Below, piece after piece: positions 1 through 64,000 of a stretch of 64,000 nt of DNA; the stretch's first letter is position 1; every line of letters starts with the position of its first letter. The position numbers and the translations under genes were made by a program. The notes below the pieces were generated by a model. It did no database searches. It saw only the letters and a program-made list of their open reading frames with translations, and was not told the DNA's origin. This DNA is from Mycoplasmatota bacterium. GTDB lineage: Bacteria; Bacillota_I; Bacilli_A; RF39; UBA660. The stretch lies in NCBI GenBank assembly GCA_022771205.1, contig JALFCF010000003.1, positions 64,269 to 128,268 on the forward strand. The letters run 5' to 3'.

Positions 1-688
1 CACGATAACTACTCATATCAACTTGAAAAATAAGTAGCGAAATCTTCATAAGAATAAAATAAAAAATAGTTCCTAAAAGAGTAATTAATAATGGAATCAA
101 TAAATCTTTCCAAATAAATTTATTATCAAAAATTCTTTTTATTGAATATAAAGCAATTAAAGTAACAGGAACTGCAAGATATGCTTGATATAAACTCAAA
201 GAAGTACAAATAAGAAAAATAGGAAGAAGATATTTAATAATCTTATTCTGACTATTAGCTAGCAAATAAATACTTAATACACCACATAAGAAAGCAAAAG
301 AATAAGGTAGTGCACAATAATGAAAAAGTAAAGTAGCAGAAACAATAGGACTACTACTGATTACTAACAAACTCAAAGTTTGTACAACTTTATTTTTAAT
401 AGTAAATAAATCTAAAAGTAAAACACTACTAATTCCAAATAAAATAATAGAAAGAAAAATCTCTAAATCTTTAAACACCATAAAACCTTTTAAAAGTCCA
501 AAAATATATAACCCGAATCTCCCTAAAGAAACTTCCCAACTATAACCATCATAATAATTAGCATTTAATAAAACATCAGCCGTTAAAATATCTTTTGTAA
601 ATAATGCCAGATGAATTAATATACTAGAAACAATAAAAAATAAAAGCATAAATCTATATTTTTCTATAAAATTATTTAATTTTTTCAT
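1..688 (-). CDS. Polytopic membrane protein, GtrII-like glucosyltransferase family (partial, runs off window start)
   Basis: Minus-strand frame open from ATG at 688 to the window edge; translates MKKLNNFIEKYRFMLLFFIVSS...NANYYDGYSWEVSLGRFGLYIFGLLKG... with many hydrophobic segments. Confidence 0.6.
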   Translation of the reverse strand, partial: MKKLNNFIEKYRFMLLFFIVSSILIHLALFTKDILTADVLLNANYYDGYSWEVSLGRFGLYIFGLLKGFMVFKDLEIFLSIILFGISSVLLLDLFTIKNKVVQTLSLLVISSSPIVSATLLFHYCALPYSFAFLCGVLSIYLLANSQNKIIKYLLPIFLICTSLSLYQAYLAVPVTLIALYSIKRIFDNKFIWKDLLIPLLITLLGTIFYFILMKISLLIFQVDMSSYR

Positions 689-774
689 AATATCACCATC
701 AACATTTTAACATAACTGATAAATATTATACAAATTATGGTATAATCAAAAGAGAAAATATAGAAGGAGTAAGT

Positions 775-1647
775 ATGAAAGAAATATTAAAGATTAGTCA
801 TTTAACAAAATATTATGATAAAACTCTAGCTGTAAATGATTTATCTTTATCGCTAGAAGAAGGAGAAATATTTGGTTTTATTGGGCCAAATGGAGCAGGT
901 AAATCAACAACTATTCGAGCAATTATGAATTTAATTACGAAGACCAAAGGTAAAATTTATTTAAATGGAGAAATACTAGATAAAAATAATATAAATCAAA
1001 AAGAATTAATTGGCTATCTACCTAGTGAAGTACATTTATATGATGATTTAACTGTGAAGGAAATGTTAGATTATCATGAATCATTCTATAAGAAAAATCT
1101 TACTAAACGAAGAAAAGAATTAGTAACTAGACTACAAATTGATGAAACTAAAAAAATAGAAGATTTATCACTTGGTAATTTAAAAAAGGTAGGTATTGTT
1201 TTAGCATTAATGCATGAACCAAAGATATTAATACTAGATGAAGCAACAAGTGGACTAGATCCAGTGATTCAAGAAGAGTTCTATAACTTATTAAAAGAAG
1301 AAAAAAAGAAAAAGACCACTATTTTTTATTCTACTCATATCTTAAGTGAAATATCCAAAATATGTGACCGTGTAGGCATGATAAAAAATGGAACTCTGAT
1401 AAAAATAGAAGAAGTTGCTGAACTTCAAAAAAAAGAATTATCTTTTATTACCATTACTTCATCAAACATAGATCAAATTATAGAAGAACTAAAGATTAAA
1501 CCAATATTAAAAACCAAAGATACCATAAAGTTTAAAAATGTAATAGAAATAAATAAATTATTAAAAATTCTTTCTAAAATAAAGATAGATAAGCTTTTAA
1601 TAGAACCAGCAAACATAGAAGATATATTTTTGCATTATTATAAGTAG
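775..1647 (+). CDS. ABC transporter ATP-binding protein
   Basis: Walker [10 protein letters not shown], signature LSLGNLKK, Walker [16 protein letters not shown] aaggag. Confidence 0.95.
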
Positions 1648-1655
1648 GTGATAAG

Positions 1656-2447
1656 ATGTTAAAAAGAGAGTTAAAAGTAAATTTTAAAAGTTTTATAATC
1701 TGGTTATTAGTATTAATAAGTTTATTTTTAGTTATATTTTTAATTTATCCATCTATTGTAAATGGTGATACTATGAAATCTTTAGATGATTTAATGAAGA
1801 TTTTCCCAAAAGAAATACTAGCAGCTTTTAATATGGATATATCATCTATTAGTAGTGCTTTTGGTTGGTATAAAACAGAGGGTTTTGTTTTTATTTTATT
1901 AATAACAGCTTGCTACAGTGGAATATTAGGTTCTAATATCTTACTAAAAGAAGAAAATGATAAAACTATTGAGTATTTAAATTCACTACCAGTAAGTAGA
2001 GAAAAAATAGTAATAACAAAAATGATTAGTGGACTAATCTATATAATTCTTTTGATATTAGGAATAGGTTTATTTAATTATATTGGTCTAACAATAAGTG
2101 GAGATATTGATAATAAATTATTTCTTTTGTTAAGTATAATACCATTATTTCCATCTCTTGTTGTATATTTTCTATGTTTTGCTTTATCCACATTTGCTAA
2201 AAAAACAAGAAAAATGTTAGGACCAACATTTGCTATTGTATTTATAAGCTACATACTATATATGTTTTCTAGTATTGCAGAAGAAGTTGAATTTCTAAAG
2301 TATTTTTCTATTTTCACTTTAGCAGATAGTCGTAATGTCATACAGTATATAAAAATAGAACCAATTACAGTAGCTATAACAATCTTGTTATCAGTTATGT
2401 TAATAGTAATATCTATTATTAGATATCATAAAAAAGAATTAATATAA
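1656..2447 (+). CDS. ABC-2 type transporter permease
   Basis: Polytopic membrane protein immediately downstream of ATPase; SLPVSREKIVITKM motif typical of ABC-2 permeases. Confidence 0.85.
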   Translation: MLKRELKVNFKSFIIWLLVLISLFLVIFLIYPSIVNGDTMKSLDDLMKIFPKEILAAFNMDISSISSAFGWYKTEGFVFILLITACYSGILGSNILLKEENDKTIEYLNSLPVSREKIVITKMISGLIYIILLILGIGLFNYIGLTISGDIDNKLFLLLSIIPLFPSLVVYFLCFALSTFAKKTRKMLGPTFAIVFISYILYMFSSIAEEVEFLKYFSIFTLADSRNVIQYIKIEPITVAITILLSVMLIVISIIRYHKKELI

Positions 2448-2484
2448 AAAGAAATCATAGGTACCTGATATGATTTCTTTTTTT
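2448..2484 (+). terminator. Rho-independent terminator
   Basis: AAAGAAATCATA-ggtacctga-TATGATTTCTTT followed by T-run. Confidence 0.75.
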
Positions 2485-2517
2485 GTCTATTTATATAATA
2501 TGATAGGAGGTGAAATA

Positions 2518-3525
2518 ATGTTAAAAGGAATTGATATTTCTAGATACCAAAATGGAATAAATATTAGTAATTTAGATATAGATTTTGTAATAGTAAAAAT
2601 AACCGAAGGAGTTGGTTATTCTGATCCTAATTATAAAGAGTTTTTAAATCAAGCGCTTAAAAGCAATAAAAAAATAGGACTATATCATTATGCAAGACCG
2701 GATTTAAATAATACTTCAGAAGATGAAGCTACATGGTTTGTATCAAAAGCAAAAGACTATATCAAACAAGCAATATTAGTACTAGATTGGGAAGTAGATA
2801 CCAATAAGACAGACTGGGCATATAATTTTTTAAAAACCGTATATGAAAAAACTAAAGTAAGACCAATTATTTATATGAGTGCATATCCTGCAAATACTTA
2901 TAATTGGACAAAAGTAGTAAATGGAAACTTTGGGCTTTGGATAGCAAGTTATGGTGCTAATACAGGGGCTCCAGGGGCACCACCAACTAATAAATACTGG
3001 CCGTTTTATATCTTATGGCAATATACTTCAAAAGGATATATTAATGGTTATTCTAAAAATTTAGACTTAAATTATTTTTACGGAGATAAAAATATATGGG
3101 ATAAATATGCAAACCCAGTAGGTGAAGTCTCACCACCATCAAAAAAATATGAAGTAGGAGATGTTGTAACTTTCAATTATTTATATAAAAATAGTTATGC
3201 TCAAGGAAAAGTATCCTCACTAGTACACAGTGGAACGATAACGAAAGTTATAAATGATAGACCAGCTCCATATTTAATCAATAGAGGAACTGGTTGGCTT
3301 TCTGATGATTTAATATTAACTGCTACAACAGATGAATTCACAATTGGAACAAAAGTAAAAACAACTAAAAAAGGGAATGCTTCATCAGATGGAACAAGTA
3401 ATACTGCTAAAAAGGGAATTGCAGGAACAATTACTAGAATAATGCCAAATGCTAAATACCCATATTTAGTATCAACAACAGTTCCAATGGGATGGTATAA
3501 ACAGGAAGCATTAGAAAAGATATAA
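2518..3525 (+). CDS. GH25-family lysozyme/muramidase with C-terminal SH3-like repeats
   Basis: GIDISRYQNGINI, ILVLDWEVD, LGLWIASY-type motifs; RBS aggaggtgaaat before ATG 2518 (track ORF starts earlier at 2470). Confidence 0.85.
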   Translation: MLKGIDISRYQNGINISNLDIDFVIVKITEGVGYSDPNYKEFLNQALKSNKKIGLYHYARPDLNNTSEDEATWFVSKAKDYIKQAILVLDWEVDTNKTDWAYNFLKTVYEKTKVRPIIYMSAYPANTYNWTKVVNGNFGLWIASYGANTGAPGAPPTNKYWPFYILWQYTSKGYINGYSKNLDLNYFYGDKNIWDKYANPVGEVSPPSKKYEVGDVVTFNYLYKNSYAQGKVSSLVHSGTITKVINDRPAPYLINRGTGWLSDDLILTATTDEFTIGTKVKTTKKGNASSDGTSNTAKKGIAGTITRIMPNAKYPYLVSTTVPMGWYKQEALEKI

Positions 3526-3584
3526 AACTCTTGAAATTTAGTAATATAGCATATATACTTATATATAATAAGAGAGGTTAGAGT

Positions 3585-4349
3585 ATGAAGAAAAATATTG
3601 TAATAGCAATTCTAATAATTGCTTTAGTAGGGGCAGTAGGTTATATTGGATATGATAAAGTATGGTCAGAAAAAAATCCAAAACAAACAAATGAAAAACA
3701 AAAAGAAATAGAAACAGAACCAAAAGAAGAAGTCTTAGAAACAACAGATCAAGTAGTTTTAAATGCCATGAACAAAATTAATTCAGCGTGGGGATATTAT
3801 TGTGGAACAGATTCAGTATATATGACAACAAAGAAAGTAACAGCAGCAGATATTTCTAATGATTTTGCATATGTGACAGTGATGAATAAGCTAGCAACAG
3901 ATACTAATTCACCTGTACCAGCATCAAGATTAGATAAAGCAATTGATGAAATTTTTGGAAAAGATTATCAATTTGAACATAAAAATTATAGTAGTTGCCC
4001 AATGTATTCATATGATGCAGCAACAGGAAACTATAATTTTGTTGGATCAGCATGTGGTGGTACATGTGGGCCAACTAATATAAAAGAAATAGTAAAAGCA
4101 ATCAAAAAAGATCAAACATTAGAAATTTATATAAGAGTTATTTTTTCTAATCCAGAAATAGCAGAAGGTGAGAGATATTCTTATTGTAAAGATTCTAATC
4201 TAGAACAAATAGTTGGATATCTATCATATGAAGATAGAATATATAATGAAGAACAAGTTACTGATTTAGTATCTAAAGGAAGTTTATATAAATTTACATT
4301 TAAACTAGAAGATGGTAATTATGTCTTTTATTCTTCTGAATTACAATAA
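3585..4349 (+). CDS. Membrane-anchored/secreted hypothetical protein with N-terminal TM segment
   Basis: MKKNIVIAILIIALVGAVGYIGY N-terminus; no family recognised. Confidence 0.6.
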   Translation: MKKNIVIAILIIALVGAVGYIGYDKVWSEKNPKQTNEKQKEIETEPKEEVLETTDQVVLNAMNKINSAWGYYCGTDSVYMTTKKVTAADISNDFAYVTVMNKLATDTNSPVPASRLDKAIDEIFGKDYQFEHKNYSSCPMYSYDAATGNYNFVGSACGGTCGPTNIKEIVKAIKKDQTLEIYIRVIFSNPEIAEGERYSYCKDSNLEQIVGYLSYEDRIYNEEQVTDLVSKGSLYKFTFKLEDGNYVFYSSELQ

Positions 4350-4374
4350 GCCTATATTTTATAGGCTTTTTTAA
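4348..4374 (+). terminator. Rho-independent terminator
   Basis: AAGCCTAT attttt ATAGGCTT + T-run. Confidence 0.75.
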
Positions 4375-4401
4375 TGCTATAATAAAAAAGAGGTGATAAA
4401 G

Positions 4402-5280
4402 TTGATACTTATGATAAGTGGTAGAACTGATATTGTAGCTTTTTACACTCCTTGGCTAATAAATAGATACCAAGAAGGGTATGTAGATGTAAGAAATCCA
4501 TTTAATAAAAAAATGATAAGTAGAATTAATTTTAATGATGTAGAAGCAATTATGTTTTGTACCAAAAATCCAAAACCAATCCTACCATATCTAAAAGATA
4601 TAAAAAAACCCAAATTATTTTATATAACTTTAACACCATACTTAAAAGATATAGAACCAAATTTACCAGCAAAAAAAGAAATCATTAATTCTATCAGAGA
4701 AGTAAGTAACATAGTAGGAAAAGAATTTACATATGTACGATATGATCCCATATTTATTAATGATAAGTATACAATAGAGTATCACATAAAAATGTTTGAT
4801 AGAATGTGTAAAGAATTACATGGATATATTAAGCATGTTATTATATCTTTTTTAGACGATTATAAAAATGTAAGAAAAAATATAAAAGTTATTAATCCTA
4901 AATCTCTAACAAAAGAAGATTATAAAAAAATAGGAGAGAGCTTTTCTAATATTGCTACAAAATACAATATGACGGTCCAAACATGTTATGAAGAAGAAAA
5001 TTTATTAGAATATGGATTTATAAAAGGAGAATGTTTATCTCGTGAACTAGCTTGGAAGCTAACAGGAAAAACAAATTTTAAAAAATGGAAAGCAAGACAT
5101 TGCGATTGTGTAGAAATGGTAGATATAGGAGCATATAATACTTGTAGTCACTTTTGTAAATATTGCTATGCTAACTATGATGAAAAAGAAGTAGAAAAGA
5201 ATAAAAAAATGCACAATCCAGCTTCATCATTACTAATTGGTAATATAGAAAAAGATGATATTATTAAACAGAGAAAATAA
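4402..5280 (+). CDS. DUF1848 family protein
   Basis: ISGRTDIVAFYTPWLINR...CSHFCKYCYANYD cysteine cluster; RBS gaggtg before TTG 4402 (track ORF uses GTG 4393). Confidence 0.8.
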   Translation: MILMISGRTDIVAFYTPWLINRYQEGYVDVRNPFNKKMISRINFNDVEAIMFCTKNPKPILPYLKDIKKPKLFYITLTPYLKDIEPNLPAKKEIINSIREVSNIVGKEFTYVRYDPIFINDKYTIEYHIKMFDRMCKELHGYIKHVIISFLDDYKNVRKNIKVINPKSLTKEDYKKIGESFSNIATKYNMTVQTCYEEENLLEYGFIKGECLSRELAWKLTGKTNFKKWKARHCDCVEMVDIGAYNTCSHFCKYCYANYDEKEVEKNKKMHNPASSLLIGNIEKDDIIKQRK

Positions 5281-5325
5281 AGCTTTAAAAAAAATACTTT
5301 TTTTGTTAAAATATAGGTGGTGATG

Positions 5326-5556
5326 AAAATGTCAGATGAAGAATTAAAAAAAGAACTAGATAAGGCGGCGGGGAACAACCTAATAGAAGGACATGAAATT
5401 ACGGACGAAGAGAAAAGTTTAATATATAGAATTTATCAAAAATATAAAGGTAATTATGGTGAAAAAGCAATTGATTCTTTATTATATGGTGTGGCAGTAG
5501 GTATAGAAGATATGAATAAGCAAGAGGCAACTACATATGGCAAACGTAAAAAGTAG
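5326..5556 (+). CDS. Fic-associated antitoxin, VbhA-like
   Basis: Small acidic protein with NNLIEGHEITDEEKSL motif, overlapping a downstream Fic gene. Confidence 0.7.
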   Translation, partial: KMSDEELKKELDKAAGNNLIEGHEITDEEKSLIYRIYQKYKGNYGEKAIDSLLYGVAVGIEDMNKQEATTYGKRKK

Positions 5557-6217
5557 ACTAGATGAAGCTTTGACTGAACAATCAAAGTATTGTTATCCAA
5601 ATACTGATGTTTTGATAAATAAATTAGGAATAACAAATCAAGAAGATTTAGATATGGCAGAAAGAAGAATAACAACTCTTATGTTGATGGATTTACAAAC
5701 TACACCATTACCTAAGCCAGGAACTTTTTTTACTCCAGAATATTATTTTAGTTTACATAAAAAAATATTTGAACACATCTATTCTTTTGCTGGAGAAACT
5801 AGAAATGAAAATATCACAAAAGGAAATACGCCATTTTGTAGACCAGAATATTTGTATTCATATATGCGTCAGACTTTTGATGATTTAGCTCACAAACTTG
5901 TAAAAATAAAAGATAAAGAAGATATTTTAGATTGGTTAGCATATAGTTATGGGGAATTAAATATTATCCATCCCTTTAGAGAAGGAAATGGACGTGTTGC
6001 TAGGGAATATTTAAGACAAGCAGTAGAAATGATGAATCAACATTTAGGGTTTAATTATGAATTAAATTTATCATCTGTAACCGAAAAAGATAGTGCTGAT
6101 TTTATGAATGCTTCTATTTTTAGTGCAATGACAGGAAATAATTCTAAATTAAAAGATTTTTTTAGAACTACATTACATGAAAAAACCGATGTAAATTTAG
6201 CGAAAAAAGAAAGATAA
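5537..6217 (+). CDS. Fic/DOC family AMPylase-type toxin
   Basis: Canonical Fic motif HPFREGNGRVAREYLRQ; overlaps the VbhA-like ORF by 20 bp. Confidence 0.93.
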   Translation: MANVKSRLDEALTEQSKYCYPNTDVLINKLGITNQEDLDMAERRITTLMLMDLQTTPLPKPGTFFTPEYYFSLHKKIFEHIYSFAGETRNENITKGNTPFCRPEYLYSYMRQTFDDLAHKLVKIKDKEDILDWLAYSYGELNIIHPFREGNGRVAREYLRQAVEMMNQHLGFNYELNLSSVTEKDSADFMNASIFSAMTGNNSKLKDFFRTTLHEKTDVNLAKKER

Positions 6218-6266
6218 TTCTTTCTTTTTTTTTGAATTTGTTGTAAAATAAACTTGTTACCGATAT

Positions 6267-6341
6267 TGCCCTATAGCCAAGCGGTAAGGCAGTGCGCTCT
6301 GACCGCACGATGCGTTAGTTCGAATCTAACTAGGGCAACCA
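6267..6341 (+). tRNA. tRNA-Gln (anticodon CTG)
   Basis: Acceptor TGCCCTA/TAGGGCA, anticodon stem GTGCG-CTCTGAC-CGCAC, T-arm GTTCGAATC, encoded CCA. Confidence 0.93.
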
Positions 6342-6350
6342 AGATTATTA

Positions 6351-6377
6351 CTCTTGTTGATTAACAAGAGTTTTTTT
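6351..6377 (+). terminator. Rho-independent terminator after tRNA-Gln
   Basis: CTCTTGTT gatt AACAAGAG + T7. Confidence 0.75.
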
Positions 6378-6434
6378 GACATTTAAAGAAAAATATGTTA
6401 TAATATAACAAATTTAAAAGGGGGGGTATACTTC

Positions 6435-8573
6435 ATGAATAATCGTTTGATCAGCAGTATTATACATGATGATCGCTATACGTATCCTGAAGTAACAGTT
6501 ACAAGAGAAGATAGAGATAATAGTAATTTAGGAAATACATTTGGAACATTATTTTATACAATAAAATACAATGCTAATGTAACTGAAGAAAATAGTAGAA
6601 ATTTATTTTTAGAATTATTAAAAAATAATATTATAAATATATCTCTAAATATTGATGCTAGATTTTTAACTGATGAGATAATTGATGAATTAAATAAGGC
6701 AAAATACTTAAGTGCCATAAGAATTGTTAATGAAGGGTATAAAGTTAACAATGATTTATTAGAGAAACTTGCACCTCATATTTTGGTATATGCTGACGAA
6801 AAGGAAGATAATCTAAAAGAAGAATACCAAGATAGAATAACATTACAACATGGTGTATATAAATGTAGTGTGGGTTCAAGTGAAAGAGAATTAATTTTTT
6901 CATATTTTTTAAATCATGATCCAAGTGATGAAGAATTAGAAATGCTTGTTCAAGAAGTTAATAATAACATACCAGAAAAAAAGGCAGAAATTAATTATAG
7001 ATGTTATAATCCAAAAGAATATAAAAAATTAATTGAACGTTTAAAGAATCATGGCCTACGTGAAGAGGTAGCTATAAGTTTTTTAGGAAATCCATTATAT
7101 GATGATACAACATCTTTTAAAGATATTGATAAAATTTCGAAAAATCCAATTAAGATAGTTTATAACACTTGTCAAGATATGGTAGAAATGTATGAAAAAG
7201 AACCATATGAAACAAATAACCAACACCGTTCAGAAATAGAAGGTGGTGGAGTAACAACACCAGAATCATATCAAGGATTATTAGAAATATTAGATGAGCA
7301 ACAACGCCATATAGAAGAGATGGAATATTCACCACTAGAAGCCACAGTTTATATATATCGTTATTTACAACAAAACTATGCCTATGATCCAGATTACGAA
7401 ACAACAGATGCTATTAACACACTTAGAAATAGACAATTAGATTTATTTGCTGGAAAAACGACCTTAGTGTGTGCAGGATATGCCACTTTATTTTCGGCTT
7501 TGATGAGAAGATGTGATATACCGTTATTTAGATATTCAACAGAAGCACATTGTAGAAATATAGGAAGAATAAAAGATAAAAAATATGACGTAGATAACAT
7601 CTGTGTATTTGATGCAACATTCGATGGATCTAGAATAGATGAAAATGGAAAGTTTCAAGAAAGTAATTCGTTCAAATATTTTATGTTATCACCAGAAGAA
7701 ACAGCTAATTATGACCCATTCATCACAATACCTACAAGTTTAGCAATAGATTATGAAAAAACAGGAGAACGGGCAGGTATATCTAGTGAGTTAAAAGATA
7801 TGTTAGGTTTCTTATCTAATGATAGTTATGAACGACACTTAGATTCAAATTATTGCCCTGATGGATATGCTATTAGAATGTTAGAATTAATGGGATTAGA
7901 ACCAAAGTATACTAGTTATAGTGAATATAGAAATTTCATAAAAGAACTAAATAATACTTCTATATTCGATGAAATTAGTACTTCTACCATAGCAAAAGCA
8001 TACGTAAATGTACTAATGAAAGAAAAGATACTTCCCAAAGATTTATCAGAATTAGATATTGATTTCCGAGAAATGGATACAAGTCTAGACTTACTTAAAG
8101 ATAGAATGTCAAGACAAGAAGACTATCTTGGGCTATTTAGAACAATTAGACTTAATGATAATGAAAGAGAAATATTAGTTTCTTGCTATCCACACAACAA
8201 TACTAGAAAAATTGAAGAATTTGAAACAAAACAAAAAGAAAAAGATGATACGACAAAAGAAGAAAACAAAACAGGTACAAAAGAAAAAACAACATATCAT
8301 TTGACAAAAGATGAAATTATACAAGACTTACCAATAAACTCAAAAGAAAAAGATAGAGATTATAATGGAATGTCTAATGAAGAAATAAGAAATTCTCAAA
8401 TTAAATTAGGATTTATTTCAGAAGAAATGAAAAATAACACAACATATCATTTAACAAGAAATGAAATTATACAAGATTTGCCAATTTATTCTACACAAGA
8501 AACAAGATATAAAGGTATTATGACAGATGCCGAAATAGAAGAATCAAAAGAAAAAATAAAAATAAAACGATAA
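6435..8573 (+). CDS. Transglutaminase-like domain protein with duplicated C-terminal motif
   Basis: TLVCAGYATLFSALMRR ... STEAHCRNIG ... ICVFDATFDGS gives a Cys-His-Asp triad pattern; two TTYHLT..EIIQDLPI copies at the C-terminus. Confidence 0.7.
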   Translation: MNNRLISSIIHDDRYTYPEVTVTREDRDNSNLGNTFGTLFYTIKYNANVTEENSRNLFLELLKNNIINISLNIDARFLTDEIIDELNKAKYLSAIRIVNEGYKVNNDLLEKLAPHILVYADEKEDNLKEEYQDRITLQHGVYKCSVGSSERELIFSYFLNHDPSDEELEMLVQEVNNNIPEKKAEINYRCYNPKEYKKLIERLKNHGLREEVAISFLGNPLYDDTTSFKDIDKISKNPIKIVYNTCQDMVEMYEKEPYETNNQHRSEIEGGGVTTPESYQGLLEILDEQQRHIEEMEYSPLEATVYIYRYLQQNYAYDPDYETTDAINTLRNRQLDLFAGKTTLVCAGYATLFSALMRRCDIPLFRYSTEAHCRNIGRIKDKKYDVDNICVFDATFDGSRIDENGKFQESNSFKYFMLSPEETANYDPFITIPTSLAIDYEKTGERAGISSELKDMLGFLSNDSYERHLDSNYCPDGYAIRMLELMGLEPKYTSYSEYRNFIKELNNTSIFDEISTSTIAKAYVNVLMKEKILPKDLSELDIDFREMDTSLDLLKDRMSRQEDYLGLFRTIRLNDNEREILVSCYPHNNTRKIEEFETKQKEKDDTTKEENKTGTKEKTTYHLTKDEIIQDLPINSKEKDRDYNGMSNEEIRNSQIKLGFISEEMKNNTTYHLTRNEIIQDLPIYSTQETRYKGIMTDAEIEESKEKIKIKR

Positions 8574-8598
8574 AAACTACAATTCTGTAGTTTTTTTT
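8572..8598 (+). terminator. Rho-independent terminator
   Basis: AAACTACA attc TGTAGTTT + T-run. Confidence 0.7.
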
Positions 8599-8686
8599 AT
8601 AATATATTTTGTATATTTATAATCTTTCATTTTTTTATGAAACCATATAATACTATGACTTATAAATAAGAAAGGAAGAATACAAC

Positions 8687-9619
8687 ATGAAAAAAAATAA
8701 AAAATATATAGGAAAAGATGGAATAGAATTTTTTATGTGTCCATTTACAGATATGTATATAATAGCTGGAGTACAAGGAAATGGAAATAAACTACATTTA
8801 GGAACCATGGCAAATGATATTAGAGGATTACAATCAGGAATAAGATATGACTATTATGCACCCTGCAAAATGAAATGTTTAAGAATATATCCAGAAAGTG
8901 GGCAGTCAATGTGGCAATCAGTGAATAAGACTAGATTATGCAACAATAATGATAGCTCATGATGATAGCTTAGATTGTTATGTAGGTCAAATAATAGAGC
9001 AAGGTAGTAAATGGGCCAACATGGGAACAAAAGGAAATGCAACAGGAGTTCATTGCCATATTCAAATATCCCAAAGTAAAGATGCAACTTGGAAGAAGAA
9101 TAGTTATGGCAATTATTGCTTCAATAATGAATATGATACAGATGCGTGCTATTTTGTCGATGATACCAATATCATTAATGGACTAAGAGGAAACTGGAAG
9201 AAAACAACAGATGTAAAATTAGAAACTCCTCCAATACCTACAGATAAAAAAGTCAATCAAATCTTATTTAAAGGCAGTAAAGTAAAATTTAATGGCGTTT
9301 TTAAAGTTGATATTATAAAAAGTCCAATTGCTAGTAATTTATTTGGTTGTACAAAAATAACAGGTTGTACATTCCAAGACTATAAGGCAGGAAGGGCTAA
9401 GGATTATCATTGGATACCAACTAAACCATTTATAGAATGTGATAAAAATGGAACAATTACCAAAGATCAAAAATTAATAGGTGGTACTAGTTATGTAAAA
9501 ACGATACTATATATACAGTAGAAGAAGTTGATAGTAAAACAAACTCTGCCAAACTAAATATAAATGGAAAAGCAGTTTGGGTATTTTCAAACTGCTTATA
9601 TGAAATCTCTAATTCATAA
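8687..9619 (+). pseudogene. M23-type peptidase / phage-endolysin-like gene, two frameshifts
   Basis: Track ORFs 8687-8962 and 8949-9521 plus a tail (NDTIYTVEEVDSKTNSAKLNINGKAVWVFSNCLYEISNS) are parts of one protein in shifted frames; MGTKGNATGVHCHIQIS resembles the M23 HxH region. Confidence 0.8.
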
Positions 9620-9641
9620 TAAATAAAAGTGGAGGTGTTTT

Positions 9642-9809
9642 ATGAAAAGTGTCTGGACAAATTTAAAACCATTTATAACTGTAATAATGACTTTTGCTTT
9701 AGTTGCTTTACTTTTTGTACCAATTACTATAAATAAAGAAGTATTGATGTTATTTAGCACATCTTATGGAGCAATGATTACCTATTTTTTTACAGAACAT
9801 AAAGAATAA
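9642..9809 (+). CDS. Small holin-like membrane protein (55 aa)
   Basis: MKSVWTNLKPFITVIMTFALVALLFVPITINKEVLMLFSTSYGAMITYFFTEHKE; RBS ggaggtg; directly after the lysin-like pseudogene. Not in the supplied ORF track. Confidence 0.65.
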   Translation: MKSVWTNLKPFITVIMTFALVALLFVPITINKEVLMLFSTSYGAMITYFFTEHKE

Positions 9810-9891
9810 AAGAACTCTTTATAAAAGTTCTTTTTCTTGATTTTTATAGTAATTTAGTTTATTATTAAATAGAAATAAATGAGGTGAGACT

Positions 9892-11550
9892 ATGACAGAA
9901 AAAGAACGTTTAGAATTAGCTGAATTACTTTTTCCAAATATAACAAAAACTAGAGAAGATTATGAAAAAATGTATCCTGAAAGAGATTTACCAGAAGGAG
10001 CAATGGTAACAAGATACGGTCCAAGCCCTACTGGAAGTGTTCATTTAGGAAATTTACTTAGTGCTTTTGCTGACATGGTTTATGCAAAACAGACAAATGG
10101 TAGTTTTTATTTAAGAATAGAAGATACAGACCAAAAAAGAATGATTGATGGTGGAATAGAAAATATTACAAGTGTATTACATGATTTTGATATTTTACCT
10201 AATGAAGGATATTCTTTTGATGGAAACTATGGACCATATCAACAAAGTAAAAGAACAGAAATCTATCAAACATACATAAAAGATTTAATTAAGCAAGGTT
10301 TAGCTTATCCATGTTTTATGACAGAAGAAGAACAAAATAATATCAAAGAAGAACAATCAATTAATAAAGTAAAAATTGGTATTTATGGAATGTATGCGGT
10401 AGATAGAGATTTGTCTTTAGAAGAGGTAAAAGAAAAACTAGCTAATGGTGAAGAATATGTAATAAGATTAAAATCTCCAGGTAATGCAAATAAACAAATT
10501 GAAGTAGTAGATTGTATAAAAGGAAAAATGAAATTTCCAGAACATGATATAGATACAGTATTATTAAAAAAAGATGGAACACCAACATACCATTTTGCTC
10601 ATGCTATAGATGATCATCTAATGCATACAACACATGTAATTCGTGGAGATGAATGGGTATCAAGTCTACCACTACACATTCAATTGTTTGAAGTGTTAGG
10701 ATTTAAGCCAGTAAAATATGCACATATTGCACCAATTACTATTAAAGACCAAGAAACAGGAAATATAAGAAAAATTAGTAAAAGAAAAGACCCATGGTTT
10801 GGAGTTAAATACTATGATGAAAACGGAATTCCAATAGAAGCTCTACATCTTTATCTAGCAACAATAACTAATACTAATTTTGAGGAATGGTATTTAAATA
10901 ATACTGATAAAGATATTTCTGAATTTGAATTCAGTTTTGATAAGCAAGCAATTGGAGGTACTTCATTTGATGAAGCTAAATTAGTGAATTTATGCAAGAC
11001 ATATTTCTCACGTAAAAGTGGAGAAGAAGTATATAATGAAACTTATTGTTGGGCTTTAAAACATGATGAAGAATATGCTAAATTATTAGAAGAAAACAAG
11101 GACTTTATGATTCAATTCTTTAACATTGAAAAAGATGGCCCTAGACCAAGAAAAGATATTGCTAAATATTCTGATGTAAAAGAAGAATTCTCATATGCTA
11201 TCGATTCAATCTTTAAAAAAGAAAATTATTCTAAATATGATGGAGATAAAACATATGATGTAGAATTAATAAAAGAATATGTTGAACAAATAGATCTATC
11301 AGTAACAAATGAAGAATGGTTTAATAAAACAAAAGAATTTGCAATAGAACATGGATATGCAGGAAGTCCTAAAGAATATAAGAAAGCACCAGAAGAATAT
11401 AAAGGACATGTTGGTGATATTTGTGAAGCTCTTCGTGTAATGATTACTGGTAGAACAAAATCTCCAGACTTATTCTCAATTATGAAAATATTAGGAAAAG
11501 ATAGAATTAATAATAGAATAGAACAATATAAAGAATATAGTAATCAATAG
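9892..11550 (+). CDS. gltX: Glutamyl-tRNA synthetase
   Basis: TRYGPSPTGSVHLGNLLSA (HIGH), IEDTDQKR, KISKRKDPW (KMSKS). Confidence 0.97.
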   Translation: MTEKERLELAELLFPNITKTREDYEKMYPERDLPEGAMVTRYGPSPTGSVHLGNLLSAFADMVYAKQTNGSFYLRIEDTDQKRMIDGGIENITSVLHDFDILPNEGYSFDGNYGPYQQSKRTEIYQTYIKDLIKQGLAYPCFMTEEEQNNIKEEQSINKVKIGIYGMYAVDRDLSLEEVKEKLANGEEYVIRLKSPGNANKQIEVVDCIKGKMKFPEHDIDTVLLKKDGTPTYHFAHAIDDHLMHTTHVIRGDEWVSSLPLHIQLFEVLGFKPVKYAHIAPITIKDQETGNIRKISKRKDPWFGVKYYDENGIPIEALHLYLATITNTNFEEWYLNNTDKDISEFEFSFDKQAIGGTSFDEAKLVNLCKTYFSRKSGEEVYNETYCWALKHDEEYAKLLEENKDFMIQFFNIEKDGPRPRKDIAKYSDVKEEFSYAIDSIFKKENYSKYDGDKTYDVELIKEYVEQIDLSVTNEEWFNKTKEFAIEHGYAGSPKEYKKAPEEYKGHVGDICEALRVMITGRTKSPDLFSIMKILGKDRINNRIEQYKEYSNQ

Positions 11551-11569
11551 AAAGTGTCATACACTTTCT

Positions 11570-11646
11570 CGAGAAGTAGCTTAACTTGGTAGAGCGCTAC
11601 GTTCGGGGCGTAGAGGTTGCAAGTTCAAATCTTGTCTTCTCGACCA
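11570..11646 (+). tRNA. tRNA-Pro (anticodon CGG)
   Basis: Acceptor CGAGAAG/CTTCTCG, anticodon arm CTACG-TTCGGGG-CGTAG, T-arm GTTCAAATC, CCA encoded. Confidence 0.92.
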
Positions 11647-11711
11647 TAAAAATAAATAAGAGGGAGTCCCTCTTTTTTTATTATCTTTCATTTGATAAAA
11701 TAAAATAAAGG

Positions 11712-12017
11712 AGAAAAGAAAATAGATGTAATCATGCTTATATAGCTTATTATGCCGATGTTCCTATAGGTTTTATATCAATAACTAATAAAGATGAATC
11801 TGATCAAATTAGCTATGGAATAAGGCCAAAAAGTATAGGAGAACATTTAGGTGCATTATTATTGCAAGAATTTAGTGAGAAAATGTATGAAATATATCCA
11901 GAAATAGATAAATTAACATTAGTTATTAGTGAAGTAAATGAACATAGCCAAGATGCAGCAACCTTGGCAGGATATACTCAAGAAAATAATACAAGATATA
12001 CACAAAGAAGAATATAA
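11712..12017 (+). pseudogene. GNAT-type acetyltransferase remnant, 5'-truncated
   Basis: Frame reads NHAYIAYYADVPIGFISITNKDESDQISYGIRPKSIGEHLGALLLQEFSEKM...; no start codon or N-terminal half. Confidence 0.65.
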
Positions 12018-12043
12018 GAAAAACACATCATCTGATGTGTTTT

Positions 12044-12508
12044 TTATTTAAATATAGATAAACTTTTAGATAAAACTTTTTTTCTATTGTTTTTATAATA
12101 AGTAATAGACTCGTAAAAACTATTAAGTTTAGCTAAACTATTTTGAATAGTAATAATTTCTTCTTCTGAAACATTAATAGAGCGCATTGTAAAATCACGA
12201 TAAATAGAAGGACTAACTCCCATATTTTTTCGAAATATTTCAGAATAATATTCTAAAGAAACAAATCCATGATTTAGTCCAACAGATAAAATAGATAAAT
12301 TATGTTCTCTTAAGTCTTTTAATGAATAAAAAATACGTAGACGATTAATATATTCAGTAATAGTACAATGTATTTCTTTTTTAAATAATCTCATAATATA
12401 ATCTTTATTAAAATAAAAACGTTCACTTAATTCATCCATAGATATTTTTCTATTAATATTTTGATCAATAAAATCTAAAATATCACAGACTAAATCATTA
12501 GAAAACAT
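12044..12508 (-). CDS. AraC-family HTH transcriptional regulator (short)
   Basis: SMDELSERFYFNKDYIMRLFKKEIHCTITEYINRLRI ... GFVSLEYYSEIFRKNMGVSPSIYR: two HTH motifs. Confidence 0.9.
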   Translation of the reverse strand: MFSNDLVCDILDFIDQNINRKISMDELSERFYFNKDYIMRLFKKEIHCTITEYINRLRIFYSLKDLREHNLSILSVGLNHGFVSLEYYSEIFRKNMGVSPSIYRDFTMRSINVSEEEIITIQNSLAKLNSFYESITYYKNNRKKVLSKSLSIFK

Positions 12509-12601
12509 ATCATCACCAAGTTCATTATACTACAAAAAGTCGTTATTGTTTAAATAAATATTAAAAATATATGATTAACTATAAGTGAAAGGAGAGATAA
12601 T

Positions 12602-13936
12602 ATGCAATATGCAAGATGGGCAACCAAAGAAGAAATAAAAGAAAGATTATTACCAATAAATTTAAAGGAAGGAGTAAAAGAAGTAGGTATTCCACTAATG
12701 TATGAAGGTGATACTATGTATGTAGATAAATATAGAGCTCATACATTACTAATTGGAGCAACGGGTTCTGGTAAAACACAAACAACTATATTACCAATAA
12801 TAAATTTAGCTATGAAAGCAAATGAATCACTTTTTGTAATAGATCCAAAAAGTGAAATGTATAAAAGAACAGCTAATCAATTAGAAAAAGAAGGATATAA
12901 AGTAACAGTTATTGATTTTGAAAATACCACTCTAGGTAACAACTGGAATCCATTATCTTTAGCATACCAAGTATATAAAGAAGGAAATAAAGATAAAGCT
13001 CAAGATATGGTAGAAGAAATTGGGTACTACTTATTTAGTGAAGAAACAAATAAACCAACAGATCCATTCTGGTTAAACGCAACAACTGATTATTTTACAG
13101 GATTAACATTATATTTATTTGAAAACTATGAAGAAAATCAAATTAATTTAAGTAATGTTGTAATGTTATCAAATGAAATATCAGGAGAAAATTCTCTAGA
13201 ATTTTTAGAAAAGTTAGATATACATTCAACAATCTACTTAAATTTAGTAACAACATTAAAGGCACCAGCTGAAACTAAAGGAAGTATTCTATCAGTATTC
13301 CAACAAAGTATAAAACCATATGTTTCTAGAGAAAATTTATCAAATCTGTTATCAACAACAGACACAAGTTATGAAGATTTATTATCAACTAAATCAGCAA
13401 TATTTATAGTAACAGAATCATCAACTATTGCTAAAAGATTAACACCACTATATATTAGTCAATTATTAGAAAGTAAAGACTTATACAACAATAATAAACC
13501 ATTAAATATGTTACTAGATGAGTTTGGCAATATGTTAAAACTTAAAAACTTTACTACATTATTATCACGTGCTAGAGGATTAAATGTAGAAATAACTATG
13601 GTTATTCAAAACTATATGCAACTAGTTAATGTATATGGTAAAGAACAAACAGAAATGTTAAAGCTTTGTTTTGCTAATATTTTATACTTACTATCAAACG
13701 ATATTTATTCATTAGAAGAAATATCTAAAATGTGTGGAGAAGTATCAAAAGATGTTCCTTTAATTACAGTAGAAGAGTTAAAAACAATGAAACAATTCGA
13801 AGCTATTGTACTAACTCCAAGAGTATATCCATATAAAACAAAACTAATACCAAGCTATAAAATAGATTGGGGATACGAAACAGAAGAAAAAGACATACCA
13901 AAAAGAACTATCCAAAAAATATCATATATAAATTAA
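12602..13936 (+). CDS. VirD4/TraG-like type IV coupling protein family ATPase (orphan)
   Basis: HTLLIGATGSGKTQTTILPIINLAM, FVIDPKSEMYKRT, NPLSLA, LLDEFGNMLKL, VIQNYMQL motifs. Confidence 0.9.
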   Translation: MQYARWATKEEIKERLLPINLKEGVKEVGIPLMYEGDTMYVDKYRAHTLLIGATGSGKTQTTILPIINLAMKANESLFVIDPKSEMYKRTANQLEKEGYKVTVIDFENTTLGNNWNPLSLAYQVYKEGNKDKAQDMVEEIGYYLFSEETNKPTDPFWLNATTDYFTGLTLYLFENYEENQINLSNVVMLSNEISGENSLEFLEKLDIHSTIYLNLVTTLKAPAETKGSILSVFQQSIKPYVSRENLSNLLSTTDTSYEDLLSTKSAIFIVTESSTIAKRLTPLYISQLLESKDLYNNNKPLNMLLDEFGNMLKLKNFTTLLSRARGLNVEITMVIQNYMQLVNVYGKEQTEMLKLCFANILYLLSNDIYSLEEISKMCGEVSKDVPLITVEELKTMKQFEAIVLTPRVYPYKTKLIPSYKIDWGYETEEKDIPKRTIQKISYIN

Positions 13937-13951
13937 TAGGAGAGAAAAATA

Positions 13952-14384
13952 GTGAACGAGATTGAAATAAAAGTGAAAGTTAATAATAAAGAAGAACTAA
14001 TAAAAAATTGCAAGAAAAGGGTTGCGTTTTTTCAAAAGAAAAACATCAAATTGATACTATATTTTTAGATAAAACTGCTAAATATTTTATTATTACACAA
14101 GGAATGATTGTCTTAAGAATAAGAACAGACAATAATGAAAATTTCATAACCTTAAAGCAAAGAAAAGAATAGAAACCAAGTATAAAGAGTTTAATATCTG
14201 TATTGATGAAGTAAAAGAATTAGGAAGTTTTATTGAAATAGAAGTTTTAACAGAAAAAGAAGTGAAGGCTTCTATCTATGAAAAAGAAATGATTAATTTA
14301 TGTAAAGAATTAAAGATTGATACAACAGCAAGAGTAAATTCTCATTATGATACCATGATATATGAATTAAAGAGTAAGGAATAA
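13952..14384 (+). pseudogene. CYTH-domain protein, two frameshifts
   Basis: (V)NEIEIKVKVNNKEELIK / LQEKGCVFSKEKHQIDTIFLDKTAKYFIITQGMIVLRIR..ITLKQRK / IETKYKEFNICIDEV..FIEIEVLTEKE.. in three successive frames. Confidence 0.75.
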
Positions 14385-14500
14385 AAAAAGAAATAATATT
14401 AAAATTATTTCTTTTTCTTTTTTTTAAATAGAGTTCTATGCTTAGTTAAGTTTATAATAAAGCCTTATACTTTTAATTTCAATGGAAATTCAATTTTTTA

Positions 14501-15253
14501 TTAATAGATGAGTTTTCCATGAACGACTGTTCTGTCATCGTTTCCTGAACAAGTAGATAAGGTTATAATTTTATCTTGGTTAGTGACAGTACAAGGAAAG
14601 GAATATTTACTTCTGCTTTGTAAAATAGTAAGAAACTTTTCATATTCTTTATTAGTAGAAAAACTAGTTTTTAAATAATAAGTTTCTTTTTGAATAGTAT
14701 AAACACTAAACACTTCAAAAACATAGATTTTGTTTTCTGTATATAAATAGATATAATGAGTATCTTCATGGTAATAACTATCTTCTAACAATTCTTTTAA
14801 ACTACCAAACATAGTTCCTGTTAATCGATTATGCCCATAAATAATTGTATTTTTATCAAGAAAGTTAGGACTATTTCGATAATCCATAAATACCCATCCG
14901 GCATTATTTTCTTCTTTATCAAATGAGTGGTTCAAATAGTATTTATTATCACTTGTTTGAACAACAGGATAAGAGATTTTGCTTCCATCCACAACAAGAT
15001 ATGAAACAGTATCCGCATTTAGCTGTTTTAATCTTGAAAAATCAATATTCATAAATTTATATTTGTCCTCATAAATATCATTAGGATTAATATATTGTTC
15101 TACATCTTCCAAAAGTTCTTCATTATGTTTTTCATTATTGTAACGGGTCCATAAAAAGAATAATGTATAAACATTAAGACCTATAATTAAAAAAACAATA
15201 ATATAAAAAAATTTATGTTTATTTTTTTTCCTTTTCATAACATAAGCACCCAC
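14501..15253 (-). CDS. Class B sortase
   Basis: NADTVSYLVVDGSKISYPVVQTSDNKYYLNHSF, IIYGHN, ITLSTCSG..DDRTVVHGKL. Confidence 0.92.
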   Translation of the reverse strand: MGAYVMKRKKNKHKFFYIIVFLIIGLNVYTLFFLWTRYNNEKHNEELLEDVEQYINPNDIYEDKYKFMNIDFSRLKQLNADTVSYLVVDGSKISYPVVQTSDNKYYLNHSFDKEENNAGWVFMDYRNSPNFLDKNTIIYGHNRLTGTMFGSLKELLEDSYYHEDTHYIYLYTENKIYVFEVFSVYTIQKETYYLKTSFSTNKEYEKFLTILQSRSKYSFPCTVTNQDKIITLSTCSGNDDRTVVHGKLIY

Positions 15254-15403
15254 ACTTATTATATTAAAAAAACTAATTTTGGCAAGATATAATTTCGAAA
15301 TTAATTAAAGTTAAAGAAAAAAATAATAGAAACTTAAAATCTTATTGACTTTTTGCAACAAAACCACTAGGATAATAAGTATTCTTAAAGAAAGGAAGAG
15401 TTT

Positions 15404-18400
15404 ATGAAAGCAGTCAAGCTAAAAAGAAGGCTTAAAGGATTTGCCAAAAAAGCAAGTTATCTAGCTTTAGCGACAGTTACATTTTTTACTCAGTTTAATT
15501 TACCTCTTTTTATTAGTGCTTTATCATCAGATGTTCATTATGATATCAGTAGTGTAGCAGACCCTGATACGCAACACATTGAAAATGATTATACTGGTGA
15601 TCCACAAGATGATGGTAAAATATGGACTGATAAAACAGTAACACATATTGATGAAGACTTATTTGACATAACTCTATCAGCAGTTGGACAGTCTTTCGAA
15701 ACGAAATCAGTTGTTAGCGATGCTAAGAGCGTAGATGTAGTTTTCGTATTGGACATTTCAGGCAGTATGGAAGATAATGGGCGATATATCAGTATGACTA
15801 GTGCAGTTAATCAAGCAATTGGTACAATCATGAAAGCTAATGCAAAGAATAGAATAGGGATTGTAACTTTTAGTGGCGATAGCTCTACACTATTACCGCT
15901 AGACTCTTATCATACTACCGATAATAGTACAAACTATCTAAAACACGGAACAAAAGGTATGTATTTTAAAACTCCATATATTGCAACATCAGATGTCATA
16001 AGAGATAGCAATAATCAAAGAGAAAATGGTAATGTTGAAGTGGTTGGAGGTACCTATACACAAAAAGGTATGGATGCTGCTAAAGACATGCTAGAAGGAA
16101 CAAGCGATACAAAAGATAGAGTTCCTGTCGTTATTCTTTTATCAGACGGGATACCAACTTATGCAACTTCTAAATATGATAATGTTGGAAGTTCAGAATA
16201 TAATTTAGGAAATGGCCAAACAAATTCCTATACTGGAGATACTGGTTATTATACAATCTTAACTGGTATGGATAGTAAAGAAAAAATCGAAGCACACTAT
16301 AATACTGAAAGCAAGTATTATACTATTGGATTGGATATAGTAAATAACTTTGGCAAAGTTGTTTTAAATCCAACTAGAGATAACATTAATCAATTAAGTA
16401 ACAAAGGAAAAGAAGGAGATTTAAAAAATAAGTTAATGTTTTCTCCATATGATTACAATTATACAAATAAAGGTTATGCAGGTAATATGACAGGAGAAGA
16501 ATTAAATTCTATTTTAGAAGAAATCACTTCTGATATTATTTCAGGTACTTCATCTCCATTAGGTTCTAGTGATAATAGGACTATGATATTTACTGATACT
16601 CTTGGAAAAGGGGTGGAGGTAAAAGAAGCACCTAAAGTATTATTTGATGGCAAAGAATATGTTTCAACATCTACAAACAAAACTGAAAATTATACAGAAT
16701 ATGTTTATAATTATGCAGTAATAAATAGTAGTAATGAAGAAGCTAATTTAAGTGACTTACGTGTAAGAGTACATAATAATAATGGAAAACAAACTATTGA
16801 ATTCCAAATACCTAAAACACTATTCCCATTCTTAAATAGAGATAAAAATAATCCAGAAACTAGTGTAAATCCAATTCGTTTAATAACTAGAGTGGGATTA
16901 AGTGATGAAGCAGTGAAAATTGCTAGAACAGGAGATGTATTCTACACAAATGATTTAACAGATGAAGCACGTGTTACGTTCTCACCTGCAAGAGATAATC
17001 CATATTATTATGAAGATGTTGTTTACAATGATGATGGAACAGTAGCAAGTTCAACTCCAAAATATGATAATAAATCACTAGAAAAGAGTGAAAATTTAAC
17101 AGGAACAAGTAATACATATTACAGTACAAACTTCAATCATGAAACAGGAGTTGTAACAACAAAACTTGGTAATAATGGAAAAATGGTATTAATAGATCCA
17201 CAAGAGACTACAGAAAAAACAGTTTATAAAGATTGGCAAGATGGAGATAATCAAGATGGATTAAGAACTCCTATTGAAGTTGAATTATACGCAAATGGAG
17301 CTGCAACAGGTAAGAAAGCAACATTAACAGAAGAAAATGATTGGCAATATACTTTTGAAAATTTGAAGAAGTATACTAACAATCAAGAGATTGTTTATAC
17401 AGTAAGAGAGTTAACTCATATAGATGGTTATGAAACAACATACAGTGAAGATCATCTTACTATTATTAATAAGCATGAAGTGGAAACTATTAATAAAACC
17501 GTAACGAAAATATGGCAAGATAATAATAATCAAGATGGAATTCGTCCTACATCTGTAAGTGTTCAATTATATGCAAATGGTACACCAGAAGGAACACCAG
17601 TTACTTTAAGTGAACGTAATAACTGGCAATATACTTTTGAAAATTTAGATAAAAATGCTAATGGAAAACCAATTTCTTATACTGTAGAAGAAATCAGTAA
17701 CATAGAAGGCTATACTAGTGAAGTAGCTACTACTCAATCAGGAAATTTCAAAATTACAAATACTCATACAACAGAAAAGATTGCCAAGACAGCAATCAAA
17801 AAATGGGATGATAGAAATGATCAAGATGGAATTCGCCCAAGAAGTATTGAAGTTGAGTTATATGCAAATGGAAAAGCAACCGGTAAAAAAGCAACGTTGA
17901 GTACTAATAATAACTGGAGATATACATTCTCAAACCTAGAAAGAAATGATAATGGAAAAGCGATTGAATATTCAATAGTCGAATTAACTGATGTTTCAGG
18001 TTATACTTCATCTTATGAAGACGGCGATATGATGACAATTATAAACAAGCATACTCCAGAAGTTACACAAATAAATGTTGAAAAAAAATGGGATGATAAA
18101 AACAATCAAGATGGAATTCGCCCAAGCCAAATAACAATTACATTACTTGCAAATGGTGAAACCAAAGCTACAAGAGTAATAACAGCTAAAGATAATTGGA
18201 AAACTTCATTTACGAATCTTCCAAAAAATGCTTCAGGCAAAGAAATAAAGTATACGGTTACAGAAAATCCAATTGAAGGTTATACTCTTTCTTCAACTGT
18301 TAAACACGATAATACTATCACATTGACAAATTCTTATACACCAGAAGTAACTTCAAAAACAGTTACTAAAGAGTGGAAAGACAATAACAATCAAGATGGT

Positions 18401-20245
18401 ATAAGACCAGAGTACATTGAAGTACAACTTTATGCTAATGACAATAAGACAGGTTCTCCAGTACAGTTAAATGAAAGTAACCAATGGACATATACTTTTG
18501 CCAATCTTGATAAAAATCAAGCTGGAAAAGAGATAAAATATACTGTAGAAGAAGTAAATGTTCCAAATGGATACACTGTATCTTATAAAGATGATACATT
18601 TACAATTATCAATACTCACTATGCAGATACTATGGATATTCCAGTACAAAAAGTTTGGTTGGATGAAAATAATCTAGAAGGATTTAGACCGAATTCAATT
18701 ACTGTAGAGTTACATGAGAAAGGTTCACAAACAGTAGTAGATACTATTACTTTAGATGCAAGAAGAAATTGGAAGGGCACTTTCCACGATGTAGCTGTAA
18801 ATAAAAATGGTCAAAAAATTGAATATGAAGTAAAAGAAGTAAATGTTCCAGAAACATACAAAGTGTCTTATAGTAAAGACGGAAATACTTTTGTTATTAC
18901 AAATGAAAGAAATATTGAAACTATAGAAAAAACTGTAACTAAAGTTTGGAATGACAATAATAACCAGGATGGAATTAGAGCTAATAGTATTAAAGTTCAA
19001 CTATATCAAAATGGTGTAGCCTACGGTGACGAAATAACTTTATCTGATTCTAACACTTGGACATACCACTTTACTAACTTACCAAAGTATAAAGATGGAA
19101 AGCTAGCCAATTATACAGTACAAGAACTTAGTGAGATAGCAGGATACTATACAACATATAGTGAAGATACTTTTACAATTACAAATACCCACACTCCAGA
19201 GACTACTAATATTCAAGTGAAAAAAATTTGGGATGATAACAATAATCAAGATGGCATTAGACCAAATGAAGTAATCATACTTTTATTAGCTAATGGAGAA
19301 GTAAGGGATAATATTACATTAACTAAAGATAATTGGTCTGGAAGCTTTGAAAATGTTCCAGTATATCAAAATGGAAAAAAGATTATATATACAGTTAGAG
19401 AACAAGATGTACCAACTGGATATAGTGTAGTGTATGGAAATGATCAAGACGGTGTCTTTACTGTTACTAATGTACATACTCCAGAAAAAACTTCTGTAGT
19501 AGCAGAAAAAGTATGGAATGATATGAATAATAAAGATAATCTTCGCTCTGACTATATTACAGTTAATTTACTCGCTAATGGAAAAGTAATAAAAACAATT
19601 TATTTAAGTAACGACAATAATTGGCAAGAACAAATTAATGGACTAGATAAATATTTTAATGGGGAGTTAATTGAATATACATTATCAGAAATATCAAAAA
19701 TAGCAGGCTATGAAACAACCTATAGTAGTGATACATTTACAATTGTTAACAACCATAAAATTATATCAGTAACCAAAGAGGTAGATAAAAAACAAGCAAA
19801 ACCAGGAGAAATCTTAACTTATACAATCACAGTATCTAATGACGGTGATGTTGATGCAGAAAATATTGTTGTAGTAGATAAATTAAATGAAAATTTAGAA
19901 TTTATTTCTAGCACAGAAGGAATTTATGATTCAAGTACTCACACTGTAACTTATAATATTAATTCTTTACTTGCTGGAGATAAAAAAATATTTATTCTTA
20001 CAGTAAAAATAAATGAGAATGTAAAAGAAGATACTTATATTGGAAATGTAGCTTTAGTTTTAGGTGATGATGGGGAAGATGTACCTTCTAACGAGGTAAT
20101 AACTAAGGTAGAAGTACCACCAACAGACGAAGCTTTTGAAAATCCAGAAACATCTGATGATATTAGCATAATTTTACTAACAGGAATATTAAATACAATG
20201 ATGTTTGGTTATCTTATTATAAGAAAAAGATTAAGAAACGCCTAA
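15404..20245 (+). CDS. Cell-surface adhesin: signal peptide, vWA domain, nine Cna-B repeats, DUF11-like domain, NPETSD sorting-type C-terminus
   Basis: DVVFVLDISGSMED (MIDAS DxSxS); nine KxWxDxxNQDGIRP-type repeat starts; C-term ENPETSDDISIILLTGILNTMMFGYLIIRKRLRNA. Confidence 0.93.
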   Translation: MKAVKLKRRLKGFAKKASYLALATVTFFTQFNLPLFISALSSDVHYDISSVADPDTQHIENDYTGDPQDDGKIWTDKTVTHIDEDLFDITLSAVGQSFETKSVVSDAKSVDVVFVLDISGSMEDNGRYISMTSAVNQAIGTIMKANAKNRIGIVTFSGDSSTLLPLDSYHTTDNSTNYLKHGTKGMYFKTPYIATSDVIRDSNNQRENGNVEVVGGTYTQKGMDAAKDMLEGTSDTKDRVPVVILLSDGIPTYATSKYDNVGSSEYNLGNGQTNSYTGDTGYYTILTGMDSKEKIEAHYNTESKYYTIGLDIVNNFGKVVLNPTRDNINQLSNKGKEGDLKNKLMFSPYDYNYTNKGYAGNMTGEELNSILEEITSDIISGTSSPLGSSDNRTMIFTDTLGKGVEVKEAPKVLFDGKEYVSTSTNKTENYTEYVYNYAVINSSNEEANLSDLRVRVHNNNGKQTIEFQIPKTLFPFLNRDKNNPETSVNPIRLITRVGLSDEAVKIARTGDVFYTNDLTDEARVTFSPARDNPYYYEDVVYNDDGTVASSTPKYDNKSLEKSENLTGTSNTYYSTNFNHETGVVTTKLGNNGKMVLIDPQETTEKTVYKDWQDGDNQDGLRTPIEVELYANGAATGKKATLTEENDWQYTFENLKKYTNNQEIVYTVRELTHIDGYETTYSEDHLTIINKHEVETINKTVTKIWQDNNNQDGIRPTSVSVQLYANGTPEGTPVTLSERNNWQYTFENLDKNANGKPISYTVEEISNIEGYTSEVATTQSGNFKITNTHTTEKIAKTAIKKWDDRNDQDGIRPRSIEVELYANGKATGKKATLSTNNNWRYTFSNLERNDNGKAIEYSIVELTDVSGYTSSYEDGDMMTIINKHTPEVTQINVEKKWDDKNNQDGIRPSQITITLLANGETKATRVITAKDNWKTSFTNLPKNASGKEIKYTVTENPIEGYTLSSTVKHDNTITLTNSYTPEVTSKTVTKEWKDNNNQDGIRPEYIEVQLYANDNKTGSPVQLNESNQWTYTFANLDKNQAGKEIKYTVEEVNVPNGYTVSYKDDTFTIINTHYADTMDIPVQKVWLDENNLEGFRPNSITVELHEKGSQTVVDTITLDARRNWKGTFHDVAVNKNGQKIEYEVKEVNVPETYKVSYSKDGNTFVITNERNIETIEKTVTKVWNDNNNQDGIRANSIKVQLYQNGVAYGDEITLSDSNTWTYHFTNLPKYKDGKLANYTVQELSEIAGYYTTYSEDTFTITNTHTPETTNIQVKKIWDDNNNQDGIRPNEVIILLLANGEVRDNITLTKDNWSGSFENVPVYQNGKKIIYTVREQDVPTGYSVVYGNDQDGVFTVTNVHTPEKTSVVAEKVWNDMNNKDNLRSDYITVNLLANGKVIKTIYLSNDNNWQEQINGLDKYFNGELIEYTLSEISKIAGYETTYSSDTFTIVNNHKIISVTKEVDKKQAKPGEILTYTITVSNDGDVDAENIVVVDKLNENLEFISSTEGIYDSSTHTVTYNINSLLAGDKKIFILTVKINENVKEDTYIGNVALVLGDDGEDVPSNEVITKVEVPPTDEAFENPETSDDISIILLTGILNTMMFGYLIIRKRLRNA
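17211..19759 (+). repeat. Nine tandem Cna-B-type repeat units within the adhesin (~280 bp each)
   Basis: Repeat starts read from the translation: KTVYKDWQDGDNQDGLRT, KTVTKIWQDNNNQDGIRP, KTAIKKWDDRNDQDGIRP, NVEKKWDDKNNQDGIRP, KTVTKEWKDNNNQDGIRP, PVQKVWLDENNLEGFRP, KTVTKVWNDNNNQDGIRA, QVKKIWDDNNNQDGIRP, VAEKVWNDMNNKDNLRS. Confidence 0.9.
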
Positions 20246-20288
20246 TAGAAAGCTCATTCAAATAATGGATGAGCTTTTTTATTTAAAG

Positions 20289-20821
20289 TTTATTAATTAT
20301 ATAAAAGTAGTAGATGAAGTGGGTGGTATTACATACTGTTATGATCAAGCTTTCACTACAACACATGCCTTAATATTAAATGATTACAACGACTATGGTA
20401 AGAAAAAATTATATGTAAAAAAAGATGTCAAGAATTAAATGGTATCGAAACTCTTACTGTTGCTCGTGAAAGAAATGCTTTTGTCGGAAGAGATAGAATG
20501 AGACAAAAGAATTGTCAAAAAATTATCATTGCTATTTTTGATAAATTAAAAAGTACTAATTTGATTACAAATTATAATAAAATACTAGAAGCATTAGGGG
20601 ATACTTACTCAACAAACATTCCAAAAGAATTGATAACAAATATTGCAAAAGATACAATGGATGGAGCGGAATGGAAATTTATTACTCAATCAGTTGACGG
20701 TTCTGATAAATGGGATGCAGATATTGCAATATTAAATGATAAGGGTTATGCAATGATTCCAAATACAGATGATGTAGTAAATGCAACAAACAAAATGAAT
20801 GAAATTTTAAATAAAAAATAG
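20289..20821 (+). pseudogene. LytR-CpsA-Psr (LCP) family remnant: N-terminus missing plus frameshift
   Basis: YIKVVDEVGGITYCYDQAFTT... / ELNGIETLTVARERNAFVGRDRMRQKNCQKIIIAIFDKL. Confidence 0.8.
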
Positions 20822-20860
20822 GAAAAAATTCTTCTATTTTTTTTATATTATATATTTACA

Positions 20861-20884
20861 TATATTAACACATATGTTAATATA
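20861..20884. promoter_or_regulatory. Perfect inverted repeat, candidate operator of the downstream toxin-antitoxin-like pair
   Basis: TATATTAACA-CATA-TGTTAATATA, 48 bp upstream of ATG 20932. Confidence 0.6.
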
Positions 20885-20931
20885 GAGATGAGTATGAAAT
20901 GGAGGTGGATGAGTAGGAGAGGAGTGAAAAA

Positions 20932-21270
20932 ATGAATATAATATATACAAAAAGCTATGACAATACGGTAAAGAAATTAAAACGCCGCAAAAAGGAATGT
21001 GATAATTTAGAAGATATAAAGAGCAAGATTACGAATCACAATACATTTAAAGAAATAGAAATGAATCCAATTATGACGACAATTTACGATTTTGAAGCGT
21101 TGAAATATCAAAATAGTGGATTTTGGTCTTTTAATTTAGAAAAACATGGTGGAGTAATAAGATTAATAGTAATGCCATCAGACAAAGAAGACGAAATTAT
21201 TTTTGTATATATAAGTTATGATCATTATAAAGATTTTACTCCTGATAGACTCAAATTTTATGATGAATAA
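20932..21270 (+). CDS. RelE/HigB-superfamily-like toxin (RmrT-like)
   Basis: Small basic protein IIYTKSYDNTVKKLKRRKK...GFWSFNLEKHGGVIRLIVMPSDKEDEIIFVYISYDHYKDF; overlapped by an HTH-ImmA/IrrE gene. Confidence 0.65.
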   Translation: MNIIYTKSYDNTVKKLKRRKKECDNLEDIKSKITNHNTFKEIEMNPIMTTIYDFEALKYQNSGFWSFNLEKHGGVIRLIVMPSDKEDEIIFVYISYDHYKDFTPDRLKFYDE

Positions 21271-22291
21271 ATTTGGTAAAGAACTAGGCGAATTTTTAGA
21301 ATGTAAAAATATAAGTATAAAAGAATTTGCAGATAGAATTAATACAACCTCTAAAAACTTAATTGATATCATAAAAGGGAATATAGAATTATCCCAAAAT
21401 ATGATTTACAATATTTCTTTCATTACTGATATTCCAGTAAATTATATAGAAAATGTAGAAAAAAATTATAAAATGGATAAAACAATAAATCTTTATTTAG
21501 AAGAAAATAATTTAACAATAAGAAAGTATATTAATAAATTTAATTATAAAGAACTATCTGATAAATATCATGTAGTATATAGAGATTGTAGAAATGATTA
21601 TTCAATTGCAAAAGATATATTAAAATATTTAAGAATTACAAATCCTAATACTTTAACAAAAGAAAATAATGTAATTTTTTATAAAAGTAAAAATGATAAA
21701 CCAGAATTATTAGCATTATGGTTAGAAAGATGCAATAGAATTATAGAAAATCAAAAAGTAGAAGAATATAATAAGGAAAATATTAATATTTTAGTAAAAT
21801 TTATAAAATCAGAAGCTAGTACTAATAGTTTTAATGAAGAAAAATTAATAAAAGAATTTAATAAAAATGGAATATTTTTAGCCATAGAAGATGATTTAAA
21901 AGGTACTAAAGTAAGAGGCGCATTTAAAGTATTAAATGATAAACCAGCAATCTTTCTAACTAAAAAACATAAAAGATACGCTGATATCTACTTTGCATTA
22001 TTACATGAGCTTGCTCATTGTAAAAGTGATTTTAATAGGGCTAAAAGCGGTAGTATTATTGCTTTAAACGATGAAACGGAAACAGAAGATTATGAAATAA
22101 AAGCAGATAAACAGGCTTTAAATTGGATGATTGATGATAAATTGTATGATAATATAAAAATAAATTGTAATAATATAGAAAACTATAATATTGTAAAATC
22201 ATTTTTTGTATATCGCCTAGCAAAAGATAAAATAATTAATTATAGTAATGAATTATATCAAAAATATAATCCATTAATAGATAAAGAATAA
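21260..22291 (+). CDS. XRE-HTH + ImmA/IrrE-type zinc metallopeptidase (RmrA-like antitoxin/regulator)
   Basis: N-terminal HTH (ISIKEFADRINTTSKNLIDIIKGNIELS) and HExxH (LLHELAHCKSDF); start overlaps the preceding ORF. Confidence 0.85.
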   Translation: MMNKFGKELGEFLECKNISIKEFADRINTTSKNLIDIIKGNIELSQNMIYNISFITDIPVNYIENVEKNYKMDKTINLYLEENNLTIRKYINKFNYKELSDKYHVVYRDCRNDYSIAKDILKYLRITNPNTLTKENNVIFYKSKNDKPELLALWLERCNRIIENQKVEEYNKENINILVKFIKSEASTNSFNEEKLIKEFNKNGIFLAIEDDLKGTKVRGAFKVLNDKPAIFLTKKHKRYADIYFALLHELAHCKSDFNRAKSGSIIALNDETETEDYEIKADKQALNWMIDDKLYDNIKINCNNIENYNIVKSFFVYRLAKDKIINYSNELYQKYNPLIDKE

Positions 22292-22312
22292 AATTATAAA
22301 GTACTAAGAATC

Positions 22313-22349
22313 AGACTATTAACAATAAAACTAGTTGATAGTCTTTTTA
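22313..22349 (+). terminator. Rho-independent terminator
   Basis: AGACTATTAAC ... GTTGATAGTCT + T5. Confidence 0.7.
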
Positions 22350-22411
22350 TTATCTAAAGAAAATGTTGAATATTCAAAAAGAAGCAATTATAATAAATCC
22401 GAGGTGTTATT

Positions 22412-25400
22412 ATGAAAAAGAAAAAAGTAGTAGTAAACGATATTCAGAAGGATTGCCATGATATTATCTCGCTAGCGCCTAAATATGATGAAGATATTAA
22501 ACAATATGAAGACATAATAACTTCTGCATTATCAGAATTAGAACATCCTAAAACAAAAAAGAAAAAAAATAAAAATATCGCAATTACAGGAATTTATGGA
22601 GCAGGCAAAAGTACAGTAATCCGAAGTTATTTTAATTTGAAAGAAGAAGACGTATGTTACGTTACCTTGGGATATTATAGTAGTAAGGAAGATACTAATA
22701 TAGTAGAAGAAACTATTGAAGAAGTAAAACAAGATAAAAAAGAAGTGGAATCAAAGACTATTAAAAAGAAAGTTTATACTGATGATGAAATAGAAAAGGG
22801 TATTCTTCAACAAATTCTATATTCCAAAAGACCAGGAATAATATCCCATTCCAGATTTTCTAGAATAGATAAGTTTGAAGATTTATGTAGTGAACTTCTT
22901 TTTTCGTTTACAGCTGCTTTTTTTATAGTACTACTGATCAATTGGTTCTATTCGTATATATCGAATAACAATTTTATATCATTGCTATCTAAACTATCAT
23001 TTTGGATTACATTAATACTATCCACAATTTTTGGTGGTGTTCTAATCCTAATGATTTTAAGAGGACTATTGAAAATAAATAAATTTACATTCCATAATTT
23101 AGAAATAGGAAAAAATAAAAATGACGAATCTGTATTAAATAATAATATAGATGAATTGCTTCACTTTTTCTTATATAACAAAGAAAGTATTGTGGTTTTT
23201 GAAGACTTAGATCGTTTACCCAATGCGATAGAAGTATTCTCAAAATTAAAAGAAATAAATGCAATTTTAAATTCATCTATAGAAAACAAAACAATTCAAT
23301 TTATTTATGTTACTGGTGATAGTATATTTAAAAATGGAGAAGATAGAACTAAGTTTTTTGATATAATAATACCAATTGTTCCACTAGTAAGTAATATGAA
23401 TGCCAAAAGTTATTTATTATCAAAGAAGATTGATATATTTTCAGATATAGAAGAAGCAAATATAAAGACAGTTAGCAAATATATAAAAGATTATAGACAA
23501 GCAAATGATATCATTAATGAATATAGAATATACTTAAATAATTATATGGAAAGAATAGACAGTGGTTATAATAATAATTTACTCCTTCAAGATAAGAATC
23601 AGTTGTTTTATTTAATAGCATATAAAGTCTTGTATCCATATAATTTTAGTCGTCTATTTGATGATAGAAGAAGTAATGTAATTGATTGTGTAATTTTTGT
23701 TTATTATAATGATACTGAAGAATTTTTAACCAATAAATTAAAAGAAATTGAAGACCCAATAATCATAGAAATGAAAAGTATAGGAAAAGAAATTGAAGAA
23801 AAATCTAAAAAACTTTATTTTGATGGTAAAGAAATAAATCTAAATTTATCTAATCCAACTCAAACTGATGTGAATAAATTTACACTTAAGTTTACGCAAA
23901 ACAAGCCTTTATATTTGGTAAATCTAAATAAAGAAAAAGAAATTATTGAAGAAAAAAAATTATACACGGATTATCAAAAATGGAATTCAAAACTTATTGA
24001 TTATAGATTAAATGAAAAAATTTCAATAATAAATGAAAAAATTACACATTATGAAAACGAAAATAATATTAAGTTTAATGATTTTGAAAAAGAATTGATA
24101 GAAAATAATGTGATAAACGAAAATTATAAAAGATTGTTAACCTATAATTTTGAATCTCTATTAAATCTATCTGATGAAAGATATGTAGAAGAATTGCCAG
24201 TAGGAAATTATATTGATTCTAAATATAAGTTGATAGATGTAAAAAAGGTATATAAAAACTTAACAGATAAAAGTTTTACTTATAACAAAATTTGCGTAGA
24301 TGATTTATTTATGTATATGAATGAAAATAATATAGCAGACGCAGCCTATAAAATGAGAATATTTTTGGAGAATATGAATGACTATAGATTTCAATATATT
24401 TTAAAATTTACTTTAAGCAATGCGAAGAATAGTATAATTAGAAAAAATCCAGAACTAATAAATTATTTATGGGACTATGCAGAGGGATTGAATGTTTCAG
24501 GTGAATTGATAATAAAATTAATAATATTTACTTTGCAATATTGTAAGACGGAAGAAATAGATGACAAAAGTCACTTTTATATTTGTATAAATACCCTCGA
24601 ACATTTAGATGATATATTCGAAGAAAATTTAGATAATATTCAAAGCGGATTATTAAACACATTAGTAAAATTTAATAGGGAATGTGAATATAATCCTATG
24701 AATATAAATTTTCTTAATTTTATTTATGAAAATAAAAGGTTTTATGGAAATATAGAATTAATAATTGCTATTATAAAATCAAGAGGTATTTCAGTTAACA
24801 ATAAAAATTTTATGACAATAGTTTATAATAACAAAGAAGAGCTATATAATTTATATGAATATATAGGACCTTTATTTAAAAAGTTTTTTGAAGAATGTAT
24901 AGACCAAATAATATCATTAGAAAATAGTGATGAAGTAATACAAGATATTCTATCAAGCCAAATTGCTTCAATAGAACAAAAAAGGCGATATCTAAACTAC
25001 GAAAAAGGTAAAATTCATAATTTGACAACAATCGATTATATATTTTTACCATATATAGTAAAAAACAATATATATGAGCTTAATTGGGAGAATTTATTAT
25101 ATATATTAAATGGTAATTATGATAAATATAATGAATTAAATATTTTAGAAAAAACATTTAAAGTTTTACAAGACAACATAAGAAAATTAGTTGTTGAGCC
25201 CTTGTCTGACTCAAAAAAGATTATATTAACAGATATAGTTTTAAATAAAGTCGGTACAGAGACTTCAGAAGCAAAAGAAGTATATCTATCAAACAAAGAT
25301 TTAGTAGTATGCTTGATAAATAATTCATATTTAATAACAGATAATGTTAGCACAGCAGCTCAAATATATAAATTCCAGTTTGAAATAGAAAAGAAACAGA

Positions 25401-25720
25401 TAAACCAATTTTTAAAGAATAGTTTTAAGTATTTTAAGGATAATATTTCTAATAATATTGATGAGAGGTTATTAGAAGATATATTGAGCATTAATCTTTC
25501 AAGACAAAAAAGATTAGATTTTTATCTAAATTATCAACATATATATAATGACAATATAAATAAAAAATTATTTAAAATATTAATAGATGGAGAAAATTTA
25601 AAAATATCAAATAAAAATTTAATAAATATTTTAAGTAGATTTGAATACAAAGAGTACTTTGAAATATCAGAAAAATATCATGATACTAACAAAATAAGCG
25701 ACGAAAATTATAAAGAATAA
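22412..25720 (+). CDS. YobI-like / KAP-type membrane P-loop NTPase
   Basis: Walker A ITGIYGAGKSTVIRSY; two TM segments; Walker B SIVVFEDLDRLPN; FIYVTGDSIFKNGEDRTKFFDIIIPIVPLVSNMNA. Confidence 0.8.
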   Translation: MKKKKVVVNDIQKDCHDIISLAPKYDEDIKQYEDIITSALSELEHPKTKKKKNKNIAITGIYGAGKSTVIRSYFNLKEEDVCYVTLGYYSSKEDTNIVEETIEEVKQDKKEVESKTIKKKVYTDDEIEKGILQQILYSKRPGIISHSRFSRIDKFEDLCSELLFSFTAAFFIVLLINWFYSYISNNNFISLLSKLSFWITLILSTIFGGVLILMILRGLLKINKFTFHNLEIGKNKNDESVLNNNIDELLHFFLYNKESIVVFEDLDRLPNAIEVFSKLKEINAILNSSIENKTIQFIYVTGDSIFKNGEDRTKFFDIIIPIVPLVSNMNAKSYLLSKKIDIFSDIEEANIKTVSKYIKDYRQANDIINEYRIYLNNYMERIDSGYNNNLLLQDKNQLFYLIAYKVLYPYNFSRLFDDRRSNVIDCVIFVYYNDTEEFLTNKLKEIEDPIIIEMKSIGKEIEEKSKKLYFDGKEINLNLSNPTQTDVNKFTLKFTQNKPLYLVNLNKEKEIIEEKKLYTDYQKWNSKLIDYRLNEKISIINEKITHYENENNIKFNDFEKELIENNVINENYKRLLTYNFESLLNLSDERYVEELPVGNYIDSKYKLIDVKKVYKNLTDKSFTYNKICVDDLFMYMNENNIADAAYKMRIFLENMNDYRFQYILKFTLSNAKNSIIRKNPELINYLWDYAEGLNVSGELIIKLIIFTLQYCKTEEIDDKSHFYICINTLEHLDDIFEENLDNIQSGLLNTLVKFNRECEYNPMNINFLNFIYENKRFYGNIELIIAIIKSRGISVNNKNFMTIVYNNKEELYNLYEYIGPLFKKFFEECIDQIISLENSDEVIQDILSSQIASIEQKRRYLNYEKGKIHNLTTIDYIFLPYIVKNNIYELNWENLLYILNGNYDKYNELNILEKTFKVLQDNIRKLVVEPLSDSKKIILTDIVLNKVGTETSEAKEVYLSNKDLVVCLINNSYLITDNVSTAAQIYKFQFEIEKKQINQFLKNSFKYFKDNISNNIDERLLEDILSINLSRQKRLDFYLNYQHIYNDNINKKLFKILIDGENLKISNKNLINILSRFEYKEYFEISEKYHDTNKISDENYKE

Positions 25721-25967
25721 CTGTACAAAATGTACAGTTATTATATTAATTAAAATGATTATAAATATAATATAAGTGATATACTAATAAAAAGGGGAAG
25801 ATACTATGTGGAAAGGAATAATTGTAGTAATTATTATTATACTAGTATTATTTCTTTTCTGTGCCCTTAAATTAGCAAGTATTTCTGATGATAATGATAA
25901 TAAAAAACAAATCTGTTTTACAGATTTTTTATTTTGTATTATACTGAAAACAAGTATGGAGGAAGTT

Positions 25968-26858
25968 ATGAATAAGACATTTTCAATTATTGAAATAGGT
26001 AGTAATAATACTAAAACACATGTATATGAGAATGATAAAGTTTTATATGATACTACAACGACAATAGAATTTAAAAAGAATTATGCTAAAGAAGGAAAAA
26101 TATTAGAAGAAGATTTAAACAAATTATATAAAGTAATAGAACAAGTTAAAAATTATACAGATAATATTTATTTATATGGATGTAGTATTTTTAGAAAATT
26201 AAGTGAAGAAGAGTTAAATACTATAAACAAAGATTTAAAAGATAAATATAATTTAGAAGTAGAAGTAGTATCTCAAGAAAAAGAGGCAGAGTATACTGCG
26301 TTAGGCTGCTATGATGATATTGATTATAAGGACAATATTTGTATATTTATTGGTGGAGGAGGTTCTATTGAACTTATCTTCGTTAAAAATAAAAAGATTA
26401 TTGATAAAAAATATTATAGTTTTGGAGTAGTAGATATTACTAAGAAATTCCCAAGTTTAAAAGATGATAAACCAACTTGTACATTTGATGAAGTATATAA
26501 CTATATTTCTACTTTGATTACTGATATTAATCAAACTGCAGATGTATTAATATTAGCTGGAGGAGATCACTTATATTGGTATAATAATGCAGAATATAAA
26601 TTAGAAAAAAACACTCTATATGATAGTAATAATCAACCATATATGTTAACTAGAGAACAAAGCGATGAATATGATAAGGATGCTTTAATTACATCATTAA
26701 ATAGAATTAGAAATAATAGTGATAATCCTGTATGGTTTGATGGATCACGTGCAATGAAAGTAATAACTAATTATATTTCTCATAAAGTATCTGCTAAATA
26801 TATAATTCCTACTAGAATAAATATGGAAGATGGATTAAAAGATAGTATAAGTGAATAA
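25968..26858 (+). CDS. Ppx/GppA-type exopolyphosphatase family protein
   Basis: FSIIEIGSNNTKTHVYEN ... ICIFIGGGGSIELIFVKNKKII; RBS ggaggaag before ATG 25968 (track ORF starts at 25806 through an upstream small ORF). Confidence 0.8.
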   Translation: MNKTFSIIEIGSNNTKTHVYENDKVLYDTTTTIEFKKNYAKEGKILEEDLNKLYKVIEQVKNYTDNIYLYGCSIFRKLSEEELNTINKDLKDKYNLEVEVVSQEKEAEYTALGCYDDIDYKDNICIFIGGGGSIELIFVKNKKIIDKKYYSFGVVDITKKFPSLKDDKPTCTFDEVYNYISTLITDINQTADVLILAGGDHLYWYNNAEYKLEKNTLYDSNNQPYMLTREQSDEYDKDALITSLNRIRNNSDNPVWFDGSRAMKVITNYISHKVSAKYIIPTRINMEDGLKDSISE

Positions 26859-26930
26859 AATAAATAAAATTTAATTTTAATACTTGCGTGACTGCTTAAT
26901 TTATGATATGATTAAATGGCAATGGAAAAT

Positions 26931-27007
26931 GGACCCTTAGCTCAGTTGGTTAGAGCATCCGGCTCATAACCGGGCGGTCACTGGTTCGAGTCCAGTAGGG
27001 TCCACCA
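26931..27007 (+). tRNA. tRNA-Met (anticodon CAT; elongator-type, Ile2 not excluded)
   Basis: Acceptor GGACCCT/AGGGTCC, anticodon loop CTCATAA, GGTTCGAGTCC T-arm, CCA encoded. Confidence 0.93.
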
Positions 27008-27016
27008 TTATCATTT

Positions 27017-27100
27017 GCGGGTATGGCGGAATTGGCAGACGCGCTAGACTTAGGATCTAGTGTCCCAGACGTGCAGGTTCAACTCCTGTTACCCGCACCA
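27017..27100 (+). tRNA. tRNA-Leu (anticodon TAG)
   Basis: Acceptor GCGGGTA/TACCCGC, anticodon stem CTAGA-CTTAGGA-TCTAG, long variable arm, CCA encoded. Confidence 0.93.
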
Positions 27101-27167
27101 CTATAAAATTATTCGATTTTTATAAAAATTCGAATTTATTATAAATCAATCTTTAAAAGATTGATTT

Positions 27168-28058
27168 TTATTTTTCTGTAATAATTTTAATAATTTTTCT
27201 TGTACTAAAACTTGGTATATGATTTTTAGATAATGCGATACCTATATATCTATTAGGTATTTTTTCTTTTAAATTCAATTCAAATAATTCTTTATTTTTA
27301 ATAGCAGATTTTACATAGTCACGAGTAACATAACCAATACCAAACCCAATCTTAACAAATTCAGAAACCAAAGAATAACTAGCTAATTCTATATTAGGTT
27401 TTAAAGTAATATTATTAGTTTTAGCCATATCATCTAAGAATTCTCTAGTACTAGATCCTTTTGCTTGCAATAGTAAAGGGTAGTTATTTAACTCATTAAA
27501 AGATAATTCTTGACTAGCTAGACTTTTAAACTTTTCACCAACAACAAAACAATCTTGTATTTTTCTACACTTAATTATTTCAATATCATTCCCATAGTTT
27601 TTATTATTTAAATTTAAAATTAAAATATCAATTAGTCCATTTTTTAATTTAGTCATTAAATCATCTGTATAGCTAGTAACAATTTGAATATCTATTTTAG
27701 GATATAAGTAATGAAACTTTTCTAAATAAGGTAATAAAAACTCTTTTGTTAATGTAGTACTAATACCAATTTTAATACATCCAGTTTCTAAATTAACAAG
27801 ATCACTAAACTTATTTTCAGCATTATAAATATACTCAATAGCTTGACTAATATATTTATAAAATTCTTTCCCCTCATCTGTTAAGATAACACCTCGTTTA
27901 GTTCTAAAAAATAGTTGACCACCTAATTGTTCTTCTAAGTTTTTAATTGATTTACTAATAGCTGGTTGTGATATATTTAGTTCTTTACTTGCTTTAGTAA
28001 TATTTCTATTTTTCGCAACAACATAAAAAATTCTATATAATTCAAAGTCAATGTTCAT
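27168..28058 (-). CDS. LysR-family transcriptional regulator
   Basis: FYVVAKNRNITKASKELNISQPAISKSIKNLEEQLGGQLFFRTKRGVILTDEG. Confidence 0.95.
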   Translation of the reverse strand: MNIDFELYRIFYVVAKNRNITKASKELNISQPAISKSIKNLEEQLGGQLFFRTKRGVILTDEGKEFYKYISQAIEYIYNAENKFSDLVNLETGCIKIGISTTLTKEFLLPYLEKFHYLYPKIDIQIVTSYTDDLMTKLKNGLIDILILNLNNKNYGNDIEIIKCRKIQDCFVVGEKFKSLASQELSFNELNNYPLLLQAKGSSTREFLDDMAKTNNITLKPNIELASYSLVSEFVKIGFGIGYVTRDYVKSAIKNKELFELNLKEKIPNRYIGIALSKNHIPSFSTRKIIKIITEK

Positions 28059-28148
28059 AATAACCTCCAGTTATATTAAACATAAGATATATGTATTTTA
28101 ATTATATCTACAAAAGAAATATAATACAAGTAGATGGGAGAAAATGAA

Positions 28149-28706
28149 ATGATAATAGGTATTTGTGGTAAATCTGGTAGTGGTAAAACTACTTTAGCAA
28201 ATCAAATAATAGAAAATCTGCCAACTAAAGCTGTACATTTAGATATTGATAAAGTTGGTCATAAAGTTTTATCATTTCCTGAAGTAAAAGAAGAATTAAA
28301 AAATTCATTTGGAGAATCTATTATAAATCTAAATGAAGTGGATAGAAAAAAATTAGGAGAAATAGTATTTGCTTCTAGAAATGAAATGGATAAATTAACT
28401 GAAATCACTTGGAAATATATGCAAATGGAAATAGACGATTATTTAGAAGAAAATAAAGATAAAGTAGTAATTTTAGATTGGTTATTACTTCCTCATACTA
28501 AATATTTTGATATGTGTGATATGAAGATATTATTAGATATACCCTATGAAGTAAGAAAACAAAGAGCAATAAAAAGAGATAATATTACAGAAGATGCATT
28601 CCTTTTAAGAGAAAGTGCAAGTATTGATGTTAGTGGTTTTTCTTTTGATCATATTTTACAAAAAACTGATAAAAATGAAGTAAAAAGGATAGTGAAATTA
28701 TTATGA
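28149..28706 (+). CDS. coaE: Dephospho-CoA kinase
   Basis: IIGICGKSGSGKTTLANQII..HLDIDKVGHKVL; followed by coaD. Confidence 0.8.
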   Translation: MIIGICGKSGSGKTTLANQIIENLPTKAVHLDIDKVGHKVLSFPEVKEELKNSFGESIINLNEVDRKKLGEIVFASRNEMDKLTEITWKYMQMEIDDYLEENKDKVVILDWLLLPHTKYFDMCDMKILLDIPYEVRKQRAIKRDNITEDAFLLRESASIDVSGFSFDHILQKTDKNEVKRIVKLL

Positions 28707-29215
28707 CAAGAGTTTTATATACAGGAAGTTTTGATCCTATAACTAAAGGACATATGAATATAGTAGAACAGGCTTGTAACTTATTTGATGAAGTAGTAAT
28801 TGCAGTTATGCAAAATCCTCTAAAAAAAGATGGCTTATTTACTTTAGAAGAAAGACTAGAAATAATTAGAAGTTTATATCAAAGAGTAAATAATGTAAAA
28901 GTAATTTATGGAACAGGAGCAGCAGTAGAGGTTGCTTTAGAAAATGAATGTAAAGCAATCATTAGAGGTCTAAGAGGTTTAAGTGATTATGACTATGAAG
29001 TTCAACTACAACAGATTAATAAAGATATATCAGATGGAAGAGTAAATACTATTTGTCTATTTGCCGATAAGGAATATCAATTTATTTCTTCTAGTATGGT
29101 AAAAGAAGTCTTGAATTTAGGTAAAGATATTAGTAAGTATGTAGAACCAGTCGTAGAAGAAAAGATGCTAATAAAAAGAAAAGAGAAGGGTTTAACCAAT
29201 GGAAAAACTAATTGA
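28703..29215 (+). CDS. coaD: Pantetheine-phosphate adenylyltransferase
   Basis: RVLYTGSFDPITKGHMNIVEQA, IIRGLRGLSDYDYE, QFISSSMVKEV. Confidence 0.95.
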   Translation: MTRVLYTGSFDPITKGHMNIVEQACNLFDEVVIAVMQNPLKKDGLFTLEERLEIIRSLYQRVNNVKVIYGTGAAVEVALENECKAIIRGLRGLSDYDYEVQLQQINKDISDGRVNTICLFADKEYQFISSSMVKEVLNLGKDISKYVEPVVEEKMLIKRKEKGLTNGKTN

Positions 29216-30062
29216 TATGCATACTCATACTAATTATTCTGATGGAGAGTTATCTCCAGAAGAATTAATTCAATTAGCAATATCTAAAAATATCAAAGCT
29301 TTAGCTATCACGGATCATAATACAATAGAGGGAATTAAAACTATTAATAGAAACTCTAGTTTAATTATAAATAGTGGTATAAATATTATTAATGGTATTG
29401 AACTATCAGCTAAAGTAGATCAAGGAACAATGCATATTTTAGGTTATAACATTGATATTAATAATCCTAATTTAAACAAGAAATTAAGTACTTTAAAAGA
29501 TAATAGTATAAACTCTGTATTATCTATTTTAGAACAAATAAAAAGAGACTATGGTATAGTCTTTTGTTATGAAGATATTAGAAAATTAATTAATGCTAAT
29601 CATAATCTAGGAAGAATAGATATCGCTAAACTTTGTATTAAGTATGGCTATGCCACTACTATAAAAGATGCCTTTAACAAATATCTAATAAGTGCTCATA
29701 ACAAAACCAGAGATATGAATAAAAAAATGAATTATCAAGAATGCTTAATGCTAATAAGAAATAGTGGTGGAATACCAGTATTAGCTCATCCTAAATCCTT
29801 AAATTTATCAGAAAAAGAGTTTTTAGTATTATTAAAAGATATGATTAATTGTGGTTTAGAAGGAATAGAAGTATATCATTCTACTCATACACCAGAAGAA
29901 ATGTCTTATTATCATCAAATTGCTAATCAATACAATTTATTAATCAGTGGTGGTAGTGATTATCATGGTAAAGGTATAAAACCAGATATTGAATTAGGTA
30001 CTGGGAAAAATCGTAATTTAAAAATAAAACAGTTATCATTACTAGATAAATTGCAGTCTTAA
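29199..30062 (+). CDS. PHP-domain phosphoesterase
   Basis: DMHTHTNYSDGELSPEEL, ALAITDHNTIEG, GGSDYHGKG. Confidence 0.92.
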   Translation: MEKLIDMHTHTNYSDGELSPEELIQLAISKNIKALAITDHNTIEGIKTINRNSSLIINSGINIINGIELSAKVDQGTMHILGYNIDINNPNLNKKLSTLKDNSINSVLSILEQIKRDYGIVFCYEDIRKLINANHNLGRIDIAKLCIKYGYATTIKDAFNKYLISAHNKTRDMNKKMNYQECLMLIRNSGGIPVLAHPKSLNLSEKEFLVLLKDMINCGLEGIEVYHSTHTPEEMSYYHQIANQYNLLISGGSDYHGKGIKPDIELGTGKNRNLKIKQLSLLDKLQS

Positions 30063-30129
30063 CTAAGACTGTTTTTTTATAAAAGATAATACTATGTTAT
30101 GATATAATGAGACATATAGGAGGTGCTAT

Positions 30130-30699
30130 ATGATTATCGCAACCAACAATCAAAACAAATTAAAAGAGTTAAAAGAAATATTAAATATTGATTTAAAAAG
30201 TTTAAAAGATAAAAATATTGAAATAGACGTAGAAGAAAATGGTACTACTTTCTACGAAAACGCTTATAAAAAAGCAAAAGAAATATATGAGTTAACAAAA
30301 GAAGCAACTATTGCTGATGATTCTGGTCTATGCATAAAAGCTTTAGATGATTTTCCAGGTGTTCTAACACATAGATTCTTAGGTGAAAACAAAACAGATG
30401 AAGAAAGAAATTTAGCCTTAATAGAAAAAACAAATGAAAAAGATGATAGAACTGCTAAAGTAATTTGTAATTTAGTCTATTATGATGGTAAAAACATAAT
30501 AGTAGGTGAAGGTGTAATAAACGGAAAAATAGCAACATCTCCAAGAGGTGACAATGGATTTGGCTTTGATCCTATTTTTGAATTAACAACAGGAAAAACT
30601 TTAGCAGAATTATCAAAAGAACAAAAGAATTCGGTTAGCGCTAGATTTTTAGCAGCTAAAGATTTAAAAGAAAGGCTAATGAGAGAAGGTTTAATATGA
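30130..30699 (+). CDS. rdgB: Non-canonical purine NTP pyrophosphatase (RdgB/HAM1)
   Basis: IATNNQNKLKELKEIL, IADDSGLCIKALDDFPGV, GDNGFGFDPIF, KNSVSARFLA. Confidence 0.93.
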   Translation: MIIATNNQNKLKELKEILNIDLKSLKDKNIEIDVEENGTTFYENAYKKAKEIYELTKEATIADDSGLCIKALDDFPGVLTHRFLGENKTDEERNLALIEKTNEKDDRTAKVICNLVYYDGKNIIVGEGVINGKIATSPRGDNGFGFDPIFELTTGKTLAELSKEQKNSVSARFLAAKDLKERLMREGLI

Positions 30700-31232
30700 T
30701 TTATATAACAAGACACGGACAAACTAATTGGAATGTTTTAAAAAAAGTTATGGGAAGATGCAATGAACCACTAAACGAAACAGGAAAAAAAGAAGCTCAA
30801 GAAGTAAGTGAAAAACTAAAAGATACACATATTGATTTAATTATTGCATCACCTCTAGATAGAGCTAAACAAACAGCTCTAGAAATAAACAAAAATAAAA
30901 ATGTAGATATTATTTATGATGATAGAATAATAGAAAGGGACTTTGGAGAATTTGAAGGATTAGAAACAAAGAATTTTGATTTTAATGGTTATTGGGATTA
31001 TTATAAAAATGAAAAATATCAAAGAGCAGAAAATATAAAAGATTTTTTTGAAAGAGTATACAGTTTTTTAGATGATATTAAAGAAAAATATCCTGATAAA
31101 GATATTCTAATAGTTGCCCATGGAGGAATAAGTATACCAGTAGATTGCTATTTTACTAAGAAAATACCTACTGGATCGTTAGTAGAAGCTGGCTTAGTTT
31201 TAGGAAATTGTAAAGTAAAATCATACAAGTAA
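30696..31232 (+). CDS. Histidine phosphatase family protein
   Basis: IYITRHGQTNWN ... ERDFGEFEG ... LIVAHGGI. Confidence 0.93.
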   Translation: MIYITRHGQTNWNVLKKVMGRCNEPLNETGKKEAQEVSEKLKDTHIDLIIASPLDRAKQTALEINKNKNVDIIYDDRIIERDFGEFEGLETKNFDFNGYWDYYKNEKYQRAENIKDFFERVYSFLDDIKEKYPDKDILIVAHGGISIPVDCYFTKKIPTGSLVEAGLVLGNCKVKSYK

Positions 31233-31242
31233 AGGAGAGTAT

Positions 31243-31869
31243 ATGACAACAATCTATTTAATTAGACATTCTAAACCAATGAATATGGATATAAAACAAA
31301 TAGCAAACAGTGAATCTCTACAAATAATAAATGAAAAAAACATATTATCAGTAGAAGGAGAAAAAAGAGCCGAAGAATTAAGTAAAATTCCAGGACTTAA
31401 AAATATCGATTATGTAATCTCTAGTAATTATGCAAGAGCTATGGCAACAGCAAAATATATTTGTAGAGAAAATAACAAAGATTTAAATATCGTTGAAGAT
31501 TTTGCTGAAAGAAAATTTGGCATCAATGATTGGAGCGAATTACCAAAAGATTTTGAAAAAAGACAATTTGAAGATGAAAACTATAAAATAGGTAATGGAG
31601 AAAGCCAAAAAGAAGTTGCAAATCGTATGTATAATGCCTTGATGGACGTAGTAAATAAATATCAAGATAAAAAGATTGTAATTGTATCTCATGCAACCGC
31701 AATAACTTTCTTACTAATGAAATTAGCAACATATCAAGACCAAAAGATAGTTTTTAATAACAAATTAATAATGGACGAGACATTTAAATGGAGCGCACCA
31801 GAAGTATTTAAGTTAGAATTTAAAAAAGACAACTTAATAAACATAGAAAATATAAAATGGGAGATGTAG
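31243..31869 (+). CDS. Histidine phosphatase family protein
   Basis: IYLIRHSKPM ... VISSNYARAMATAKYI ... IVSHATAI. Confidence 0.9.
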   Translation: MTTIYLIRHSKPMNMDIKQIANSESLQIINEKNILSVEGEKRAEELSKIPGLKNIDYVISSNYARAMATAKYICRENNKDLNIVEDFAERKFGINDWSELPKDFEKRQFEDENYKIGNGESQKEVANRMYNALMDVVNKYQDKKIVIVSHATAITFLLMKLATYQDQKIVFNNKLIMDETFKWSAPEVFKLEFKKDNLINIENIKWEM

Positions 31870-31870
31870 T

Positions 31871-32884
31871 ATGGAAAAACTAAAAGAAGAGGCCATCAAA
31901 GACATTGTAAATGATTGTACTAGAAAAGTTAATATTACAGATGAAAATCTAATAAATAATACTATATCATCATTATGTTCTTTGAACGAAAACGATGCCT
32001 TAGATACGATTTTAATTTCTTTAAATGATTTATTAAATAGTGGGAGAATAACATTAGAAGACGTTTATGAACAAGTACCATCTATATTAAAATTAAATCC
32101 AGAAAAATATAAATCAGTAGAAGATTTAATAGAAAGATTAAAATGGATAAAATCTATGAATATGGACCATCCAGCTATGCCTTTATCTAGAAATCATCAG
32201 CTAGTAATAGAAGTTTTTGATAATTTCAATGAGCTAATCGCAGGAAAATTTGACTGTTACTATACAGGAGGGTTAATGGGCTATCTAGCAACAAATCATG
32301 AATTAGAAAGATATCATGGTGATTTAGATTTATTTATCAATGAAGAACAATTACTAGCACTAAAAGATCAAATAGATAGTAGTTTAGATTTTCAATTTGT
32401 TAGTAATATGGAACATAAAGAGGTAAATGGGCATGAATACAAAATAACTTATAAAGATACACCAATGTCTATAGGATTGTTTTTATTTGAAAGACAAATT
32501 GATAATAGCATTACTACTAAAGAATATTATTTTGAAAACCAAAATACAAAAGGACAATTATTTGTAGATGAACATCATTTCTCAAAAGATTATACAGATA
32601 TGTCTTTTTCAGATACGATAAGACAACATAATGGAATGTCATATAAAATGATGAGCCTAGAAAGTATCTATAATTCAAAAAAGAATTCTAGACCAAAAGA
32701 TAGATATGACGCATCTATCATTCAAGATGACGTTAACATGCTAATAGATTATAAGTTGGATGCAGAAAAGAAAAATAATTATAACGAAAACCATAAACCA
32801 GTTTCTAATTCTATCATTCATACAATTGAACAATTAATGTCAGAAGATAAATATAGTGAAACAAATAATCCAAAAAAGAGATAA
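31871..32884 (+). CDS. Nucleotidyltransferase-fold protein (LinA/AbiEii-like)
   Basis: YYTGGLMGYLATNHELERYHGDLDLFINEEQL ... RPKDRYDASII. Confidence 0.55.
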   Translation: MEKLKEEAIKDIVNDCTRKVNITDENLINNTISSLCSLNENDALDTILISLNDLLNSGRITLEDVYEQVPSILKLNPEKYKSVEDLIERLKWIKSMNMDHPAMPLSRNHQLVIEVFDNFNELIAGKFDCYYTGGLMGYLATNHELERYHGDLDLFINEEQLLALKDQIDSSLDFQFVSNMEHKEVNGHEYKITYKDTPMSIGLFLFERQIDNSITTKEYYFENQNTKGQLFVDEHHFSKDYTDMSFSDTIRQHNGMSYKMMSLESIYNSKKNSRPKDRYDASIIQDDVNMLIDYKLDAEKKNNYNENHKPVSNSIIHTIEQLMSEDKYSETNNPKKR

Positions 32885-32918
32885 AAGTATATAAGATAGT
32901 AAAGGAGAAATTTAAAAT

Positions 32919-33220
32919 ATGAAAAAAACGCCTTAGACTTAGACGGAGTAGTATTTGACTCTGAAAATTTATATAGAGTATATACTGAAATATATGATGT
33001 AGACCATCATCATAAAGATACAATAAAAGATAATTCTGAAAGAATATTTCAAAATAGATATAATTGGCAAGAAGAGGAATTTAAAACGTTTTATAAAGAA
33101 AATGCAACTACAGTATTAACAACAGCAAATGTTATGACAGGAGCAGAAGTAGTATTAAATAAACTAAAAGACAAATTTGAGTTCATTATAGTAACAGCAA
33201 GATCAGATGAAGAAACATAA
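32919..33220 (+). pseudogene. HAD-like hydrolase/nucleotidase remnant (frameshifted start, truncated 3')
   Basis: After +A correction: MKKNALDLDGVVFDSENLYRVYTEIYDVD...KDKFEFIIVTARSDEET*. Confidence 0.65.
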
Positions 33221-33297
33221 GTATTAATTACGAGCTGTTTCGGGTAAAACCTCCACAGAAATGGAGTCACGAATAGTTTTATTCGTGTTTTTTATAA

Positions 33298-33692
33298 AAG
33301 AAGGGTTATGGCTTAGAAGATATTAATGAATACTTATCTGCAACAACATCACAAAAAACCATAGAGGAACTAAAAAGATATCAATCTTTAATAAACAGAA
33401 CGATTCCACTTGAAACCTTTATTGGTGCTCTATATAATGTTAGAAAGATTGAATTTTATGAAAATCCAGATAAATATAACTTTCCATAGAACAAATGATT
33501 AATACAGTTTGGAATTCAAATAACGATAATAGAAATTATACTAATATTTTAGACTACTTTGATCCTCCAGAAGCTCAAAAAGTAATTTTATCAGCTGCCA
33601 TAAATAAAAATATGGAACAAGAAATTTCACAAATACATCTAACAAAAGTACTACAACTAGTATCTCAACAAAGAACTAACCATAAAACATAG
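33298..33692 (+). pseudogene. Fragment of unknown gene, 5'-truncated with one frameshift
   Basis: KKGYGLEDINEYLSATTSQKTIEELKRYQSLINRTIPLETFIGALYNVRKIEFYENPDKYNFP / EQMINTVWNSN... across two frames. Confidence 0.6.
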
Positions 33693-33826
33693 TTTAAACA
33701 TAAACTATGTTTTTAATTACTAGAAAACTCATAAAATTGACACAATTTAACATTAGAAAATGAAAAGAAGAACAAATAATAGTCAATAAATGATATACTA
33801 TTCATCACAGGATAAGGTGTGATAAA

Positions 33827-34414
33827 GTGGAAAAAAAATTAAGAAGTTTATGTATAATAGGATTAGGAAATTTACTTTTAACAGCAGCTTATACATTGTT
33901 TGCTATACCTAATAATATTGTAGATGGAGGAGTAACCTCAACCGCAGTATTATTATCGTATTATTTTAATACTAATCTTACTTATACAGTATGTATTTTA
34001 ACTTGTATAATATTAGCATTTAGTTATATAACAATGGGAAAATCATTTTTCTTAAAAACATTATTTAGTAGTCTATGTTATGTTATATTCTTTTCCTTCT
34101 TTAGTTGGTCAGGAGTAACAATAGCAACGAGTACTCTAAATAGTATTTTAATTGCCGGAGTATTAATCGGCTTAGGTCATTATCTTTGTTTAAAAGAAAA
34201 ATCATCGACTCTAGGATATGATCCAGTAGCGTTATTTTGCCATAAGAAAAATAAAAAGTGTTCAACTACATGTATTCTATGGATTATATGTTCTACAATA
34301 CTATTATTAGGATCTGCCTGTTTTGGAATAAAAATTGTAATAATGGGAATAATGTTAGTATTTATAGAAACACAAATAATTTACTGGTGTAGTAATCGTG
34401 GTAGTGAATTTTGA
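33827..34414 (+). CDS. YitT-family membrane protein
   Basis: GTG start; LFAIPNNIVDGGVTSTAVLLSYYFNTN is the typical YitT motif. Confidence 0.8.
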   Translation: MEKKLRSLCIIGLGNLLLTAAYTLFAIPNNIVDGGVTSTAVLLSYYFNTNLTYTVCILTCIILAFSYITMGKSFFLKTLFSSLCYVIFFSFFSWSGVTIATSTLNSILIAGVLIGLGHYLCLKEKSSTLGYDPVALFCHKKNKKCSTTCILWIICSTILLLGSACFGIKIVIMGIMLVFIETQIIYWCSNRGSEF

Positions 34415-34470
34415 AAAATTTTGCTAAAAGAGTTTTCCATGATATAATGAACACATAAGGAGTGATTTTA

Positions 34471-36462
34471 GTGGTAGCACCAAAAAGAGAAGAGAGCGAA
34501 ATTAATGAGAAAAAAATTGTTGATCAAATCCGCTCATTAGGAATTGATATGATTAATGAAGCAGGAAGTGGTCATCCCGGAATTGTATTAGGGGCCGCTC
34601 CAATTATTTATAGTTTATATGCTCACCATATGAAAATAGATCCAGAAAATGAAAATTTTTATAATCGTGATAGATTTATTATGTCAGCAGGACACGGTTC
34701 AGCTTTACTATATGCCACACTATATATGGCAGGTTATCCTTTAACATTAGAGGATTTAAAAGATTTTAGAAAGATAGATTCAAAGACTCCTGGGCATCCT
34801 GAATATAAAAAGACACCTGGAGTAGAAGTAACAACAGGACCACTTGGTCAAGGTTTTGCTACTGCCGTAGGATTTGCAATCGCTGAACGAAATTTAAGTG
34901 CTAGATTTAATAAAGGTAAAAAAGAAATCATAGATTTCAATACTTATGTCTTATGTGGAGATGGAGACTTAATGGAAGGAATTTCCTATGAGGCTGCTTC
35001 TCTTGCAGGAAAATTAAAATTAAATAAATTAATCGTTTTATATGATTCTAACGACACTTGTTTAGATGGGCCAACAGAGGAGTGCTTTACAGAAAATGTA
35101 GCTATGCGCTTTATTGCACAAGGTTGGAATGTAATTACTGTATCAGATGGTGAAGATATTATATCAATTACCAAAGCCATTGAAGACGCTAAAGCATCCA
35201 CTGATAAGCCAACTTTAATTGAAATTAAAACAACAATAGGAAAATACTCTAAGTTTGAAGGTAACCATTTAGTACACGGAACACCCCTAGATAAAGAGGA
35301 TATTACTAATATTAAGGAACAAATGCAAATTAGAGATATTCCATTTACTATCTCACAGATTACAGTTGACGATTTTAGAACTTTTATCAATAACCGTTGT
35401 AAAAATATAACAGAAAAATTTAACAAAACAATAGAAACAATGGACGAAGAAGATAGAGTATTATTAGAAAACTTTATGAATGGAAATAAATCATTTGACA
35501 TAAAAGATATTATCTACGAACCACCACAAGACAAAAAGGAATCTCCTAGAGTAACTTCTGGAAAAATACTAACTTCAATTGTTAATAAATTTCCAAGTAT
35601 AATGGGTGGTAGTGCTGATCTTTTTACACCAACAAAAACTTACATTGAAGGAGTAGGAAACTTTATTCCTGAAAATGAAATCGGAAAAAATATTTTCTTT
35701 GGTGTAAGAGAAAACTGCATGGGAGCTGTGTTAAATGGCTTAGCCTTATGTGGCTTTCATCCTTATGGTTCAACATTTTTAAGTTTTAGTGATTATTTAA
35801 AACCAAGTATTAGAATGGCTGCTATGATGGATTTACCAGTAACTTATATCTTTACACATGATTCTATCAGTGTTGGTCCAGATGGAGCAACACACCAGCC
35901 AGTAGAACAGTTAGCTTCTCTAAGAGCAACACCAAACTTAGAAGTATTTAGACCTGCTGATGCTAATGAGGTAATAGGTGTTTATCGTACAATCTTTGAA
36001 AAAGAGAGTGGACCATCAGTAATAGCCTTATCAAGAAATACACTGCCTATTTTAGAAACGACTAAGATAAATGAAGTGGCAAAAGGTGGTTATACAGTTT
36101 TTGACTCTGAAAGAAAACTATCTGGAATTCTAATTGCTACAGGAGAAGAAGTACATCTAGCAATAGAAGTAGCTAATCGACTAAAGACAAAAGGAATGGA
36201 TGTAAGAGTTGTATCTATGCCATGCATTAAACGTTTCGAAGAACAAGATCAAGAATATATCGATAGCATCTTACCAGTAGAAATTAGAAAAATTGTTATA
36301 GAAGCAGCATCTTCTATGTCATGGAACAGTATCGTTTTTAATAAAAAGTATTTAATAACTTTAGATGAATATGGATGTAGTGGTTCTAAAGAAGATGTAT
36401 ATAAAAAGTATGGATTTGACATTGATTCATTAGAAGAAAAAGTAGAAAACTTATTAAAATAA
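34471..36462 (+). CDS. tkt: Transketolase
   Basis: IRSLGIDMINEAGSGHPGIVLGAAPI, GPLGQGFATAVGFAIAE, GDGDLMEG, THDSISVGPDGATHQPVEQLASLRATPN. Confidence 0.97.
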   Translation: MVAPKREESEINEKKIVDQIRSLGIDMINEAGSGHPGIVLGAAPIIYSLYAHHMKIDPENENFYNRDRFIMSAGHGSALLYATLYMAGYPLTLEDLKDFRKIDSKTPGHPEYKKTPGVEVTTGPLGQGFATAVGFAIAERNLSARFNKGKKEIIDFNTYVLCGDGDLMEGISYEAASLAGKLKLNKLIVLYDSNDTCLDGPTEECFTENVAMRFIAQGWNVITVSDGEDIISITKAIEDAKASTDKPTLIEIKTTIGKYSKFEGNHLVHGTPLDKEDITNIKEQMQIRDIPFTISQITVDDFRTFINNRCKNITEKFNKTIETMDEEDRVLLENFMNGNKSFDIKDIIYEPPQDKKESPRVTSGKILTSIVNKFPSIMGGSADLFTPTKTYIEGVGNFIPENEIGKNIFFGVRENCMGAVLNGLALCGFHPYGSTFLSFSDYLKPSIRMAAMMDLPVTYIFTHDSISVGPDGATHQPVEQLASLRATPNLEVFRPADANEVIGVYRTIFEKESGPSVIALSRNTLPILETTKINEVAKGGYTVFDSERKLSGILIATGEEVHLAIEVANRLKTKGMDVRVVSMPCIKRFEEQDQEYIDSILPVEIRKIVIEAASSMSWNSIVFNKKYLITLDEYGCSGSKEDVYKKYGFDIDSLEEKVENLLK

Positions 36463-36511
36463 TCGACAAAAATAGACTCTAATAAAGCGTATAGTAACTA
36501 TAGGTGATACT

Positions 36512-36943
36512 ATGAGAGTCTATTTTATTTTTGATATAAAGGAAGAATTTATTAATCTATATAAAGGAAATGAACGTATATTATATAATATTTTAAAAGA
36601 AATATATTATTTAGAAAAAGAAGAAGTAGAATATGGTTATCATCTGTTTAAACAATTAATTAATCCAATCGATAAAAATAAAGTTGATAGATACTTATTC
36701 TTAAAACTTCACCAAGATATTCCATATTCTAAAAGAAAAAATACTCATTACTATAATAATTTATATCGTGATGAAATAAGCAGATTAGTTGTGAAAAAAA
36801 GTTATATAAAAATAGAAGCAGAACAACTATCATCATCTTTTTTTCAATATCTAAACCAAATAAACCAAAGACTATTTGTTTGTGAATTTAAATACCAAGA
36901 CTACTTTTTCTTAGAAGAATTTGAAGAAAAAGAAACAATATAG
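36512..36943 (+). CDS. sirA: SirA-like sporulation inhibitor of replication (candidate)
   Basis: FDIKEEFINLYKGNERILYNIL... resembles the SirA N-terminus as I recall it, and position between tkt and yneF matches B. subtilis gene order. Confidence 0.6.
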   Translation: MRVYFIFDIKEEFINLYKGNERILYNILKEIYYLEKEEVEYGYHLFKQLINPIDKNKVDRYLFLKLHQDIPYSKRKNTHYYNNLYRDEISRLVVKKSYIKIEAEQLSSSFFQYLNQINQRLFVCEFKYQDYFFLEEFEEKETI

Positions 36944-36997
36944 CTTGTAGAATAATAATTTTTCTAGTAAAATGTTAAGTAGTAAGGAGATGAAATT

Positions 36998-37207
36998 ATG
37001 TTACATGATATATTAATGGTATTATTAGGATTAGTTATCGGCTTAATTATCGGAGTCGTTGTAGCAAGAAAATTAATGAAAAAATATCTAAAAGACAATC
37101 CTCCTATAACAGAGGAAATGTTAAAAGGATTAATGATGCAAATGGGTAGAAAACCTAATCAAAAACAAATTAATCAAATGATGAAAGCAATGCAAAAATA
37201 TCAATAA
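36998..37207 (+). CDS. yneF: UPF0154 / YneF family small membrane protein
   Basis: [57 protein letters not shown]. Confidence 0.9.
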
Positions 37208-37275
37208 GAGAAGAGAAATCTTCTTTTTATTTTTTTTAATTTAAGGTATAATAAATTAGGATTGTTGGTGATTTT

Positions 37276-39039
37276 ATGAAAAATTTTAAAGAAAAATTAG
37301 CCTTGGTTCCTACTAAACCAGGTAGTTATCAAATGAAAAATAAAGATGGTGTAATTATCTATGTAGGAAAGGCTAAAAACTTAAAAAATAGATTAAAAAG
37401 TTACTTCACTGGAACAGTAACTGGAAAAACTAGAATGCTAGTAGAAGATATCGATGATTTTGAATATATTGTAACATCAAGTGAGTTAGAATCACTTATT
37501 CTAGAAATCACTTTAATTAAAAAATATGACCCAAAATATAATATCTTATTAAAAGATGATAAAACATATCCATATATTGAGTTAACAAATGAAAAATACC
37601 CTAGATTAAAAATTGTCAGAAACACTAAAAGAAAAAAGACTAAAGACTATTTATATGGACCATACCCTAATGTTGCTGCTGCCAGAAAAACAGTAGAGAT
37701 GATTAATAGGATTTACCCTTTGAGAAAATGTGAAAAATTAAAAAAAGAATTATGTCTTTATTATCATATTAATGAATGTTTAGGTTATTGTGTAAAAGAA
37801 ATAGATGAAGAAACTATTACTTCAATGAAAAAAGAAATTATTTCTTTCTTAAAAGGTGACTCAAAAGAAATTACTGAAAAAATAGAAAAAGAAATGCAAA
37901 AAGCAAGTGATGCTATGAATTATGAAAGAGCATTAGAATTAAAAAATATGCTAGAAGATATTAATATTACATTACGTAAACAAAAAATAGACTTAAATAA
38001 AAGTTATCAATTCGATTTAATAAACTATTACAAAGATGAAAATTATTTATCTATTGAATTATTCTTTATTCGAGATGGTTTGTTATTTGGAAGACATAAT
38101 GAAATTATCCAAACAATGATTGATCCTATAGAAGAGATAACAGAATATATCATTAAATTCTATGATAAACAAGGAATATTACCCAAAGAGTTATATCTAC
38201 CAGAAGAGTTAAACGCTGAACTAATAAGTAATTATTTTAATTTAAAAACATATACACCACAAAAAGGAAAATTAAAAAAACTTTTAGATTTAGCAAAAGA
38301 AAATGCGAAAGAGCAACTAGACTTACAAGAAGAAACTTTAAAAAAAGACGACAATTTACGAATGAAAGCTATTCAAGAATTAAAAGAGTTATTGCATTTA
38401 GACTCTGTATCTAGAATGGAATCTTTTGATAATTCACATTTATTTGGAACTTTTTATGTAGGTGGTATGGTTGTGTTTGATGATTTTCTTCCTCTAAAGA
38501 ATGAATATAGAAAATTTAAAATATCAACGGATGTAAAAGATGATTTAAATGCCATGAAAGAAGTATTATATAGAAGATATTATAAAGTATTAATGGAGAA
38601 TTTGGAAAAACCAGATTTAATCGTTATGGATGGAGGAAAACTACAAATTAGTGTTGCTAAAGAAATTATTGATTCATTAGGATTAAATATTCCAATTATT
38701 GGTCTTGTAAAAGATGATAACCATAAAACAAGTTACATTATGAATGATAAGTATGAAATTTTAAATGTAGAAAAAGATTCCAACTTATTTTTGTTCTTTA
38801 CCAGAATTCAAGAAGAAGTTCATAGGTATGCTATAACATATCACAGAAATATAAAGTCAAAAGGAATGTTATCAAGTGTTTTAGATGTAGTGCCAGGTAT
38901 TGGAGAAGTAAGAAAAAAAGAATTATTAAAACGTTTCGGTTCATTGAAAAAGTTAAAAGAAGCGAGTGTAGAAGAACTATCAACAGTAGTATCTCGTGAT
39001 GTTGCAGAAAATCTTGCTACATACTTAAAAGAAATATAG
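37276..39039 (+). CDS. uvrC: Excinuclease ABC subunit C
   Basis: PGSYQMKNKDGVIIYVGKAKNLKNRLKSYF; ESFDNSHLFGTFYVGGMVVF; C-terminal HhH. Confidence 0.97.
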   Translation: MKNFKEKLALVPTKPGSYQMKNKDGVIIYVGKAKNLKNRLKSYFTGTVTGKTRMLVEDIDDFEYIVTSSELESLILEITLIKKYDPKYNILLKDDKTYPYIELTNEKYPRLKIVRNTKRKKTKDYLYGPYPNVAAARKTVEMINRIYPLRKCEKLKKELCLYYHINECLGYCVKEIDEETITSMKKEIISFLKGDSKEITEKIEKEMQKASDAMNYERALELKNMLEDINITLRKQKIDLNKSYQFDLINYYKDENYLSIELFFIRDGLLFGRHNEIIQTMIDPIEEITEYIIKFYDKQGILPKELYLPEELNAELISNYFNLKTYTPQKGKLKKLLDLAKENAKEQLDLQEETLKKDDNLRMKAIQELKELLHLDSVSRMESFDNSHLFGTFYVGGMVVFDDFLPLKNEYRKFKISTDVKDDLNAMKEVLYRRYYKVLMENLEKPDLIVMDGGKLQISVAKEIIDSLGLNIPIIGLVKDDNHKTSYIMNDKYEILNVEKDSNLFLFFTRIQEEVHRYAITYHRNIKSKGMLSSVLDVVPGIGEVRKKELLKRFGSLKKLKEASVEELSTVVSRDVAENLATYLKEI

Positions 39040-39066
39040 TATAATGAATAAGAAAGGGTGAAATGT

Positions 39067-39486
39067 ATGAAAAAATTAAATCGTAGGGGATTTACATTGG
39101 TTGAATTATTAGCAGTAATTGTAATTATGGGAGTAATAATGTCAGTTGCTGTTGCTGCAGTCTTTGTTCATCTTAGTAATTCTAGACAACAAGCCATGGA
39201 AACAATTGCTTCTAGTGCCTATGATGGAGCGGTAATGTACATGATGGATAACAACATCATGCTAAATAAAAATCAATCTATTGAAATAGGAATTGATCAA
39301 CTATATGCCGAAAACAGAATTGATAGACCAGGAGACCCATACAAAACATCGGAAGAATGTACAGGTTCAGTAATTGTAAATAATAAAACAACTGATACAA
39401 CAGCAGGTCTTGAAGATTATCAATACACAGTAACTGTAAATTGTTCTGGTAATCACAAAACAACACAAGAATATCCAAAGAAGTAG
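39067..39486 (+). CDS. Type IV prepilin/pseudopilin-like protein
   Basis: MKKLNRRGFTLVELLAVIVIMGVIMSVAVAAV: GFTLVE prepilin cleavage motif. Confidence 0.88.
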   Translation: MKKLNRRGFTLVELLAVIVIMGVIMSVAVAAVFVHLSNSRQQAMETIASSAYDGAVMYMMDNNIMLNKNQSIEIGIDQLYAENRIDRPGDPYKTSEECTGSVIVNNKTTDTTAGLEDYQYTVTVNCSGNHKTTQEYPKK

Positions 39487-39495
39487 GGATGATAA

Positions 39496-41268
39496 ATGAG
39501 TAAAATAAAAGTAATGGACGAAATTCTAGCCAATAAGATTGCCGCTGGAGAAGTAGTCGAAAAAACAATGAATGTTGTAAAAGAATTAGTAGAAAATGCT
39601 ATAGATGCTGAAAGTGATGAAATAAAAATAGAATTAATCGATTCAGGGGTTAAAGAAGTAAAAGTAACAGATAATGGAATTGGAATGGATAGAGATGATG
39701 CTACTTTAGCTTTTTCAAGACATGCTACCTCAAAATTAAAAAATTTAGATGATTTATTTAATATTGAATCATTAGGATTTCGTGGTGAAGCATTACCTTC
39801 CATTGCATCTGTCTCAAATATAGAACTAAAAACCTCAAATGGTAAAATAGGAACATATCTTACTTTATCTGGTGGTAAAAACATGCATGTAGAAGAAAGT
39901 GATTTACAACAGGGAACAACAATTACAGTCAAAGATTTATTTTACAATACTCCAGTAAGATTAAAATATTTAAAAAATTTATATGTTGAGTTAGCTAACA
40001 TTACCGAATATATAAATAAAATGGCTTTATCATATCCAAATATAAAATTCACTTTAATTAATAATGATAAAGTTCTACTAGATACAGATGGTAAAGGTGA
40101 TTTACGAAAAGTAATTTATCAGATTTATGGTGCTGATATCACCAAAAAGATGATAGAAGTAACTGGTGAAAATGATGATTACTATATTCATGGATATATT
40201 TCTTATCCAGAAATGACTAAAAGCAATCGTAGTGCTATTACAACTTTAGTAAATGGAAGAGTAATTAAGAATAATGAATTAAATAAAATTATTACTGATG
40301 CTTATCATACTTATATCCCAAAAGACAAATTCCCAATCATAGTATTAAATATAGATGTAGATCCTATATTAATAGATATCAATATTCATCCAACCAAAAT
40401 GGATATCAAATTTTCTAAAATGGATACTCTTAAAGACATAGTATTTGATATAGTATCAAAAGAACTAAAGAGATTAACATTAATACCAACTATTAGTACT
40501 AGAACAGAAGAAGCTTTAAGAGAAACAACTATTCCTCTATATAATGCATACAAAAAAGAAGTTCCAACTCCAAAACAAACATATGAAGAAACTGTATTAG
40601 ATTTTTCTATTAGTGAAGAAAATACAACTACTGAAACAACGAAACCAGAAGAAACAGAAGCTTTAGCACAAGAGAAAATAACTCCAAGAATAAAACATAT
40701 GATACCCAGAGGTATAGTTTATTCTACTTATATTATTGCTGAAAACGAAGATGGAATGTACATAATAGATCAACATGCAGCCGCTGAAAGAATTAATTAT
40801 GAAAAGGTATTAAAATCATTAAAAGAGAAAGTGATACCAATAGATTTACTAATTCCAATCAAAATAGAATTAGCATCTAATGAATTTTTAATCGTTAAAA
40901 ATCATTTAGATATTTTAAAAGAGTACGGTTTTGAGGCTGAAGAGTTTGGAATGAATACTATCATTATTAGAAGTCATCCAAATTGGATTTTTGATGACAT
41001 TGCAGAAGAGTGTATTCGTAAAGTAGTAGATATCATCATTAGTAAAGAAAGTTTTGATTTTGACCAGTTTGTTTGGAGAATGGCTGCAACTATGGCCTGT
41101 CGTATGTCAGTAAAAGCTAATGATTATTTGTCTTATGACGATCAAGTATGGTTACTTGAAACGCTAAGAAATTGTGAAAATCCATTCACTTGTCCACACG
41201 GACGTCCAACAATTATAACTTATACAAAGTATGATTTAGAAAAGCTATTTAAGCGTTCACTTGACTAA
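39496..41268 (+). CDS. mutL: DNA mismatch repair protein MutL
   Basis: NKIAAGEVVEKTMNVVKELVENAIDA, GFRGEALPSIASV, endonuclease motif DQHAAAERINYE. Confidence 0.97.
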   Translation: MSKIKVMDEILANKIAAGEVVEKTMNVVKELVENAIDAESDEIKIELIDSGVKEVKVTDNGIGMDRDDATLAFSRHATSKLKNLDDLFNIESLGFRGEALPSIASVSNIELKTSNGKIGTYLTLSGGKNMHVEESDLQQGTTITVKDLFYNTPVRLKYLKNLYVELANITEYINKMALSYPNIKFTLINNDKVLLDTDGKGDLRKVIYQIYGADITKKMIEVTGENDDYYIHGYISYPEMTKSNRSAITTLVNGRVIKNNELNKIITDAYHTYIPKDKFPIIVLNIDVDPILIDINIHPTKMDIKFSKMDTLKDIVFDIVSKELKRLTLIPTISTRTEEALRETTIPLYNAYKKEVPTPKQTYEETVLDFSISEENTTTETTKPEETEALAQEKITPRIKHMIPRGIVYSTYIIAENEDGMYIIDQHAAAERINYEKVLKSLKEKVIPIDLLIPIKIELASNEFLIVKNHLDILKEYGFEAEEFGMNTIIIRSHPNWIFDDIAEECIRKVVDIIISKESFDFDQFVWRMAATMACRMSVKANDYLSYDDQVWLLETLRNCENPFTCPHGRPTIITYTKYDLEKLFKRSLD

Positions 41269-41316
41269 AATATAAAAAAATGTTATAATATACCAACAAT
41301 TTAGGGGAGTGTTGGT

Positions 41317-42120
41317 ATGGGTATTAGTGATAAAAAAGTATATCAAGAAGTATATCCTTTTACAACAGAAAATATTCAGGGATATATGAAAGAACTGGAT
41401 TTAGAAGGAAAAAATGTATTAACAGTGGGTTCTTCTCTTGATCAAGCTTATAACGCATTGGCATTAGGTGCAAATACAGTAAGGGTATTAGATATTAATG
41501 CAAATACAAAAAAATATTGTGCAATGAAATCGAAATTAATATTATCACATGCACGTAAAGACTTATATAGAGCCGTGATGAGCAAACGACCTTTCATGGA
41601 AGAACAAGGTGTAACTTATTCTAATGAACAATTTAATAAAACTAGAACAGAAGCATGCAATTATTATTTACAGAACCAAAAAGCTTACAATAGATTAAGG
41701 CAAAGATTAAATAATCCAGAATCTTTAACAATAACAGAAGGAAATATTTTCAGAATGGATGAAGCTATAGGTGAGGAAAAGTTTGATAGAATATGTTTTT
41801 CTAACGTATTACAGATGCTAGATTATTTTAAAGATAAAAAAGAAACAGCATATGATTTATTAGAAGCACAATTTCCAAATTGGAGTACTCATCTAACCAA
41901 TGATGGAATTCTACAACTATTCTATTTATATTCTTTCAGGCAAAAAGATATTATGACACCAGATAATAAAAATGTAGGATATGATTTATCAAAAGTAGTA
42001 AAATCGATTAGAAAAACAACTCCAGCAGAAGCTGGAACGCTAGATTTAGTTTTTTTTGACAGTTGCACTGGTACATTAGGTTCTACAGATGCTGCAGTAT
42101 TATATACAAAAAGAAGGTAG
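41317..42120 (+). CDS. Class I SAM-dependent methyltransferase-like protein
   Basis: NVLTVGSSLDQAYNALALGANTVRVLDIN resembles a Rossmann methyltransferase motif I/II. Confidence 0.5.
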   Translation: MGISDKKVYQEVYPFTTENIQGYMKELDLEGKNVLTVGSSLDQAYNALALGANTVRVLDINANTKKYCAMKSKLILSHARKDLYRAVMSKRPFMEEQGVTYSNEQFNKTRTEACNYYLQNQKAYNRLRQRLNNPESLTITEGNIFRMDEAIGEEKFDRICFSNVLQMLDYFKDKKETAYDLLEAQFPNWSTHLTNDGILQLFYLYSFRQKDIMTPDNKNVGYDLSKVVKSIRKTTPAEAGTLDLVFFDSCTGTLGSTDAAVLYTKRR

Positions 42121-42124
42121 ATAC

Positions 42125-43003
42125 ATGAAACCAATTATTGTAATTATTGGCCCAACAGGAGTTGGAAAAACAAAATTAAGTATTGAACTAGCAAAGAAAC
42201 TAGATGGTGAAATTATTAATGGTGATTCAGTAGCAGTATATAAAAAGTTGAATATTGGTAGTGCAAAACCAACTCCAAAAGAACAAGAAGGAGCTCCACA
42301 CCATTTAATTGATATTAAAGATCCACTAGAAGAATACAGTGTATATGATTACCAACAAGATGCCAGAAAAAAAATAGAAGAAATAACCCAAAAAGGAAAA
42401 AGAGTTATTATTGTAGGAGGGACAGGGCTTTATATAAAAGCCGCTTTATATAACTATGTATTTACAACAGGAACTACAAATAATAATTATGAAGACTTAA
42501 CTAACGAAGAAATTTTAAATAAAATAAAAGAATATGATAAAGATACAAAAATACATTTAAACAATAGAAAACGATTGGTTCGAACACTAAATAAGTATGA
42601 AAACCAAGAAGAAGTAACAAATGAAAAAGATAAGTGTTTATATCCAATTTACGTAGTCGGTTTAACTGCTCCTAGAGAATTAGTATATGATAGAATCAAT
42701 AAAAGAGTAGATAAAATGGTAGAAGAGGGACTAGTAGAGGAAATAGAGTCTTTAAAAGATGATTATAAAAAATCAAGAGTTTTAAATACAGCCATTGGTT
42801 ATAAAGAATTTATTAATTATTTAGAAAATAAAAAGACATTAGAAGAAGTTAAAGACGAAATAAAACTAAATTCTAGGCATTATGCTAAAAGACAATATAC
42901 TTTCTTTAATCATCAGTTTAATACTAATTGGTATGATGTAAACTTTGAAAATTTTAATGAAACAATAGAAAAAATATATAATGACATAAAAAAGAAGTCT
43001 TAA
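42125..43003 (+). CDS. miaA: tRNA dimethylallyltransferase
   Basis: IVIIGPTGVGKTKLSIELAKKLDGEIINGDSVAVYKKLNIGSAKPT; HHLIDIKDP; RHYAKRQYTFFN. Confidence 0.95.
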   Translation: MKPIIVIIGPTGVGKTKLSIELAKKLDGEIINGDSVAVYKKLNIGSAKPTPKEQEGAPHHLIDIKDPLEEYSVYDYQQDARKKIEEITQKGKRVIIVGGTGLYIKAALYNYVFTTGTTNNNYEDLTNEEILNKIKEYDKDTKIHLNNRKRLVRTLNKYENQEEVTNEKDKCLYPIYVVGLTAPRELVYDRINKRVDKMVEEGLVEEIESLKDDYKKSRVLNTAIGYKEFINYLENKKTLEEVKDEIKLNSRHYAKRQYTFFNHQFNTNWYDVNFENFNETIEKIYNDIKKKS

Positions 43004-43004
43004 A

Positions 43005-43922
43005 TTAGACTTCTTTTAATTCGCTATAAATATTTTGATCAAAAATATGTTCTGTTTGCTCTAAAGCTAAAAGGGTAGAGGTATCTATTAAGAAGAAATT
43101 GTGCTCTAATAAATTCTCACCACTAGAAACTACAGGATCATCCCATGTAAGATCTAAATGTACCCATTTTCCATCAAGATAGACTGCATTCCATACATGC
43201 TGATCACTAGAGATTTTGTAACTCTTAATTCCCATTTCTTCTAAGAATAGTTCCATTGCATCAGTATATCCACCACAAATTCCATACCCTTGAAACAAAG
43301 GTCCATAAGCAATATCTGAATTATAAGTAGTAATATTATAATCACTTCTATTAGAATCATAAATACTATGATTAATAATATAGTCGTGCACTCTTCGAAT
43401 ATTATTGATATCACTATCACCAGGTAAAATTAATTCTTGAGATAATTCATCTATTTTAGACTCAAGCTCTTGTATCTGTTTTTTAGAATAACTTTTTTTG
43501 ATATATACCGTAACTTTTCCTAAAGAGTCATATTGTGTTTCAATATGATTAAAACCATTATAAGGATGTACAAAATTATTAATATGTGAAAGTAAGTCCT
43601 GATCATTAGCTATTTGTTCTACTTCATCTAAACAACTAGAGTAACTATCTGGACAATAGAAAGTAAACTCTTCTTCACCAGAATTAATAATAGTATAAAA
43701 AGTATTTAAAAGTTCTTGTCTATTAGTAGGTTCTAATTTGTCAGTATTTTGTACAAAATCAAAGTCATAATCCCGATAATATTGATTTTTCTTTAAAACC
43801 AATTCACCTTGTGTAAAACGTCTAAGAACTTGATAATAAATTTTTTGTAAATCTTCTTGATATGAAAACAAAACTCCAATAATAATAAATGCAATACCCA
43901 ATATAACTAAAGATTTTTTCAT
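43005..43922 (-). CDS. Membrane-anchored transglutaminase-like protein
   Basis: GYGICGGYTDAMELFLEEMGIKSYKISSDQHVWNAVYLDGKWVHLDLTWDDP. Confidence 0.88.
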   Translation of the reverse strand: MKKSLVILGIAFIIIGVLFSYQEDLQKIYYQVLRRFTQGELVLKKNQYYRDYDFDFVQNTDKLEPTNRQELLNTFYTIINSGEEEFTFYCPDSYSSCLDEVEQIANDQDLLSHINNFVHPYNGFNHIETQYDSLGKVTVYIKKSYSKKQIQELESKIDELSQELILPGDSDINNIRRVHDYIINHSIYDSNRSDYNITTYNSDIAYGPLFQGYGICGGYTDAMELFLEEMGIKSYKISSDQHVWNAVYLDGKWVHLDLTWDDPVVSSGENLLEHNFFLIDTSTLLALEQTEHIFDQNIYSELKEV

Positions 43923-44013
43923 AATTCCTCCAGTACAACAGTTCTATGCTAAAACAATTCTATCGTACTTAAAAAGAAAAGTAAATAAAAAACCAATCAA
44001 GGAATTGATTGAT

Positions 44014-44274
44014 TTACATTTCATTTTTCATTTTTGTTAATCTTGATTTTAAACGTGCAGCTTTATTTTTGTGGATTTTACCGCTAGACATAGCTTTGTC
44101 AACTCTTTGAATAGCGATATTATAATTAGTGCTAGCTGCTTCTTTGTTACCTGCTTTAACTTCTTTTTCGAATTTTTTAACGGCAGTTCTCATACTAGAA
44201 ACTACTAAAGTATTTACAGTTGTCTTTTTTGCATTAGAACGTACTCTTTTTTTAGCACTTGCTATATTTGGCAT
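44014..44274 (-). CDS. rpsT: 30S ribosomal protein S20
   Basis: MPNIASAKKRVRSNAKKTTVN...HKNKAARLKSRLTK. Confidence 0.97.
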   Translation of the reverse strand: MPNIASAKKRVRSNAKKTTVNTLVVSSMRTAVKKFEKEVKAGNKEAASTNYNIAIQRVDKAMSSGKIHKNKAARLKSRLTKMKNEM

Positions 44275-44375
44275 ATTTTCACCTCACTTTTATAAACACA
44301 TTAATTCTATCAAATTTTTTACCAAAAAGCAAATATTTTTTCCTTATTTGTAAATATTAAAATTAGGTGAAGAAA

Positions 44376-45413
44376 ATGCATACATTAGATTTAAAAAATA
44401 AAGGGTATAGAACTGATCTAATAATTGATGAGTTAGCAAGGGAAAATAATAAGAATTTAACTCCTAAAATACTAGATAAATCAAAAAATATAACAGTAGA
44501 AGAAGTAATAATAGATAAAAGTAATAAACAGGACTGGAACAAAAAAGAAGGCACATATAAAACTATTTCTTTTCTAGATATTACAGATAAAGATAATTTT
44601 AAAGAAGTAGAAAAAATTGCTATAAAAACATTTAAAAATATGTTAGAAGAACTAAAGATAGAACCAGATGCTAAAGTATTAGTAATAGGCTTAGGAAATG
44701 AATCTTCAACCCCAGATGCTCTTGGCCCCAAAACAATTAATCATGTACTAGTAACAAGACATTTATTTTCTCTAGGAGAAGTAGAAGAAGGCTATAGAAA
44801 TGTTGCTAGTTTTAAACCAAGTGTTACAGGAGTAACAGGGATTGAAACAAAAGATTTAATTGAAGGTATTAAAGAAAAGATAAAACCAGATTTGTTAATT
44901 GTAATTGACGCACTAGCATCTAGTTCTATAGATAGATTAAATAAAACAATTCAAATTACATCAGCTGGTATATCTCCAGGAAGTGGAGTAGGGAATAATC
45001 GCTTAGAAATCAGTAAAGATACCCTAAACATACCAGTAATAGCAATAGGTGTTCCAACAGTTGTAGATGGAGCAACAATTGTAGAAAATACATTACAATT
45101 ATTATTAAAAAAAATAAGTTTTCAAGTAGACAACAAAGATAATGAAAAACTAAAACTAATCCCCAGTATCAATCAAAACTATCTAGAGCATACAAAAGAA
45201 CTAAGTAAAGACCAGAAAGAAGATTTATTAGGAATGGTAGGATTATTAGATGAACAAGAACTCAGATCACTAATATTAGAAGTATTATTACCCGTAAATT
45301 ACAACATGATGGTCACTCCTAAAGAAATTGACTATTTAATTGATAAGTTAAGCTTATTATTAGGAAATATGATTAATAAAAGCCTCCATGCTCACTTCAA
45401 TCCGACAAATTAA
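44376..45413 (+). CDS. gpr: Germination protease GPR
   Basis: VLVIGLGNESSTPDALGPKTINHVLVTRHL, DLLIVIDALASSSIDRLNKTIQITSAGISPGSGVGNNR, VIAIGVPTVVDGATI. Confidence 0.95.
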   Translation: MHTLDLKNKGYRTDLIIDELARENNKNLTPKILDKSKNITVEEVIIDKSNKQDWNKKEGTYKTISFLDITDKDNFKEVEKIAIKTFKNMLEELKIEPDAKVLVIGLGNESSTPDALGPKTINHVLVTRHLFSLGEVEEGYRNVASFKPSVTGVTGIETKDLIEGIKEKIKPDLLIVIDALASSSIDRLNKTIQITSAGISPGSGVGNNRLEISKDTLNIPVIAIGVPTVVDGATIVENTLQLLLKKISFQVDNKDNEKLKLIPSINQNYLEHTKELSKDQKEDLLGMVGLLDEQELRSLILEVLLPVNYNMMVTPKEIDYLIDKLSLLLGNMINKSLHAHFNPTN

Positions 45414-45449
45414 GCAATAAAAAAAGGTTATAGTAACCTTGGTGATACT

Positions 45450-46385
45450 ATGAAAAAGTCTTCTTTTAAAAGACCAGCTTCCAAAAAGAAAAAGGTAAAA
45501 AAGATATTGTTTTTACTTCTTTTTATATTGGGAAGCGTTATCACGTATCAATACTTGGATAAAAGTAGTATTGAAATAGATAATAAAGAATTAGTAGAAG
45601 TATTACTTTCCAATACAAAAGAAACTACAACCTTAAAAAAAATAATATCCTCAATATTTCCAACTAAGAAAGAAATGGTAAAAACACTAATTAAAGCAAA
45701 TTACAAAGGCCTTATCGTAGAAGAACAGCCAAAAGAAGAAGTAAAAAGAGTTACAACAGAAGTAAGTAACCCTCTAATTTATATATATAATACACATCAA
45801 ACTGAAGAATATACCCCCAGTAGTTTTGTTGAATATAGTGTAATGCCAACAGTACAAATGAATAATTATATATTAGAAGAAAAATTTGAAGAAAGAAAAT
45901 ATCAAACTATAGTAGAAGAAAAAAATATAAAAGAAGTTCTCAATAAAAATGGCTGGAACTACGCAAGAAGTTACCAAGCTAGTCGAGTGTTTTTAGAAGA
46001 AGCTAGAATAAATTATCCAACATTAAAATACTTCATAGATGTTCACCGAGATAGTTTACCAAAAGAACGGACAACAGTGACGATAAATAATAAAAATTAT
46101 GCTAGTATTTTATTTATTGTTGGCCTAGAAAATCCAAACTACACTGAAAATTTAGCTTTTACAGAAAAAATAAATAATAAATTAAATGAAAAATATCCTA
46201 ATCTTTCAAAAGGAATTTACAAGAAACAAGGAAAAGGGGTAAATGGCGTCTATAACCAAGATTTTTCACCATATACCATTTTAGTGGAAATGGGTGGACC
46301 TGAAAATAAAATAGATGAAGTTCTAAACACATCATTAGCTTTTGCAGAATGCTTTTTGGAGGTGATAGATGAGTATGAATTATAA
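45450..46385 (+). CDS. spoIIP: Stage II sporulation protein P
   Basis: IYIYNTHQTEEYTP, FIDVHRDSLPKERTTV, ILVEMGGPENKIDEVLNT; directly after gpr. Confidence 0.93.
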   Translation: MKKSSFKRPASKKKKVKKILFLLLFILGSVITYQYLDKSSIEIDNKELVEVLLSNTKETTTLKKIISSIFPTKKEMVKTLIKANYKGLIVEEQPKEEVKRVTTEVSNPLIYIYNTHQTEEYTPSSFVEYSVMPTVQMNNYILEEKFEERKYQTIVEEKNIKEVLNKNGWNYARSYQASRVFLEEARINYPTLKYFIDVHRDSLPKERTTVTINNKNYASILFIVGLENPNYTENLAFTEKINNKLNEKYPNLSKGIYKKQGKGVNGVYNQDFSPYTILVEMGGPENKIDEVLNTSLAFAECFLEVIDEYEL

Positions 46386-46698
46386 AAAAATAGCTGAACT
46401 AGCAATGATGCTACTAATAGTTTTATTTTTAGGTTTGTACATTAGTGGTATGTCTGGATACTATAAATATACAGAGACGAAAAAAAATGTTCTAACAGAA
46501 AATGCGATGGAAAGATTTGAACAAGATATAAAAGCAGGAAAAGAAATTGATGTATCTAATTATTTAGAAGAAACTAAGAATTATAATAACATCTTTTCAT
46601 CTTTAGGACTAAAAATGTCATCTTTAATTGAAAAGGGGTTCAACAAAACAATGACTAGTCTATTTAAAAAATTATCACAAGCTGTAAATAACAATTAA
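46369..46698 (+). CDS. Small TM protein downstream of spoIIP (YqxA-position)
   Basis: Overlaps the spoIIP 3' end; single N-terminal TM; same position as yqxA in B. subtilis, sequence match not confirmed. Confidence 0.55.
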   Translation: MSMNYKKIAELAMMLLIVLFLGLYISGMSGYYKYTETKKNVLTENAMERFEQDIKAGKEIDVSNYLEETKNYNNIFSSLGLKMSSLIEKGFNKTMTSLFKKLSQAVNNN

Positions 46699-46764
46699 AA
46701 AACTTTAGAATATAATAAAACTATGGTATACTAAAACTATAAGTATAGAGTAGGAGTTAAGTAT

Positions 46765-48192
46765 ATGTATTGTAGTCATTGCGGAAGCAAAAATGAAGAA
46801 AATAGTAAATTCTGTTCCTCTTGTGGAAAAGAATTAATAAAAGTAAAAGAACAAAATAAACAAGATCGCTCAACGGGGCCTATACATAATTCAATTATAA
46901 GAAAAAGTATAAAAAAAGATGCCCAAGAAAAAAATAAAGGCCCACTATATTTAGGGAATATTATTATGTTTACAACGGTAGTAATAACATTAATAATTAT
47001 GGCCGTAAATTTCGGTGAAAAAACAATCGATAGTTCTGGAGGTATTAATTATTCATTAGGACTTACAAACGGTAACTTTGTTGCAACATCAATAATATAT
47101 ATTATTTTAATGGCTGTAATTTTTTATTTCACATTGGGTATGAATAAAGTAAGTTTAGACATCAGTAGAGATAAAAAAACAAGTATTGGTAATATATTTA
47201 AATATCCATTTCAAAATATTAATGTATATCTTAAAGTATTAGCAATAAACATTCTAGTATATCTTTTATTAGAATTATTAACATACATCCCAATAGTTGG
47301 TATTATTTTATATTTAGTATTGGCAATTTATTTAAGTCCAATACTAGTCATAGTTAGCTATATTATGATTGATAACAATAAATTATCAATAACAGAAGCA
47401 ATAAAAAAAGCAATAAAGATCACAAAAGGTAAAAAGGCTACTTACTACGCTTTGATATTAAGTTTTGCAGGCTGGTATTTGTTAAGTATTTTTACTCTTG
47501 GTTTATTAATAGTTTGGATCATTCCATATATGGATGTTGCAATATCTAACTTTTATTTATATATAACTGGCGAAAAAGAATACAACAATGCCACTAAAGG
47601 AATGAGTGATGGTTTGATTATAGGTGTTGCTATCGGTGCATATGTTATATTTATAGTTATTACAGTAATTGCTATTTTAACATTTGCATTCATATATGGA
47701 ATAAAAGAAGGAATTAATAACAGTGACAAAATTATAATAGAAGATAATTCAACTGATTACCTTGATGATTCTATATCTGGTGATAGTGTAAATATTTCAG
47801 GTTTAGACATTTTTATTCCAGACGATTATAAAGAAATTACTTTAGAAAATTATGAAAAAGCATATAGTTCAAAAAAAGGAAATGTAGTAATTGGATTAAT
47901 GACTTACGATATGAGTTATGATATAACCGCAAGAGATTATACAGAGTTTTACAAATCTTCAATTTCTAGCGCATATTCTTGTGGTAATGTACAAACATCA
48001 CCAATTAACTATTACAACTGGGAGACACTAGAATGTGGTGGAGGAAGAGAAAATATCAAAAATTATATAGCAATACAAAACAATAGATTGTATCTACTAG
48101 CAGTCAGCTATCAAGACGAATCACTTCTTGAAGCTAAAGAAATAATGAATCATATAGAGAAAAATTTAAGGTTTTCAAACACAGTAGCATAA
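46765..48192 (+). CDS. Zinc-ribbon, DUF975-like multi-TM protein
   Basis: MYCSHCGSKNEENSKFCSSCGKE zinc ribbon; LSIFTLGLLIVWIIPYMDVAISNFYLYIT. Confidence 0.7.
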   Translation: MYCSHCGSKNEENSKFCSSCGKELIKVKEQNKQDRSTGPIHNSIIRKSIKKDAQEKNKGPLYLGNIIMFTTVVITLIIMAVNFGEKTIDSSGGINYSLGLTNGNFVATSIIYIILMAVIFYFTLGMNKVSLDISRDKKTSIGNIFKYPFQNINVYLKVLAINILVYLLLELLTYIPIVGIILYLVLAIYLSPILVIVSYIMIDNNKLSITEAIKKAIKITKGKKATYYALILSFAGWYLLSIFTLGLLIVWIIPYMDVAISNFYLYITGEKEYNNATKGMSDGLIIGVAIGAYVIFIVITVIAILTFAFIYGIKEGINNSDKIIIEDNSTDYLDDSISGDSVNISGLDIFIPDDYKEITLENYEKAYSSKKGNVVIGLMTYDMSYDITARDYTEFYKSSISSAYSCGNVQTSPINYYNWETLECGGGRENIKNYIAIQNNRLYLLAVSYQDESLLEAKEIMNHIEKNLRFSNTVA

Positions 48193-48278
48193 AGCTACTT
48201 TTTTTATTTAAAAGATATTTTCAAGCTATAAAAAATATGCTATACTCTTATATAGAATATAGAATAGGGGTGCTAGCG

Positions 48279-49073
48279 ATGGAAGAACAAGAAATCGTGA
48301 AAAAATTAAAGTTAGATATAGAAGAACGGGAGCGTTCCTATCAAAAAGAGTTAGCCAAAATAAAAAAAGAAGATGACTTATTAAATTATATTAAAGGAAT
48401 GTTAGATATTACTCAAAACAGCGTTAGTAATTTTCCTTATTATGATGGTGAAAATAAAGATAATGAAGCAGCAGAAGAAGATTTTAATATGATGTTAAAA
48501 TACACTTTAAAAGAAGATAAAATCATAGCATCATTCAAATCAGAAATAAAGAACTTATATTACTTAGAAAAAATTGGATATCAGCACGCAGAACAATATG
48601 CTGAAACAATCAAAAAATTAGAAGAATATCGTCTAAAAATCCAAGATGCATATAACGATTTAATTACAAATGAAACTTTAAAAAAAGCAACCATCAAAAA
48701 AGAAGAAATTTTGAAAAAACTAGATACTGTAAAAGATCATTTAACTGAAACACAAGAAGAAATAGAAAATATTGATAGCTTTTATGAAGGATTACAGTAT
48801 GCTCACTTATCTGAAAGTGAAAAAACCGCTATACTATTATCTATATTTGAAAGAAATATACAGAACGAAAAGAAAAAATTAGAAAAAAGTAACAAACAAA
48901 AATATCTTCCAAGAGAAAGAAAAATAGGAACAATTAAGGAAGAAAATGTTGATAAATTAAAAGAAGCATCTAAAACACTAGAAAATTATTTCCAAATCAA
49001 ATTGACGTATCCTCAAGATAGTAAAAAAATTAGTAGAGTAGAAAAAAACCGTTTCCTATTTGCAGAAATATAG
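48279..49073 (+). CDS. Hypothetical coiled-coil protein
   Basis: Long open frame, Lys/Glu-rich; likely ATG 48279 (track start 48237). Confidence 0.6.
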   Translation: MEEQEIVKKLKLDIEERERSYQKELAKIKKEDDLLNYIKGMLDITQNSVSNFPYYDGENKDNEAAEEDFNMMLKYTLKEDKIIASFKSEIKNLYYLEKIGYQHAEQYAETIKKLEEYRLKIQDAYNDLITNETLKKATIKKEEILKKLDTVKDHLTETQEEIENIDSFYEGLQYAHLSESEKTAILLSIFERNIQNEKKKLEKSNKQKYLPRERKIGTIKEENVDKLKEASKTLENYFQIKLTYPQDSKKISRVEKNRFLFAEI

Positions 49074-49091
49074 ATAGAAGTGGGTGATAAT

Positions 49092-50843
49092 ATGACAGAA
49101 AATTTAATTAATTTATTAAAAGATGCCATAAATGACAAAAAAAAGGCAGTTAAAGAATATAATAATCATTTAGATAAAAATCTATCTAATAAAATTGAGG
49201 TATTAGAAAATTTAAGAAAAGATATTAATGAAATTACCAAGATAGAAATGTCAATGCTTAATGAAATGGTAGATAGCTTTCAAATATCTGATAAAGATAA
49301 AGATGACATGAAAAAAGAATTGGATATTATCAAAGCACTATTGACTTTAAATCAAAAAGAAAAAACAAACTATACTTTATTACCTAGTCAGTTGACAACT
49401 ATTTCAGCATTTTTGGACAACCTAGAAACATATATAGAAGAAAAAAATATAGAAAAACAAGCAATTGACCCAGAATATAAGAATATTATAATGATAACAA
49501 ATAAATATAAAGATTTATTATATAAAATAAAAGACCCAAATACTAACGAGTTGATCATGGATGTAGACACAATATTACAATTGTTCCAAGATACTAAAAT
49601 AACAGAAGAAGAAAAGCAAATGATTCTTCTAACATTAATTAAATATAATCAAGAAGTAATGCATGAAAAAGAAAATAATCATCAGAAGAAAAGAGTAACA
49701 ATAAAAGAATTAACAGCTATCTTTAGTCGATATGGATATTCTTTTAGTAAACTAGATAAAAAATATCAAGATCAACTAAAAAAGTATGGAACGCTTAAAA
49801 ATATTGAAGATGTACTATCTATTATGCAAAAACTAGAATTTCCTAAGATTGATGAAAAAGAAGAAGGCTTATTACTAGTAACTTATTTAATTGCTACAAA
49901 TAAAGATGCACTAGAAGAAGTAACCGCTTTTGCTCAAGAAAGAGGAATAAACCTTACCGAATTAAAAAATTTAGTATGTGCTTTTATAGCAAATGATTAC
50001 TTATACAATAATAAACATAGAATTGGTAGAAAAGATGACTTTCGCAAAAATATATCACTATTAGTAGAACATGGTATTAGTATTCCTGCAATCATAAATA
50101 AAGGAAAAGATTTACTAATAATCAATAATGAAAAATTACAAAACAATTTAAATTGGTTGGAGTGCTATGGATTATATAGCAGTATGCAAGAAGAATCTTT
50201 ATTAGATGATTTTATAACAGCATTAAAATCCCAAAATATTCCGGAGGTCATAGATTTATGGTTAGAAAATCATCAATTAGGATTACAATATATAAAGAAT
50301 AATTTAAGTATTTTAGCATCTCACATGTCAAATCAAGCAATTTTATTTTATAAATTATATAAATCAGAAAAAGAAAATAAAAACGACGCTTTCCGTCTAA
50401 CAGTTTCAAATGGGATAAAAAAATTAAGCCTACGTAAGGAAATGACACATAATAATATTGATTATCAAGGAATTCATGATAAAGAAAGTGCTCTAACAGT
50501 TACTAGACACCAAAAACCAATTTTTGCAAAAGAAAAAGAATATGAACAAGCTGCTAAAAAGTCATTACACAATAAGATCTCTGATGATATCTTCACAAGA
50601 GAAGAAATTGTTAGCTTAAATCGTTTTAGTGATTTAAAAGAAACTCTTTTATATGATATTAATGGCTTAAAAATTTCTAAATTAAAAGTACTAAGAATCT
50701 ATGATGCTCTATGTAAAAATAATTTAGGTGGAACATTAGAATCATTATTATACTCCATATGCTACAACAAGATTATAACTAAAGAAGAATACGAAAAGTT
50801 AATTATCGATATGAAGCAGACTGTGACTTGGAAAGAGGTGTAA
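49092..50843 (+). CDS. Hypothetical helical protein
   Basis: 587-aa open frame; ATG 49092 likely (RBS aagtgggtg). Confidence 0.6.
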   Translation: MTENLINLLKDAINDKKKAVKEYNNHLDKNLSNKIEVLENLRKDINEITKIEMSMLNEMVDSFQISDKDKDDMKKELDIIKALLTLNQKEKTNYTLLPSQLTTISAFLDNLETYIEEKNIEKQAIDPEYKNIIMITNKYKDLLYKIKDPNTNELIMDVDTILQLFQDTKITEEEKQMILLTLIKYNQEVMHEKENNHQKKRVTIKELTAIFSRYGYSFSKLDKKYQDQLKKYGTLKNIEDVLSIMQKLEFPKIDEKEEGLLLVTYLIATNKDALEEVTAFAQERGINLTELKNLVCAFIANDYLYNNKHRIGRKDDFRKNISLLVEHGISIPAIINKGKDLLIINNEKLQNNLNWLECYGLYSSMQEESLLDDFITALKSQNIPEVIDLWLENHQLGLQYIKNNLSILASHMSNQAILFYKLYKSEKENKNDAFRLTVSNGIKKLSLRKEMTHNNIDYQGIHDKESALTVTRHQKPIFAKEKEYEQAAKKSLHNKISDDIFTREEIVSLNRFSDLKETLLYDINGLKISKLKVLRIYDALCKNNLGGTLESLLYSICYNKIITKEEYEKLIIDMKQTVTWKEV

Positions 50844-50844
50844 T

Positions 50845-51132
50845 ATGGACTTTTTACTAGAATACGGAATTAGTGAAGAAACAATAAGAAAAATAAAAGA
50901 AAATAATGAAGAAAGTACATGTTTTTATTTCATGGCACAAGAGAAAAATGTAAAAGAAGTAATAGAATACTTATCATCAATAAAAGTAGAAATGATAGAT
51001 AATCTATTAATAGATAGAATAGAATTGTTTTTTATACCAAAAGAAGAAATTAAAAATCGTTTTGAAACATATAATATAGATGTTTTAGTACAATTAATTA
51101 ATGAAGATATTAATGTTCTAAATAACGTCTAG
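50845..51132 (+). CDS. Hypothetical small protein
   Basis: RBS aaagaggtgt; start abuts the upstream stop. Confidence 0.6.
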   Translation: MDFLLEYGISEETIRKIKENNEESTCFYFMAQEKNVKEVIEYLSSIKVEMIDNLLIDRIELFFIPKEEIKNRFETYNIDVLVQLINEDINVLNNV

Positions 51133-51193
51133 CAAGAATTCTCTTGCTTTTTTTATTGTAGTATATAAAATAATAACTAAGAGGGAAGAGAAT

Positions 51194-51919
51194 ATGGTTA
51201 AGGAAGAAACACAAATAGATATCATTAATAGACTACTGCCAGGTAGTAAATTAACTAAAACTGAAGAGTATATAGTAGACAAAATATCTTCATTAGATGA
51301 GGAAGATAAAATTGTATATATTGGTTATCCATTGACAGAAGAAGCAAAAAATTGTCTATTACAGGAAGCACATCCATATATAAGTAATCTATTAAAAAAG
51401 CTAGAAGCAAAAAAAAGATTTACTTTTGAAACTTTTGCTGATTGGTATGACTTAAAAGCAGTTTCTTATGAAATAGTCGCTCAATATATTGAAGGAAAAT
51501 CTGCCTATCAAGTATTACATCATAATCTAATAAAAACAGGCGAAACAACAGAAGAAGAAATGCAACAACTAGCCACTAGAAAAAGCAAAAGACTAAAAGT
51601 ATTATTAAAAAGTGGTATGGAATTAGATACTATGTTGCCACTAGAAGAAAAGTTAGAGTTATATCAATCATTAAATATAATAAGTAAAATGCAACAATTA
51701 GAAATGGTTTCAGGTTATAATACTAATCAAACACTAGAAAATATTGGTATATATGGTGGAGCTATGTTATATGCAGAATGGTATTACAAACATCAAGATG
51801 AATATATAGAAGATTATATAAAAGATGTAATAAAAGAAGAAATTAATTATAGACAACAAAATAAAAGCCTAAATAATCAAACCAAGGTATTGATAAAAAT
51901 GGAAGAAAATAAAGCATAA
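51194..51919 (+). CDS. Hypothetical protein
   Basis: 241-aa open frame with RBS gagggaagag. Confidence 0.6.
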   Translation: MVKEETQIDIINRLLPGSKLTKTEEYIVDKISSLDEEDKIVYIGYPLTEEAKNCLLQEAHPYISNLLKKLEAKKRFTFETFADWYDLKAVSYEIVAQYIEGKSAYQVLHHNLIKTGETTEEEMQQLATRKSKRLKVLLKSGMELDTMLPLEEKLELYQSLNIISKMQQLEMVSGYNTNQTLENIGIYGGAMLYAEWYYKHQDEYIEDYIKDVIKEEINYRQQNKSLNNQTKVLIKMEENKA

Positions 51920-51945
51920 AAAAAGCACTAATTTAGTGCTTTTTA
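51919..51945. terminator. Bidirectional terminator
   Basis: AAAAGCACTA at TTAGTGCTTTT between convergent genes. Confidence 0.75.
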
Positions 51946-52818
51946 TTATTGATATAATTCCTGTCTAATATAATCAAGATTATTATTCATAATATTAATA
52001 TAAGTAAGTTTGTTAGAACGGTCATCATCAGAAAGATTATTTAATTTATGTAAATTCTGACGTTTTAAATCAGAGTAAGTATTTAATAAGTCTTTAGCTG
52101 TATCATTTAAAGAATCACCTTCAAAAGTATAAATATAACTAATATCACCATCTTCAATCATAGCTTCTGCATCGCTAATAGTTTTTGGAGAGGCATCATT
52201 ATCAATACAAATAACATTAAGTCCAAACTTTTCAAGATATTTAAGTGTTGAATTAGCAACAACTATAGTATTATCACTAGCATTTTCAACTGCTAAGCGA
52301 TAATCAGCATCAAGTTCAGAAAGTTCAACTTTCAAATCTTCATAAGCTTTATCAATACTTTTCTTAATATAGTTACTAGTAATATATTCATCTAATCCTA
52401 ATCGAACATTTTGAGCCATCATAAGTAGTGAAGAAGGATTAAGCCATAACTCTTCAGGTGAATAATCAGTTTCTAGTACATAAGCAGTATCAATGATTTT
52501 TAAATCAGGATTTAAATCAAGTAAATCGAAAGCCAAATTACTTTCTTTTTCAATTAATCCATTATAAATAAATAAATCGTATTGACTAAAATCTTTTTTT
52601 TGCTTATTACTAATTTTATATTTAGCAGTATCAACTCCATCTGGATAAACTGCAGTAATACTTGAATGATCACCATATAATTTTTCTGTAATATACTCAT
52701 TAGGGTAATTAGTAACTAATATGCGAATGTCATCCATATCATCTTGTTTACAACCAGTTGTTGCAAAAATTGCAGTAATAAATAATATAAATAGTAATAA
52801 AATCTTTTTGCTTTTCAT
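51946..52818 (-). CDS. Zinc/metal-ABC substrate-binding-like lipoprotein (ZnuA/TroA-like), internal start
   Basis: [25 protein letters not shown] lipobox-type signal peptide; [32 protein letters not shown] 52818 preceded by gaggagaaaaaga. Confidence 0.8.
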
Positions 52819-53040
52819 TCTTTTTCTCCTCACTTTAGGAACCGGATCATAACCAAATTTGCCAAAAGGATGACATCTCAATATTCTTTTAATACCAAGA
52901 TACACACCATAACAAACCCCGTGTATTTCAATTGCTTCAATCATATAATTAGAACAAGTAGGAATAAACCGACATTGTTTGTGAATGTTACTTGGTATTT
53001 TTTGATATATGTGTATAAGTCCAATCAGCATCCTCTTCAT
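52819..53040 (-). CDS. yidD: YidD-family membrane protein insertion efficiency factor, in frame with the downstream lipoprotein
   Basis: [61 protein letters not shown]; no stop before the lipoprotein ATG. Confidence 0.9.
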
Positions 53041-53150
53041 AACATCACCGATACCTTTATTACATATTTCATTTTACTATAAACAGTATAAAATAGCAAT
53101 TATAAGTATACTAATTTCCAGTTTTTTGTTATACTTATAATGGTGATTAT

Positions 53151-53816
53151 ATGAACGAACTATTTGAAAAACTTAAGATAAAACCAAAAGAAGAAAAACT
53201 TTATAATACAGCTTTTTCTCACAGTTCTTATGTAAATGAACATAAGGCAAAACAAGACTACGAACGTTTAGAATTCTTAGGAGATGCTGTTGTAGACTTA
53301 GTGGTTGCAGATTATCTATATTCAAACAAAAAAGAAACCGAAGGAGAAATGACTAAGGTTCGTGCAAGTTACGTATGTGAAAATGCACTATATGAATATT
53401 CTATGTCTTTAGGATTAAATAAATATATTAAAGTAGGACACGGTGAAGAAAAAGAAGGTGGAAAATTCAAAAAGGCAATCGTTGCAGATATATTCGAGGC
53501 GCTAGTTGGGGCAATTTACCTAGATTTAGGATATGCAACAGCTAGAAGAACAGTTTTAAATATAATTGTGCCATATATTGAAAATCCTAACATTACATTC
53601 TTTAGTGACTATAAAAGTGCCTTACAGGAATATGTACAGACAACACAAAAAAGTTTACACTATGATTTAATTAAAGAAGAAGGACCTGCTCATAATAAAG
53701 AGTTTACAGTACAAGTAAAAATTGACAATATAGTTTATGGAACTGGTGTAGGTGGTTCAAAAAAAGAAGCAGAGCAAGAAGCTGCAAAAGTAGCATTACA
53801 AAAACTAGCAGTCTAA
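53151..53816 (+). CDS. rnc: Ribonuclease III
   Basis: YERLEFLGDAVVDLVVADYLY; C-terminal dsRBD GSKKEAEQEAAKVALQKL. Confidence 0.97.
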   Translation: MNELFEKLKIKPKEEKLYNTAFSHSSYVNEHKAKQDYERLEFLGDAVVDLVVADYLYSNKKETEGEMTKVRASYVCENALYEYSMSLGLNKYIKVGHGEEKEGGKFKKAIVADIFEALVGAIYLDLGYATARRTVLNIIVPYIENPNITFFSDYKSALQEYVQTTQKSLHYDLIKEEGPAHNKEFTVQVKIDNIVYGTGVGGSKKEAEQEAAKVALQKLAV

Positions 53817-53901
53817 CTTGGAAAACTAAAAAATATATGATATAATATCTCTGCTCTAAAAGAAAAAAGACTTTGTAATACAGGAAGAAAGGAGAAAGAA
53901 A

Positions 53902-55554
53902 ATGAGTAAAATTAAAATATTTAGTTTAGGCGGATTAAATGAAAATGGCAAAAATTTATACGTTGTTAATGTTGATAAAGATATTTTCGTTTTTGATGCC
54001 GGTATAAAATATGATAATGACTTAAATTTAGGAATAGATTACATTATTCCTAAATTTGATTATTTAATAAAAAACAAAAAGAATATAAAAGGAATCTTTT
54101 TAACACACGGTCACGAAAGTAATATGGGAGCTATTCCTGACATATTAGAACAAATACCAAATGTTGCTGTATACGGAACAAAATTAACGCTTGAAATGGT
54201 AAAAAATGATTTAGAACCAGGGCAATTAAAAAAGGCAAACCTTAAGGAAATTAAAGCTCACACTAAATTAAACTTTGGTAAAAACTCTATTTTCCCAATT
54301 AGTGTGACACATTCTATACCTGATGCTGTTTGTTACGTTTTATACACTCCAGATGGAGCTATTGTTTATACAGGAGACTTTGTTTTTGATGCTACTATGC
54401 AAGGAGCATATAAAACAGATATAGGAAAACTTGCTTATGTAGGAAAACAAGGTGTATTATGTTTGATGGCAGAATCATTCTATGCTGAAAAAGTAGGACA
54501 TACATCTCCTAATAATAGAGTAGCTGGATTTATTCGTGAAGTATTGGCAAAAAATCCTAATAGAATTATCGCAACAATATTTCCAGCACATTTTTATCGA
54601 ATCCAAGAAATATTCAATGAAGTATCTAAAACCCACAGAAAAATGGTAATTATGGGTAAAGGATTACAGGACATGATTAATAAAGCCATAGAAGATGGAT
54701 ATTTGTCAGTAGATAAAAGTAGAATAGGAACTCTAGCTGATTTAGATAATAAAGATACAGTTATCTTAATTTCTGATGAAAAAGAAAAACCATTTAATAA
54801 CCTAGAACGTATAATTAAAGGCTATGACAAATATATAAAGGTAAAAGAAACAGATACAATCTTTATAACAGAACCAGCATACCCTGGTATTGAAAAAAGA
54901 TCAGCTTTGATTATGGATGAAATTGCCATGTTAGGAGCAAATGCTGTAAGTTTATCAAGTAAAAAGCATCTCCTACATCATGCATCTTGTGAAGATTTAA
55001 TGTTAATGATTAATTTGATGAATCCTAAGTATTATTTTCCAGTAAAAGGAGAATATCGTAACCAATATGCTAATGCTGAAGTAGCAGAAGAAATTGGAAT
55101 ACCAAGAGAAAATATTATCTTGAAAGAAAATGGCGATGTTGCTGAATTCATCAAGGGTCGTCTTACAGATAATAAAGAACATATTGAAGTAGATCAAATA
55201 TTAATTGACGGAAAAAGTCAAGGTGATATTGGAGACCTAGTTTTAAAAGACCGTGAAATGTTAGGTGAAAACGGAATAGTAATCATCAGTTGTACAATTG
55301 ATAAACAAACAAAAGATATCTTAGGTGGTCCAGAAATTTTAACTAGAGGATTTGTTTATGTAAAAGAAAGTCAAGACTTGTTAGAGCAAACTAAATTATT
55401 AGCTAAAGAATCTATAGAAGCAAATATAGAAAAGAATACTAAACGAGTAGATTACGCTAAAATAAAAAATGAAGTAAGAGATCATCTAGGTAAATTTTTC
55501 TACCAAGAAACTGGTTCAAAACCAATGATTATTACAGTTATTCAGGAAGTATAA
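53902..55554 (+). CDS. rnj: Ribonuclease J
   Basis: SLGGLNENGKNLYVV, GIFLTHGHESNMGAI, GDFVFDATMQGAYKTD, HHASCEDLMLMINLMNPKYYFPVKGEYR. Confidence 0.92.
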   Translation: MSKIKIFSLGGLNENGKNLYVVNVDKDIFVFDAGIKYDNDLNLGIDYIIPKFDYLIKNKKNIKGIFLTHGHESNMGAIPDILEQIPNVAVYGTKLTLEMVKNDLEPGQLKKANLKEIKAHTKLNFGKNSIFPISVTHSIPDAVCYVLYTPDGAIVYTGDFVFDATMQGAYKTDIGKLAYVGKQGVLCLMAESFYAEKVGHTSPNNRVAGFIREVLAKNPNRIIATIFPAHFYRIQEIFNEVSKTHRKMVIMGKGLQDMINKAIEDGYLSVDKSRIGTLADLDNKDTVILISDEKEKPFNNLERIIKGYDKYIKVKETDTIFITEPAYPGIEKRSALIMDEIAMLGANAVSLSSKKHLLHHASCEDLMLMINLMNPKYYFPVKGEYRNQYANAEVAEEIGIPRENIILKENGDVAEFIKGRLTDNKEHIEVDQILIDGKSQGDIGDLVLKDREMLGENGIVIISCTIDKQTKDILGGPEILTRGFVYVKESQDLLEQTKLLAKESIEANIEKNTKRVDYAKIKNEVRDHLGKFFYQETGSKPMIITVIQEV

Positions 55555-55556
55555 TT

Positions 55557-56024
55557 ATGAAAAGAAAACTTCTAAGTATATTCTTTATATTATTGATAAC
55601 GATATGCTGTACTGGATGTAATCCAGAAACAGGAACAATGACATGCACAATGTCATCTTATCCAACAGATGGTATAAAGTTAAGATCTGTTTATAAAGCA
55701 GATTACAAAAATAACGTAGTTCAAAAATTAACATCTACTGATCAAGTTACAGTAGAAGATAAATCATATTTAGATATCTATGAAGAAAAGTTAAACGAAT
55801 TGTATGAACCATATAAAAATTTGGAGTATTATAAAAATAATATTAAGATAAGGAATAAAACATTAACTAGTACTACTATTATTAATTATGCTAAAATTGA
55901 TACAGATCAATTAATAAAAATTGATGAAGGAAATGGTCAACTAATAAAAAATGGAAAAGTAAATATAGATGATTTAAAAAAAGCCTATAAACAAAATGGG
56001 TTTAACTGTAAAAAGGAGGGGTAA
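55557..56024 (+). CDS. Lipoprotein, DUF1307-like
   Basis: MKRKLLSIFFILLITICCTGCNPETG lipobox; Y.KIDTDQLIKID motif. Confidence 0.65.
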   Translation: MKRKLLSIFFILLITICCTGCNPETGTMTCTMSSYPTDGIKLRSVYKADYKNNVVQKLTSTDQVTVEDKSYLDIYEEKLNELYEPYKNLEYYKNNIKIRNKTLTSTTIINYAKIDTDQLIKIDEGNGQLIKNGKVNIDDLKKAYKQNGFNCKKEG

Positions 56025-56025
56025 A

Positions 56026-56394
56026 ATGAAGTATTATAAAGCTAAAGCATATAAAGTAACAGACAAAGGCCAAGAAGACTTTCTTGGTAATGTAATAGTA
56101 GAGAAACATCAAGCCCTACCAATTATAGGAGAAGAAAAAATTACAGATGCAGTCAGTGAATTTTCATACGCAGTATTAACAAAAGATGAAAATGAAACTT
56201 TGTCTGGTCAAAGACCTGAATATATAACAAAAGCGGGTTTTGATATTGGTATTTTTAAAAGTGATATCAACAATCAAAATATCGCAACTATAGATCAAGT
56301 AATGGAATATCATGAACTTTATCCTATAACACCAGTAAGTGAAGAACAAAGTAATCTAAACTTTGGATTAAATACAAAACTAGGACAAAAATAA
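56026..56394 (+). CDS. Hypothetical protein
   Basis: RBS aaaggaggggt before ATG 56026 (track start 55996). Confidence 0.6.
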   Translation: MKYYKAKAYKVTDKGQEDFLGNVIVEKHQALPIIGEEKITDAVSEFSYAVLTKDENETLSGQRPEYITKAGFDIGIFKSDINNQNIATIDQVMEYHELYPITPVSEEQSNLNFGLNTKLGQK

Positions 56395-56430
56395 TTATAA
56401 AAAGACAGTTTTACATTTGTAAAACTTCTT

Positions 56431-56507
56431 GTCTTCGTAGCTCAGTAGGATAGAGCAATCGCCTCCTAAGCGATAGGTCGGCAGTTCGAATCTGCCCGAG
56501 GACACCA
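56431..56507 (+). tRNA. tRNA-Arg (anticodon CCT)
   Basis: Acceptor GTCTTCG/CGAGGAC, anticodon arm ATCGC-CTCCTAA-GCGAT, T-arm GTTCGAATC, CCA encoded. Confidence 0.93.
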
Positions 56508-56590
56508 CTTTAACGTTAAAGACTTAACTTATGTTAAGTCTTTTTATTTAACTAAAAATTATATGATATAATTATAATGAGGTGAACAAT

Positions 56591-59500
56591 ATGAAGGATA
56601 AGATATTACGATTAGAGGAATTTAATCAACTAAAGGAAATTATGAAAAGTATCATAGATGAAGGTATAAAAAAAGTAAGTGAGAATCCAGAAAATGAACA
56701 AGAAATAGAAGAGCAAATTCTTCAACAATATACACTATTTCAAAATTTAATGTTATCACATGACTTAAGTGAGATTTCCTATGAAGCATATAATGATCTT
56801 CGATTAATAGGAGACATTGACTTTTCAGGTACGAAAGCCAATATTGATTTTAATATCTTATCTTTAGATGATGTAGAATCAATAAAAGTTCACGGATGCA
56901 AAGTAAAAAATGTAGATAAAATTCATTTTTATATTCTAAACGAAGAGTCATTCGATGAGCAACAACAAGCAGAAAATCCCAACCTGTTCTTATCTCATAA
57001 TATTCCTAAAGATTTTAGAGCAAAATATTACCAAAATAAACTTACTATGGACGATTTCTTATCTTTAACAGAAGAACAATTAACTGAAATTGAAGAAAAG
57101 GGCTACTACAAAGGAAATAACGGAGACCATGAACATATAACTTTTTATAGAGCCGCTAATGTCAAAACCAATACAATGATTAAAATGCTAGGAATTCCAA
57201 AAGCTGTAAAATTATATAAAGAAAAAAGAGCAGATTTTGAAGAAATGGCAGCGTTATTTTTCCTCAATAGTCCAAGGCTAGAAATAAATTACTCACACTA
57301 TAATTTTATAAATGACCAAACATCAGAAATTTTAAGAAATAATCAAAGTATTGAGTCCTTGAAAGAAAACTTATATCAAATAATAAGAAAAGAACTATTA
57401 AGTGAGTACCACCCAAAGTTAAGAGTTGAACAATTCACACCAGATTTTCTAGAAGCTAATGAGGATATATTTTTACTTCATCAGCCATTACCAAGTGAAG
57501 TAAGAGAAAAATATTATAGTCGAGAATTATCATATGAAGATTTAGAAGAAAATATTAATTGCTTTAAAAACAGCAGATATAGTATTGAGTTAGAAGATAA
57601 TACTATTTCTTCTTTTGTAAAAAAAGTAGGAGAAGAAAAATTCTTATATTTGCTAGAAAAACACAAAGATATTTTCGATTATATACACAGCACACCTTTT
57701 GGTTTTTCAAAGTTAGAAGGATATATTCCTGATTTTGAAACTATAGTAGAAGATTTTCCTATAATAATATCAAAATACATAAGAAACAATAATTCAACAG
57801 AATTATTATATAAAAAGCACCAACTTCCAGAATGGACATCATCAATGAACTATAAAGTTATGCCTGATATCAATACTATAGAAGATCTTTTACAAGTAGA
57901 CAATCATACTTTTATTATAAATGAATCTCAAGCAGAGTTCGTTGGATTATTAGGGGTGAAAAATCTATTAAGATTTGAAAAAGAAAGCGGTTGTATGAGA
58001 AACTCAAACATCAATGTTTATACTTTTATGACAGAAATTACAAAACAACTGCCAAGTTATAATAAATTAAAAATAGTAAAAGAGTATAACGAATTTTTAA
58101 ATATAATCTTTAAAGCATTTAATAAAATGAGAAAAAAATCCTATCATATACCAATATATAAAGGAATAGAAGGACCAATGAGAGAAAAAAACAAAGCTTT
58201 ATTTGTAGATGACAGTATCCCAAAAGAATTACAAGAAGCTTTCTATGAAAATAGCATTAATTTAGCAATGTTAAAAAAATATCGCCAATATATTCCAAAA
58301 TTATTAGGTAAAAATTTTTATATATCTGGGGACTTTGAAGTAACAGCTCAAGATAAAACTATAGATTTTCAAGAATATTACATTGAACAATTTGGTCAAG
58401 AAAAATTCATAAATTTATTATTAAAGTATGGTGTTAATGCTACAAAAATGAATAAAAATATAAACTATAATTTATCTGATGATGAAAAACAGATGGAAGA
58501 AGAAATAAAAAAATCAATCTACCAAAACATTTTAGAAAGCAATCAACCTTATTATAATGACTCACCAGAAACACATGCATTAAAAGAATTTTTTCCTCTT
58601 TTGTTTTTACCAGAAAATACTCCGGACGAAATAAAAGAACTATTCTATAGTAGGAAAATAACAAGAGAAGATTTAATGAAGAGAAAAGACTTAGTTAAAT
58701 ATTTTGAAAATACCAGTATTGTTTTTGGATTGGAAAAACATAGAGAATTTTTATCCCAATTATATAATGATATTAATATACAAGAAGCTAATGAAAGAAG
58801 AATAAACATATATAATTACCTATGCAGCATTGACGAAGATGTAGCTGTTTTAAACGTAATAGAAGAGTATATAAAAAATAATGAATATGATATCGAAAAA
58901 ATAGAAAAAGCAATCACAATTGCTAACAGGGTAGTTCACTCTAATTCTAAAGATATAAGAAATCTTGCTTGTTCTATACTTTCAAATATTATAGATAAAG
59001 AAAATACAGAAGAAAGTTTAGCAAAAATAGAATCTGTATTTACTCAAAATAATTTACCTTTTTTTGTAAAGGTATATTCCTGCTTTCAAATTCTTAATCC
59101 TAACTTAGAATCATTCGACTTGACAAATAATAATAGTATAATGGCACCAGAATTAAAAGATAATAATTTGCCAAGCATCGGAAAAGGATTAACTCCTATT
59201 GAAACCAGAATGCAGATAATTTTTAATGATATCTTAAGAGTAACATGTCATTCAAATAATAGAGATCTAACTAATTACTTAGATAATTTAGAGATAGGTA
59301 CCAAATATTATAATGAAATAACGAAAGGTAATACGCAAACAAGAGTTCTTAGTAAAGAAGAAACTGACGAGTTAACAACTTTTGCAGAACATCTAGAAAC
59401 ACTTTATCGACATACTAAAGCAGGCAAAGAAAGTAAGCTCAATTTTACTACCATGCCTTTAAATCAAAAAATAAAAATACTAGGAGATTTGTTTCAACCA

Positions 59501-61249
59501 ACTAAAACATATGACTTAAAAGATAGAATAGTAAGATCATTTGCATACTACGCTGGAATTGATTCGTTTGAACAATTAAAAAATCTTGCAGTAACTAGTT
59601 TGATAGAGGCTGATAAAAGAGGAAGAGATTATGCAAAAGAGTTAGAAGAAAGAAAGTTTCAATTTGAAGTAGGAGATTTTATACGGTGTATAGGAAATTA
59701 TCAATCATTAGGTGGTTCATTAGAATATGGAAATTTTAGTAAGGAGTTTTTAACTCCTTTAGCTGGTAAAACAGTTGATTCTGATAGCACACCACTGGAT
59801 ATTGATTTAACATTAATAACCCAAGAAAAAGATATCTATCATAGCGTAGAGGGAACACCAACTGGTTTTGGATTTGGAAATATATATATGATTTTAAAAA
59901 AAGATAATCCAATTTTACAACGTACTAGAGATAAAGAGGGTAATGAAATAGAATGCAAATATGATCCATCAAAATCAGAAATTTTTAGGACTGGATTCGA
60001 AAATCATTGGGGAGTGAGAACTGGTATTGGTTTTACAGATGTAGATTATATTATGTATAAAAAGAATATGGAAATAGATCCTACTAACCCGTATGATGAA
60101 AATGGGAATGTAAACTATATTCCTTCTTCAAATAGAAATAAAAATGCATATAATGATCTTCCGGCTATAAAATTTGAAATAGCTAGAAATGGATTTTACA
60201 TTCCAGTTATTGATTTTAGTGGTAAGCTAATATTTACTCCGAAAGAATATGAAGACATTCGTACTAAGATGCAAGGACTTTCACATTATGGAATAAATGA
60301 ATATCAACTTTCCCAAAATTTATCAACTAAAGAAATAGCCGCAACAGCAGAAGAAATTCCCGCAAATAGCGTAGAAAACGCTAAAAAGAAAGAAGTAATT
60401 TCTGCAACTATTAAAAAGGCACTTTCACCATTAGGATTAGAAGTAAAAGAAGAAATGGAAAGAAAACTAACTACAGGAACAGTAGAATTTATTGATACAG
60501 GTTCGACTGCTAGAAATACGAATATTATAGGTCAAGGAGATTTTGATTATATAATGCGCCTAGATAACAGTATCATAAGTGATCATGAACAATTCCAAAA
60601 ATTAAAAGACAGATTAATAGAAGAATTAGGAGAAGAACATAGAAATGAAATAGTAAATGGTAATTTTCGTTTTAAAAATGTAAAAATAGAGGGTCTTAAT
60701 CAACCTATAGATATTGATATCTCCTTTATAGAAAAAACAGACAAAATAGAATATTCATCAGATCAAGCTTTGAAAGATAGACTTCATACAATACAAACAG
60801 AACATCAAGAACAATATAATGTTATTTTAGCTAATATTATAGAAGCGAAAAAGACACTAAAAGAAGGAGATGTTTATAAAAAGCAACAAGGAGGTATCAG
60901 TGGTATTGGAATAGAAAATTGGATATTACAGAATAGAGGATCATTTTTAGACGCTGCTCAATCCTTTTTAGACGCTTCAGAAGGAAAATCAGTTGAGGAA
61001 TTTAAAGAAACCTATTCGATTTGGGACTTTGGAGAAAATCATTATTCTGACGAAGAAAATATCTACCATTACGATAACTTTATAACTAATTTAACAGCAG
61101 AGGGTTATCAAAAAATGAAAACTACACTTTCAAAATATATATCAAAAGCTCACGATAAAACAGAATTAGATGCTATGTTAAATGATTCTACCAGCAAAAC
61201 GACAGCAGTTAGAGAAAACATGTCATCTGTCACTTCATTAAATCATTAA
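56591..61249 (+). CDS. Very large multidomain protein: N-terminal helical repeats, unknown alpha/beta middle domain, C-terminal nucleotidyltransferase (CCA/OAS-like) domain
   Basis: GSTARNTNIIGQGDFDYIMRLD (GSx..DxD) and IDIDISF third carboxylate; GGISGIGIENWILQNRGSF resembles the OAS/archaeal-CCA helical segment; repeated FLxxxxPxExxExxY.xxxxxEDL motif. Confidence 0.65.
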   Translation: MKDKILRLEEFNQLKEIMKSIIDEGIKKVSENPENEQEIEEQILQQYTLFQNLMLSHDLSEISYEAYNDLRLIGDIDFSGTKANIDFNILSLDDVESIKVHGCKVKNVDKIHFYILNEESFDEQQQAENPNLFLSHNIPKDFRAKYYQNKLTMDDFLSLTEEQLTEIEEKGYYKGNNGDHEHITFYRAANVKTNTMIKMLGIPKAVKLYKEKRADFEEMAALFFLNSPRLEINYSHYNFINDQTSEILRNNQSIESLKENLYQIIRKELLSEYHPKLRVEQFTPDFLEANEDIFLLHQPLPSEVREKYYSRELSYEDLEENINCFKNSRYSIELEDNTISSFVKKVGEEKFLYLLEKHKDIFDYIHSTPFGFSKLEGYIPDFETIVEDFPIIISKYIRNNNSTELLYKKHQLPEWTSSMNYKVMPDINTIEDLLQVDNHTFIINESQAEFVGLLGVKNLLRFEKESGCMRNSNINVYTFMTEITKQLPSYNKLKIVKEYNEFLNIIFKAFNKMRKKSYHIPIYKGIEGPMREKNKALFVDDSIPKELQEAFYENSINLAMLKKYRQYIPKLLGKNFYISGDFEVTAQDKTIDFQEYYIEQFGQEKFINLLLKYGVNATKMNKNINYNLSDDEKQMEEEIKKSIYQNILESNQPYYNDSPETHALKEFFPLLFLPENTPDEIKELFYSRKITREDLMKRKDLVKYFENTSIVFGLEKHREFLSQLYNDINIQEANERRINIYNYLCSIDEDVAVLNVIEEYIKNNEYDIEKIEKAITIANRVVHSNSKDIRNLACSILSNIIDKENTEESLAKIESVFTQNNLPFFVKVYSCFQILNPNLESFDLTNNNSIMAPELKDNNLPSIGKGLTPIETRMQIIFNDILRVTCHSNNRDLTNYLDNLEIGTKYYNEITKGNTQTRVLSKEETDELTTFAEHLETLYRHTKAGKESKLNFTTMPLNQKIKILGDLFQPTKTYDLKDRIVRSFAYYAGIDSFEQLKNLAVTSLIEADKRGRDYAKELEERKFQFEVGDFIRCIGNYQSLGGSLEYGNFSKEFLTPLAGKTVDSDSTPLDIDLTLITQEKDIYHSVEGTPTGFGFGNIYMILKKDNPILQRTRDKEGNEIECKYDPSKSEIFRTGFENHWGVRTGIGFTDVDYIMYKKNMEIDPTNPYDENGNVNYIPSSNRNKNAYNDLPAIKFEIARNGFYIPVIDFSGKLIFTPKEYEDIRTKMQGLSHYGINEYQLSQNLSTKEIAATAEEIPANSVENAKKKEVISATIKKALSPLGLEVKEEMERKLTTGTVEFIDTGSTARNTNIIGQGDFDYIMRLDNSIISDHEQFQKLKDRLIEELGEEHRNEIVNGNFRFKNVKIEGLNQPIDIDISFIEKTDKIEYSSDQALKDRLHTIQTEHQEQYNVILANIIEAKKTLKEGDVYKKQQGGISGIGIENWILQNRGSFLDAAQSFLDASEGKSVEEFKETYSIWDFGENHYSDEENIYHYDNFITNLTAEGYQKMKTTLSKYISKAHDKTELDAMLNDSTSKTTAVRENMSSVTSLNH

Positions 61250-61263
61250 TTAAATAAATAATA

Positions 61264-61291
61264 ATAAAAGATTCCTTGGGAATCTTTTTTC
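61264..61291 (+). terminator. Rho-independent terminator
   Basis: AAAAGATTCC ttg GGAATCTTTTTT. Confidence 0.75.
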
Positions 61292-61359
61292 AATGTTATA
61301 TTAAATTGCCAAAAAAACAAAAATGTGAGATAATATGCGAACACGAAAGGGGAAATATT

Positions 61360-62100
61360 ATGAGAAAATTAACGGCTGTAGAAGAACAAGAATTAATAAA
61401 GATGTATAAACAAGTAGAAAAAGGTTTTGAATCATTCACAGAAATAAAAACTACAGAAGATTTATTTCGTTGGAGAGAAAAAGTAAAAGAAGAAAATAAT
61501 GAAGATGGAAAATTACGTAATGAAATTATTGAATAAAGAATAAAAGGAAATCAATCATTAGAGCTTTTATATGCTTGGTCAAAGTTTACTCGTATGGTAA
61601 CTAGAGCCAAAGCAAGTCTTAATTTAGCTAAGAGAAACTGTGGAATAACCAGTTCGAACGCCTACAGATTAAAAGCATCAACTATGTTACATGATCATCT
61701 AGAAAAATCAGAAAAAGCAAGAGAGGATAGACTATTTGGAATCTATAAAGTAGAAGAAATAGGACTAGAAAGAACATTTCCTAACGAAAGAAAATTTAGT
61801 AATTCTCATGAATATGTAAAATCACTAGTAAAAGAAGATGATCAACAACCTTGGCCAGCAGTATTATTTGTAACACTTATGAATGCTTATGGAATTGAAG
61901 CAGAGGATTTGTTAACAGTAGGAAGAGCAGTGGAGAAAAAAGGACGTGAATATGTTGCAGATATAGCAGTAGAACACGAAGCAAAAGCATCAGCCGGAAC
62001 TACTAATAGTTATGGAAGTTTAATAAAAAATAAGAACCAGATGGTTCTTTTTTTTGAAAAACAAAAAAATTATGATAAAATATTAAAAGAAACGAGATGA
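61360..62100 (+). pseudogene. Hypothetical gene split by one in-frame TAA (61534-61536)
   Basis: Track ORFs 61276-61536 and 61594-62100 are in the same frame; frame stays open with RIKGNQSLELLYAWSKFTR between them. Confidence 0.65.
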
Positions 62101-62105
62101 TTAAG

Positions 62106-62609
62106 ATGAATTTAGAAAAAGATAAATATATTATTGTAGAAGTAATACCTACTCATTCTAAAGCAGAAAAAGGTATAATTGCTCAAATATCAGCATTAAA
62201 ATTAGAGGGACTAAAGTTATTAGACAGATTTGATTATCGAGTAAAAGATGAACTAATTGAAAATAACGATTTAAAAGAAGCAATTCAATATGACAAAGAA
62301 GCTTTTACTTATGTAGATAATCCACACTTTATTCCAGAAAAATTCAAATCATGGGCGAAAGATATACCATTATTAATCATAGAAGAATCTTATACCCTAG
62401 ATTATTTAAAAGAATTAAATAATAAAAAAGAACTAATTTATCCATACCTTGATATGGAACATTCTTATGATGTTTTTAATAAGATTATAAAAAAATATAA
62501 TCTAGAACCAAGTAACCATTTAGTAGATTTATTATATGAAGCTATTATTTATGAGAGTAACAATAAACAAAAAACTAATAAAAAAGGAACTAGTAAAGAT
62601 AATAAGTAA
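62106..62609 (+). CDS. Hypothetical protein
   Basis: 168-aa open frame from ATG 62106. Confidence 0.55.
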   Translation: MNLEKDKYIIVEVIPTHSKAEKGIIAQISALKLEGLKLLDRFDYRVKDELIENNDLKEAIQYDKEAFTYVDNPHFIPEKFKSWAKDIPLLIIEESYTLDYLKELNNKKELIYPYLDMEHSYDVFNKIIKKYNLEPSNHLVDLLYEAIIYESNNKQKTNKKGTSKDNK

Positions 62610-62658
62610 TCTAATATTATCAAATTATAAAAGTAATGAAATATAAGGTGAATAAGCA

Positions 62659-63021
62659 ATGAAAATAAGTGAGGTTAGCAAAACATTAAATATCCCGAGT
62701 GCTACTCTGCGTTATTATGAACAAATAGGTTTATTAGAAGAAATTGAAAAGAAAAACGGGATAAGAGATTATAGCAAGCAAGATATAGAACGCATAAACT
62801 TTATTACTTGTATGAAAAAATCTGGCTTTAAGTTAGAAGATATTCAAACTTTTATAAACATGGATATGACTAAAGCAACAGGTCCTAAAGCAAGATTAGA
62901 GATGTTATTAAGACAAAAAGAAATTTTATTACAAGAAATAAAAGAAAAAGAAGAAACACTAAAATTCTTAGATTATAAAATAAACATATATAAAAATAAA
63001 ACGGATAAAAATGATAAATAA
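62659..63021 (+). CDS. MerR-family transcriptional regulator (AdhR/NmlR-like)
   Basis: MKISEVSKTLNIPSATLRYYEQIGLLEEIEKKNGIRDYSKQDIERINFITCMKKSGF; single Cys at residue 51. Confidence 0.92.
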   Translation: MKISEVSKTLNIPSATLRYYEQIGLLEEIEKKNGIRDYSKQDIERINFITCMKKSGFKLEDIQTFINMDMTKATGPKARLEMLLRQKEILLQEIKEKEETLKFLDYKINIYKNKTDKNDK

Positions 63022-63047
63022 AAAAGGAGCCTTTTATGGCTCCTTTT
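63022..63047. terminator. Bidirectional terminator
   Basis: AAAAGGAGCC ttttat GGCTCCTTTT between convergent genes. Confidence 0.8.
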
Positions 63048-63052
63048 AAAGA

Positions 63053-63646
63053 TTACACTATTCTAGTAATAGAAACAGTAGCTGAATATAAATCATTAGG
63101 TACTAAGCTAATATCAAGGCCTGAAGTATTAATAAAACGATAGCTTGCTCCGGGAAGAGCCTCAAAAATAGCATTACCATTAATTGTTCCAGTATCGCAA
63201 GAGGTAAGTTTATTATGAGTAGATGAATGAGCTATTAAAACATCATCAGGCCAGAATTGATGAAGTTCAATACCTAAGGCTCTAGGTTCACAACTAACAT
63301 TCTTATCGGTATGACGAACATTGATCCACCAATGTATGATATAAATACCTTTTTCAGGAATAGAAAAATCTCCTGTTGCAGGATTATAAGATATCTTATT
63401 AGAGATGTTAGCAGTTTGAAATAAAACTGGTTGTTGATTTGGAACAGTAGAATCTGTTTCATCATGTACCATGGCATAACTATTTAAAGGAATAGCTGGG
63501 GTACCTGCAGGTCCAGTCGGTCCAGTAGGACTTTGTCGATTTTTACATAAACAATCAATTACACGGCAAAGACATTCGTCATTGCAAGTTTAGTTACAAC
63601 ATTCATTAGTAGATAAAACATCATTTAGTTCATTATTATTTTCCAT
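63053..63646 (-). pseudogene. BclA-like protein (short collagen-like segment + TNF-like C-terminal domain), interrupted by in-frame TAA at codon 19
   Basis: Strong RBS before ATG 63646: MENNNELNDVLSTNECCN*TCNDECLCRVIDCLCKNRQSPTGPTGPAGTPAIPLNSYAMVHDETDSTV...; stop at 63590-63592; ORF track starts at 63472. Confidence 0.7.
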
Positions 63647-63722
63647 ATTTCCTCCTTTCATAATATCATATGAAGTTTTAGAAAAAAGAAATGAGCTAAT
63701 AACTATATAAAACAAAAAAATA

Positions 63723-63753
63723 TTGACTTAAAGTAGACTTTAAGAATTATAAT
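63723..63753 (+). promoter_or_regulatory. Sigma-70-type promoter with 19-bp spacer and MerR/AdhR-like operator
   Basis: TTGACT-N19-TATAAT; spacer region contains perfect CTTAAAGT-AG-ACTTTAAG (63727-63744). Confidence 0.85.
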
Positions 63754-63776
63754 AAAAAATAGAAAGGAAGATGAAG

Positions 63777-64000
63777 ATGGCAAAACAAACTGCCGGAAGA
63801 GATCAGTTAGGTAAATTTGCTCCAAAATTTGCCGAATTAAATGATGATGTATTATTTGGAGAAGTGTGGTCTAGAGAAGACAAACTATCATTAAGAGATC
63901 GTTCTTTAATCACTGTAGTAGCATTAATGAGCAAAGGAATTTTAGATTCTAGTTTAGAAGCTCATTTAATAAATGCAAAGAAAAATGGAATTTCTCAAGA
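63777..64000 (+). CDS. Carboxymuconolactone decarboxylase / AhpD-like protein (partial, runs off window)
   Basis: MAKQTAGRDQLGKFAPKFAELNDDVLFGEVWSREDKLSLRDRSLITVVALMSKG. Confidence 0.9.
   Translation, partial: MAKQTAGRDQLGKFAPKFAELNDDVLFGEVWSREDKLSLRDRSLITVVALMSKGILDSSLEAHLINAKKNGISQ

What the first reader, a model, noticed from the sequence alone, without database searches (positions are those of the whole stretch)
20861..25720. Candidate defence locus: RelE-like toxin + HTH-ImmA/IrrE + YobI/KAP-type membrane NTPase
Seen: a small RelE-like ORF overlaps an HTH/HExxH (LLHELAH) gene. After a terminator-like hairpin comes an 1102-aa NTPase with Walker A GIYGAGKST, two TM helices and Walker B VFEDLDRLPN, plus a long C-terminal region without recognised domains. 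Known: RelE-like/XRE-COG2856 pairs resemble the anti-phage RosmerTA type, and KAP/YobI NTPases recur in defence and mobile contexts. Inference: the trio may act together, with a soluble TA-type sensor coupled to a membrane ATPase effector. It sits beside a truncated LCP gene, consistent with an insertion-prone site. I am not aware of this trio being described as one system.
Basis: partly seen in the sequence, partly recalled or inferred. Interest (0 to 1): 0.65.

Follow-up and report, generated by a model that had tools for sequence, protein, structure and literature searches.

The report
Two stacked, separate phage-defence-type modules
The three genes are a toxin-antitoxin pair plus an unrelated membrane ATPase of the Tmn kind, added separately at the same chromosomal spot; both kinds were already known, and nothing shows that they form one new system.

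Summary
In detail: a RelE-superfamily ORF (A, 20932-21270) overlaps an HTH/HExxH gene (B, 21260/21263-22291). A strong hairpin follows, then an 1102-aa YobI/KAP NTPase (N, 22412-25720) with two hydrophobic segments between Walker A and B.

The trio reading does not hold. Five congeners carry A-B (B 80-82% identical) without N; there B's stop codon is followed almost at once by the terminator-like hairpin that follows N here. A sixth congener has neither module. So N was added (or elsewhere lost) separately, with its own hairpin and leader. Over 392 genomes of the phylum, N-type and B-type genes are adjacent only here. Of 41 further B loci, two have a divergent NTPase within 10 kb, never next to the pair.

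A-B is a PD-lambda-2/COG2856-type toxin-antitoxin. A has a YoeB/YafQ-like predicted fold and invariant Arg77, His98, Tyr99. B keeps its zinc motif. A TTAAC-N6-GTTAA palindrome overlies the promoter and recurs in 12 of the 13 closest loci. A is broken or deleted in 12 of 36 loci where B stays open, which suggests A is the toxin. N is a Tmn-like NTPase.

These are new members of known kinds; joint action of the trio is unlikely (about 5%).

The parts
20301..20821 (+). 3' remnant of an LCP (LytR-CpsA-Psr) gene, frameshifted near 20402-20423; the 5' two thirds are missing
   Evidence: tblastn of the 479-aa LCP of congener G009: residues 307-347 in one frame, 341-479 in another, 83-84% identity; NCBIfam LCP_trans_Cps2A on the ORF
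20855..20883 (+). promoter-like TTTACA-17-TAATAT before A
   Evidence: pattern scan (such matches are at chance level overall), supported by conservation of the stretch in congeners
20865..20880 (.). palindrome TTAACACATATGTTAA, inferred operator of A-B
   Evidence: only exact TTAAC-N6-GTTAA in the window; conserved before A or B in 12 of the 13 closest loci
20932..21270 (+). A: RelE-superfamily (YoeB/YafQ-like) toxin, 112 aa
   Evidence: AlphaFold pLDDT 83.7; Foldseek best hits YafQ and YoeB, E 3e-4; invariant Y52, R77, H98, Y99 in 18 homologues
21260..22291 (+). B: Xre-type HTH fused to ImmA/IrrE-like zinc peptidase; inferred antitoxin and repressor
   Evidence: PADLOC PD-Lambda-2_B 67 bits; HExxH invariant in 9 homologues; relatives hit HTH_3 and Peptidase_M78
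22281..22291 (+). 11-bp direct repeat ATAAAGAATAA, left copy (end of B)
   Evidence: second copy at 25710-25720; may be chance
22313..22350 (+). hairpin with T-run between B and N (terminator-like)
   Evidence: -11.7 kcal/mol, z -4.8; lies within the stretch absent from pair-only congeners
22366..22394 (+). promoter-like TTGAAT-17-TATAAT before N
   Evidence: pattern match only (count in region not above shuffles)
22412..25720 (+). N: YobI/KAP-type, Tmn-like membrane NTPase, 1102 aa; Walker A at residue 60, hydrophobic segments within about 157-223, Walker B at 262
   Evidence: PF20693 248 bits; PADLOC Tmn 116 bits over residues 50-579; motif and hydropathy positions
25710..25720 (+). 11-bp direct repeat ATAAAGAATAA, right copy (end of N)
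   Evidence: may be chance
25716..25742 (.). terminator-like hairpin that follows LCP, B or N directly in the three versions of the site

Best explanation
The locus is two independent modules stacked at one insertion-prone site, between the end of an LCP gene and its terminator. Module 1 (A-B) is an autoregulated type II toxin-antitoxin: A is a YoeB/YafQ-like, probably ribosome-dependent mRNase, and B is an Xre-HTH repressor and antitoxin fused to an ImmA/IrrE-like zinc peptidase. B (with A) is inferred to bind the TTAAC-N6-GTTAA palindrome over the promoter; infection or stress would make B be cleaved or let go, so that A stops translation. Module 2 (N) is a Tmn-like membrane KAP/YobI NTPase, gained separately and expected to act alone; the inferred mechanism is that its C-terminal helical region senses a phage product and an ATP-driven rearrangement at the membrane blocks the infection. 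Shown here: separability of the modules, predicted fold and invariant residues of A, the conserved palindrome, the one-sided decay of A, the family matches of B and N. Inferred: biochemical activities, triggers and any phage phenotype.
For: Three versions of one site in one genus: neither module (G003), A-B only (G004, G006, G007, G009, G014), A-B-N (window); in the pair-only genomes the stretch after B aligns to the window right after N. N has its own leader and hairpin. YobI and B genes adjacent only in the window among 392 genomes. 41 further B loci: two divergent NTPases within 10 kb, not adjacent. A. B. Operator. A decayed in 12 of 36 loci with B open. N; relatives of N on plasmids without A-B.
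Against: No experiment. NTPases lie within 10 kb of B loci more often than a rough random expectation (2 against 0.03), so some association of neighbourhoods exists. B shows no Pfam hit over cut-off itself. The Tmn match covers only the first half of N, and the model of N is poor. The sampling of decayed A genes went through B.
Confidence: 0.8

Rival explanations
1. One three-gene defence system: A-B senses infection and the membrane NTPase N is its effector.
For: Same strand and direct adjacency in the window; two more B loci with a Tmn-like NTPase within 10 kb, above a rough random expectation.
Against: Five congeners keep A-B without N at the same site; no other adjacency in 392 genomes; the other two NTPases are 27-36% identical and separated by other genes; hairpin before N and no shared operator; plasmid relatives of N lack the pair.
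Confidence: 0.05
2. A-B is a stress or addiction-type toxin-antitoxin without any role against phages, and only N is a defence gene.
For: RelE with COG2856-Xre pairs were first described as a general toxin-antitoxin class (PMC2701414); A decays often, as expected of a selfish or dispensable module.
Against: Nearest named model is the anti-phage PD-Lambda-2_B; ImmA-type antitoxins are common in RosmerTA anti-phage systems (PMC10440598); the loci are often near defence genes such as AbiLi/AbiLii or a type IV restriction enzyme.
Confidence: 0.35
3. Within the pair the roles are reversed, as reported for PD-lambda-2: B (HTH-peptidase) is the toxin and A neutralises it.
For: Published overexpression result for PD-lambda-2 B and A (PMC9519451).
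Against: B is open with A broken or deleted in 12 of 36 loci, including deletions of A that keep the palindrome before B (L138, L140); no A without B in 118 genomes; A keeps the catalytic Arg, His, Tyr of YoeB.
Confidence: 0.12

Closest known systems
PD-lambda-2 (Vassallo et al. 2022, PMC9519451)
   Same: Gene order: HigB/RelE-like first, then Xre-HTH fused to a peptidase; B matches the PD-Lambda-2_B model with 67 bits
   Different: A does not match any PADLOC model; no third component C was found after B; decay pattern suggests A, not B, is the toxin
RelE / COG2856-Xre type II toxin-antitoxin class (Makarova et al. 2009, PMC2701414)
   Same: RelE-family gene next to an HTH-zinc-peptidase fusion gene, mobile and patchy distribution
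   Different: Nothing essential
RosmerTA (RmrT/RmrA)
   Same: HTH plus ImmA-type peptidase antitoxin next to a toxin gene (PMC10440598)
   Different: Much weaker match of B (RmrA 27 bits); the RmrT studied in that paper depolarises membranes, whereas A has a predicted mRNase fold
Tmn (anti-phage KAP-family NTPase; PMC11846954) and Pfam YobI-ATPase PF20693
   Same: P-loop NTPase with two transmembrane segments inserted between Walker A and B; PF20693 248 bits, Tmn 116 bits
   Different: Match to Tmn covers only the first half; C-terminal 500-600 residues diverged; 1102 against 1273 model positions
YoeB and YafQ mRNA interferases
   Same: Predicted fold of A (YafQ TM-score 0.64 by query, 0.78 by target) and invariant Arg/His/Tyr as in the YoeB active site
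   Different: Partner gene is an HTH-peptidase instead of YefM or DinJ; the general-base Glu of YoeB is not strictly conserved among the homologues

Membership tests
PD-lambda-2 | HigB-like component A first | tested here: inconclusive
   RelE-superfamily fold by AlphaFold and Foldseek, closer to YafQ/YoeB than to HigB; no PADLOC model matches A
PD-lambda-2 | Xre-HTH fused to peptidase (B) | tested here: met
   PD-Lambda-2_B 67 bits over residues 44-318; HExxH invariant
PD-lambda-2 | Third component C (P4-antitoxin-like), required for defence against lambda | tested here: not met
   Next gene is the NTPase N here; in pair-only congeners a terminator-like hairpin follows B; no shared third gene seen in the listed neighbours of 41 loci. 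No model of C was run on the neighbours
Type II toxin-antitoxin, RelE/COG2856-Xre class | RelE-fold toxin gene overlapping or abutting an HTH-zinc-peptidase gene | tested here: met
Type II toxin-antitoxin, RelE/COG2856-Xre class | Autoregulation through an operator over the promoter | tested here: inconclusive
   Conserved palindrome over the promoter; binding not testable here
Type II toxin-antitoxin, RelE/COG2856-Xre class | Toxicity of one gene neutralised by the other | not testable with these tools
   Indirect: one-sided decay of A
RosmerTA | RmrA-type antitoxin as best match | tested here: not met
   RmrA 27 bits against PD-Lambda-2_B 67 bits
Tmn / YobI-ATPase | YobI-type P-loop NTPase domain | tested here: met
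   PF20693 248 bits, cut-off 27
Tmn / YobI-ATPase | Two transmembrane segments inserted in the NTPase domain | tested here: met
   Hydropathy peaks within about 157-223, between Walker A at 60 and Walker B at 262
Tmn / YobI-ATPase | Full-length match to Tmn | tested here: not met
   Match ends at residue 579 of 1102, model position 597 of 1273
Tmn / YobI-ATPase | Anti-phage activity as a single gene | not testable with these tools
   No experiment
Proposed trio as one system | Recurrent adjacency of A-B and N in different genomes | tested here: not met

The most novel reading that the evidence does not exclude
After N was inserted at B's stop codon, the pair and the NTPase came to work together as a new composite system in this lineage, with B's sensing also affecting N through read-through or protein contact.
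Probability: 0.05. Interest if true: 0.6.

Novelty: new member of a known kind. Interest (0 to 1): 0.28.

Why it matters
It shows how two neighbouring defence-type modules can look like one system, and how empty, pair-only and pair-plus-NTPase versions of one site within a genus settle the question. A side result may interest toxin-antitoxin specialists: the one-sided decay of A under an intact B suggests that A is the toxin in this branch, opposite to the reported behaviour of PD-lambda-2 and simple to test.

Tried and rejected
Pattern scans of genome contigs with N alone and of viral contigs with B alone found no relatives; alignment queries worked for B. phmmer of A, B and N against PDB sequences gave nothing useful for A and N and one weak regulator match for B; the A4 profile gave weak HigB/YoeB hits below an apparent chance match to the TasA anchoring protein. 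The AlphaFold model of N was too poor (pLDDT 62, pTM 0.35), so no fold search was run on it. Control of N by B through a shared operator was rejected: the exact palindrome occurs once in the window, at A. Phage origin of B was considered: only three distant phage records and seven distant viral contigs hold B-like genes. The paper defining KAP NTPases was not held.

Full report
WHAT IS THERE. Searches confirm the ORFs. A (20932-21270) overlaps B, whose start by alignment is 21260/21263. A hairpin with a T-run (about 22313-22350, z -4.8) separates B from N (22412-25720). N is followed at once by a second terminator-like hairpin (25716-25742). To the left is a frameshifted remnant of an LCP gene; to the right a small membrane ORF and a Ppx/GppA-like gene.

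GENE A. No curated family passes its cut-off; the best is Txe/YoeB at 14 bits. An AlphaFold model from six homologues is good (pLDDT 83.7). Its best solved neighbours are YafQ and YoeB, with HigB and RelE further down. In 18 homologues only Tyr52, Arg77, His98 and Tyr99 are invariant. In YoeB, Arg65, His83 and Tyr84 serve catalysis on the ribosome (PMC3814384). I equate Arg77, His98 and Tyr99 with these by fold and order; this is an inference, since no residue-level structural superposition was made. The general-base Glu of YoeB is not strictly conserved in this family.

GENE B. PADLOC's PD-Lambda-2_B model matches with 67 bits, RmrA with only 27. A relative at about 36-38% identity passes HTH_3 and Peptidase_M78 cut-offs. 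The HExxH motif is invariant in nine homologues. RelE genes next to COG2856-Xre fusions were described as a toxin-antitoxin class in 2009 (PMC2701414).

REGULATION. A palindrome TTAACACATATGTTAA overlies a promoter-like stretch before A (20855-20883). It is the only exact TTAAC-N6-GTTAA in 64 kb and is present upstream in 12 of the 13 closest loci. In L138 and L140, where A is deleted, it sits directly before B. Autoregulation by B is inferred. N has no such site.

POLARITY. Of 38 B loci examined, two are cut by contig ends upstream. Of the other 36, A is frameshifted, stopped or deleted in 12, and B is open in all (Fisher p about 2e-4). The sampling went through B, so open B genes are favoured, the loci are not independent, and some frameshifts in metagenome assemblies may be errors; the deletions are not of that kind. 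A search for A in 118 genomes found no A without B. This suggests that A is the toxin. It contrasts with PD-lambda-2, where overexpressed B was toxic and A rescued it (PMC9519451).

GENE N. YobI-ATPase scores 248 bits and Tmn 116 bits over the first half. Hydrophobic segments lie between Walker A (residue 60) and Walker B (262). The C-terminal part is predicted helical, at low confidence. Tmn is a KAP-family NTPase with two transmembrane domains and anti-phage activity of unexplored mechanism (PMC11846954).

ARE THEY ONE SYSTEM? Three states of the site exist in one genus. G003: LCP stop codon, hairpin, small ORF, Ppx, with neither module. G004, G006, G007, G009, G014: LCP, A, B, then very soon a related hairpin and a related small ORF, without N. 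In G007 A is frameshifted. Window: LCP remnant, A, B, N, hairpin. N is therefore separable. It sits between B's stop and the hairpin, bracketed by an 11-bp repeat ATAAAGAATAA that may be chance. In 392 genomes of the phylum, YobI genes over cut-off occur in 21, B-type genes in 26, both in four (expected 1.4; p 0.04 with the window's genome, 0.13 without it), adjacent only in the window. Among 41 B loci from genome contigs, two (L135, L139) have a Tmn-like NTPase within 10 kb, about 3 kb from the pair with other genes between, 27-36% identical to N. That exceeds a rough random expectation of 0.03. I read it as shared variable, defence-rich surroundings: L139 also has AbiLi/AbiLii and L148 a type IV restriction enzyme, and 18 of the 41 loci hold an LCP or glycan-cluster gene. 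Four plasmid relatives of N have restriction, VapBC, an ATP-dependent endonuclease or no defence neighbours, and no A-B pair. Two plasmid relatives of B are annotated RelE/ParE + HigA pairs without an NTPase.

VERDICT. Observation confirmed; families mostly correctly guessed; the trio as one system is not supported. These are two known kinds of module, stacked by separate events next to a capsule-type gene cluster. Phage defence is plausible for both by family and is untested.

Noticed in passing
25806-26858: In congener G003 the small membrane ORF (MWKG...) ends at a stop codon before the Ppx/GppA-like gene; in the window that codon reads CAA, so both run as one 350-aa ORF, across a terminator-like stretch. 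Probably two genes, or a recent stop-codon loss.
   Followed up: partly
12044-20245: Left of the LCP remnant lies a block (AraC-like regulator, VirD4/TraG-like ATPase, sortase, 1613-aa surface protein with nine Cna_B repeats and a VWA domain), partly shared with congener G013 (L053), that seems to have replaced most of the LCP gene and the glycan cluster.
   Followed up: partly
L034 7930-8685, L036 1221-1976, L038 4944-5693: Three pair-only congeners share a conserved gene of about 250 aa (GINNNLYNSAGLTLE...) downstream of the pair and its hairpin; function not examined.
   Followed up: no
51946-53040: One 364-aa ORF on the minus strand seems to join a YidD-like N-terminus to a zinc-ABC-transporter-type binding lipoprotein (my reading of the sequence; not tested).
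   Followed up: no
L037 3419-4663 and 4943-6256: Two neighbouring copies of what looks like the same aminoacyl-tRNA synthetase gene in congener G009, near insertion-sequence genes.
   Followed up: no
L112 6430-8294, L113 6791-8688, L139 11354-13209: AbiLi/AbiLii-type (AAA plus RloB) gene pairs recur beside Tmn-like NTPases in three loci, more often than the A-B pair does.
   Followed up: partly
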